Assembly (NCBI GenBank): GCA_017882285.1 | Contig: JADGPS010000035.1 | Coordinates: 1-33,010 of the forward strand | Reading direction: 5' to 3' | Length of the DNA: 33,010 nucleotides | Source of the DNA: Paludibacter sp. | GTDB taxonomy: Bacteria; Bacteroidota; Bacteroidia; Bacteroidales; Paludibacteraceae | Shown here: positions 1 through 33,010 of the stretch, piece after piece | How the letters are laid out: each line of letters opens with the position of its first letter | How positions within the stretch are numbered: position 1 is the first letter of the stretch | The notes under the pieces: model-generated | Databases searched by the model: none | The model's input: only the letters and a program-made list of their open reading frames with translations | What the model was told of the DNA's origin: nothing | Translations under genes and position numbers: made by a program

Positions 1-428
1 GAGTTATAAATTGACATCAAAAGGCTTTCATTCAGAGGCGATAATAAAAGATTATCCTATACGAAACAAAGCCTGTATGTTACATGTAAGAAGACGTCGC
101 TGGCTGATAGAAGAGACAGGAAAAGTGATAAGTCGAGAATGGAATCTAACAGCAGAAGGGACGCGTTACACACAAGGTTTCGCGACTTTTTTAAAAGGAC
201 TTATTGGATACTTACCCGATACACAGTCATTCCCTTGAAAAGTTTTATTACATAGACGGAGAACAATTATCTCGTCAATACAAAGAACATCTGAGTGATT
301 ATCGAGAATGGAATCAAAAAGATCATGCCGATAAATGGCTTATCTTTCCGGATAATATAGGCACTCACATAAGCATTGATGAAACCTCAGTTTCTAATGG
401 TGAATTATACACTATCATAACCAATAAC
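1..428 (+). mobile_element. ISAon1-type insertion sequence remnant, both ends missing
   Basis: This stretch carries two overlapping reading frames that match, in order, the two-ORF layout I recall for ISAon1-family elements of Bacteroidota. The left end lies outside the window. On the right the transposase similarity stops at about position 428, just after the start of the catalytic domain, and is followed by palindromic repeat DNA instead of the rest of the transposase. The element is therefore a dead fragment, probably cut by a deletion or by insertion of the palindromic sequence. No terminal inverted repeat is visible. Confidence 0.75.
2..238 (+). CDS. ISAon1-type transposase, N-terminal ORF (partial at left edge)
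   Basis: The frame is open from the left edge, so the true start lies outside the window; an apparent TTG start at 11 is unlikely to be real. The visible product of about 78 residues contains a TSKGFH segment, a basic HVRRRRW patch and an EWNLTAEGTRYTQGFA stretch. I recognise these as typical of the N-terminal, DNA-binding ORF of ISAon1-family transposases. It overlaps the next ORF by 35 bases in a different frame, an arrangement in which the catalytic protein can be made by frameshifting or reinitiation. Because the partner ORF is truncated, this gene is unlikely to support transposition. Confidence 0.65.
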   Translation, partial: SYKLTSKGFHSEAIIKDYPIRNKACMLHVRRRRWLIEETGKVISREWNLTAEGTRYTQGFATFLKGLIGYLPDTQSFP

Positions 429-476
429 CGCGTGTTTCGAAGATGGGTTTCGCGGTTTGTAACCGCGAGTTTTTAA
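204..476 (+). pseudogene. ISAon1-type transposase, catalytic ORF, truncated
   Basis: Residues 15 to 75 resemble the start of the ISAon1 catalytic protein: YIDGEQLSRQYKEHLSDYREW, then WLIFPDNIG, then SIDETSVSNGELYTIITNN. The Asp in SIDE is the expected first residue of a DDE triad. After residue 75 (base 428) the similarity ends and the last 15 residues are translated from a palindromic repeat, so the second Asp, the Glu and most of the RNase H-like fold are missing. Full-length relatives would be several times longer. The fragment cannot be an active transposase. Confidence 0.7.
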
Positions 477-502
477 GAACGCGATTGAAAATCGCGAAAC
501 CC
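445..502. repeat. Nested REP-like palindromes at the IS breakpoint
   Basis: Two compact hairpins lie side by side: CGCGGTT-TGT-AACCGCG at 451-467 and CGCGATT-GAA-AATCGCG at 480-496. They are enclosed by an outer pair, GGGTTTCGCG at 445-454 with CGCGAAACCC at 493-502. The arms are perfect. The structure begins about 17 bases after the transposase similarity ends. It resembles the short paired palindromes dispersed in many bacterial genomes; nothing shows a terminator U-tract. Confidence 0.7.
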
Positions 503-532
503 GAAACCGCAAGACCCATTCTTTAATTTTTA

Positions 533-736
533 TTCACCAGATAAATCCCAACCAATACTACCACTGTTCCGGGGGTTTTGTGAAAAGTAAGAAATCAAAC
601 TAATAATTTAGCCGTCATTGAAAGCAACGGCAGTGCCTTGCTGTAATCCAGTTCAGGATATTCCAGTCCGAGGGCGCGAAGGTTAATATAATAGTTTTGA
701 TGGTGGAGATAGTAGTTTTTTTCCGACTGAACAAAC
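533..736. repeat. Direct repeat copy 1: 3' end of the Fic gene plus flank
   Basis: This 204-base segment recurs at 1437-1637 with a few substitutions and small deletions. It begins with TTCACCAG, includes about 62 bases downstream of the Fic stop codon and the last 46 codons or so of the Fic gene. This copy is the one in frame with the intact gene. Confidence 0.9.
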
Positions 737-1377
737 CATGCTTTTTCGCCCGACTTTTCAGCGATAAACCATTTTTCCAAAAGTCGTGCAGTACGTCCGT
801 TACCGTCGATAAACGGATGAATCTTTACGAAAACCAAATGAATATAAGCTGCGTAGTAGAACACTTCGTCAAGTGCAAGTTCGGCTGAAAGCAATAATTT
901 TATATCGGCATACAGCTTTTCCATTTCTGTCATCACTTCCTGTGGTGCAGCAGCCACGTACTCAATTCGTCCATCGTCTGTCAACACATACATAATCTGT
1001 GTGCGGATTTCTCCCTGTTGGCGCTTGTCAACAATGTGTTTGCTCAGCAATTTATGAGCATGAGTGAGATTCTTTTCGTTCAGTTTATTGGTTTTGGCAA
1101 AAGTATAGGCGTTATATAGGTCGTCAATCTTTTTGGTATAATCGGGTTTGAATTTCACACCCATTTTTTTATGTTTGATATACGAATCCAGTTCAATTTC
1201 TTCACCCTCAATCTTACCGGAAAAAACGGAGGCCACGGAGGTGTAGAAACTAAAAGTATCGGTCGAAATTTCAGCTTCTGTCAGGCTCTCAAAAGCAGTT
1301 GTGAGCTTCGAAAGGTCTATACCCGATTTGTAAGTCTGGAGTAAATCTGCCGATAGAATCTTGAATTTCATAATCAT
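595..1377 (-). CDS. Fic-domain protein (probable AMP transferase, self-inhibited class)
   Basis: The 260-residue product has the Fic core motif HPFIDGNGRTAR at residues 187-198, with the catalytic His187 and the phosphate-binding loop intact. Fic enzymes usually move AMP from ATP onto a hydroxyl group of a target protein. Residues 53-58 read SGKIEG, which fits the inhibitory-helix pattern (S/T)xxxE(G/N); because it lies N-terminal to the Fic core, this looks like a class II self-inhibited enzyme that needs no separate antitoxin. No antitoxin-like gene is adjacent. The start could be Met1 or Met3. A Bacteroidota-like -7 element, TAGTTTTG, lies on the minus strand at 1403-1410, about 26 bases upstream. 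The 3' end of the gene is duplicated upstream at 1437-1637. The protein target cannot be inferred. Confidence 0.9.
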   Translation of the reverse strand: MIMKFKILSADLLQTYKSGIDLSKLTTAFESLTEAEISTDTFSFYTSVASVFSGKIEGEEIELDSYIKHKKMGVKFKPDYTKKIDDLYNAYTFAKTNKLNEKNLTHAHKLLSKHIVDKRQQGEIRTQIMYVLTDDGRIEYVAAAPQEVMTEMEKLYADIKLLLSAELALDEVFYYAAYIHLVFVKIHPFIDGNGRTARLLEKWFIAEKSGEKAWFVQSEKNYYLHHQNYYINLRALGLEYPELDYSKALPLLSMTAKLLV

Positions 1378-1436
1378 TAAGCTGAATTTTTTTATTCGGG
1401 TTCAAAACTACTCATTTCATTTTAAATTACCTACGG

Positions 1437-1637
1437 TTCACCAGATTAATCCCAACCAATACTACTACTGCTCCGTGGGTTTTGTGAAAAGTAAAAAATC
1501 AAACTAATAATTTAGCCGTCATTGAAAGCAACGGCAGTGCCTTGCTGTAATCCAGTTCAGGATATTCCAGTCCGAGGGCGCGAGGGTTAATATAATAGTT
1601 TTGAGTAGAGATAGTAGTTTTTTCCGACTGAACAAAC
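1437..1637. repeat. Direct repeat copy 2: duplicated Fic 3' end
   Basis: This 201-base segment is a near copy of 533-736 in the same orientation, ending at the same ACAAAC. It differs by scattered substitutions, a 2-base and a 1-base deletion. It lies upstream of the Fic promoter region, so the Fic gene sits between a full and a partial copy of its own tail. Confidence 0.9.
1499..1637 (-). pseudogene. Fic C-terminal fragment (duplicated tail)
   Basis: On the minus strand this stretch encodes a copy of the last 46 residues or so of the Fic protein, ending in the same residues SMTAKLLV and the same TGA stop (1499-1501). The 2-base and 1-base deletions disturb the frame briefly and then restore it. 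It has no Fic motif and no start of its own, so it is a non-functional remnant. Confidence 0.8.
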
Positions 1638-1819
1638 TTGATAAAAAAAATAAAGGATGATAACTCTTAACTAACAAAGTTATTTGAACGCAAATCACGC
1701 AAATAAAAGCAATTTTTTTTTTGTTAGTTCTGTTTTTTACTAAATACAATATTCTCACTATCCAAAAGTCCCCCTTAGGGGGATTTAAGGGGTCGCTGAT
1801 AACTGTCAACTGATAACTG
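1638..1819. other. Intergenic DNA with short repeats, no gene
   Basis: Between the Fic tail copy and prmC there is no convincing gene. It holds an inverted repeat (AACTAACAAA at 1669-1678 with TTTGTTAGTT at 1720-1729), one G/C-run palindrome at 1770-1782, and a tandem repeat of the unit TGATAACTGTCAAC ending at about 1824, next to the prmC stop. Confidence 0.6.
1768..1795. repeat. G/C-run palindromic mini-repeat
   Basis: CCCCC-TTA-GGGGG at 1770-1782 is followed by ATTTAAGGGG. It belongs to the dispersed family with core CCCCCTAAAGGGGG also seen near 5961, 5994, 6146, 7684, 7791, 7846 and 28240. Confidence 0.75.
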
Positions 1820-2662
1820 TCAACTGATTATTGCCCTCACCATTCGGTCATTTCCTGAAATATCTTTTCGGATTTCTATTTCACAAAAACCCATTTCATG
1901 CAGTAGTTTCATAATTGATTTTCCTGCTTCACGGTTAATTTCAAAATATATTTTTCCGTTAGGTTGTAACTGTTGTTGTGCAAAGTGTGTAATCTGACGG
2001 TAGAAAAGCAGTGGGTCATTATCAGGGACAAACAAAGCCACATGGGGTTCGTTATCCAACACATTGGGTAGCATTTCATCCTTTTCCTGTTCAGTGATAT
2101 ACGGCGGATTGCTGACGATTATATTCCATTTGGCAGCAAAATCAGGAGCATTTAGAATATCAACTTTAGAGAAATTTATTTGTAACTGATTGAGATTGGC
2201 ATTGCTTTGAGCCACTACCAGGGCCTTTTCCGAAATATCAAAGGCATCAACTGTCGAATTCGGAAATACATATTTCAGGCTGATGGCAATACAGCCGCTT
2301 CCGGTTCCTATGTCCAGAATTTGATAAGAACCGTTTCGGTCATTCTCGTTTCGTATCCAATCCACCAATTCTTCCGTTTCCGGACGGGGAATCAAAACCG
2401 AATCATTCACGTTAAAAGTGAGTCCAAAAAACTCAGTTTCGCCCAAAATATATTGAATCGGAACAAATTTTTTCAATTTTTCGATAAAACTTTCAATTTC
2501 TTGATGTTGTTCATTAGAAAAATGTGTATTTTTGTTAACGATAATTTCAGTGCGGGAAAGACCGGTCAGTTTTTCAATTATCAACAGACTGAAATTTCTG
2601 ATTTCAGTTTCGGGATAAAGCCCCTGAAGTTCGGATTGAATATGGAGAAAGGCAGTTTTCAT
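1820..2662 (-). CDS. prmC: Peptide chain release factor N5-glutamine methyltransferase PrmC (HemK)
   Basis: PrmC methylates the Gln of the GGQ motif in release factors RF1 and RF2, using S-adenosylmethionine, and so improves translation termination. The 280-residue product has the family's usual length. An N-terminal helical region (about 1-75) leads into the RPETEELV motif at 93-100, the SAM-binding motif LDIGTGSGCIAI at 116-127, and the catalytic NPPY at 185-188. The start Met fits family N-termini (MKxxFLxIQSEL). A consensus-like promoter lies so close to this start that the message may have little or no 5' leader. The gene is divergent from ribD, an arrangement I do not find functionally telling. 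Confidence 0.95.
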   Translation of the reverse strand: MKTAFLHIQSELQGLYPETEIRNFSLLIIEKLTGLSRTEIIVNKNTHFSNEQHQEIESFIEKLKKFVPIQYILGETEFFGLTFNVNDSVLIPRPETEELVDWIRNENDRNGSYQILDIGTGSGCIAISLKYVFPNSTVDAFDISEKALVVAQSNANLNQLQINFSKVDILNAPDFAAKWNIIVSNPPYITEQEKDEMLPNVLDNEPHVALFVPDNDPLLFYRQITHFAQQQLQPNGKIYFEINREAGKSIMKLLHEMGFCEIEIRKDISGNDRMVRAIIS

Positions 2663-2666
2663 GCTG

Positions 2667-2674
2667 CAAAGATA
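2667..2674 (-). promoter_or_regulatory. Probable prmC promoter (-7 element)
   Basis: On the minus strand the sequence reads TATCTTTG, a perfect match to the Bacteroidota -7 consensus TAnnTTTG, with a TTG about 20 bp upstream (near 2695-2697). The box ends only four bases before the prmC ATG (2660-2662), so transcription would start at or within a base or two of the start codon. Confidence 0.55.
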
Positions 2675-2685
2675 GTGGAAATGTG

Positions 2686-2759
2686 ATAATGTGCCAATAT
2701 GCTAATTTGCCAATAAACTAATTAACAGATGAGCTGATCAACCAATCAACCAATCAACG
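2686..2759. repeat. Low-complexity intergenic repeat upstream of ribD
   Basis: Near-repeats of ATGTGCCAATATGC, TAATTTGCCAATAAAC and then CAACCAATCAACCAATCAAC run right up to the ribD start codon. The same word families recur at 9867-9930 and 19900-19935. Confidence 0.6.
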
Positions 2760-3800
2760 ATGACTTATGAATTAAAATATATGTCCCGCTGCCTTCAACT
2801 GGCTCAATACGGTGTAGGTTACGTTGCTCCAAATCCGATGGTAGGAGCGGTTTTGGTCTACGATGACAGGATAATCGGTGAAGGCTATCATCATCACTTT
2901 GGAGAAGCTCATGCCGAACCAAATGCCATAAATTCAGTAAAACAACCTGAATTGCTTCATGATGCAACTCTTTATGTTAGTCTCGAACCGTGTTCACATT
3001 ACGGTAAAACCCCGCCTTGTGCCGATTTGATTGTCAATAGTGGAATTTCACGGGTGGTTATTGGTACGCTTGATCCGAATCCGAAAGTTTCAGGTCGTGG
3101 CATAGAAATACTTCGAAATGCTGGGATTCAAGTAATTGTGGGAGTAATGGAAAAGGAATGTCGTGAACTTAATAAACGTTTTTTCATTTTTCAGGAACAA
3201 AAGCGTCCCTATATCTTGCTTAAATGGGCGCAAACGCAGGATGGTTTTATAGATCGGAAGCGAAGGGATAATACCGAATCGCCTTTACAGATTTCAAACA
3301 CTATAACGAAACAGATGACACATAAAATGCGTTCAGAAAATCAGGCAATTCTGGTGGGTGTAAATACGGTTTTGCTTGATAATCCGTCTCTTACCGTACG
3401 TGATTGGACGGGAAAATCACCTGTTCGCATTGCAATCGACAGGCAGGGACGAATTCATACCAACTTTAATTTAATGGATGGAAGCGTGAGAACGATCATT
3501 TTTACGGAGATATTGCGTAAAAATGAACATAACCTGGAATTTATAAAAATTAATTTCGATGAGCATGCCTTGCCAAATATATTGCAAAATCTTTTTGAAC
3601 AAAATATCCATTCAGTTATGGTCGAAGGAGGTGCAAGTATTTTAAATATTTTTATTAAAGCCGGATTGTGGGATGAAGCCAATATTGAGGTTTCTCCGCT
3701 ACGAATAGCTGATGGAATTAAAGCTCCGGTTCTTAATATGCAGCCAATTTCCAAAAATACAGTTGATGGACATGAATGGTTGTTTTTTGAAAACAAATAA
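2760..3800 (+). CDS. ribD: Bifunctional riboflavin biosynthesis deaminase/reductase RibD
   Basis: RibD carries out two successive riboflavin steps: deamination of diaminohydroxyphosphoribosylaminopyrimidine, then NADPH-dependent reduction of the ribosyl side chain. The 346-residue product has an N-terminal cytidine-deaminase-like domain (about 1-145) with the zinc and proton-shuttle residues in HAE (51-53) and EPCSHYGKTPPC (76-87; Cys78 and Cys87). The reductase domain follows from about 149, opening with RPYILLKWAQTQDGFID and containing the NAILVG-like segment QAILVGVNTVLLDNP and VMVEGGASILN. The domain order and length are standard. No other riboflavin gene is nearby. The next gene, a cardiolipin synthase, starts 18 bases downstream and may be cotranscribed. 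Confidence 0.95.
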   Translation: MTYELKYMSRCLQLAQYGVGYVAPNPMVGAVLVYDDRIIGEGYHHHFGEAHAEPNAINSVKQPELLHDATLYVSLEPCSHYGKTPPCADLIVNSGISRVVIGTLDPNPKVSGRGIEILRNAGIQVIVGVMEKECRELNKRFFIFQEQKRPYILLKWAQTQDGFIDRKRRDNTESPLQISNTITKQMTHKMRSENQAILVGVNTVLLDNPSLTVRDWTGKSPVRIAIDRQGRIHTNFNLMDGSVRTIIFTEILRKNEHNLEFIKINFDEHALPNILQNLFEQNIHSVMVEGGASILNIFIKAGLWDEANIEVSPLRIADGIKAPVLNMQPISKNTVDGHEWLFFENK

Positions 3801-3818
3801 TTACCTTTTCAATACTTT

Positions 3819-5246
3819 ATGAGACATATTTTCACTATTCTTATCATTCTTCTTTATCTCTATACCCTGATATCGATTATTTCAGTTTTGATATTGGAAA
3901 ATCGCAATCCGGTTAAATCGATTTCGTGGGTTTTAGTGCTTTTGTTTCTGCCGGTTTTAGGAATGTTTTTTTATCTTTTATTCGGGCAAGATTACCGAAA
4001 GAAAAAAATCATTTCCCGTAAAAGTATTCGCCGGATCAATTATCGTCGTGTTGCTTCTTTCGACATGGAAGCACTGGATACAACATTAATAGGAAAAAAT
4101 CATCTGAATCTTGTTAAATTATTGTATAATAACTGTGAAGCAGTTGGTTATGCCTATAATAAAATTGATGTTTACTCTGATGGGGAAAGTACTTTCGATG
4201 CACTCTTTGACGTTATCCGAAATGCGAAAGATCATATTCACATTCAGTTTTTTATTTTTGATGACGACAGAATCTCCAATCAGTTACGAGAGTTGCTCAT
4301 TAAAAAGGCGAAAGAAGGGGTTCGTGTTCGAATGATTTACGACTATTGGGGGAGCTTCAATTTATCTAAAAAGTACCTGAAATCGTTGCAAGAGGCAGGT
4401 GTTTATGTCAGAGCTTTCTTACCATTTCGTTGGCGAATTTCGCGCAGCAGTAAAATCAATTACCGAAATCACCGAAAAGTAGTGATAATTGACGGGAAAA
4501 TTGGATTTACCGGAGGATTAAATGTAGCTGACAGGTACATTTACGGAAATAAACTAGGTAAATGGCGTGATACATTTATTAAACTGGAAGGATCTGCGGT
4601 GCACGGTCTTCAGCTTTTGTTTTTAGTCGATTGGTATTTTGTAGACCGAAAATTGATAGATGGGAATGAATATTTCCCTGAACTACAAAAGTTTGATAAG
4701 AATCTTGTGCAGATTATTAGTAGTGGACCGGATTCCGACTGGCCTAACATCTTACAGGGAATTTTATCAGCTTTTATGTCGGCAACTAAGTATATTTACA
4801 TACATTCACCCTATTTTATGCCAACCGACGAAATTGATGCCTGTATTCAAATAGCAGCTTTAAGTGGTGTGGATGTGCGTTTAATGATACCGGTCAAGTC
4901 TGATTCTCGTTTCTCGGATGCGAGTACTGCCAGCTATTTGGAAAAAATATTGGCAGCAGGAGTACGTGTTTTCAGATACAAAAATGGGTTGTTGCATAGT
5001 AAAGCCATTGTGATTGATGATTTTATATCCATAGTGGGATCATGTAATTTTGATGAGCGGAGTTTTGTTTACAACTTTGAAGCTAATGCTTTTATTTACG
5101 ACTCTAAAACAGCCATTCAACTGAAAGATTTATTCATCAAGGATGCTGAGTATTGCGAGGAAATCACATTAGAAAACTGGTCGAATCGCAAACGTAGCCA
5201 AAAACTTAAAGAATCTTTTGCTCGGCTTTTCAGTCCTTTAATGTAA
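3819..5246 (+). CDS. cls: Cardiolipin synthase (phospholipase D family)
   Basis: The enzyme joins two phosphatidylglycerol molecules into cardiolipin and glycerol at the cytoplasmic membrane. The 475-residue product has the typical ClsA layout: two N-terminal membrane segments (about 3-25 and 34-56), then two phospholipase D domains. Each carries the HxKxxxxD signature: HRKVVIIDG at 218-226 and HSKAIVIDD at 393-401, each followed by the usual GG/GSxN segment (TGGLN; GSCNFDERS). The length matches the family. It starts 18 bases after ribD, so the two genes may share a transcript, although their functions are unrelated. No clear terminator follows before the tRNA promoter. Confidence 0.95.
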   Translation: MRHIFTILIILLYLYTLISIISVLILENRNPVKSISWVLVLLFLPVLGMFFYLLFGQDYRKKKIISRKSIRRINYRRVASFDMEALDTTLIGKNHLNLVKLLYNNCEAVGYAYNKIDVYSDGESTFDALFDVIRNAKDHIHIQFFIFDDDRISNQLRELLIKKAKEGVRVRMIYDYWGSFNLSKKYLKSLQEAGVYVRAFLPFRWRISRSSKINYRNHRKVVIIDGKIGFTGGLNVADRYIYGNKLGKWRDTFIKLEGSAVHGLQLLFLVDWYFVDRKLIDGNEYFPELQKFDKNLVQIISSGPDSDWPNILQGILSAFMSATKYIYIHSPYFMPTDEIDACIQIAALSGVDVRLMIPVKSDSRFSDASTASYLEKILAAGVRVFRYKNGLLHSKAIVIDDFISIVGSCNFDERSFVYNFEANAFIYDSKTAIQLKDLFIKDAEYCEEITLENWSNRKRSQKLKESFARLFSPLM

Positions 5247-5318
5247 AATACAAGATTCTTCAGAGGCTTTTCCCTAGAAAAAACAACTTTAAAATTTTTC
5301 AAAATTGAAAATAAATTG

Positions 5319-5326
5319 TACTTTTG
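5319..5326 (+). promoter_or_regulatory. Probable tRNA-Pro promoter (-7 element)
   Basis: TACTTTTG fits the TAnnTTTG consensus and ends 16 bases before the tRNA. The -33 region (TTTTTC near 5295) is a weak match. Confidence 0.5.
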
Positions 5327-5342
5327 TGCCACCAAAAATGAG

Positions 5343-5418
5343 CGGGGTGTAGCTCAGCCCGGTTTAGAGTACTCGTCTGGGGGGCGAGTGGTCGCAAGTT
5401 CGAATCTTGTCACCCCGA
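5343..5418 (+). tRNA. tRNA-Pro (anticodon GGG)
   Basis: The 76 nt fold into a full cloverleaf: acceptor CGGGGTG/CACCCCG, D stem GCTC/GAGT, anticodon stem CTCGT/GCGAG with loop CTGGGGG (anticodon GGG at 5379-5381), T stem GCAAG/CTTGT around TTCGAAT, and discriminator A at 5418. It decodes CCC and CCU proline codons. CCA is not encoded; the CCA-adding enzyme at 22436 would supply it. Confidence 0.95.
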
Positions 5419-5432
5419 CTGCTGAATATAAG

Positions 5433-5461
5433 AGGTTTACATGAAAATGTAAACCTTTTTT
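5433..5461 (+). terminator. Rho-independent terminator after tRNA-Pro
   Basis: A perfect 10-bp stem, AGGTTTACAT (5433-5442) and ATGTAAACCT (5447-5456), closes a GAAA tetraloop and is followed by a T run. It lies 14 bases past the tRNA. Confidence 0.9.
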
Positions 5462-5760
5462 CTTTACGCAGTAAAACGATATTAAAAACAAATTGTTTGG
5501 TAAAACACAAATAAAGACAAATTTATAAAGTATAATATCTTTATGTGTCAGTTTTTCGTTATACCTATTTATACCGTCAAGCTGAGTCAATCGAATTCTC
5601 TTTTTAATGGCAGCTTCACTTTTGCGAAGTCCTCGTTGACTATTACCTGTTTTATCTGTCTAAAAATCTTAATCAGGGCAAAATTCTATAAATATTACGG
5701 AATATTGGATTCTTTTATTTTGAATTGTAATAAAAATAATCGAAAAAATATCACTTCGTA
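5462..5760. other. A/T-rich intergenic DNA, nothing recognised
   Basis: This stretch lies between the tRNA-Pro terminator and the leu promoter. An open frame at 5543-5773 has no recognisable features and runs into the leu promoter, so I do not call it a gene. Confidence 0.6.
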
Positions 5761-5791
5761 TTTGCAGGATTAAAAATTTGCTGTATCTTTG
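5761..5791 (+). promoter_or_regulatory. Promoter of the leu operon
   Basis: A -33 TTTG at 5761-5764 and a -7 TATCTTTG at 5784-5791 are separated by exactly 19 bp, an excellent match to the Bacteroidota housekeeping consensus. The leader-peptide start follows 22 bases after the -7 box, leaving a short untranslated leader. Confidence 0.85.
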
Positions 5792-5813
5792 CAGCGCTTT
5801 TACAACTGAAACG

Positions 5814-5876
5814 ATGAACAAAAGTTACTTACATATTCTCCTACTCGGTATTATTATTCTCTTGCAGAACAAGTAG
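5814..5876 (+). CDS. Leu/Ile-rich leader peptide of the leu operon attenuator
   Basis: This short ORF encodes MNKSYLHILLLGIIILLQNK and stops at TAG (5874-5876). Six of 20 residues are Leu and four are Ile, clustered as LLL at 9-11 and IIILL at 13-17, with mixed Leu codons (TTA, CTC, CTA, TTG). It starts 22 bases after a consensus -7 box and is followed by a strong terminator 41 bases downstream. Such a composition and position are the hallmark of a leader peptide whose translation senses charged tRNA-Leu and tRNA-Ile. The peptide probably has no other function. It is too short for usual gene finding and would be missed. Confidence 0.85.
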   Translation: MNKSYLHILLLGIIILLQNK

Positions 5877-5956
5877 AAGTGAGTTTGGTATGTATGTAAA
5901 TGTACAATAAAATATATAAAGCCTTTCTCACTTCGGTGCGGAAGGCTTTTTTTTTA
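5876..5956 (+). promoter_or_regulatory. Transcription attenuator: antiterminator and terminator of the leu operon
   Basis: The terminator is AAAGCCTTTC (5918-5927), an inner CAC-TTCG-GTG hairpin, and GGAAGGCTTT (5940-5949), followed by T's to 5955. An alternative pairing joins GAAGTGAG (5876-5883) to CTCACTTC (5927-5934), a perfect 8-bp match that destroys the terminator's 5' arm and loop. The upstream arm starts at the last base of the leader stop codon. A ribosome finishing the leader would cover it, allowing termination; a ribosome stalled on Leu or Ile codons would leave it free, allowing read-through into leuA. A third pairing, TTACATA (5829-5835) with TATGTAA (5893-5899), may act as a pause or 1:2 hairpin. 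The folding is by eye. Confidence 0.8.
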
Positions 5957-5960
5957 AGGC

Positions 5961-6026
5961 TGCCCCCAACCCCTAAAGGGGATTGAGGAAAGATACCCCC
6001 TAACCCCCTAAAGGGGAAATAGAGAG
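5961..6026. repeat. Two tandem G/C-run palindromic mini-repeats
   Basis: Two same-orientation units follow the attenuator: GCCCCCAACCCCTAAAGGGG at 5962-5981 and CCCCCTAACCCCCTAAAGGGG ending near 6016. Each has a run of C's, TAA, a second C run, TAAA and a G run, so that the second half is a palindrome. Confidence 0.8.
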
Positions 6027-6145
6027 AAGAAAATATCGTTAAATGATTGAAATGCGTTTTTCAAAACAAAGCAATTTTTGTTAAGGAATAAAGAATGTAG
6101 AATTAAAGCAAATATTACAATAAAAAAGCCGAAACCCTCTCGGTT
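6027..6145. other. Transcribed A/T-rich spacer before leuA
   Basis: This is part of the leuA untranslated region downstream of the attenuator. No gene, promoter or clear structure is seen. Confidence 0.5.
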
Positions 6146-6170
6146 CCCCCTTTAGGGGGTAAGGGGGCAA
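6146..6170. repeat. G/C-run palindromic mini-repeat touching leuA
   Basis: CCCCCTTTAGGGGG followed by TAAGGGGGCAA is the inverse orientation of the units at 5961-6026. It ends four bases before the leuA start codon and therefore occupies the ribosome-loading region. Confidence 0.85.
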
Positions 6171-6174
6171 CATT

Positions 6175-7668
6175 ATGGATAGATTATTTATCTTTGACAC
6201 AACTTTACGAGATGGCGAACAGGTTCCTGGGTGCCAGTTGAACACCGTTGAAAAAATTCAGGTAGCCAAAGCACTCGAAAGTTTGGGTGTTGATGTGATT
6301 GAAGCAGGTTTTCCAATTTCAAGTCCGGGCGATTTTAAATCTGTGGTAGAAATTTCGAAAGCAGTTACCTGGCCAACTATTTGCGCGTTAACACGGGGAG
6401 TACAAAAAGATATTGATGTAGCAGCCGAAGCCCTCCAATATGCTAAGAACAAACGCATTCATACCGGTATTGGAACTTCTGAGTTTCATATTAAATATAA
6501 ATTTAACTCCAATCAGGAAGATATTCTGGAACGTGCCATTGCTGCTGTAAAATATGCCAAAAAGTACGTGGAAGATGTTGAATTCTATTGCGAAGATGCC
6601 GGACGTACAGATAATGTGTATCTTGCACGTGTGGTGGAAGCGGTAATTAAAGCCGGTGCTACTGTGGTGAATATTCCTGATACAACCGGATATTGTTTGC
6701 CTTGGGAATTTGGAGATAAAATCAAATTTCTTATGGAAAATGTGAAAAGTGTGCACACTGCGATTCTTTCTACACACTGTCACAATGATTTAGGTATGGC
6801 AACAGCCAATACCATTTCGGGGATACTGAATGGTGCCCGTCAAGCGGAAGTAACTATCAATGGGATTGGCGAACGTGCCGGAAATACGTCGCTTGAAGAA
6901 GTCGCAATGATTTTGAAATGCCACAAAGGACTGAATATCGAAACGCAAATCAATACGCAAAAGATTTATTCTACCAGTCGCTTGGTTTCGGGTTTAATGA
7001 ATATGCCTGTTCAGGCTAATAAGGCTATTGTAGGTCGCAATGCTTTTGCACACTCGTCCGGTATTCACCAGGACGGCGTGTTGAAAAACCGCGAAAGCTA
7101 CGAAATTATAGATCCAAAAGATGTTGGTATCGATGAAAACTCGATTGTACTGACAGCTCGTAGTGGGCGTGCAGCACTGAAACATCGCTTGGGTATTTTG
7201 GGTGTAAACGTTGAAGGTGAAAAACTGGATATCATTTATGAAGAATTTTTGAAATTGGCTGACAAGAAAAAAGATATTAATGACGATGATGTATTATTGC
7301 TTGCCGGTATGGAACGTAGCGAAAAACAACGCATAAAACTGGATTATTTGCAAGTGACTTCGGGCGTAGGAGTGAAGGCGGTTGCCAGTATTGGGTTGAT
7401 TATTGCCAATGAAAAATTTGAAGCGGCTGCTTCCGGAAACGGACCGGTAGATGCTGCTATTAAAGCATTGAAGCAAATCATCAAACGCAATATGACTTTG
7501 CAGGAATTTACAATTCAAGCTATTAATAAAGGAAGCGATGATGTTGGAAAAGTTCATATGCAAGTTGAACATCAAGGAGCTGTTTATTATGGTTTTGGTG
7601 CGAATACTGACATTATTGCCGCTTCAGTGGAAGCATATATCAATGCAATCAATAAGTTTGTGAAATAA
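6175..7668 (+). CDS. leuA: 2-isopropylmalate synthase LeuA
   Basis: LeuA condenses acetyl-CoA with 2-ketoisovalerate, the committed step to leucine. The 497-residue product carries the TIM-barrel signature LRDGEQ at 11-16, which holds the metal-binding Asp13, and HCHNDLGMA at 201-209 with the two metal-binding His residues. NGIGERAGN follows at 229-237. The C-terminal third, from about residue 370, is the LeuA allosteric (leucine-binding) domain, so feedback inhibition is likely. The length is standard. It is the first structural gene of the operon and sits behind the attenuator. A palindromic repeat ends four bases before the ATG. A paralogue is encoded two genes downstream. Confidence 0.95.
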
Positions 7669-7680
7669 ATAAAAAATAGC

Positions 7681-7711
7681 CCTGCCCCCTAACCCCCTAA
7701 AGGGGGAATAA
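7681..7711. repeat. G/C-run palindromic mini-repeat after leuA
   Basis: GCCCCCTAACCCCCTAAAGGGG sits just after the leuA stop, in the same orientation as the units at 5961-6026. The 153-base leuA-leuC gap holds this copy, an A/T-rich middle with a partial C-run at 7768-7773, and the next copy. Confidence 0.85.
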
Positions 7712-7790
7712 AGAGGCGTAAAACAACTAAATGAATCAAATAATAATTAAGTTAATATTATTTACCTTCCCCCGTTTAATTAAGGTAATT

Positions 7791-7816
7791 TCCCCCTTTA
7801 GGGGGTTAGGGGGCAA
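7791..7816. repeat. G/C-run palindromic mini-repeat before leuC
   Basis: CCCCCTTTAGGGGG plus TTAGGGGGCAA, in the same orientation as the copy before leuA, ends five bases before the leuC ATG. With 7681-7711 it forms an inverted pair across the leuA-leuC gap, so the two could pair in the transcript. Confidence 0.85.
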
Positions 7817-7821
7817 ATTTT

Positions 7822-9258
7822 ATGAATTCAAATAACGCACAAACTCCCCCTTCAGGGGGGCGGGGGGCAAGTACCCTTTTTGATAAAATTTGGGATGCCC
7901 ATGTAGTATCAACAGTTGACGGTGGTCCGACACAGTTGTATATCGATCGTCATTTTTGTCATGAAGTAACTAGTCCGCAAGCATTTAACGGTCTTCGGAC
8001 ACGCGGTTTAAAAGTGTTTCGTCCTGACAAAACAACCTTAACAGCCGACCACAACACGCCGACTATCAATCAGGATCAGCCAGTGAATGATCCAATTTCA
8101 CGTAATCAGTTGGATATATTTGCCCGCAATGCAGTTGAATTCAATTTGCCTTTATATTTCCCACTCGGACACATTAAGAATGGTGTGGTTCATATCATTG
8201 GCCCTGAAAACGGATTTACCCAACCGGGTATGACCATTGTTTGTGGCGACAGTCACACTTCTACTCACGGTGCTTTCGGAGCTGTTGCGTTCGGTATCGG
8301 AACCAGCGAGGTGGAAATGGTATTGGCAACACAATGTGTACTTCAATCGCGTCCGAAAACGATGCTTATTACTTTCAACGGAAAACTTGGTAAAGGTGTA
8401 ACGGCTAAAGATTTGGCTCTTTATATGATTTCCAAACTAACTACCGGTGGTGCTACAGGTTATTTTGTTGAATATGCTGGTGAAGCTATACGCAATTTGT
8501 CGATGGAAGAACGTATGACCGTTTGTAACCTTTCCATTGAAATGGGTGCGCGCGGTGGTCTTATTGCTCCTGACCAAACTACTTTCGACTATGTTGAAGG
8601 ACGAGAATATGCTCCAAAAGACGAGGAATGGGAGACAAAATTAGCTTATTGGAAAACATTGAAAACCGAGGAAAAAGCTACTTTCGACAAAGAACTTGTT
8701 TTTGATGCAGCTGATATTCAACCAATGATTACCTATGGAACAAATCCGGGAATGGGAATGGGCATAACCGATTCAATTCCAACCTTGGACGAAGTGGATG
8801 AAGCCGGACGCATTTCTTTCCAAAAATCGTTGGAATACATGGGTTTCCAACCGGGAGAAAAACTGGAAGGCAAACAAATTGATTATGTGTTTCTTGGTAG
8901 TTGTACTAATGGACGAATCGAAGATTTCCGCGTATTTGCCAATTTTGTAAAAGGCAAAAAGAAAGCCGATAATTTAATAGTATGGTTGGTTCCCGGAAGT
9001 TGGATGGTGGAAAAACAAATTCGTGAAGAAGGACTGTTGGAAATTCTTACTGAAGCAGGTTTTGCACTTCGTCAACCCGGTTGTTCTGCTTGTCTGGCCA
9101 TGAACGATGATAAAGTTCCAGCCGGAAAATATGCAGTTTCGACATCAAATCGTAATTTCGAAGGCCGTCAAGGTCCTGGAGCACGGACTATTCTTGCCGG
9201 TCCGCTTGTAGCTGCTGCTGCTGCCGTAACAGGTAAAATAACAGATCCACGTAATTAA
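7822..9258 (+). CDS. leuC: 3-isopropylmalate dehydratase, large subunit LeuC
   Basis: LeuC with LeuD isomerises 2-isopropylmalate to 3-isopropylmalate using a 4Fe-4S cluster, and in many bacteria also acts on citramalate. The 478-residue product has the three cluster ligands in GSCTNGR (Cys361) and GCSAC (Cys421, Cys424), and the aconitase-type segments [13 protein letters not shown] at 141-153 and ADHNTP at 75-80. Normal LeuC proteins begin close to the [12 protein letters not shown] segment. Here about 16 residues precede it, and residues 8 to 16 are translated from a G/C-run palindromic repeat. No other in-frame start is available nearer that segment, so the extension is probably made. leuD follows 19 bases downstream. 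Confidence 0.95.
7845..7871. repeat. G/C-run palindromic mini-repeat inside the leuC coding region
   Basis: CTCCCCCTTCAGGGGGG followed by CGGGGGGCAAG has the same architecture as the copies before leuA and leuC, slightly diverged (TTCA for TTTA, C for T). It is read as [10 protein letters not shown] in the LeuC N-terminus. It is the only copy found wholly inside a gene. Confidence 0.85.
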
Positions 9259-9277
9259 TTTTGAGCAAAGAAAAAAA

Positions 9278-9865
9278 ATGGGAAAATATATAACTTTTAC
9301 TTCGTCGGTTGTTCCACTTCCGATTGAAAATATAGATACAGACCAAATTATACCTGCTCGCTTCTTAAAAGCGACAAACAAAGACGGTTTTGGTGATAAT
9401 CTTTTTGCCGACTGGCGTTATAACAAAGATGGCAGTCCGAAATTGGATTTCGTGTTGAACAACCCAACTTTTGGCGGTACTATTCTTGTTGCCGGAAAAA
9501 ACTTCGGTTCAGGTTCCAGTCGCGAACATGCAGCCTGGGCAATTGACGGTTACGGATTTAAAGCAGTTGTGTCGAGCTTTTTTGCCGATATTTTTCAAAA
9601 TAATGCCTTAAACAATGGTGTTCTTCCTGTAGTTGTATCTGCGGATTTTTTAGCAGAAGTATTTGCCTCTGTAAATTCCAATCCAAAAGCAACGCTGACT
9701 ATTAATCTTCAAAATCAGACTATTACAAGCAATGCAACCGGCAAATCTGAAACATTTACAATAAATACTTACAAAAAAGAATGTTTGCTGAATGGTCTCG
9801 ACGATATTGATTATCTGTTGAGCAAAAAAGAACAGATTGAAGCTTACGAAAAATTAATTAAATAA
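9278..9865 (+). CDS. leuD: 3-isopropylmalate dehydratase, small subunit LeuD
   Basis: LeuD is the swivelling-domain partner of LeuC and completes the isomerase active site. The 195-residue product has the small-subunit signature NFGSGSSREHAAWAI at about residues 77-91 and the NIDTDQIIPARFL segment at 18-30. Its length is normal. It lies 19 bases after leuC and is translated from the same operon message. The gap to the next gene holds a perfect two-part hairpin formed by a GCCAAT-type repeat. Confidence 0.95.
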   Translation: MGKYITFTSSVVPLPIENIDTDQIIPARFLKATNKDGFGDNLFADWRYNKDGSPKLDFVLNNPTFGGTILVAGKNFGSGSSREHAAWAIDGYGFKAVVSSFFADIFQNNALNNGVLPVVVSADFLAEVFASVNSNPKATLTINLQNQTITSNATGKSETFTINTYKKECLLNGLDDIDYLLSKKEQIEAYEKLIK

Positions 9866-9866
9866 T

Positions 9867-9919
9867 ATGCCAATGTGCTAATGTGCCAATAAAAGAAATT
9901 GGCACAATGGCATATTGAC
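9867..9919. repeat. Intergenic hairpin repeat between leuD and the leuA paralogue
   Basis: Outer arms AATATGCCA (9864-9872) and TGGCATATT (9908-9916) enclose inner arms GTGCCAAT (9883-9890) and ATTGGCAC (9898-9905), each perfectly complementary. There is no T run after it, so it is unlikely to be a terminator. The CCAAT/GGCAC words continue to the next start codon and match the repeat upstream of ribD. It may protect or separate segments of the operon message. Confidence 0.65.
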
Positions 9920-9937
9920 TCATTGGCACATTGTATT

Positions 9938-11443
9938 ATGATAGAAATAATGGATACTACACTTCGCGATGGTGAACAGACTTCCGGAGTTTCGTTTGCA
10001 GCACAGGAGAAATTGAGCGTTGCGCGACTTTTGTTAGAAGAACTATGCGTGGACAGAATTGAAATAGCATCGGCACGGGTGTCCGAAGGTGAATTTGCTT
10101 CGGTAAAAAGGGTAGCACAATGGGCACGGACTCACGGACATATTGAACAAATAGAAGTTCTGGGATTTGTAGATGGGCGTTTGTCACTCGATTGGATCCG
10201 GAATGCAGGCTGTACAGTAATTAATCTGTTGTGTAAAGGTTCGTTGAATCATTGTAAGTATCAATTAAAAAAAACTCCTGATCAGCACATTGCCGATATT
10301 AAACAAGTGTTGGCTAATGCCCGCGAAATGGGAATTTCTGTCAATGTTTACCTCGAAGATTGGTCGAACGGGATGCGTGAATCAGAAGATTATGTCTATT
10401 TTATGGTCGATTCGTTAAAAAATGAATCCATCAACCGTTTCATGTTACCTGATACGCTTGGTATTTTAAATCCGACTGAAACCTACGATTTTTGTTCACG
10501 AATGATTTCCCGTTATCCCGATTTACACTTCGATTTTCATGCACACAATGATTACGATTTTGCGGTCGCCAATGTTTTTGAAGCCGTAAAAGCGGGAGTA
10601 AAAGGTATTCATGTCACAGTAAACGGGTTGGGCGAACGTGCAGGAAATGCTCCATTATCCAGCGTTTTAGCTGTTTTGCACGATCATTTGAATTTAAATA
10701 CCTATTTGAAGGAAGAAAAAATTAACTCGGTTAGTAAAGTAGTGGAAACTTATTCCGGAATTAGAATTCCACATAACAAGCCGGTAATAGGCGAAAATGT
10801 ATTTACACAAGTTGCCGGAATTCATGCGGACGGTGACAATAAAAAAAATCTATATTACAACGATTTATTACCTGAGCGTTTTGGTCGTGAACGTCAGTAT
10901 GCATTAGGAAAAACATCAGGAAAAGCAAACATTTTAAAGAATTTACAACAGCTTGGAATTGAGCTTGATGATGAAACAATGAAACGTGTTACGGCTCGTG
11001 TCATTGAATTGGGTGATAAAAAAGAAACTGTTTCAATCGATGAGCTCCCATATATTGTGTCAGATGTACTTAAAAATGAACAGGAAGAACAAGTTGTAAA
11101 GATTCTGAATTATTCATTATCACTGACTTATGGACTTCGTCCAATGGCTACGGTGAAAATGGAAATAAACGGGAAAGTTTATGAACAATCGGCTGCCGGA
11201 GATGGACAATTCAATGCAGTTTCAAAAGCCATGTGGAAGATTTATAAAGCGTTAAATAAACCAACACCCGAATTGTTGGATTACGTCGTGGTAATTCCTC
11301 CTGGTGGAAAAACAAATGCTTTTGTTCAAACCATTATTACCTGGAGGTTTAACGAAAAAGTGTTTAAGACACGTGGTCTGGATGGCGACCAAACAGTTGC
11401 TGCCATAAAAGCAACCATAAAAATGTTGAATATTATTGATTAA
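9938..11443 (+). CDS. LeuA-family synthase, probably (R)-citramalate synthase
   Basis: This 501-residue LeuA paralogue has its own LRDGEQ (9-14), FHAHND (200-205) and NGLGERAGN (229-237) motifs and a C-terminal LeuA-type regulatory domain from about 370. Family members condense acetyl-CoA with a 2-keto acid. Its position between leuD and leuB, next to a complete leuA, suggests it makes citramalate from pyruvate; LeuCD and LeuB can then turn citramalate into 2-ketobutyrate, an isoleucine precursor. Ile codons in the leader peptide agree with this. The substrate cannot be read from sequence by eye, and a second isopropylmalate synthase or homocitrate-type enzyme remains possible. The ATG at 9938 is chosen because the family motif starts there; the upstream in-frame TTG (9899) lies in repeat DNA. 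Confidence 0.85.
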   Translation: MIEIMDTTLRDGEQTSGVSFAAQEKLSVARLLLEELCVDRIEIASARVSEGEFASVKRVAQWARTHGHIEQIEVLGFVDGRLSLDWIRNAGCTVINLLCKGSLNHCKYQLKKTPDQHIADIKQVLANAREMGISVNVYLEDWSNGMRESEDYVYFMVDSLKNESINRFMLPDTLGILNPTETYDFCSRMISRYPDLHFDFHAHNDYDFAVANVFEAVKAGVKGIHVTVNGLGERAGNAPLSSVLAVLHDHLNLNTYLKEEKINSVSKVVETYSGIRIPHNKPVIGENVFTQVAGIHADGDNKKNLYYNDLLPERFGRERQYALGKTSGKANILKNLQQLGIELDDETMKRVTARVIELGDKKETVSIDELPYIVSDVLKNEQEEQVVKILNYSLSLTYGLRPMATVKMEINGKVYEQSAAGDGQFNAVSKAMWKIYKALNKPTPELLDYVVVIPPGGKTNAFVQTIITWRFNEKVFKTRGLDGDQTVAAIKATIKMLNIID

Positions 11444-11517
11444 CATTAAGCTCATTCTATTGCATTTTTAAAAAATATAAAATTAAAACTGAATATTTTA
11501 ATCCTTTAATAAGCTAA

Positions 11518-12600
11518 ATGACAATGAGTAAAAAACTCAATATCGCTGTTTTACCAGGTGATGGAATAGGCCCTGAAATTGTAGAACAAGCTTTAAATGT
11601 AACAAAGGCAATTTGTCAAAAATTTGGTCATACTTTGACTTATGAATTTGCGATAGTGGGTGCATGTGCCATTGATGCTGTTGGTGAACCTTATCCGAAA
11701 GCAACTCATGAACTTTGTATGAAATCAGATGCAGTGCTGTTCGGTGCTATTGGTGATCCGAAATACGACAATAATCCTTCGGCAAAAGTGCGCCCGGAAC
11801 AAGGTTTGCTGAAAATGCGTAAAGATTTGGGCTTGTATGCCAACATTCGTCCGGTTACTACTTTCCCATCGCTTATACATAAATCTCCCCTGCGTGCAGA
11901 TTTGGTTGAAGGTGCTGATTTTATGTGTATTCGTGAATTGACCGGTGGCATATATTTCGGTCGTCCTCAAGGAAGAGCCGAAGACGGAAATACTGCCTAT
12001 GACACTTGCATTTATACCCGCGAAGAAGTGGAACGTATCCTTCATTTAGCATATAAATATGCCGGACAACGTAATAAAAAAGTAACCATTGTGGATAAAG
12101 CCAACGTGTTGGCAACATCGCGTCTGTGGAGACAAATTGGTCAGGAAATTGCACCGCAATACCCTGAAATTGAAACAGAATTTATGTTTGTCGACAATGC
12201 AGCCATGCGTATTATTCAATGTCCAAAAAGCTTTGACGTGTTAGTTACCGAAAACCTCTTTGGTGATATTCTGACCGACGAAGCTTCTGTAATTACCGGT
12301 TCTTTGGGGATGTTGCCTTCGGCTTCAGTTGGTATTCACACTTCGGTGTTTGAGCCAATTCACGGTTCGTATCCGCAAGCTGCCGGAAAAAATATCGCCA
12401 ATCCGTTGGCAACCATTCTTTCGGCTGCTTTGATGTTCGAATATGCATTCGGAATGATGGAAGAAGGTGCTATGATTCGCGAAGCAGTTGCAGCCAGCAT
12501 GGATGCTGAAATTGTGACTGAAGATATTGCAAATAATGGCAAAGCATTCAAAACAACAGACGTAGGTGAATGGATTGTTAACTATATCTCTAAAAAATAG
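11518..12600 (+). CDS. leuB: 3-isopropylmalate dehydrogenase LeuB
   Basis: LeuB oxidises and decarboxylates 3-isopropylmalate to 2-ketoisocaproate with NAD+, and can act on 3-methylmalate in the citramalate route. The 360-residue product shows the family's order of motifs: [11 protein letters not shown] near the start, the [10 protein letters not shown] segment, [13 protein letters not shown], and the [25 protein letters not shown] metal- and cofactor-binding stretch, followed by [19 protein letters not shown]. Two starts are possible, ATG 11518 or ATG 11524 (MSKKLNIAV), and the second is nearly as likely. It is the last gene of the operon and is followed by a strong terminator. Confidence 0.95.
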
Positions 12601-12619
12601 ATTATTAAAGGTCTTATTT

Positions 12620-12653
12620 AAAAGGATGTCTGATTTTCTGACATCCTTTTTTA
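12620..12653 (+). terminator. Rho-independent terminator of the leu operon
   Basis: A perfect 10-bp stem, AAAGGATGTC (12621-12630) and GACATCCTTT (12640-12649), is followed by a T run and lies 20 bases past the leuB stop. Confidence 0.9.
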
Positions 12654-12918
12654 TTAACTTAGTTCTACTGATTTCAAACTTGACAAAAGTTTTTATAGAA
12701 TAAAAAGGAGAAGATAAATCAAATTGTTTCCAATTACTAAATATCTAAAAGTCAACAATTTGTTTAAATTTTAAATATTTATATAAAATGATATTTAAAA
12801 AAACGATATCTGTTAACTTTATTTTTATATATTTGTCCGAATAATTTTTAAATAATATTCGTGATTATCGTTTGATTGCTAATAAGATGTTTTATAACAG
12901 ATTAATTATAAATTAGTT
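12654..12918 (+). promoter_or_regulatory. A/T-rich spacer with probable promoter for the BASS transporter
   Basis: The stretch after the leuB terminator is very A/T-rich. TATATTTG at 12828-12835 fits the -7 consensus TAnnTTTG, but I see no good -33 element 19-20 bp upstream. No gene or other structure is visible. Confidence 0.4.
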
Positions 12919-13866
12919 ATGTACGAAGCTTTACAACAATTAGATCCAATTCGCATAAATTTTTCAGCTGCGGGCATGCATACTATTAATGTTGTCCTTT
13001 GTTTTGTAATGTTTGGAGTTGCACTTAATATTCAACCCGGACAATTCACAAGACTGATTAAACATCCAAAATTATATTTGATTGGATTATTCTCGCAACT
13101 TGTGGCACTACCGGCAATAACTTTTTTACTTATCATTGCTCTGAATCAATATATTACTCCGACAGTTGCAATGGGAATGATTTTAGTAGCTGCTTGTCCC
13201 GGCGGAAATATTTCCAATTTCATCTCTTCTTATTCGAAAGCAAACACGGAACTGGCTGTTGGTTTGACAGCAACCAGCACCATTTTCGCAACAATTACAA
13301 CACCTTTTAATTTTGCGTTTTGGGGAGGTATGTATGTTAAATATATTGGTAATCATGCAGGCCACATGCTTAAACCATTGACGATTGATAACTGGCAAAT
13401 GTTTGAAACTGTATTTATTCTTTTAGGTATTCCATTGATTCTCGGAATTTTGTTTTCAAAGAAATTTCCGAATGTTACTCAAAAAATAAAAAAACCAATT
13501 CAAAGTCTTTCGTTTTTTTTCTTCATAGCAATGGTTGCTCTTGCTTTTTCAAATAATTGGTCGTTTTTTCTTAAATATATTTATTATATCTTTATCATTG
13601 TTCTTATACACAATTCATTAGCATTGATTACCGGTTTTACAATAGGCTCTCTTTTCAAGGTCTCTGATGCAAATCGCCGAACATTAACTATCGAAACAGG
13701 TATTCACAATTCAGGTCTGGGATTACTTTTACTTTTTAATCCCAAAATTTTCCCTGAAAATTTACAAATTGGAGGTATGATTTTTATTGTTGCCTGGTGG
13801 GCTATCTGGCATATTATTTCCGGATTGACGGTTGCGAGTTATTGGCACAGAAAAGAACCCGTTTAA
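12919..13866 (+). CDS. Bile acid:sodium symporter (BASS) family transporter
   Basis: The 315-residue product is strongly hydrophobic, with about nine or ten membrane segments and the BASS-type stretches MILVAACPGGNISNFISSYSKANTELA (in about residues 90-116) and ETGIHNSGLGLLLLF (about 257-271). BASS proteins are sodium-coupled importers of organic anions; bacterial members move compounds such as bile acids, pantoate or 2-keto acids. The name does not mean that this one moves bile acids. It lies directly after the leu operon but behind its terminator and a separate promoter, so a link to branched-chain keto acids is only a guess. The acyltransferase gene follows 53 bases downstream. Confidence 0.85.
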   Translation: MYEALQQLDPIRINFSAAGMHTINVVLCFVMFGVALNIQPGQFTRLIKHPKLYLIGLFSQLVALPAITFLLIIALNQYITPTVAMGMILVAACPGGNISNFISSYSKANTELAVGLTATSTIFATITTPFNFAFWGGMYVKYIGNHAGHMLKPLTIDNWQMFETVFILLGIPLILGILFSKKFPNVTQKIKKPIQSLSFFFFIAMVALAFSNNWSFFLKYIYYIFIIVLIHNSLALITGFTIGSLFKVSDANRRTLTIETGIHNSGLGLLLLFNPKIFPENLQIGGMIFIVAWWAIWHIISGLTVASYWHRKEPV

Positions 13867-13919
13867 TCCCGATATCTTTAATTAATCTATTGAATGTTAC
13901 ATAAATAATATAAATATCG

Positions 13920-15272
13920 ATGTCTAAAATCTACGACTTTTCAGTTCTCTTTAATTTAACCCGAAGATATGTAGTTTTCATGTTTAAAAGATTTTACGGA
14001 GAGTTTATTGTTGTTGGTAAAGAAAATATTCCGAACGGTTACCCTTTAATTTTTGCTCCCAGTCATACCAATGCGTTAATGGATGCGTTGGCTGTACATT
14101 CAGTTTCTCCACAAAATCTTCCGGTTATATTTCTTGCAAGAGCTGATATTTTTAAAAATAAAACAACTGCCAAATTTCTCCATTTTGCTAAAATAATGCC
14201 GATATTTCGTATTAGAGATGGTATTGAAAATCTGGGGAAAAACAATGATATATTTTTGCAATGTGTTGAAGTTCTTGATAATAACAAAGCACTTGGAATA
14301 ATGCCTGAAGGGAATCAGGAGATTGAACGAAAGATCAGACCCATTGTAAAAGGAATTTTTCGAATTGCTTTTGCAGCACAAACAAAATACGGAAATCTGT
14401 CCGGAGTTAAAATTATTCCGATAGGAATGGACTATGAAGATATTGTTAAATCAAATAAACCTATTATCATTAATATCGGTAAACCGATTGAAGTTTCGGA
14501 GTATATGAACTCGTATGCCGATAATCAGGTTATTGCTACAAATGAAATCAGAGACTTGCTTCGCGATGATTTAAGTAATCTGACTGTCGATTTAGCCACC
14601 GAAAAATATTACGAATGTTTCGTAACTGCTATTGAAGTAGCGTCAGGTTTTGAGTTAAACGAATTAAACTTACCCGATAAAGCGCGAAACAGGTTTGTTG
14701 CCCGTCAAAAAATTACCGAGAAACTGGTTGGTTTAGAAAAAAATGATCCGGAAAATATCAGTAAACTTGATTCTTTGTGTACGGAATATGAAAATTCGTT
14801 GAAACGAATAAAACTGAAGAATAAGATACTGGAACAAAATGTACCGGAATTTTCTAAACTATTGTTGGAAGGTATTGGCTTGTTTTTGACTCTACCTGTT
14901 TTTATTATTGGTTTAGCATTGAATTTTTTTCCTTTCTTTACACCGGTTTTTGTACGAAAATACATATTCAAAACACAATTTACAGGGTTTTTCAGTTCGT
15001 TGCAGTTTGGTTTGGGAATAATTACATTTCCTGTTTTCTATGGCATCCAGACTTTAATTTTCGGATTAACTGTAACCGGTCTGTGGTGGGCGGTTCTCCT
15101 GTTTTTCTTTGCACAATATCCGTTGGGTAAAATGAGCTTAAACCTATACAAAAAAATGAGGAAATTCATAGCAAAGATCAGGTATCGAAAATTGCAAATG
15201 AAAAATAAAGTAGAATTAGATGAAGCTAAAAGCATTAGAAACCAGATAATTAATATCATTTCTAATGCCTGA
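13920..15272 (+). CDS. PlsC-type membrane acyltransferase
   Basis: The 450-residue product has an acyltransferase domain at about residues 20-215. The catalytic motif is SHTNALMD (48-55) with His49 and Asp55, a spacing of five residues instead of the textbook four. Later come IMPEGNQE (127-134), matching the phosphate-binding PEG motif, and the IIPIGMDYE segment. The C-terminal half carries three or four hydrophobic stretches (about 318-410). Enzymes of this type acylate glycerol-3-phosphate or lysophosphatidic acid at the membrane during phospholipid synthesis; the exact acceptor cannot be told. The protein is longer than standard PlsC, which fits a Bacteroidota-type variant I vaguely recognise. 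No terminator is seen after it. Confidence 0.8.
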   Translation: MSKIYDFSVLFNLTRRYVVFMFKRFYGEFIVVGKENIPNGYPLIFAPSHTNALMDALAVHSVSPQNLPVIFLARADIFKNKTTAKFLHFAKIMPIFRIRDGIENLGKNNDIFLQCVEVLDNNKALGIMPEGNQEIERKIRPIVKGIFRIAFAAQTKYGNLSGVKIIPIGMDYEDIVKSNKPIIINIGKPIEVSEYMNSYADNQVIATNEIRDLLRDDLSNLTVDLATEKYYECFVTAIEVASGFELNELNLPDKARNRFVARQKITEKLVGLEKNDPENISKLDSLCTEYENSLKRIKLKNKILEQNVPEFSKLLLEGIGLFLTLPVFIIGLALNFFPFFTPVFVRKYIFKTQFTGFFSSLQFGLGIITFPVFYGIQTLIFGLTVTGLWWAVLLFFFAQYPLGKMSLNLYKKMRKFIAKIRYRKLQMKNKVELDEAKSIRNQIINIISNA

Positions 15273-15342
15273 GAACTTTTAAAATCCTTTCAAATCATTG
15301 AATTTTTTTTATTTCAACTTGTTTTCGGGTACAACTTTATCG

Positions 15343-15573
15343 TTATTTAATTAAAACGGCTTTTCCAATAATTATCAACAAGGAAATGGCAGAAATGATG
15401 AATGTCACTCTTGGAAATGTTTTTTGTGCAGACCCGGATTTATAAAATACCGGAAATTCAATGAAAAGAGCTAAAACAACAGGTAAGATCGCAAATTTAC
15501 GAAACGGTAAAAACATGAATGCCAGACCTGAAATGGTAAAAATGATAGCTATGATTAATAAGAATTTTTTCAT
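15343..15573 (-). CDS. Small membrane protein of unknown function
   Basis: The 76-residue product has two or three hydrophobic segments (about 3-20, 26-42 and 55-73) and few charged residues, so it is probably an inner-membrane protein. I do not recognise a family. The ATG at 15573 (MKKFLLII) is preferred; the frame extends upstream to a GTG at 15672, but the added residues are polar and look untranslated. It is convergent with the acyltransferase gene and downstream of the rhomboid gene on the same strand, 131 bases away, so the two may be cotranscribed. Confidence 0.6.
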   Translation of the reverse strand: MKKFLLIIAIIFTISGLAFMFLPFRKFAILPVVLALFIEFPVFYKSGSAQKTFPRVTFIISAISLLIIIGKAVLIK

Positions 15574-15704
15574 ATACTGTTGAATTTTAATTTTATGATA
15601 GAAGCTGATACTATCAACTTTTTTCCCGCTTAAGTTTGAATTGTACCTTATTATTCTCCTCAATTTCTTCACTCTTTTTCATATTTCGTTGGATTTAAGA
15701 AAAA

Positions 15705-16382
15705 TCACTCCGGTACTTTCGTGGACTCATCATTTTCATCATCATTAAGATATTCAATATCATCACTCTCTTCATCCTCCCATTCTTTTACAGGCTTTTG
15801 AGGTTCTTCATTTCTGTACCAGACTGACAGGCATAAGCCAATTAAACCACCGGCTAAATGTCCTTCCCACGAAACCGGATCGTAGGTCTGCCACGGAAAA
15901 ATATGCCAGACCATGCTGCCATATACAAAAGCAACAATAAGCGAAATAGCAATCAGCGGTACATATTTTCGTAAAATTCCACTAAAGAATAAGAAAAAAG
16001 CCAATGAATATATTAATCCACTAGCACCAATATGCCAACTTTCCCGTCCTATCATCCAAAGTATCAGACCACTGAAAATATAGGACAAAATTAATATTTT
16101 AGGTGCAATCTGTTTGTAAAAAAAAAACAAAAAGCTTCCGAGTATTAAAAACGAAATGACATTATTAATTAAATGATTCCAACCGGAATGAATAAAAACC
16201 AACGTAAATACCCCCCAGATATTTTCTATCCGACGTGGATAAACTCCGGCAGTATGAAAATCCCAGTCCATGCCTTTTTCAAGCAGGAAACTAAGAATCA
16301 TTACGATAGCAATAATTCCGGGAATAAAAATGGCATTAATAATTTGTCGTTTATTTGTTGAAGTACTTACCTCTTGTTGCAT
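15705..16382 (-). CDS. Rhomboid family intramembrane serine protease
   Basis: Rhomboids cut membrane proteins within their transmembrane segments. The 225-residue product has about six membrane segments. The catalytic Ser lies in HIGASGLIYS (GxSG at about 118-121) and the partner His in WEGHLAGG (about 172-179); the conserved HSGWNHLINN in the second segment (residues 65-74) provides the oxyanion-side His and Asn. A charged acidic tail (residues 190-225, rich in Asp and Glu) faces the cytoplasm and looks like a lineage-specific addition. A -7-like TAATTTTG lies on the minus strand at 16405-16412. The substrate is unknown. Confidence 0.9.
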   Translation of the reverse strand: MQQEVSTSTNKRQIINAIFIPGIIAIVMILSFLLEKGMDWDFHTAGVYPRRIENIWGVFTLVFIHSGWNHLINNVISFLILGSFLFFFYKQIAPKILILSYIFSGLILWMIGRESWHIGASGLIYSLAFFLFFSGILRKYVPLIAISLIVAFVYGSMVWHIFPWQTYDPVSWEGHLAGGLIGLCLSVWYRNEEPQKPVKEWEDEESDDIEYLNDDENDESTKVPE

Positions 16383-16651
16383 TTTACTCGTTTTTTAAAC
16401 GACGCAAAATTACTAATTCTTTGAGTAGTTAAAGCAATATCTTGATTAAAAGTATAAGTTTCAATTAAAAAACCCACATAAAAAGATATTTTTTAACCGG
16501 AACTCCATACAATATCAAAAAAATCAAATAGTTATAAAACAACAAAAACAACAAAATAAATGTGAGTGAATTTCAAAAAAAACTTTTTTATCCAGAAAAA
16601 ATTAATAAATTGCGGTCGATATATTGAACCGAAAATTTTAGCATATTTAGT

Positions 16652-18592
16652 ATGAGTTATCTTAATTTTGACAAAACCTTACTTATTAATCTCGAAAAAT
16701 CGCTTACAAAAGAGATGATTCGAACCAACAGGGCAGGGACTTATAACAGTACTACTTTAATTGACTGTAATACGCGTAAATATCACGGACAGTTAGTGAT
16801 ACCGCTCCCGGAAATTGACAATTCAAATCATGTTCTCTTATCATCTTTAGATGAAACTGTTATTCAACATGGCGCAGAATTTAATCTTGGAATACACAAA
16901 TATGAAGGAAACAATTTCAGTCCCAATGGACATAAATATATCAGGCAGTTCGATTGTGAAGTTATTGCAAGAACGATCTATCGGGTTGGAGGAGTTATTT
17001 TATCAAAAGAAAGAATGTTAGTTTCGTTTGAACCGAGAGTGTTAATAAAATACACTTTAATGGAAACACATTCTCCTACTTTAATACGTTTTAAACCATT
17101 TCTGGCATTTCGGAGTGTTAATGAATTGTGCTATCAAAATGACCAGGCTGATACTTCATTTAATGAAATCCAAGACGGAATAAGCATGTGTTTATACGAG
17201 AAATATCCCAACTTGTACATGCAGTTTTCCAAAAAATCTACTTACGTGCACCAACCTTACTGGTATAAAAATATTGAATACTACAAAGAGCAGGAACGCG
17301 GTTACGAATATAAAGAAGATTTGCTGGTTCCGGGATATTTCGAAATGCCTGTCAGAAAAGGAGAGTCTGTCATTTTTTCAGCCGGAATATCCGAAGTATC
17401 GCCACGTAAACTCAAAAAACTTTGGGAGGAAGAACTTACCCGCAGAAATCCCAGGGTGGATATGTTTTCCTGCCTGAAAAATTCGGCGCAACAATTCTAC
17501 AAACGCGAAGGAGATAAAACTTATTTGTTGGCAGGTTATCCCTGGTTTGATGCGCGGGCACGCGACCAGTTTGTTGCTTTACCCGGTTGCAGCTTGACCA
17601 TCGACCGTATGGATTATTTCTATGCAATCATGGAGACAGCTATACCCGAATTACAACGATTTATGGATGGTAAACGTAGTGGATTCAAACTTCAGGCCAT
17701 TGATGATCCCGATGTGTTACTTTGGTTTTTATGGACAGTTCAAAAATTTGCAAAAGCCACTTCATTGCCGGAAGCAGCAAACAGGTATGAGGAAATTGTA
17801 TCAACAATAATTTCCTATATTCGAAAACAAAAACATCCGAATCTGTTTCTGCATAACAATGGATTACTGTATGTTAACGGAACTGAAAAGCCCGCAACAT
17901 GGATGAATGCTATGGAAAATGGTCGCCCAATAACACCACGAACAGGTTATGTGGTTGAAATTAATGCGCTTTGGTATAATGCATTGAAATTCACTTCGGA
18001 ACTGACTCGGGAAAAAGGAAATGAACATGCCGCTGATTTGCTTGATTATCAAGCTGAAATAGCGCGAGAAGCATTTGTAAAAACGTTTTGGAACGGAACC
18101 TATTTGTACGATTATGTTGATAGAAATTATAACGATAAGGAAGTAAGACCAAATATGATTTTGGCAGTTGGATTGCCTTATTCGCCCCTGAGCAAACAAC
18201 AACAAAAATCTGTTCTGGACATAACCACTAAAGAATTGCTTACCCCGAAAGGATTACGAACGTTGAGCCCTAAAAGCGGTTCTTATCGCCCAAGTTATGT
18301 AGGTGGACAATTGGAACGCGACCGGAATTATCATAATGGTCCGGTTTGGCCATGCACTTTTGGCGCATTTGCATCGGCTTATTTAAAAATTTACAAACAA
18401 AGCGGCAAGTCCTTTCTCGAACGCATGTTGATTGGTTTTGAAGCTGAAATGACTGAACTTTGTGTAGGCACACTCCCCGAATTATTTGATGGCAACCCTC
18501 CGTTTAAAGGTCACGGAGGCATGTCATTTGCCATGAGTGTGGCAGAAGTACTGAGAATTTTGGATGTATTGAAAAAATACGAAAACGAATAA
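16652..18592 (+). CDS. Glycogen debranching enzyme (amylo-alpha-1,6-glucosidase, GH133 type)
   Basis: The 646-residue product has the two-domain layout of archaeal/bacterial GDE-type debranching enzymes: an N-terminal beta-rich domain (about 15-230, opening with TNRAGTYNSTTLIDCNTRKYHG-like sequence) and a C-terminal (alpha/alpha)6 catalytic barrel (about 265-640). The barrel contains AGYPWFDARARDQF near 297-310 and the NGPVWPCTFGAFASAY segment near 565-580. It would hydrolyse alpha-1,6 branch points of glycogen or related glucans in the cytoplasm, as no signal peptide is present. The next gene begins after a 3-base gap, so translation is probably coupled. The upstream 269-base A/T-rich gap shows no certain promoter. 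Confidence 0.9.
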   Translation: MSYLNFDKTLLINLEKSLTKEMIRTNRAGTYNSTTLIDCNTRKYHGQLVIPLPEIDNSNHVLLSSLDETVIQHGAEFNLGIHKYEGNNFSPNGHKYIRQFDCEVIARTIYRVGGVILSKERMLVSFEPRVLIKYTLMETHSPTLIRFKPFLAFRSVNELCYQNDQADTSFNEIQDGISMCLYEKYPNLYMQFSKKSTYVHQPYWYKNIEYYKEQERGYEYKEDLLVPGYFEMPVRKGESVIFSAGISEVSPRKLKKLWEEELTRRNPRVDMFSCLKNSAQQFYKREGDKTYLLAGYPWFDARARDQFVALPGCSLTIDRMDYFYAIMETAIPELQRFMDGKRSGFKLQAIDDPDVLLWFLWTVQKFAKATSLPEAANRYEEIVSTIISYIRKQKHPNLFLHNNGLLYVNGTEKPATWMNAMENGRPITPRTGYVVEINALWYNALKFTSELTREKGNEHAADLLDYQAEIAREAFVKTFWNGTYLYDYVDRNYNDKEVRPNMILAVGLPYSPLSKQQQKSVLDITTKELLTPKGLRTLSPKSGSYRPSYVGGQLERDRNYHNGPVWPCTFGAFASAYLKIYKQSGKSFLERMLIGFEAEMTELCVGTLPELFDGNPPFKGHGGMSFAMSVAEVLRILDVLKKYENE

Positions 18593-18595
18593 TAG

Positions 18596-19846
18596 ATGAA
18601 GGCATTAATGTTTGGTTGGGAATTTCCACCGCACATTTTAGGAGGATTGGGAACAGCAAGCTACGGACTGACAAAAGGAATGGCGTTGCAGGATGATATG
18701 GAAATCACTTTTGTCATCCCAAAACCTCATGGCGATGAAGATCAGAGTTTTCTGAAAATAATCGGCGCCTGCAATGTACCTGTTGTTTGGAAAGAAAACG
18801 ATTGGAACTATGTGAATAATCGCATTGGTTCGATGATGGATCCTGATGAATATTTCAGGTTGAGAGATGGCATAAAATACGATTTTCGTCGTATTTATAC
18901 GAATGACTTAGGTTGTATTGGATTTTCAGGTCGGTATCCTGATAATTTGATTGAAGAAATATCGAATTACGAGGCAGTTGCAAGTGTGTTGGCTCATCAA
19001 CTGGATTTCGACATCATTCATTCACACGACTGGCTAACCTATCCTGCAGGAGTTTTTGCAAAACAAATAAGTCGCAAACCGCTTGTAATACACGTTCATG
19101 CAACCGATTTTGACCGAAGTCGCGGACAAGTAAATCCAACGGTCTACGCTATTGAAAAACGAGGTATGGACATGGCTGACCACATTATGACCGTAAGTAA
19201 TTTGACCCGGAAAATTGTGATTGAAAAATATCATCAGGATCCCCGGAAGGTAACAACCGTACACAATGCTGTAGAACCGTTGTCAGAGATAGAATCATTT
19301 CATAAAACTCCCCGCAAGGATAAAGTGGTTACATTCTTAGGACGTATTACCATGCAAAAAGGACCGGAATACTTTGTAGAAGCCGCCTATAGTGTACTTC
19401 AGAAAACGAAGGATGTTCGTTTCGTAATGGCCGGAAGCGGTGATATGATGAATGCCATGATTGATCTGGCGGCAAAGCGTGGAATCGCCGATCGTTTTCA
19501 TTTTACCGGTTTTTTAAAAGGCAGACAAGTGCATGAAATGCTTGCCGAAAGCGATGTATATATCATGCCGTCGGTTTCAGAACCTTTTGGTATTTCTCCC
19601 TTAGAAGCTATGCAAGTTGGAACTCCTTCCATCATTTCGAAACAATCCGGTTGTGCTGAGATTTTGACTCATGCCATTAAAACCGATTATTGGGACATTG
19701 ATGCTATGGCTGATGCCATTTACTCAATTGTAAAAAATCCGGCAATGTTCAAAAGTTTAAGCAAATTGGGACTTGAAGAAGTCAACAACATTAAATGGCA
19801 GGATGCCGGATTGAAAGTGCGTAAAATTTATGAAAGCGTAATGTAA
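18596..19846 (+). CDS. GT4-family glycosyltransferase (glycogen-synthase-like)
   Basis: The 416-residue product has a GT-B fold of the GT4/GT5 kind. Near the N-terminus it has MKALMFGWEFPPHILGGLG, the usual GGLG loop, followed by IIHSHDWLTYPAG (about 141-153) and in the second domain TFLGRITMQKGPEYFVEA and EPFGISPLEAMQVGTPSI, where the E-x7-E motif binds the sugar nucleotide. It lies between a debranching enzyme and a GH57-like protein, which points to elongation of alpha-1,4-glucan (glycogen). Whether the donor is UDP-glucose or ADP-glucose is not visible. Another GT4 role cannot be excluded from sequence alone. Confidence 0.85.
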   Translation: MKALMFGWEFPPHILGGLGTASYGLTKGMALQDDMEITFVIPKPHGDEDQSFLKIIGACNVPVVWKENDWNYVNNRIGSMMDPDEYFRLRDGIKYDFRRIYTNDLGCIGFSGRYPDNLIEEISNYEAVASVLAHQLDFDIIHSHDWLTYPAGVFAKQISRKPLVIHVHATDFDRSRGQVNPTVYAIEKRGMDMADHIMTVSNLTRKIVIEKYHQDPRKVTTVHNAVEPLSEIESFHKTPRKDKVVTFLGRITMQKGPEYFVEAAYSVLQKTKDVRFVMAGSGDMMNAMIDLAAKRGIADRFHFTGFLKGRQVHEMLAESDVYIMPSVSEPFGISPLEAMQVGTPSIISKQSGCAEILTHAIKTDYWDIDAMADAIYSIVKNPAMFKSLSKLGLEEVNNIKWQDAGLKVRKIYESVM

Positions 19847-19944
19847 ATCAGAACCAAGAGTCAAGAACCAAGACAAAAGACAAAAGAAGTAAGCTGTAAG
19901 AACAAATAACCAATTAACCGATCAACCAATCAAATAGCAAAGAT
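19847..19944. repeat. Low-complexity intergenic repeats before the GH57-like gene
   Basis: Purine-rich near-repeats (AACCAAGA, GACAAAA) are followed by AACCAATTAACCGATCAACCAATCAA, the same word family seen upstream of ribD. No promoter is apparent. Confidence 0.5.
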
Positions 19945-21219
19945 ATGCGAAACATTTGTTTTTATTTTCAAATTCATCTTCCATTTCTCCTGAAACGCTA
20001 TCGTTTCTTTGAAATTGGACAAGATCATTATTATTACGACGATTTTCAAACAGAAGACCGAATCCGTAACGTTGTGGAACAATCTTATCTGACTGCTAAT
20101 CGTACTATTTCCGAAATGATTCGCAGTTCGAACGGGAAATTCCGATGTGCCTTTACAATTTCGGGTTTAACGTTGGAACAATTAGAACATTATGCCCCGG
20201 AAGTAATTGACAGTTTTAAGGAATTGGCAAAAACCGGAAGTGTCGAATTTTTGGCAGAACCTTATGCACATTCACTTTCATCGGTTTTTGATGCCGAAGA
20301 GTTTGAACGACAAGTAAAAATGCAGGCCGATAAGATAGAAGCATTGTTTGGAAAACGACCCACCGCTTTGTTCAATGCTGAATTGATTTACTCGGATGAG
20401 ATTGGGGAACTGGTGTCGAAAATGGGATACAAAACCATGATGATTGACGAAGCCAAACATATTATGGGATGGAAGAGTCCGAATTATGTATATTCACATT
20501 CGTATATTCCAAAACTGAAACTGTTAGTCAGAAACCATAAACTCAGCGACGATATTGCTTTCCGTTTTTCAAGGATGTCATTGACAGCCGAAAATTATAT
20601 AAGTTGGATATCCAGTCTCCCTCCGGAAGAAAAAGTTATCAATTTAGGGATGGGATATGAAGTCCTTGGAATAACTCAACCTGCTCATACGGGTATTTTT
20701 GAGTTTATGAAAGCATTGCCTTATCATGCTATGGAACAAAAGATGGATTTTGTCCTGCCTTCCGAAATAACTAAAAAGAGTGAATCGGCAGGTCCATTAT
20801 CGGTTCCCCATCCAATGAGTTGGGTTGGAAATGATAAAGACCTGACACCCTGGACAGGAAATGATTTGCAACAAGAAGCGTTGAACAAGTTGTATGCCGT
20901 GGGTCAACGGGTTCGTATGTGCACCGATAAACCGCTTTTACTCGACTGGCTGATACTCCAATCGACCGATCATTTCCGCTATATGAGTCATAAAGACCCT
21001 CACGGAACTCATTACGAATCGGCTTACGAAGCATTTATGAATTACATGAACGTGTTAGCCGATTTTCTGGAAAGAGTTGATGCCCAATATCCTACAACGA
21101 TTGAAAACGAAGAGTTGAACGAATTACTTACAACTATCAATCATCAGGAAAAAGAAATTGAAAACCTTGAAAATGAAGTAAAGAGATTGAAAGCAAGAAA
21201 AACGAAAAAAGAAGAATGA
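19945..21219 (+). CDS. GH57-family alpha-amylase-like protein
   Basis: The 424-residue product begins with the GH57 hallmark FYFQIHLPFLLKRY (residues 6-19, His11) and carries FNAELIYSDEIG at 143-154, where Glu146 is the expected nucleophile. In GH57 amylases a later segment reads about MDYETFGEH, with Asp as acid/base; here the equivalent MGYEVLGITQ (236-245) has Gly237 at that place. The protein may therefore be an inactive or altered homologue, a type known from Bacteroidota. A charged coiled coil of about 40 residues ends the protein. It is the third gene of the glucan cluster, 98 bases after the GT4 gene, and is predicted to be cytoplasmic. Confidence 0.85.
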   Translation: MRNICFYFQIHLPFLLKRYRFFEIGQDHYYYDDFQTEDRIRNVVEQSYLTANRTISEMIRSSNGKFRCAFTISGLTLEQLEHYAPEVIDSFKELAKTGSVEFLAEPYAHSLSSVFDAEEFERQVKMQADKIEALFGKRPTALFNAELIYSDEIGELVSKMGYKTMMIDEAKHIMGWKSPNYVYSHSYIPKLKLLVRNHKLSDDIAFRFSRMSLTAENYISWISSLPPEEKVINLGMGYEVLGITQPAHTGIFEFMKALPYHAMEQKMDFVLPSEITKKSESAGPLSVPHPMSWVGNDKDLTPWTGNDLQQEALNKLYAVGQRVRMCTDKPLLLDWLILQSTDHFRYMSHKDPHGTHYESAYEAFMNYMNVLADFLERVDAQYPTTIENEELNELLTTINHQEKEIENLENEVKRLKARKTKKEE

Positions 21220-21580
21220 AATTGATTTTAAGAATTAAAACCAGTAGCGGTGCACAGTATTTATGCATCTAATGAGCATATCCGGGAAGTCGGGGGACAA
21301 ATAAAAAAAAAGAATCTTATAAAAATTCAATTTATGAAAAAAATAAATAATATCTTTACATATCCGGACGATAGGTGGACTGGAGGAAAAGGGTTGCTGG
21401 AGATAACTTTAGTCTGAATTAAAGCGTTTAGCGGATTACAAATCCTTATAATACAGTAGGTTGGGATTGCAAATCCCAACCACAGGTATGATACTTTGTA
21501 CATTTTATTAAGTTTGTGTATTTCCTGCGGGACGGGGTTAATGCTTTGATCGCATAAATTATTCATTTAAAGAATTTACT
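21220..21580. other. Intergenic DNA with GGATT/AATCC hairpins
   Basis: This 361-base stretch between the GH57-like gene and the lipoprotein gene holds no convincing gene; a 27-codon frame at 21334-21417 is unsupported. It contains a small hairpin GGATT-ACA-AATCC at 21433-21445 and a strong one at 21459-21481. Confidence 0.55.
21459..21481. repeat. Hairpin with GGTTGGGATT/AATCCCAACC arms
   Basis: A perfect 10-bp stem with a 3-base GCA loop lies 100 bases before the lipoprotein gene. A hairpin with a very similar core (GGTGGGATT/AATCCCACC) lies after that gene at 22229-22256. Neither has a terminator-like T run directly after it on the plus strand. Confidence 0.75.
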
Positions 21581-22108
21581 ATGAGACGTATATTATGTTA
21601 TTCTTTTGTTATTATGATTTTCTCTTGTTGTTCTGAAAAAAGAATTGACAAAGTTGATTATTCAAATGTTTTTGATAAAATTGATGTGTCTATTTATGAT
21701 GGAGAAACCAATTTTTATTCTTTGAAAATTTTAAATTCAGGTAAAACCTATATTTGCATTAATAAGCATAGAGAACCAGATATATTTTATACATTCAATA
21801 TGGGAGATAAAGAGTTGGATAGTATATCTTTTTTAGTGAATAAAATTTTCCAAACAAAAATTGATACTTTATATAAGGAAGATTGTGCTGATTGTGGATG
21901 TTATCGTATTATAATTAATTCAAAGAATATCGTTTTTGAATCAAAGGTTGAGAATATTAATAATTCAATAGTTTGTTTAAAAAATATGAATCAATTAATC
22001 ATATATCTAATGCAAATTTCAGATACATCAAAAAAATCTCTTGACAGTGTTTTTAAATTTGAGAGTAAAACTCGTGAATTTTATCCAGCATTAATGATAG
22101 AACGTTAA
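21581..22108 (+). CDS. Predicted lipoprotein of unknown function
   Basis: The 175-residue product starts with a lipoprotein signal: a short basic start (MRR), a hydrophobic stretch, and the lipobox IFSCC at about 13-17, so the mature protein would be lipid-anchored from Cys16. The rest is rich in Ile, Asn, Lys and Asp and includes a small CADCGCYR cysteine cluster at about 105-112. I recognise no family. The gene is visibly more A/T-rich than its neighbours and sits between related hairpin repeats, suggesting recent acquisition. No partner gene is adjacent. Confidence 0.65.
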   Translation: MRRILCYSFVIMIFSCCSEKRIDKVDYSNVFDKIDVSIYDGETNFYSLKILNSGKTYICINKHREPDIFYTFNMGDKELDSISFLVNKIFQTKIDTLYKEDCADCGCYRIIINSKNIVFESKVENINNSIVCLKNMNQLIIYLMQISDTSKKSLDSVFKFESKTREFYPALMIER

Positions 22109-22380
22109 ATTGTTATTTTGATAACCCTGTTTGATATTTTAAGTTTAAACCTCGGGTTGGGGTAGGTTGGGGTCATGTTCCCTGTCCTACCGGATATGTT
22201 TATTATATGAGTAAAGTTTGGCTCTGGTCGGTGGGATTTTCTTTTTAATCCCACCGTTTGTACTATAAGGAATCAACGGTCAGCGTAGCTAATTGTATTC
22301 CGAAATAAAAATAGCTGTTTCTAAAACCGGATATATATCCGATTAAAAAACCTGACAGAATTTCACAAGCTGTCGGGTTT
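22109..22380. other. Intergenic DNA with hairpins, no gene
   Basis: The gap after the lipoprotein gene holds a G/T-rich patch (GGTTGGGGTAGGTTGGGG near 22149), the hairpin at 22229-22256, a 14-base palindrome CGGATATATATCCG (22328-22341) and a terminator. No coding region is supported. Confidence 0.55.
22229..22256. repeat. Hairpin with CGGTGGGATT/AATCCCACCG arms
   Basis: A perfect 10-bp stem closes an 8-base T-rich loop. The core GGGATT/AATCCC matches the hairpin at 21459-21481 on the other side of the lipoprotein gene. Confidence 0.75.
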
Positions 22381-22383
22381 TTT
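22348..22383 (+). terminator. Rho-independent terminator upstream of cca
   Basis: AACCTGACAG (22349-22358) pairs with CTGTCGGGTT (22370-22379, one G-U pair) and a T run follows. The T run merges into the -33 TTTG of the cca promoter, packing the two signals together. Confidence 0.8.
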
Positions 22384-22411
22384 GTTATTTAAATTTATTC
22401 CCGTACTTTTG
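22381..22411 (+). promoter_or_regulatory. Promoter of the CCA-adding enzyme gene
   Basis: TTTG at 22381-22384 and TACTTTTG at 22404-22411 are separated by 19 bp, a consensus Bacteroidota promoter. The chosen start codon lies 24 bases after the -7 box. Confidence 0.8.
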
Positions 22412-22435
22412 TAATGCTAAAACGAATTGCAGGGA

Positions 22436-23851
22436 ATGAAAGAACATTTACAGGATAAAATATTTCAGATAATATCGGAAGCAGCTGACGAACTGGGGAA
22501 AGAATGTTATGTTATAGGCGGATATGTCAGGGATATTTTCCTGAAACGCCCATCCAAAGACATTGATGTGGTGGTGGTTGGAAGTGGGATTGAACTGGCT
22601 GAAAAAGTTGCGCAAAAACTCGGAAAGAAAGCGCGGCTAACAGTATTTAAAAATTTCGGTACTGCACAGGTGAAGCATAAAGACTTAGATGTTGAATTTG
22701 TGGGAGCGCGTAAAGAATCGTACAGGCAAGATTCCCGGAAGCCGGTTGTCGAAGATGGAACGTTGGAAGACGACCTGAACCGCCGCGATTTTACCATCAA
22801 TGCACTTGCACTTTGTCTCAATAAAGACCGCTTCGGTGAACTGATTGATCCATTCAACGGACTTGAAGATTTGAAAAACTTTGTTATCCGCACTCCGCTA
22901 AATCCAGATATCACTTTTTCTGATGATCCGCTGCGCATGATGCGTGGTATACGGTTCTCGGCACAACTCGGATTCTTTCTGGAAACCAACACGTTTGATG
23001 CTATTGTCCGCAACAAAGAACGAATCGGGATTATTTCGAAAGAACGTATTGCCGACGAATTGAACAAAATAATGATGTCGCGTAAACCTTCGGTCGGTTT
23101 TATATTGCTCGAAAAAACCGGATTACTGGAACTTATTTTCCCTGAAGTATTGGCGTTGAAAGGTGCTGAAACAAAGGATGGAATTGGACATAAAGACAAT
23201 TTTTATCATACGCTTGCCGTGTTGGATGGACTGAGTGAACATACCGAAAATTTATGGTTGCGTTGGGCGGCATTGCTTCACGACATTGGCAAACCGGGTA
23301 CTAAACGCTTTGACGCCCGTCTGGGCTGGACTTTTCACAATCACAACTTTATTGGTGAAAAAATGATTCCGGAAATTTTCCGTAAAATGAAATTGCCCAC
23401 CAATGAGAAGATGAAATACGTGCAAAAAATGGTTACGCTTCACATGCGCCCCATCGTGTTGAGCGAAGAAGAAATAACCGATTCAGCCATTCGTCGTTTG
23501 CTGTTCGAAGCCGGAGATGATATTGACGATTTGATGATGCTTTGTGAAGCCGATATTACATCTAAAAATCCCGAAAAAGTAAAACGATTCAGGGCTAATT
23601 TTCAGTTGGTTCGTCGGAAATTGAAAGAAATTGAAGATAAAGACCGTGTTCGGAATTTTCAACCGCCCATCAGCGGAAAGGAAATTATGGAAACGTTCCA
23701 TCTTCCGGCATGTTCGACTGTTGGCGAGATAAAAATGCGCATAAAAGATGCCATTCTGGACGGAATTATTCCGAATGAATACGAGGCAGCAAAGACATAT
23801 ATGCAGCAAATAGCCAAAGAATTTAAACTTAGTACGGTGAAGGAAAATTGA
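22436..23851 (+). CDS. cca: CCA tRNA nucleotidyltransferase (class II, with HD domain)
   Basis: The enzyme adds or repairs the 3'-CCA of tRNAs from CTP and ATP; a poly(A) polymerase role is the main alternative within this family. The 471-residue product has the nucleotidyltransferase signature GGYVRD (28-33) with the catalytic DIDVV (42-46), the RRDFTINALA segment (116-125) and DPLRMMRGIRF (164-174) of the neck region. An HD-domain motif LLHDIGKPGT follows at about 279-288. The ATG at 22436 is chosen over an in-frame TTG nine bases upstream because it opens the conserved region and suits the promoter. Both tRNA genes in this window lack encoded CCA, so such an enzyme is needed. Confidence 0.9.
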   Translation: MKEHLQDKIFQIISEAADELGKECYVIGGYVRDIFLKRPSKDIDVVVVGSGIELAEKVAQKLGKKARLTVFKNFGTAQVKHKDLDVEFVGARKESYRQDSRKPVVEDGTLEDDLNRRDFTINALALCLNKDRFGELIDPFNGLEDLKNFVIRTPLNPDITFSDDPLRMMRGIRFSAQLGFFLETNTFDAIVRNKERIGIISKERIADELNKIMMSRKPSVGFILLEKTGLLELIFPEVLALKGAETKDGIGHKDNFYHTLAVLDGLSEHTENLWLRWAALLHDIGKPGTKRFDARLGWTFHNHNFIGEKMIPEIFRKMKLPTNEKMKYVQKMVTLHMRPIVLSEEEITDSAIRRLLFEAGDDIDDLMMLCEADITSKNPEKVKRFRANFQLVRRKLKEIEDKDRVRNFQPPISGKEIMETFHLPACSTVGEIKMRIKDAILDGIIPNEYEAAKTYMQQIAKEFKLSTVKEN

Positions 23852-23883
23852 TAATTACAGATCATATAAAAAGAAATATCCTC

Positions 23884-25149
23884 ATGAAAAGAAAGTGTTT
23901 TTTATCACTTTTACTCCTGATTTCGCTTGTCGTTTCGGGACAAAACAACCCGCAACAATTCATTTATTCCAAAAATGTTTCTGCCACTTTCGATGCCGCA
24001 CGTTTAGCACGTTTAGATAGTGCTTTACAAAAACTGGTTGAAAACGGAACTATTCCTCATGCGGTTACTTTTGTGGCACATCACGGGAAAGTGATTCACA
24101 ACAAAGCTTATGGCTGGCGTAATGTGGAAAATAAAATTCCCTGTGAGAAAGATGATTATTTCCGCATGGCTTCGCAAACCAAGGCCATCACGGCAGTTGC
24201 AGTAATGACTTTGTTTGAAGAAGGTAAAATTCAGTTGGACGAACCGATCAAAAAATACATTCCTGAATTTGTCAATCCGCAGGTATTGGTTTCGTTTAAC
24301 GAAGCTGATTCGACTTTTACGACACGACCTGCGAAAAGCGATATCACAATTCGAAATTTGTTGACTCATACTTCGGGGATTTCATACGGCTCAGGTCCGA
24401 CACGAAAGATATACGATAAGGCGGGCATTCCTGTTTCGCCGCTTTACACGCTCGAAAATAAAACGTTGGGCGATGTGATGAAAGTACTTGCCAAATGTCC
24501 GCTCGAACATAATCCCGGCACCAAATTTACGTACGGAATGAGTTTGGACGTGTTGGGCTATCTGATTGAAGTGGTGTCCGGAAAACCTGTCGATCAATAC
24601 ATCAAAGAACGGATTTTCGAACCGCTGGGAATGAAAAACACTTTTTTTACACTTCCAAAAGGAGCGGAAAAACGGTTGGTAACTTTATATCAGAAAGATA
24701 AAAATACTCCGTTAGAACCGAATACAAACCAACTGTATCAAACATATCCGTATGCCGGAGCTCAGACTTTATTCAGCACCGGTGCAGGGTTGACCGGAAC
24801 AATTGAGGATTATGCCAACTTCTGCCAGATGATTTTGAACGGTGGTGAATTCAATGGACATCGTATTTTAGGGCGAAAAACAGTAGAATTAATGTGCCGG
24901 AATCAGGTGAAGGATTTGCGCGGAGAAATAGGTTTCGGATTGGCTTTCGATGATTTCCGATCTGAATATGCGCATGAATCCATTGTTTCGGAAGGGTCGT
25001 TGCGTTGGGGTGGCATGTTTGGAACCGATTATGTAATTGATCCGAAAGAAGATTTGATTCTTCTGTTCTACATTAATTTACAGCCAAATAATACCGGTCA
25101 GGATTTCAAAGTATTATTCCACGATCTTGTTTATCAGGCATTAAAATAA
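23884..25149 (+). CDS. Secreted serine hydrolase (beta-lactamase class C / esterase family)
   Basis: The 421-residue product has a cleavable signal peptide (about 1-19, MKRKCFLSLLLLISLVVSG) and the class C catalytic motif SQTK at 97-100, with Ser97 as nucleophile. The usual YxN motif appears as YGM at 217-219, and the third motif region is GSLRWGGMFGT near the C-terminus. This is the pattern of esterases and D-aminopeptidase-like relatives rather than true beta-lactamases. The probable place is the periplasm. The start at 23884 is chosen because it opens the signal peptide; the frame extends upstream to a TTG at 23848. It lies 32 bases after cca. Confidence 0.9.
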   Translation: MKRKCFLSLLLLISLVVSGQNNPQQFIYSKNVSATFDAARLARLDSALQKLVENGTIPHAVTFVAHHGKVIHNKAYGWRNVENKIPCEKDDYFRMASQTKAITAVAVMTLFEEGKIQLDEPIKKYIPEFVNPQVLVSFNEADSTFTTRPAKSDITIRNLLTHTSGISYGSGPTRKIYDKAGIPVSPLYTLENKTLGDVMKVLAKCPLEHNPGTKFTYGMSLDVLGYLIEVVSGKPVDQYIKERIFEPLGMKNTFFTLPKGAEKRLVTLYQKDKNTPLEPNTNQLYQTYPYAGAQTLFSTGAGLTGTIEDYANFCQMILNGGEFNGHRILGRKTVELMCRNQVKDLRGEIGFGLAFDDFRSEYAHESIVSEGSLRWGGMFGTDYVIDPKEDLILLFYINLQPNNTGQDFKVLFHDLVYQALK

Positions 25150-25195
25150 TTTACAATTATAAATTCATAATTGATAATTCATAATTCAAACAAAT
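25150..25195. repeat. A/T-rich near-repeat between the two hydrolase genes
   Basis: The words ATAATT and AATTCATAATT repeat several times (ATTCATAATTGATAATTCATAATTC) right up to the next start codon, another class of start-proximal low-complexity repeat in this window. Confidence 0.55.
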
Positions 25196-27310
25196 ATGAA
25201 ACGTCTAATTCCAATCATTATCAGCATGACTTTGATTTCATCCTGTTATTCAGTAACCAAAATCACCTATCCTAAAACCGCAAAAGGAAACGTCGTGGAC
25301 ACCTACTTTGGCGTGCAAGTAAAAGAACCGTATCGTTGGCTCGAAAACGACACTTCAGCTGCTACTTCGGCTTGGGTAAAAGCTCAGAATCAGGTTACAG
25401 GCGATTATTTATCGAAAATTCCTTTTCGAAATGATTTAAAAAAACGCTTAACTGCGTTGATTAATTATCCGAAATATAGTTCTCCTTTTAAAAAAAATGG
25501 CCGGTATTATTTCTACAAAAATAACGGACTTCAAAATCAGAGTGTCCTCTATCGCCAGACTACATTAACTTCCGAACCGGAAGTTTTGCTCGATCCAAAT
25601 ACGCTTTCGGTGGACGGAACAGTGGCATTATCACATATCGCTTTTTCAAACAATGGGAAATACCTCGGATATTCCATTGCACGCAGTGGTTCTGACTGGA
25701 ATGAAATTTTTGTTATGAATCTTGAAACACGTCAACTTTTGACAGATCATATCAAATGGTCAAAATCGTCAGGAATTTCGTGGCAGGGTAACGGATTCTA
25801 TTACAGCGCGTATGATGCACCGGAAGCAGGGAAAGAATATTCAAATAAAAATGAATATGAAAAGGTGTATTATCACACCGTTGGTGAACTGCAAAGCCAG
25901 GATAAACTGATATACGAAGACAAGCAACATGCACTCAGGGAATGTTATGCCAGTGTGACTGATGACGAAAAGTTCCTTTTTATTTCCATTGCCGAAACAA
26001 CTACCGGAAACGGTTTATTAATAAAAGATCTGACAAAACCTGATGATAATTTTCAAGTATTGGCACCTGGTTTTGAGAACGATTATTCGGTTATCGATCA
26101 TGTAAACGGAAAACTTTATATGCTGACAAACTGGAAAGCTCCCAAACAACGGTTGATGCAAGTGGATCCGGCAAATTTAGCACACGATAACTGGAAAGAA
26201 ATTATTCCTGAAACTGATAATGTGTTGGAAAGAGCCAATATTATTGGTGGAAAGATTTTGGCAGAATATATGAAAGATGCTACAAATCATGCGTATGGCT
26301 TTGATTTAACGGGAAAGAAACTTTATGAAGTCAACCTGCCAACGCTGGGTTCATTGAGTGGTTTCAGCGGAGATAAAGATGACAATGAGGCATTTTACGT
26401 ATTTACGTCCTATACTTTTCCCCCAACCATTTATCGTTTTGATGTTGCTAAAAACGTTTCTGAAGTGTTTCGTAAATCAGATGTTTCATTCAATCCGAAC
26501 GAATATATAAGCGAGCAGGTTTTCTTTTCCAGCAAGGATGGAACAAAAGTTCCCATGTCCATCACTTACAAAAAAGGGATGAAGAGAAATGGCAGAAATC
26601 CGTTGATACTTTACGGATACGGTGGTTTTAATATTAGTATGAATCCTACTTTCAGCGTTACACGTATTCCTTTTTTGGAAAATGGCGGAATTTATGCAGT
26701 GGCAAACATACGCGGTGGGGGTGAATATGGCGAAGCATGGCATTTGGCAGGTACTAAAATGCACAAACAAAATGTTTTCGACGATTTTATTACTGGTGCT
26801 GAATATTTGATAGCCAAGGGATATACATCCTCTAAAAAACTGGCCATCGATGGAGGTTCTAACGGTGGATTGTTGATTGGTGCCTGTATGACTCAACGTC
26901 CCGATTTGTATGCTGTGGCACTTCCCGAAGTAGGTGTACTCGATATGCTGCGTTATCATCTTTTCACCATCGGTTGGTCGTGGACGAGCGATTATGGAAA
27001 CAGCGGAGAGAGCAAAGAAATGTTTGAATATTTGAAAGAGTATTCCCCCTTGCATAACATCAAAGCAGGAACAAAATATCCGGCAACTCTCATTATGACA
27101 GCTGATCACGACGATCGGGTGGTACCGGCTCACTCCTTTAAGTTTGCAGCTACTTTGCAGGTAGCAAATGATGGTACAAACCCGACTTTGATTCGTATTG
27201 AATCCAAAGCCGGTCATGGTGCAGGCAAACCAATCGGTAAAGTTATCGAAGCTCAAACCGACATGTGGTCGTTTGTCATGTATAATCTGGGAATGAAACC
27301 GACATTTTAG
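25196..27310 (+). CDS. Prolyl oligopeptidase (S9A), predicted lipoprotein
   Basis: Prolyl oligopeptidases cut short peptides after proline. The 704-residue product has a lipoprotein signal with lipobox LISSC (Cys17), a seven-bladed beta-propeller (about 75-420) and a C-terminal alpha/beta hydrolase domain. The catalytic triad is visible: Ser555 in GGSNGGLL, Asp640 in ADHDDRVVP and His674 in GHGAGK. The spacing agrees closely with the well-studied mammalian enzyme. The protein would sit in the periplasm or on the outer membrane. It follows the serine hydrolase gene by 46 bases, so the two may form a peptide-processing unit. Confidence 0.95.
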   Translation: MKRLIPIIISMTLISSCYSVTKITYPKTAKGNVVDTYFGVQVKEPYRWLENDTSAATSAWVKAQNQVTGDYLSKIPFRNDLKKRLTALINYPKYSSPFKKNGRYYFYKNNGLQNQSVLYRQTTLTSEPEVLLDPNTLSVDGTVALSHIAFSNNGKYLGYSIARSGSDWNEIFVMNLETRQLLTDHIKWSKSSGISWQGNGFYYSAYDAPEAGKEYSNKNEYEKVYYHTVGELQSQDKLIYEDKQHALRECYASVTDDEKFLFISIAETTTGNGLLIKDLTKPDDNFQVLAPGFENDYSVIDHVNGKLYMLTNWKAPKQRLMQVDPANLAHDNWKEIIPETDNVLERANIIGGKILAEYMKDATNHAYGFDLTGKKLYEVNLPTLGSLSGFSGDKDDNEAFYVFTSYTFPPTIYRFDVAKNVSEVFRKSDVSFNPNEYISEQVFFSSKDGTKVPMSITYKKGMKRNGRNPLILYGYGGFNISMNPTFSVTRIPFLENGGIYAVANIRGGGEYGEAWHLAGTKMHKQNVFDDFITGAEYLIAKGYTSSKKLAIDGGSNGGLLIGACMTQRPDLYAVALPEVGVLDMLRYHLFTIGWSWTSDYGNSGESKEMFEYLKEYSPLHNIKAGTKYPATLIMTADHDDRVVPAHSFKFAATLQVANDGTNPTLIRIESKAGHGAGKPIGKVIEAQTDMWSFVMYNLGMKPTF

Positions 27311-27411
27311 TGCAAAGTTAACAATTGGCAGTTATTTCGATAAAAATCAAACTATTAAATTGGGGGAAATATTATTTTCAAAGTGAAATTCAGATTTTCT
27401 CTTCAAAATAA

Positions 27412-27442
27412 TTTGTCTAATGGGCTAAAAAGTCTATCTTTG
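27412..27442 (+). promoter_or_regulatory. Promoter of the tRNA(CAT) gene
   Basis: TTTG at 27412-27415 and TATCTTTG at 27435-27442 are separated by exactly 19 bp. The tRNA begins 18 bases after the -7 box. Confidence 0.85.
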
Positions 27443-27460
27443 CACCGCTTAAGAAAAAAC

Positions 27461-27534
27461 GGCGAGATAGCTCAGTTGGTTAGAGCGCATGATTCATAAT
27501 CATGAGGTCGCGAGTTCAATTCTCGCTCTCGCTA
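27461..27534 (+). tRNA. tRNA with anticodon CAT (elongator Met, or Ile2)
   Basis: The 74 nt fold into a cloverleaf: acceptor GGCGAGA/TCTCGCT (one G-U pair), D stem GCTC/GAGC, anticodon stem CATGA/TCATG with loop TTCATAA (anticodon 27495-27497), T stem GCGAG/CTCGC and discriminator A. It lacks the features of initiator tRNA (first pair is not a C:A mismatch; no run of three G:C pairs in the anticodon stem). Elongator Met is favoured, but a lysidine-modified Ile tRNA has the same anticodon. CCA is not encoded. Confidence 0.9.
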
Positions 27535-27543
27535 CAGAAAAAG

Positions 27544-27570
27544 GAAGTTCAGAAATGAGCTTCTTTTTTT
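27544..27570 (+). terminator. Rho-independent terminator after the tRNA
   Basis: GAAGTTCA (27544-27551), a GAAA loop and TGAGCTTC (27556-27563, one G-U pair) are followed by seven T's. Confidence 0.85.
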
Positions 27571-27793
27571 GCACTTGTTTGATTAATAGATTTTTATCGT
27601 TTGGTGCTTACGAATCTCAATTTTTTATGTAAGTTTGCAGTGAAAATTGTTTTCAAGGTATTCCAACATAACTGCACGAAATTCAAGGAGTTTTTCGTGG
27701 TGATTTCATTCAATCCGAAATTATTTTCGATACTTCCGGACATTGTAGATTCAAAAAATAGTAACACAGAAAACTTTCCTTGTAAAAAATAAA

Positions 27794-28255
27794 ATGGAAA
27801 TTAATCAACCTAAAAAAGAGTATTGCGAACCCATGCATACCTGCGAACATATTCTGAATCAGACTATGGTTCGGATGTTTGGCTGCGGACGATCGATGAA
27901 TGCGCATATTGAGAAAAAGAAATCAAAATGTGATTATCTGCTTGCCGAAGCTCCAACCGAAGCTCAGATACAGGAATTGACCCATAAAGTGAATGAGATC
28001 ATCGACAGTCATTTGCCGGTTACGATTGATTTTATGAAGAAAGCGGATGCTTCAGAATTAGTAGATGTATCCAAACTTCCGGCCGATGCATCTGAAACCC
28101 TGCGTATTGTTCATGTGGGTGAATATGATGCCTGTGCCTGTATTGGTCAGCATGTAGAAAATACTTCTGAATTAGGACGCTTTGAGATCATCAGTCATGA
28201 TTTTGAAAACGGACATTGGAGAGTGAGATTTAAATTAGATACCCCTAACCCCTAA
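27794..28255 (+). CDS. AlaX-like free-standing aminoacyl-tRNA editing domain protein
   Basis: The 153-residue product resembles the second additional (editing) domain of alanyl- and threonyl-tRNA synthetases. It has the first metal-binding motif HTCEH at 15-19 and the second, CIGQH, at 116-120. Free-standing versions hydrolyse mischarged tRNAs, usually seryl- or glycyl-tRNA-Ala. It is short, so it is the minimal AlaX type. I am less sure of the precise substrate. The last four codons and the TAA stop lie in a G/C-run palindromic repeat (residues DTPNP are read from it), so the natural C-terminus may have been replaced. mtgA follows 18 bases downstream. Confidence 0.8.
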   Translation: MEINQPKKEYCEPMHTCEHILNQTMVRMFGCGRSMNAHIEKKKSKCDYLLAEAPTEAQIQELTHKVNEIIDSHLPVTIDFMKKADASELVDVSKLPADASETLRIVHVGEYDACACIGQHVENTSELGRFEIISHDFENGHWRVRFKLDTPNP

Positions 28256-28263
28256 AGGGGAAC
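28238..28263. repeat. G/C-run palindromic mini-repeat at the AlaX-like gene 3' end
   Basis: ACCCCTAACCCCTAAAGGGG with flanking GAT and AAC matches the orientation of the units at 5961-6026. It supplies the last codons and the stop codon of the upstream gene and ends about ten bases before the mtgA start. Confidence 0.85.
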
Positions 28264-28273
28264 TTATATTTTC

Positions 28274-29059
28274 ATGACCAAAGATAATAAAGCAAAAGTT
28301 ACTGATTCAAAAGCTCCCCGTAAAAGTTGGTGGGGCAGGTTTATTCGTTTCATTCGAAATCTGTTGCTTATATTTTTCATTGGCAGTATCGGTTGGGTGG
28401 TTATCGATTGGTTTACACCTGTTTTTATAACTCCCCTGATGATTACACGCTCGGTAGAATCGATGACTCAGGGCAAAATGCCTAAAAACAGCAAACATTG
28501 GGTGTCCATTGATCAGATTTCGCCCAATATGGTACAAGCCGTAGTAGCTTCGGAAGATAATTTATTCCTGACCCATCATGGTTTTTCTTTTGATGCTATC
28601 AATAAGGCTTTTGAACATAATCTGCGTGGGAAAAGGATGCGGGGGGGCAGTACCATTTCACAGCAAACAGCCAAAAACGTCTTTCTTTTTCCACAACGGT
28701 CGTATATTCGCAAAGGACTCGAAGCTTATTTTACGGTGTTGATGGAGCTTATCTGGTCGAAACAACACATTATAGAAATGTATCTGAATGTGATTGAAAT
28801 GGGCAACGGAATTTATGGTATCGAAGCAGCTTCACAGGAACTTTTTGGTGTACATGCCTCTCAATTGACCAAATCACAGGCTGCCGCCATAGCTGCTTGT
28901 CTGCCCAATCCACGAAGGTTCAATGCAGCGAATCCGTCCCCGTATATTCAACGCCGGAAAGCACATATTGTAAATGTTATGTCGAAAATTGGACCGGTTG
29001 ATTTCAGTAAAAAGGAAGCTCCCGTAAAACAAGCCCGAAGACACAAAAGAAGAAAATGA
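28274..29059 (+). CDS. mtgA: Monofunctional peptidoglycan glycosyltransferase MtgA
   Basis: MtgA polymerises lipid II into glycan strands (GT51 family) without a transpeptidase domain. The 261-residue product has a basic N-terminus, a membrane anchor at about 27-46, and the GT51 motifs in order: SEDNLFLTHHGF (93-104) with catalytic Glu94, RGGSTISQQTAKN (123-135), and HIIEMYLNVIEMGNGIYGIEAAS (in about 165-187). The C-terminal tail is strongly basic. It acts at the outer face of the inner membrane. Its stop overlaps the lipB start by 4 bases (ATGA), so the two genes are translationally coupled. Confidence 0.93.
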   Translation: MTKDNKAKVTDSKAPRKSWWGRFIRFIRNLLLIFFIGSIGWVVIDWFTPVFITPLMITRSVESMTQGKMPKNSKHWVSIDQISPNMVQAVVASEDNLFLTHHGFSFDAINKAFEHNLRGKRMRGGSTISQQTAKNVFLFPQRSYIRKGLEAYFTVLMELIWSKQHIIEMYLNVIEMGNGIYGIEAASQELFGVHASQLTKSQAAAIAACLPNPRRFNAANPSPYIQRRKAHIVNVMSKIGPVDFSKKEAPVKQARRHKRRK

Positions 29060-29727
29060 ATCAAACCATACAATTTATCGATTGGGGCTTAATTGAATAC
29101 AACGAAGCCTGGGCTAAGCAGGAAACTCTGTTTTCAGCTTCTATCGAAAAGAAACAGCAAAATCTACCGACCGATAACTACCTGATTTTTTGTGAACATC
29201 CGCACGTTTATACGTTGGGAAAAAGTGGAGACGAACAGAATATGTTGTTGAATTATATTCAACTTCAGACAAAAAATGCCGCATTTGTCCATACCAATCG
29301 GGGAGGAGATATTACCTATCACGGTCCGGGACAAGTAGTTGGTTATCCTATTTTCGATTTAGCTAATTTCAATATTGGATTGAAACAATACATACATTTA
29401 ATTGAAGAAGCCATCATTAAAACACTTTCCTTGTATACTATAAAGTCTACCCGCTTAGATGGTTCAACCGGTGTTTGGCTCGATGTCGGTCTGCCCTCTT
29501 GCCGGAAAATATGCGCCATAGGCGTTCGCAGTTCCCGTTTTGTTACCATGCACGGCTTCGCACTGAATGTAAATACCCAATTGGAATATTTTAATTATAT
29601 CAATCCCTGTGGTTTTGTAGACAAAGGTGTCACTTCTATGGAAAAAGAACTGGGTTCAAAAGTAGATATGGAAGAACTGAAAATAAGACTTCATACCGAA
29701 ATTGAAAAACAGTTCTGTGTTAGTTGA
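29056..29727 (+). CDS. lipB: Octanoyltransferase LipB
   Basis: LipB moves octanoyl from acyl-carrier protein to the lipoyl domains of 2-oxo acid dehydrogenases and the glycine cleavage H protein, the first step of lipoate synthesis. The 223-residue product has the substrate-binding stretch NRGGDITYHGPGQ (81-93), the catalytic Lys151 in RKICAIGVR and the catalytic Cys185 in INPCGF. Length and motif order are standard. It overlaps mtgA by 4 bases. The partner lipA is not in the window. Confidence 0.95.
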   Translation: MNQTIQFIDWGLIEYNEAWAKQETLFSASIEKKQQNLPTDNYLIFCEHPHVYTLGKSGDEQNMLLNYIQLQTKNAAFVHTNRGGDITYHGPGQVVGYPIFDLANFNIGLKQYIHLIEEAIIKTLSLYTIKSTRLDGSTGVWLDVGLPSCRKICAIGVRSSRFVTMHGFALNVNTQLEYFNYINPCGFVDKGVTSMEKELGSKVDMEELKIRLHTEIEKQFCVS

Positions 29728-29785
29728 TAAATAAGGCTGTTTTTTGATTCTTGAAATTTAAACTCAAAAAAGAATGTTTTTCGTC

Positions 29786-29814
29786 TTGTTTTCTGTCAAT
29801 ATTCTCTAAATTTG
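29786..29814 (+). promoter_or_regulatory. Promoter of the methyltransferase gene
   Basis: TAAATTTG at 29807-29814 fits the -7 consensus, with a TTG at 29786-29788 about 18 bp upstream. The start codon lies 77 bases downstream of the box. Confidence 0.6.
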
Positions 29815-29891
29815 TAGCGTTAAAAATTTTCCGAACACTTGTAGTCGCAGACCTGCGCCAGCTGGTAAAGTGATACATTTAAAATATACCG

Positions 29892-30605
29892 ATGACACAA
29901 CTCTACTCCACTTTAGCAAACCTGTATCATGAGATGTATGAACACATCTTTGATTATGACAAAGAATTTAATTTTTATGATACTATCTTAAAAGAGAATG
30001 ATTGTAAGAAGATAATGGAAGTTGGTTGCGGTACGGGGATGCTTGCACGCCGGTTTCTAAAGAACGGATACGATTATCTCGGATTGGATCTTTTCAATGA
30101 GATGTTGGATATTGCCCGTGCCGAAGTTAAGGAGGACTGCTTTGTACAATGCGATATGCGGAATCTGATGTACGACCGTGAATTTGATTCGGTATTGATA
30201 ACAGGCCGTTCACTTGCATACGTTATTGAAAATCAGTGTATATTAGACACCCTTACCGGAGTGCATCGTTCACTTAAAGATAACGGGTTATTTGTCTTTG
30301 ACATTTTCGAAGCAAACGGCATTTTCGATAACTTCGACGATTTTGAGCAAATCATACATCACAATACTAAAAAGATACGACGCATAAGTTCGTTGAAGAA
30401 GAACCTTCAAACCGGCTGGACCTACGACTGGTATGCTAACTATATTATTGAAGAGAATGAAAAAGTCTCGGAATACGACGATATAACAACTTTACGGGCA
30501 TTTACAAAAGATGAAATCTTACTTTTCCTGAAGTTGACCGGGTTTAAAGTAAAAGAAATCATTGATGAGCCCAAAACAATGACTTTGATCACTGAAAAAA
30601 TATAA
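29892..30605 (+). CDS. Class I SAM-dependent methyltransferase, substrate unknown
   Basis: The 237-residue product has the SAM-binding motif I IMEVGCGTGMLARRF (41-55), motif II LGLDLFNEML (63-72) and a motif III region (DSVLITGRSLAYV, about 98-110). Such small methyltransferases act on many small molecules or lipids, and no substrate-specific feature is visible. It stands alone behind its own promoter, and the following gene begins 40 bases later. No signal peptide is present, so it is cytoplasmic. Confidence 0.85.
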   Translation: MTQLYSTLANLYHEMYEHIFDYDKEFNFYDTILKENDCKKIMEVGCGTGMLARRFLKNGYDYLGLDLFNEMLDIARAEVKEDCFVQCDMRNLMYDREFDSVLITGRSLAYVIENQCILDTLTGVHRSLKDNGLFVFDIFEANGIFDNFDDFEQIIHHNTKKIRRISSLKKNLQTGWTYDWYANYIIEENEKVSEYDDITTLRAFTKDEILLFLKLTGFKVKEIIDEPKTMTLITEKI

Positions 30606-30645
30606 GAGCATATTCGGTTAGACGGGGGCTTTAAATAAACCAGGC

Positions 30646-31623
30646 ATGAGAAAATACATTTTATTATTTCTGATTATCAGCTGTTATACGGTTGGTTACA
30701 GTCAGGTTGTCAGAGGAATTGTGCTTGATGAAAAGACAAAAACCCCCATTTCATTTGCATCAGTTTATTTCAATGGAACATTTGCCGGGACTATATCGGA
30801 TGTGAATGGATACTTTGAATTGAATCGGTCAGAACATACGTCAATGCCATTGACCCTGAGTGCCATAGGATACTATTCATTTAATCTGACAGATTTTTCA
30901 TCATCAAAACCGATACCCGTTTATCTGAAACCCAAGGAATATGAATTAAAAGGAACGGTAGTAAAATCAAAATCCCTACTAAGGATAAGAATGAGAAATC
31001 TGAGATTGTTTAAAGAAGAATTTCTTGGTCTTTCGGATAATGCACTGAGATGTAAAATACTGAATGATAACGATATAACTTTTAATTATTATGCAGATAA
31101 AGATACGCTCAAGGCATTTGCTTTAAAACCGATATTGATTGAGAATAAGGCATTGGGATACACAGTAACCTATTATCTTGATAAGTTTGAATATTACAGA
31201 AAAAATAGAGCCATCTTTTTTAAAGGGAATATTGTCTTTAAAGCGGATGAGGCAACAGCAGACAAACAAAAGGTTTACGCTGAAAACAGAAGGGAAACCT
31301 ATCAGGGCTCGCGAATGCATTTTTTTCGAACACTTTCATTGAATGATTTAATTATTAAAGGATTTACAATTACAGATTCAACATTCAAAGTACTCAAACT
31401 TAAAGATATTGTTGTACTTGATCCTAAAGACAACAGGTATTTGAACTATCCGGCCGGATTTAAAATAAGCTATTCAAAAGGAACCAGTTATGTAAAACAA
31501 CTTAAAAAATACGTGTTTTTTGATAAAACAGGATATTTCGATGGATCTGGCATAAACTGGATTGGAGATATGGGTGAACAACGAATTGCAGATTGGTTGC
31601 CGTATGAATATACAAATGAATGA
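30646..31623 (+). CDS. Secreted protein with N-terminal carboxypeptidase-regulatory-like domain
   Basis: The 325-residue product has a signal peptide (about 1-19, cut near YSQ) and then a beta-sandwich domain at about 21-105 of the kind found at the front of Bacteroidota TonB-dependent proteins (VVRGIVLDEKTKTPISFASV, followed by GTISDVNGYFEL). The remaining 220 residues have no recognisable domain and no TonB-dependent barrel. It is probably periplasmic or surface-exposed. Its role is unknown; the plug-like domain alone does not show nutrient uptake. Confidence 0.7.
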   Translation: MRKYILLFLIISCYTVGYSQVVRGIVLDEKTKTPISFASVYFNGTFAGTISDVNGYFELNRSEHTSMPLTLSAIGYYSFNLTDFSSSKPIPVYLKPKEYELKGTVVKSKSLLRIRMRNLRLFKEEFLGLSDNALRCKILNDNDITFNYYADKDTLKAFALKPILIENKALGYTVTYYLDKFEYYRKNRAIFFKGNIVFKADEATADKQKVYAENRRETYQGSRMHFFRTLSLNDLIIKGFTITDSTFKVLKLKDIVVLDPKDNRYLNYPAGFKISYSKGTSYVKQLKKYVFFDKTGYFDGSGINWIGDMGEQRIADWLPYEYTNE

Positions 31624-32070
31624 ATTTTAAATAATTATGGAAAAAGGAAAAATATTTACGGTTATTTTATGCTAATTGTACTAATGATTCTACCTGTCAT
31701 TTTTACAGCCATAGACAATTTTCCCTCGTTGATCGTAGTGTATAAATGTTCGGCGTAGTCTCCAGACTACGCCGTGCTAAAATTTATCCGTCCACTGACG
31801 GAAGGAAAGCTTAGCTTTTCCTATTTAGAAAAGAAAAGAGAATTATGAATACAGATTACAAGGCATAGCCTTGTTTCTAACCCGACGTAGTCTGGAGACT
31901 ACGCCGAACCAGGGAATTCTAAGAATCCAACTGATACAACTTATTTTAAGCTTTGGCTGGAATGTGAATAGTTGCTTTTGATAGAATTAAGCTGATAAAT
32001 ACTTTAGTACATGACAAAAATTATATAGCGATATAATTATTTGATTTTCAACAAAATAGTTATCTTTTTG
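31624..32070. other. Intergenic region with a palindrome array, no gene
   Basis: No coding region is supported between the secreted protein gene and the IS4-type transposase. The middle (31751-31906) is packed with five palindromes, described separately. The remainder is A/T-rich; the left end of the IS is somewhere in 31907-32070 but I cannot place its inverted repeat. Confidence 0.6.
31751..31906. repeat. Array of five palindromes with an inverted outer pair
   Basis: The outer units are 24-base palindromes with arms CGGCGTAGTCT and AGACTACGCCG (31751-31774) and the reverse complement of the same unit with one mismatch (31883-31906). Between them lie CCGTC-CACT-GACGG (31788-31801), an AGGAAAGC/GCTTTTCCT hairpin (about 31803-31821) and ACAAGGC-ATA-GCCTTGT (31858-31874). 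The order and the inverted outer pair resemble REP-type or non-autonomous elements. Confidence 0.75.
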
Positions 32071-32102
32071 TTTGGTAAAGACCTTGAAATTTCGTATCTT
32101 TA
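32071..32102 (+). promoter_or_regulatory. Transposase promoter with shielding inverted repeat
   Basis: TTTG (32071-32074) and TATCTTTA (32095-32102) are spaced 20 bp apart, a good Bacteroidota promoter. AGACCTTG at 32079-32086, between the two boxes, is the exact complement of CAAGGTCT at 32143-32150 inside the transposase gene. Only transcripts starting upstream of the promoter carry both arms. Confidence 0.65.
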
Positions 32103-32125
32103 TAGCTAACTACCAATCAGTTATA

Positions 32126-33010
32126 ATGAAAACAAAAGATTCCAAGGTCTCGTACAAAAGTAGTGATTTAACCTCAGTTTTGGTTGAACACTTCGGTAAA
32201 AGTCTAAATTTAGCCCGAATTAAGTTCATTAGCTTGTTCATTTACGCTCTTTGTAAGGTTCAAGTCGTTTGTTTTGAAAAGCTTGCCAGCGGCTTTGAAA
32301 ACAACTGTGGCAGCGACTCTTCGCTGCGACGAATACAGCGATTTATGGCTGATTATTCGTTGGATAAAGACTTGATTGCAAGATTGATATTTGCACTTTT
32401 GCCACATGAACCTCCATATTCGATTGCTATTGACAGAACGAATTGGAAGTTTGGACAAACAAATATCAATATCTTGGTATTAGCCATTGTGTATAAAGGA
32501 GTAGCATTTCCTATTCTATTCAAATTAATGCCTAAACGAGGTAATTCTCACACAACTGAGAGAATTCAAATCGTGAATCATTACATTCGGTTATTTGGGA
32601 AAGAATCCATTCAATACTTGGTAGCAGACCGAGAATTTGTTGGTGAACATTGGATTGATTATCTGAATTTTAACCAAATTGAATATCATATACGCATTCG
32701 GGATAATTTCTGGGTTCTGAATCCTAAAACAGGAACACTGTTTAAGGCAACATGGCTCTTTAGTGATTTGAAGTTGAATGAAACAAAATTTCTACACTCG
32801 ATTTATTATGTCAATAATCAGTTGTGTTATTTGTCTGCTTCAAAAATCAAAAATAAAGAAGGTAAACCTGAATTTCAGATAATTATCTCGTTTTGCAAAC
32901 CTGAAATTGCGCAAAAAATATACAAAGATCGCTGGCAGATTGAAACTGCATTTAGAGCAATGAAAACAAGTGGATTCAATTTAGAAGACACTCATTTAAC
33001 TGATATTGAC
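32126..33010 (+). CDS. IS4-type transposase (partial, runs off the right edge)
   Basis: The frame is open from ATG 32126 to the end of the window (295 codons, no stop). I translated it by hand. It reads MKTKDSKVSYKSSD at the start and contains the DDE-type residues: SIAIDRTNWKFG (first Asp), YLVADREFVG (second Asp) and the YxxRWQIETAFR segment near the end (the Glu of a Y-R-E-type signature). This is the pattern of IS4-family transposases. The gene looks intact as far as visible, unlike the remnant at the left edge. Its promoter region carries an 8-bp inverted repeat that could block translation of read-through transcripts. Confidence 0.85.
   Translation, partial: MKTKDSKVSYKSSDLTSVLVEHFGKSLNLARIKFISLFIYALCKVQVVCFEKLASGFENNCGSDSSLRRIQRFMADYSLDKDLIARLIFALLPHEPPYSIAIDRTNWKFGQTNINILVLAIVYKGVAFPILFKLMPKRGNSHTTERIQIVNHYIRLFGKESIQYLVADREFVGEHWIDYLNFNQIEYHIRIRDNFWVLNPKTGTLFKATWLFSDLKLNETKFLHSIYYVNNQLCYLSASKIKNKEGKPEFQIIISFCKPEIAQKIYKDRWQIETAFRAMKTSGFNLEDTHLTDID

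Follow-up and report, generated by a model that had tools for sequence, protein, structure and literature searches.

Between a tRNA-Pro gene (5343-5419) and leuA (6175-7668), the window, by which we mean the whole stretch of 33,010 nucleotides analysed here, carries a short transcription unit, and the question it raises is what this unit does to the genes that follow. The window is contig C33 of a genome of 3.18 Mb with a completeness of 98.29%. By far the best reading is the one originally predicted: judged from its sequence, the unit is very probably a classical ribosome-mediated transcription attenuator that would tune leuA-leuC-leuD-cimA-leuB to how much charged leucyl- and isoleucyl-tRNA is available. 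The observations behind this reading are the anatomy of the unit, the codons, frame and helices (antiterminator and terminator among them) conserved in relatives, and a codon content that matches the gene downstream. The unit is composed of the following parts.

5761-5791, + strand: promoter, TTTG (5761-5764), 19 nt, TATCTTTG (5784-5791); from sequence
5814-5876, + strand: leader open reading frame (ORF) MNKSYLHILLLGIIILLQNK, 20 codons plus TAG (ATG 5814, codons to 5873, TAG 5874-5876); from sequence
5829-5837, + strand: segment 1, protector 5' arm, leader codons 6-8, with an inner part ACTC at 5843-5846; from pairing in 38 sequences
5881-5899, + strand: protector 3' arm, GAGT 5881-5884 with 5843-5846 and GGTATGTAT 5887-5895 with 5829-5837; predicted pairing
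5876-5883 and 5887-5889, + strand: segment 2, antiterminator 5' arm, GAAGTGAG plus GGT; from sequence and relatives
5921-5923 and 5927-5934, + strand: segment 3, antiterminator 3' arm, GCC plus CTCACTTC; from sequence and relatives
5918-5949, + strand: predicted intrinsic terminator, segments 3:4, loop UUCG, T-run 5947-5955; dG -15.6, pairing in relatives

The unit opens with TTTG, which we take to be the upstream element of a Bacteroidota-type promoter, and the consensus promoter of the original prediction is borne out; transcription is expected to start at ~5797. Direct reading confirms a leader of 20 codons with 6 Leu and 4 Ile, and no Val; its Leu codons are, in order, TTA CTC CTA CTC CTC TTG. 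The motif TAnnTTTG, which one published account names as a Bacteroidetes promoter (PMC6414381), precedes the leader in most relatives scanned. The 5' arm of the antiterminator begins at the stop codon (5876) in the window, as claimed, but in relatives the stop shifts against the arm; the Bacteroides fragilis leader, MNQSFIHILLCGIIILLAKVGGSECRA, holds the arm within the ORF as codons Gly-Ser-Glu.

Segment 2 (5876-5889) overlaps both the stop codon and the protector 3' arm, and its main part, GAAGTGAG, is the exact reverse complement of CTCACTTC at 5927-5934. Segment 3 lies within the terminator 5' arm and loop, and thus the antiterminator invades the terminator as stated in the original prediction. 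That prediction had called the attenuator complete: ORF, antiterminator and terminator are indeed present, but it had overlooked a third helix, formed by codons 6-8 (UACAUAUU) with GGUAUGUA at 5887-5895, plus ACUC with GAGU; TATGTAA (5893-5899) offers the 3' arm a second register. Because this helix overlaps the antiterminator 5' arm, it corresponds to the 1:2 helix, or protector, known from classical attenuators, and by pairing leader codons with the antiterminator arm it is predicted to complete the 1:2, 2:3 and 3:4 set. The T-run reaches 5955, and the end once given for the element, 5956, is an A.

The genes that would be regulated are listed here, leuA being the first.

6175-7668, + strand: leuA, 2-isopropylmalate synthase, predicted first regulated gene; TIGR00973, 660 bits, above cut-off
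7822-9258, + strand: leuC, 3-isopropylmalate dehydratase large subunit; TIGR00170, above cut-off
9278-9865, + strand: leuD, 3-isopropylmalate dehydratase small subunit; TIGR00171, above cut-off
9941-11443 (start 9899 or 9941), + strand: cimA-like, (R)-citramalate synthase, isoleucine route; NF042433 (CimA), 652 bits
11518-12600, + strand: leuB, 3-isopropylmalate dehydrogenase; TIGR00169, above cut-off

LeuA, LeuC, LeuD and LeuB pass their NCBIfam cut-offs; the cimA-like protein has CimA as its best family, at a score below the cut-off of that model (950 bits). The five genes probably form one operon. The Ile codons of the leader make sense because the operon contains this citramalate synthase-like gene, which the original prediction had left out: LeuCD and LeuB serve leucine synthesis and the citramalate route to isoleucine alike. 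A cimA motif follows leuA in 39 of the 68 loci that extend at least 2350 nt past leuA, and the remaining loci may end before the gene.

In the proposed mechanism, RNA polymerase would make the leader while a ribosome trails it through the 20-codon ORF. With Leu and Ile plentiful, the ribosome would reach the stop codon and cover segment 2, segment 3 would pair with segment 4, and transcription would end in the T-run. With Leu or Ile short, it would stall on codons 6-17 (of the leader's six Leu codons, four are CTC or CTA, which are rare), breaking the protector and leaving segment 2 free to pair with segment 3; the terminator could then not form in time and the operon would be read. With no ribosome loaded, the protector would occupy segment 2 and the terminator would form. 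Stalling, coupling of transcription to translation, read-through and a response to starvation are what we infer from this arrangement.

Folding of growing transcripts, restricted to the RNA downstream of a ribosome with an assumed footprint of 15 nt past the P site, reproduces the expected switch. For an A site placed on any of codons 6, 9-11 and 13-17, the probability of the antiterminator is 0.89-1.0 at transcript ends 5934, 5940 and 5945; it falls to 0.54-0.72 on codon 18 and 0.19-0.37 on codon 19, and by codons 20-21 it has dropped to 0, giving way to the terminator. When no ribosome is placed, the antiterminator reaches 0.90 at 5934, 0.54 at 5940 and 0.08 at 5945, where protector and terminator prevail; the untranslated state is therefore ambiguous, given the high value at 5934. 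Once the transcript extends to 5949 or 5953, folding favours the terminator throughout, with a stalled ribosome as well (antiterminator 0-0.37). The folding check named in the original prediction thus gave the switch on growing transcripts but not at full-length equilibrium, where the terminator wins, and the antiterminator would therefore have to hold kinetically while the polymerase passes. The fold of the whole leader is weak (z -1.74, with 8 of 200 shuffles folding at least as well) and was kept out of the evidence.

How widely the arrangement occurs was assessed in a sample of leuA loci made up of 80 named loci (the best 80 of 528, assigned to Bacteroidales by the search result), 46 of 50 places in 60 relatives (G033, G006, G025 and G049:C285 being left out) and all 74 places from a set of 296 genomes belonging to the class. 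Among the best 80, the relatives closest by leuA are mostly Paludibacter metagenome-assembled genomes. The sample was reduced to 176 distinct upstream regions, after L180 and L197 had been dropped for want of a readable leuA start. The scan called for an ORF that starts with ATG, spans 10-40 codons and has 7 or more Ile, Leu or Val in 12, followed by a hairpin below -9 kcal/mol and a T-run. This composite is present in 81 of the 176 regions, all within the 115 from Bacteroidales, and directly before leuA in none of the 61 from other orders of the class. Some of the 34 Bacteroidales regions that fail the scan are short, and L033, L055 and L059 have a leader nonetheless. None of 510 dinucleotide shuffles contains the composite, which rules out a chance hydrophobic ORF.

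The comparison of leuA leaders among relatives, a check that the original prediction had itself proposed, found Leu/Ile codons, frame, antiterminator and terminator conserved, with compensatory changes outside the genus. Across 38 aligned Paludibacter-type relatives (L041, with a weak hairpin, was dropped from the alignment), the reading frame and the Leu/Ile codons are kept, and where the leader is shorter, in 6 of the 38, one whole codon, an Ile codon, is missing. In the 79 distinct leuA leaders Leu makes up 24.8% of residues, Ile 20.3% and Val 1.1%, compared with 9.1%, 8.9% and 6.9% in nine proteins of the window; CTC and CTA account for 55% of the Leu codons in these leaders versus 8% in the nine window genes. 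The pattern of substitution points the same way. The leader has a pN/pS of 0.32 over codons 2-20 (0.38 at codons 2-5, 0.17 at 6-8, 0.19 at 9-17 and 0.28 at 18-20), and its pS, 0.77 at codons 2-5 and so near the 0.72 of leuA, drops to 0.28 at codons 9-17, which are therefore held as codons and as RNA alike. Synonymous change amounts to 0.38 at Leu codons and 0.17 at Ile codons in the leader, against 0.80 and 0.75 in leuA. The leader's pN (0.133) exceeds that of leuA (0.054), its amino acids being less conserved than those of leuA. From this selection we infer that the leader is translated, as a short ORF rich in codons for the product of the operon. Ile codons 13-15 (5850-5858) are ATT in nearly all genus members, whereas the Ile codons of leuA vary freely; they lie outside the three defined helices, and in the predicted fold of the window some of them are base-paired within the loop of the protector.

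The three helices are kept in the 38 genus sequences, where the protector is paired in 93.7% of cells (19-57% when slid), the antiterminator in 90.7% (41-54%) and the terminator in 92.8% (26-69%); the helices were drawn from the window's own sequence, one of the 38, which favours them over the slid controls. The pairing described as a perfect 8 bp is exact in the window, but the conserved unit is GTGAG:CTCAC, whose five pairs never fail in the 38, while mismatches occur at the three outer pairs, in 8, 19 and 6 of them; in GGT:GCC failure is confined to the middle pair (6 of 38). Pairs changed on both sides within the genus number two in the protector, one in the antiterminator and two in the terminator; only those of the terminator clearly exceed shuffles. 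As within-genus covariation is too small to decide, the arms of all 79 distinct leaders were compared instead. In several lineages beyond the genus, the two sides of the antiterminator core have changed together: besides GTGAG:CTCAC there are AAGCGGG:CTCGCTT, GGAAGTAAG:CTTGCTTCC, GGTAGTAAGA:TCTTGCTACC, GAGTGCG:CGCACTC and GAGAATGG:CCATTCTC (G-U allowed). When arms were swapped between leaders, own arms summed to -1251 against a swapped mean of -1120 (sd 16), a value reached by 0 of 5000 permutations with relatedness ignored; the own 5' arm is equalled or surpassed by a mean fraction of 0.336 of the foreign ones. Compared with shuffled versions of the same segments, the antiterminator duplex has z < -2 in 50 of the 79 leaders and the protector duplex in 26, the protector being clear within the genus and weaker beyond. 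The antiterminator is thus predicted to be mutually exclusive with the terminator and appears conserved by covariation, mainly outside the genus and with relatedness uncorrected.

The UUCG-loop terminator of the original prediction is also upheld, as a predicted intrinsic terminator between leader and leuA with a stem (5918-5949) conserved through compensatory changes in relatives. This hairpin goes unlisted in a simple terminator scan, presumably owing to a 1x1 mismatch in the stem. The loop itself (5932-5935 in the window) is UUCG, UACG or UGCG, of the UNCG kind, in many genus members and differs in others.

A leader of this build could act in ways other than codon-wise sensing of starvation. 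The nascent peptide, LHILLLGIIILLQNK, might itself arrest the ribosome or bind a ligand, as in TnaC-like leaders. Its near-invariance in the genus would fit, with His7 in 37 of 38 sequences and Leu10, Leu16 and Leu17 each in 38 of 38, as would the near-constant ATT at Ile codons 13-15, where ATC would use the same tRNA. The constancy of His7 is, however, accounted for by the protector helix, and a specific peptide is hard to reconcile with residues other than Leu and Ile that differ widely outside the genus, with the Ile codon lost in some genus members, and with the Val swapped into ilvD leaders and the His into hisG leaders; we consider peptide arrest very unlikely. Less likely again is that the product of the ORF is a small hydrophobic protein, such as a membrane peptide resembling type I toxins, and that its transcript simply ends at the hairpin. 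A hydrophobic 20-mer under purifying selection, with its own promoter and terminator, would look much like this, but a small-protein gene has no need of antiterminator complementarity, and 44 of 46 places found with a model of the leader could be assigned, all before amino-acid genes.

The least probable alternative, to which we give hardly any weight, is that the hairpin terminates the upstream tRNA-Pro and cardiolipin synthase unit and that leuA has its own, later promoter. The end of tRNA-Pro at 5419 and the ~220 nt between terminator and leuA, with palindromic repeats, would be compatible with it. However, tRNA-Pro has a terminator-like hairpin of its own, placed at 5430-5459 by the terminator scan, and in several relatives the T-run stands just 19-30 nt before leuA.

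Attenuators of the enterobacterial leu, ilv, his and trp operons consist of a leader ORF with cognate codons, a 1:2 protector, a 2:3 antiterminator and a 3:4 terminator. The window element shares the ORF with cognate codons and the three-helix set with them; they belong to another phylum, no sequence relation is seen, and the window element presumably senses Leu plus Ile, which fits the cimA-like gene. Within the phylum, Vitreschak et al. reportedly predicted some attenuators in Bacteroidetes/Chlorobi in 2004. In Rfam, no family explains the leader element at gathering score in the window or in six relatives. The near-misses on the window (PyrR 26.9 bits, Bacteroid-trp 25.7, Qrr 24.6, Phe_leader 19.7 and others) fall far short of their gathering scores and were put down to chance or to a general likeness among leaders. 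Leu_leader is absent at gathering score and among nine matches at E up to 5, and the T-box is matched in neither scan of the window.

The nearest precedent in kind is RF01692, Bacteroid-trp, described by Weinberg et al. 2010 (PMC2864571). Like the leu element it is a predicted leader in the same phylum, given in Rfam as a tryptophan peptide leader, but it has Trp codons and precedes a trp operon; the window element has no Trp codon and scores below the gathering score of 49 bits with this model. A transcriptome of Flavobacterium psychrophilum, of the family Flavobacteriaceae, reports leader-peptide attenuators and mentions Bacteroid-trp (PMC9723704); these too belong to amino-acid operons of the same phylum, and neither 'leuA' nor 'ilv' occurs in its main text. 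Small ORFs of B. thetaiotaomicron have been called 'reminiscent of leader peptides' (PMC7366714). Farther afield, the actinobacterial LEU element also has a leader peptide with a Leu run before leuA, but is described with a pseudoknot and a base stem involving the Shine-Dalgarno site, other attenuator parts missing (PMC1262725). The ilv-leu leaders of Staphylococcus and Listeria likewise combine an attenuator peptide, Leu-rich in S. aureus, with branched-chain genes, but in another phylum and beside the regulator CodY (PMC5794164, PMC5864092). Attenuation in Bacteroidota is already known, and the window element is ordinary in mechanism. The original prediction knew of no experimentally described case in the phylum; attenuation as such has precedents there, RF01692 and F. 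psychrophilum among them, and no title listed in a literature search that took in few subscription journals and no supplements is an experiment on leu or ilv attenuation in Bacteroidota.

The leader family as such has no gathering-level match in Rfam, and alignments and a covariance model are now supplied for it. A conserved Bacteroidales set without sequence match to the known leader models argues for a separate or much older origin. Branched-chain amino-acid synthesis in many Bacteroidales, including B. fragilis, is probably set by leader-peptide attenuation, to judge from these leaders, and with the element one could readily test how transcription and translation are coupled in Bacteroidota.

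The covariance model, built from the 38 leuA leaders only and with the 1:2 and 3:4 helices, leads to similar elements elsewhere. In the own genome it finds leuA (E 7.6e-32) and ilvD (E 1.2e-7); the next two, at E 0.015 and 0.019, come from the same two regions, one from the strand opposite the ilvD element and one from next to that of leuA, and the own trp leader scores E 0.19. Over 149 genomes of the order it finds 46 places in 32 genomes, the own genome included: 21 precede leuA, 21 ilvD (one of them ilvE-ilvD), one hisG and one a gltB-like gene, and the other two overlap assigned places on the opposite strand. Gene names at these places come from motifs read by eye, and five places were assigned by coordinates.

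The own ilvD leader, MTSQRIYTILVLVVLLLVNNQR (G000:C88:7705-7862; L201, L263), contains Val, Leu and Ile and is related to the leuA leader by its model score. Such a leader is present in 24 of the 25 readable ilvD upstreams (of 30 loci) of relatives, 20 of 21 in the genus, under thresholds looser than in the leuA scan and with no shuffle control. Among relatives, 20 ilvD leaders have Val at 22.2% of their residues, against 1.1% in the leuA leaders; order-wide, counting the ORF inside each model match, the core lacks Val in 16 of 18 leuA leaders but contains it in 15 of 19 from ilvD (p 2e-5, with relatedness ignored). Before hisG, the model place carries the leader MKRTVLHHHHHHYNGQ. In Bacteroidales (L271, G158:C1:206159-206303, and L277-L305), His-rich ORFs, for example MNNTLHHHHHHCNSSR, precede hisG in 17 of the 20 loci (of 30) with a readable start, compared with 13 of 600 shuffles, and 14 of the 17 have a terminator; the own hisG upstream (L202) has no His-rich ORF. 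Rfam Bacteroid-trp matches the own genome at 51 bits, above its gathering score, before a trpB-like gene, where an ORF MKSLLTVNKFWWWHLQIS and a terminator-like hairpin are recognised by eye.

These likenesses may tentatively be read, at rather less than even probability, as one modular scaffold, in which a GTGAG-type arm is followed by a CTCAC-type terminator arm and a protector covers the leader codons, copied between Bacteroidales amino-acid operons with its codons swapped: Leu/Ile for leuA, Val/Leu/Ile for ilvD, His for hisG and Trp for trp. If so, the set would work only when the leading ribosome moves as fast as RNA polymerase, and would therefore be a natural reporter of transcription-translation coupling in Bacteroidota. 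The place before the gltB-like gene (L275, G391:C2:74477-74634, minus strand; E 9e-4) has a terminator and antiterminator-like arms, ATGAGGATGG / CCATTCTCAT; Lys, His and Asn abound in its ORF, MKTKHTSFANKHAYKHNKIVQ, with no obvious fit to glutamate synthase.

The stretch between the attenuator and leuA has a feature of its own: 5989-6026 and 6137-6174 form an inverted repeat of 38 nt at 82%. The palindrome CCCCTWWAGGGG occurs six times in the window (5970, 6005, 6147, 7694, 7793 and 28249), where 0 are expected, and a longer form has 62 matches in the genome, some overlapping, compared with 0 for a reversed control; these repeats look like a dispersed REP-like element.
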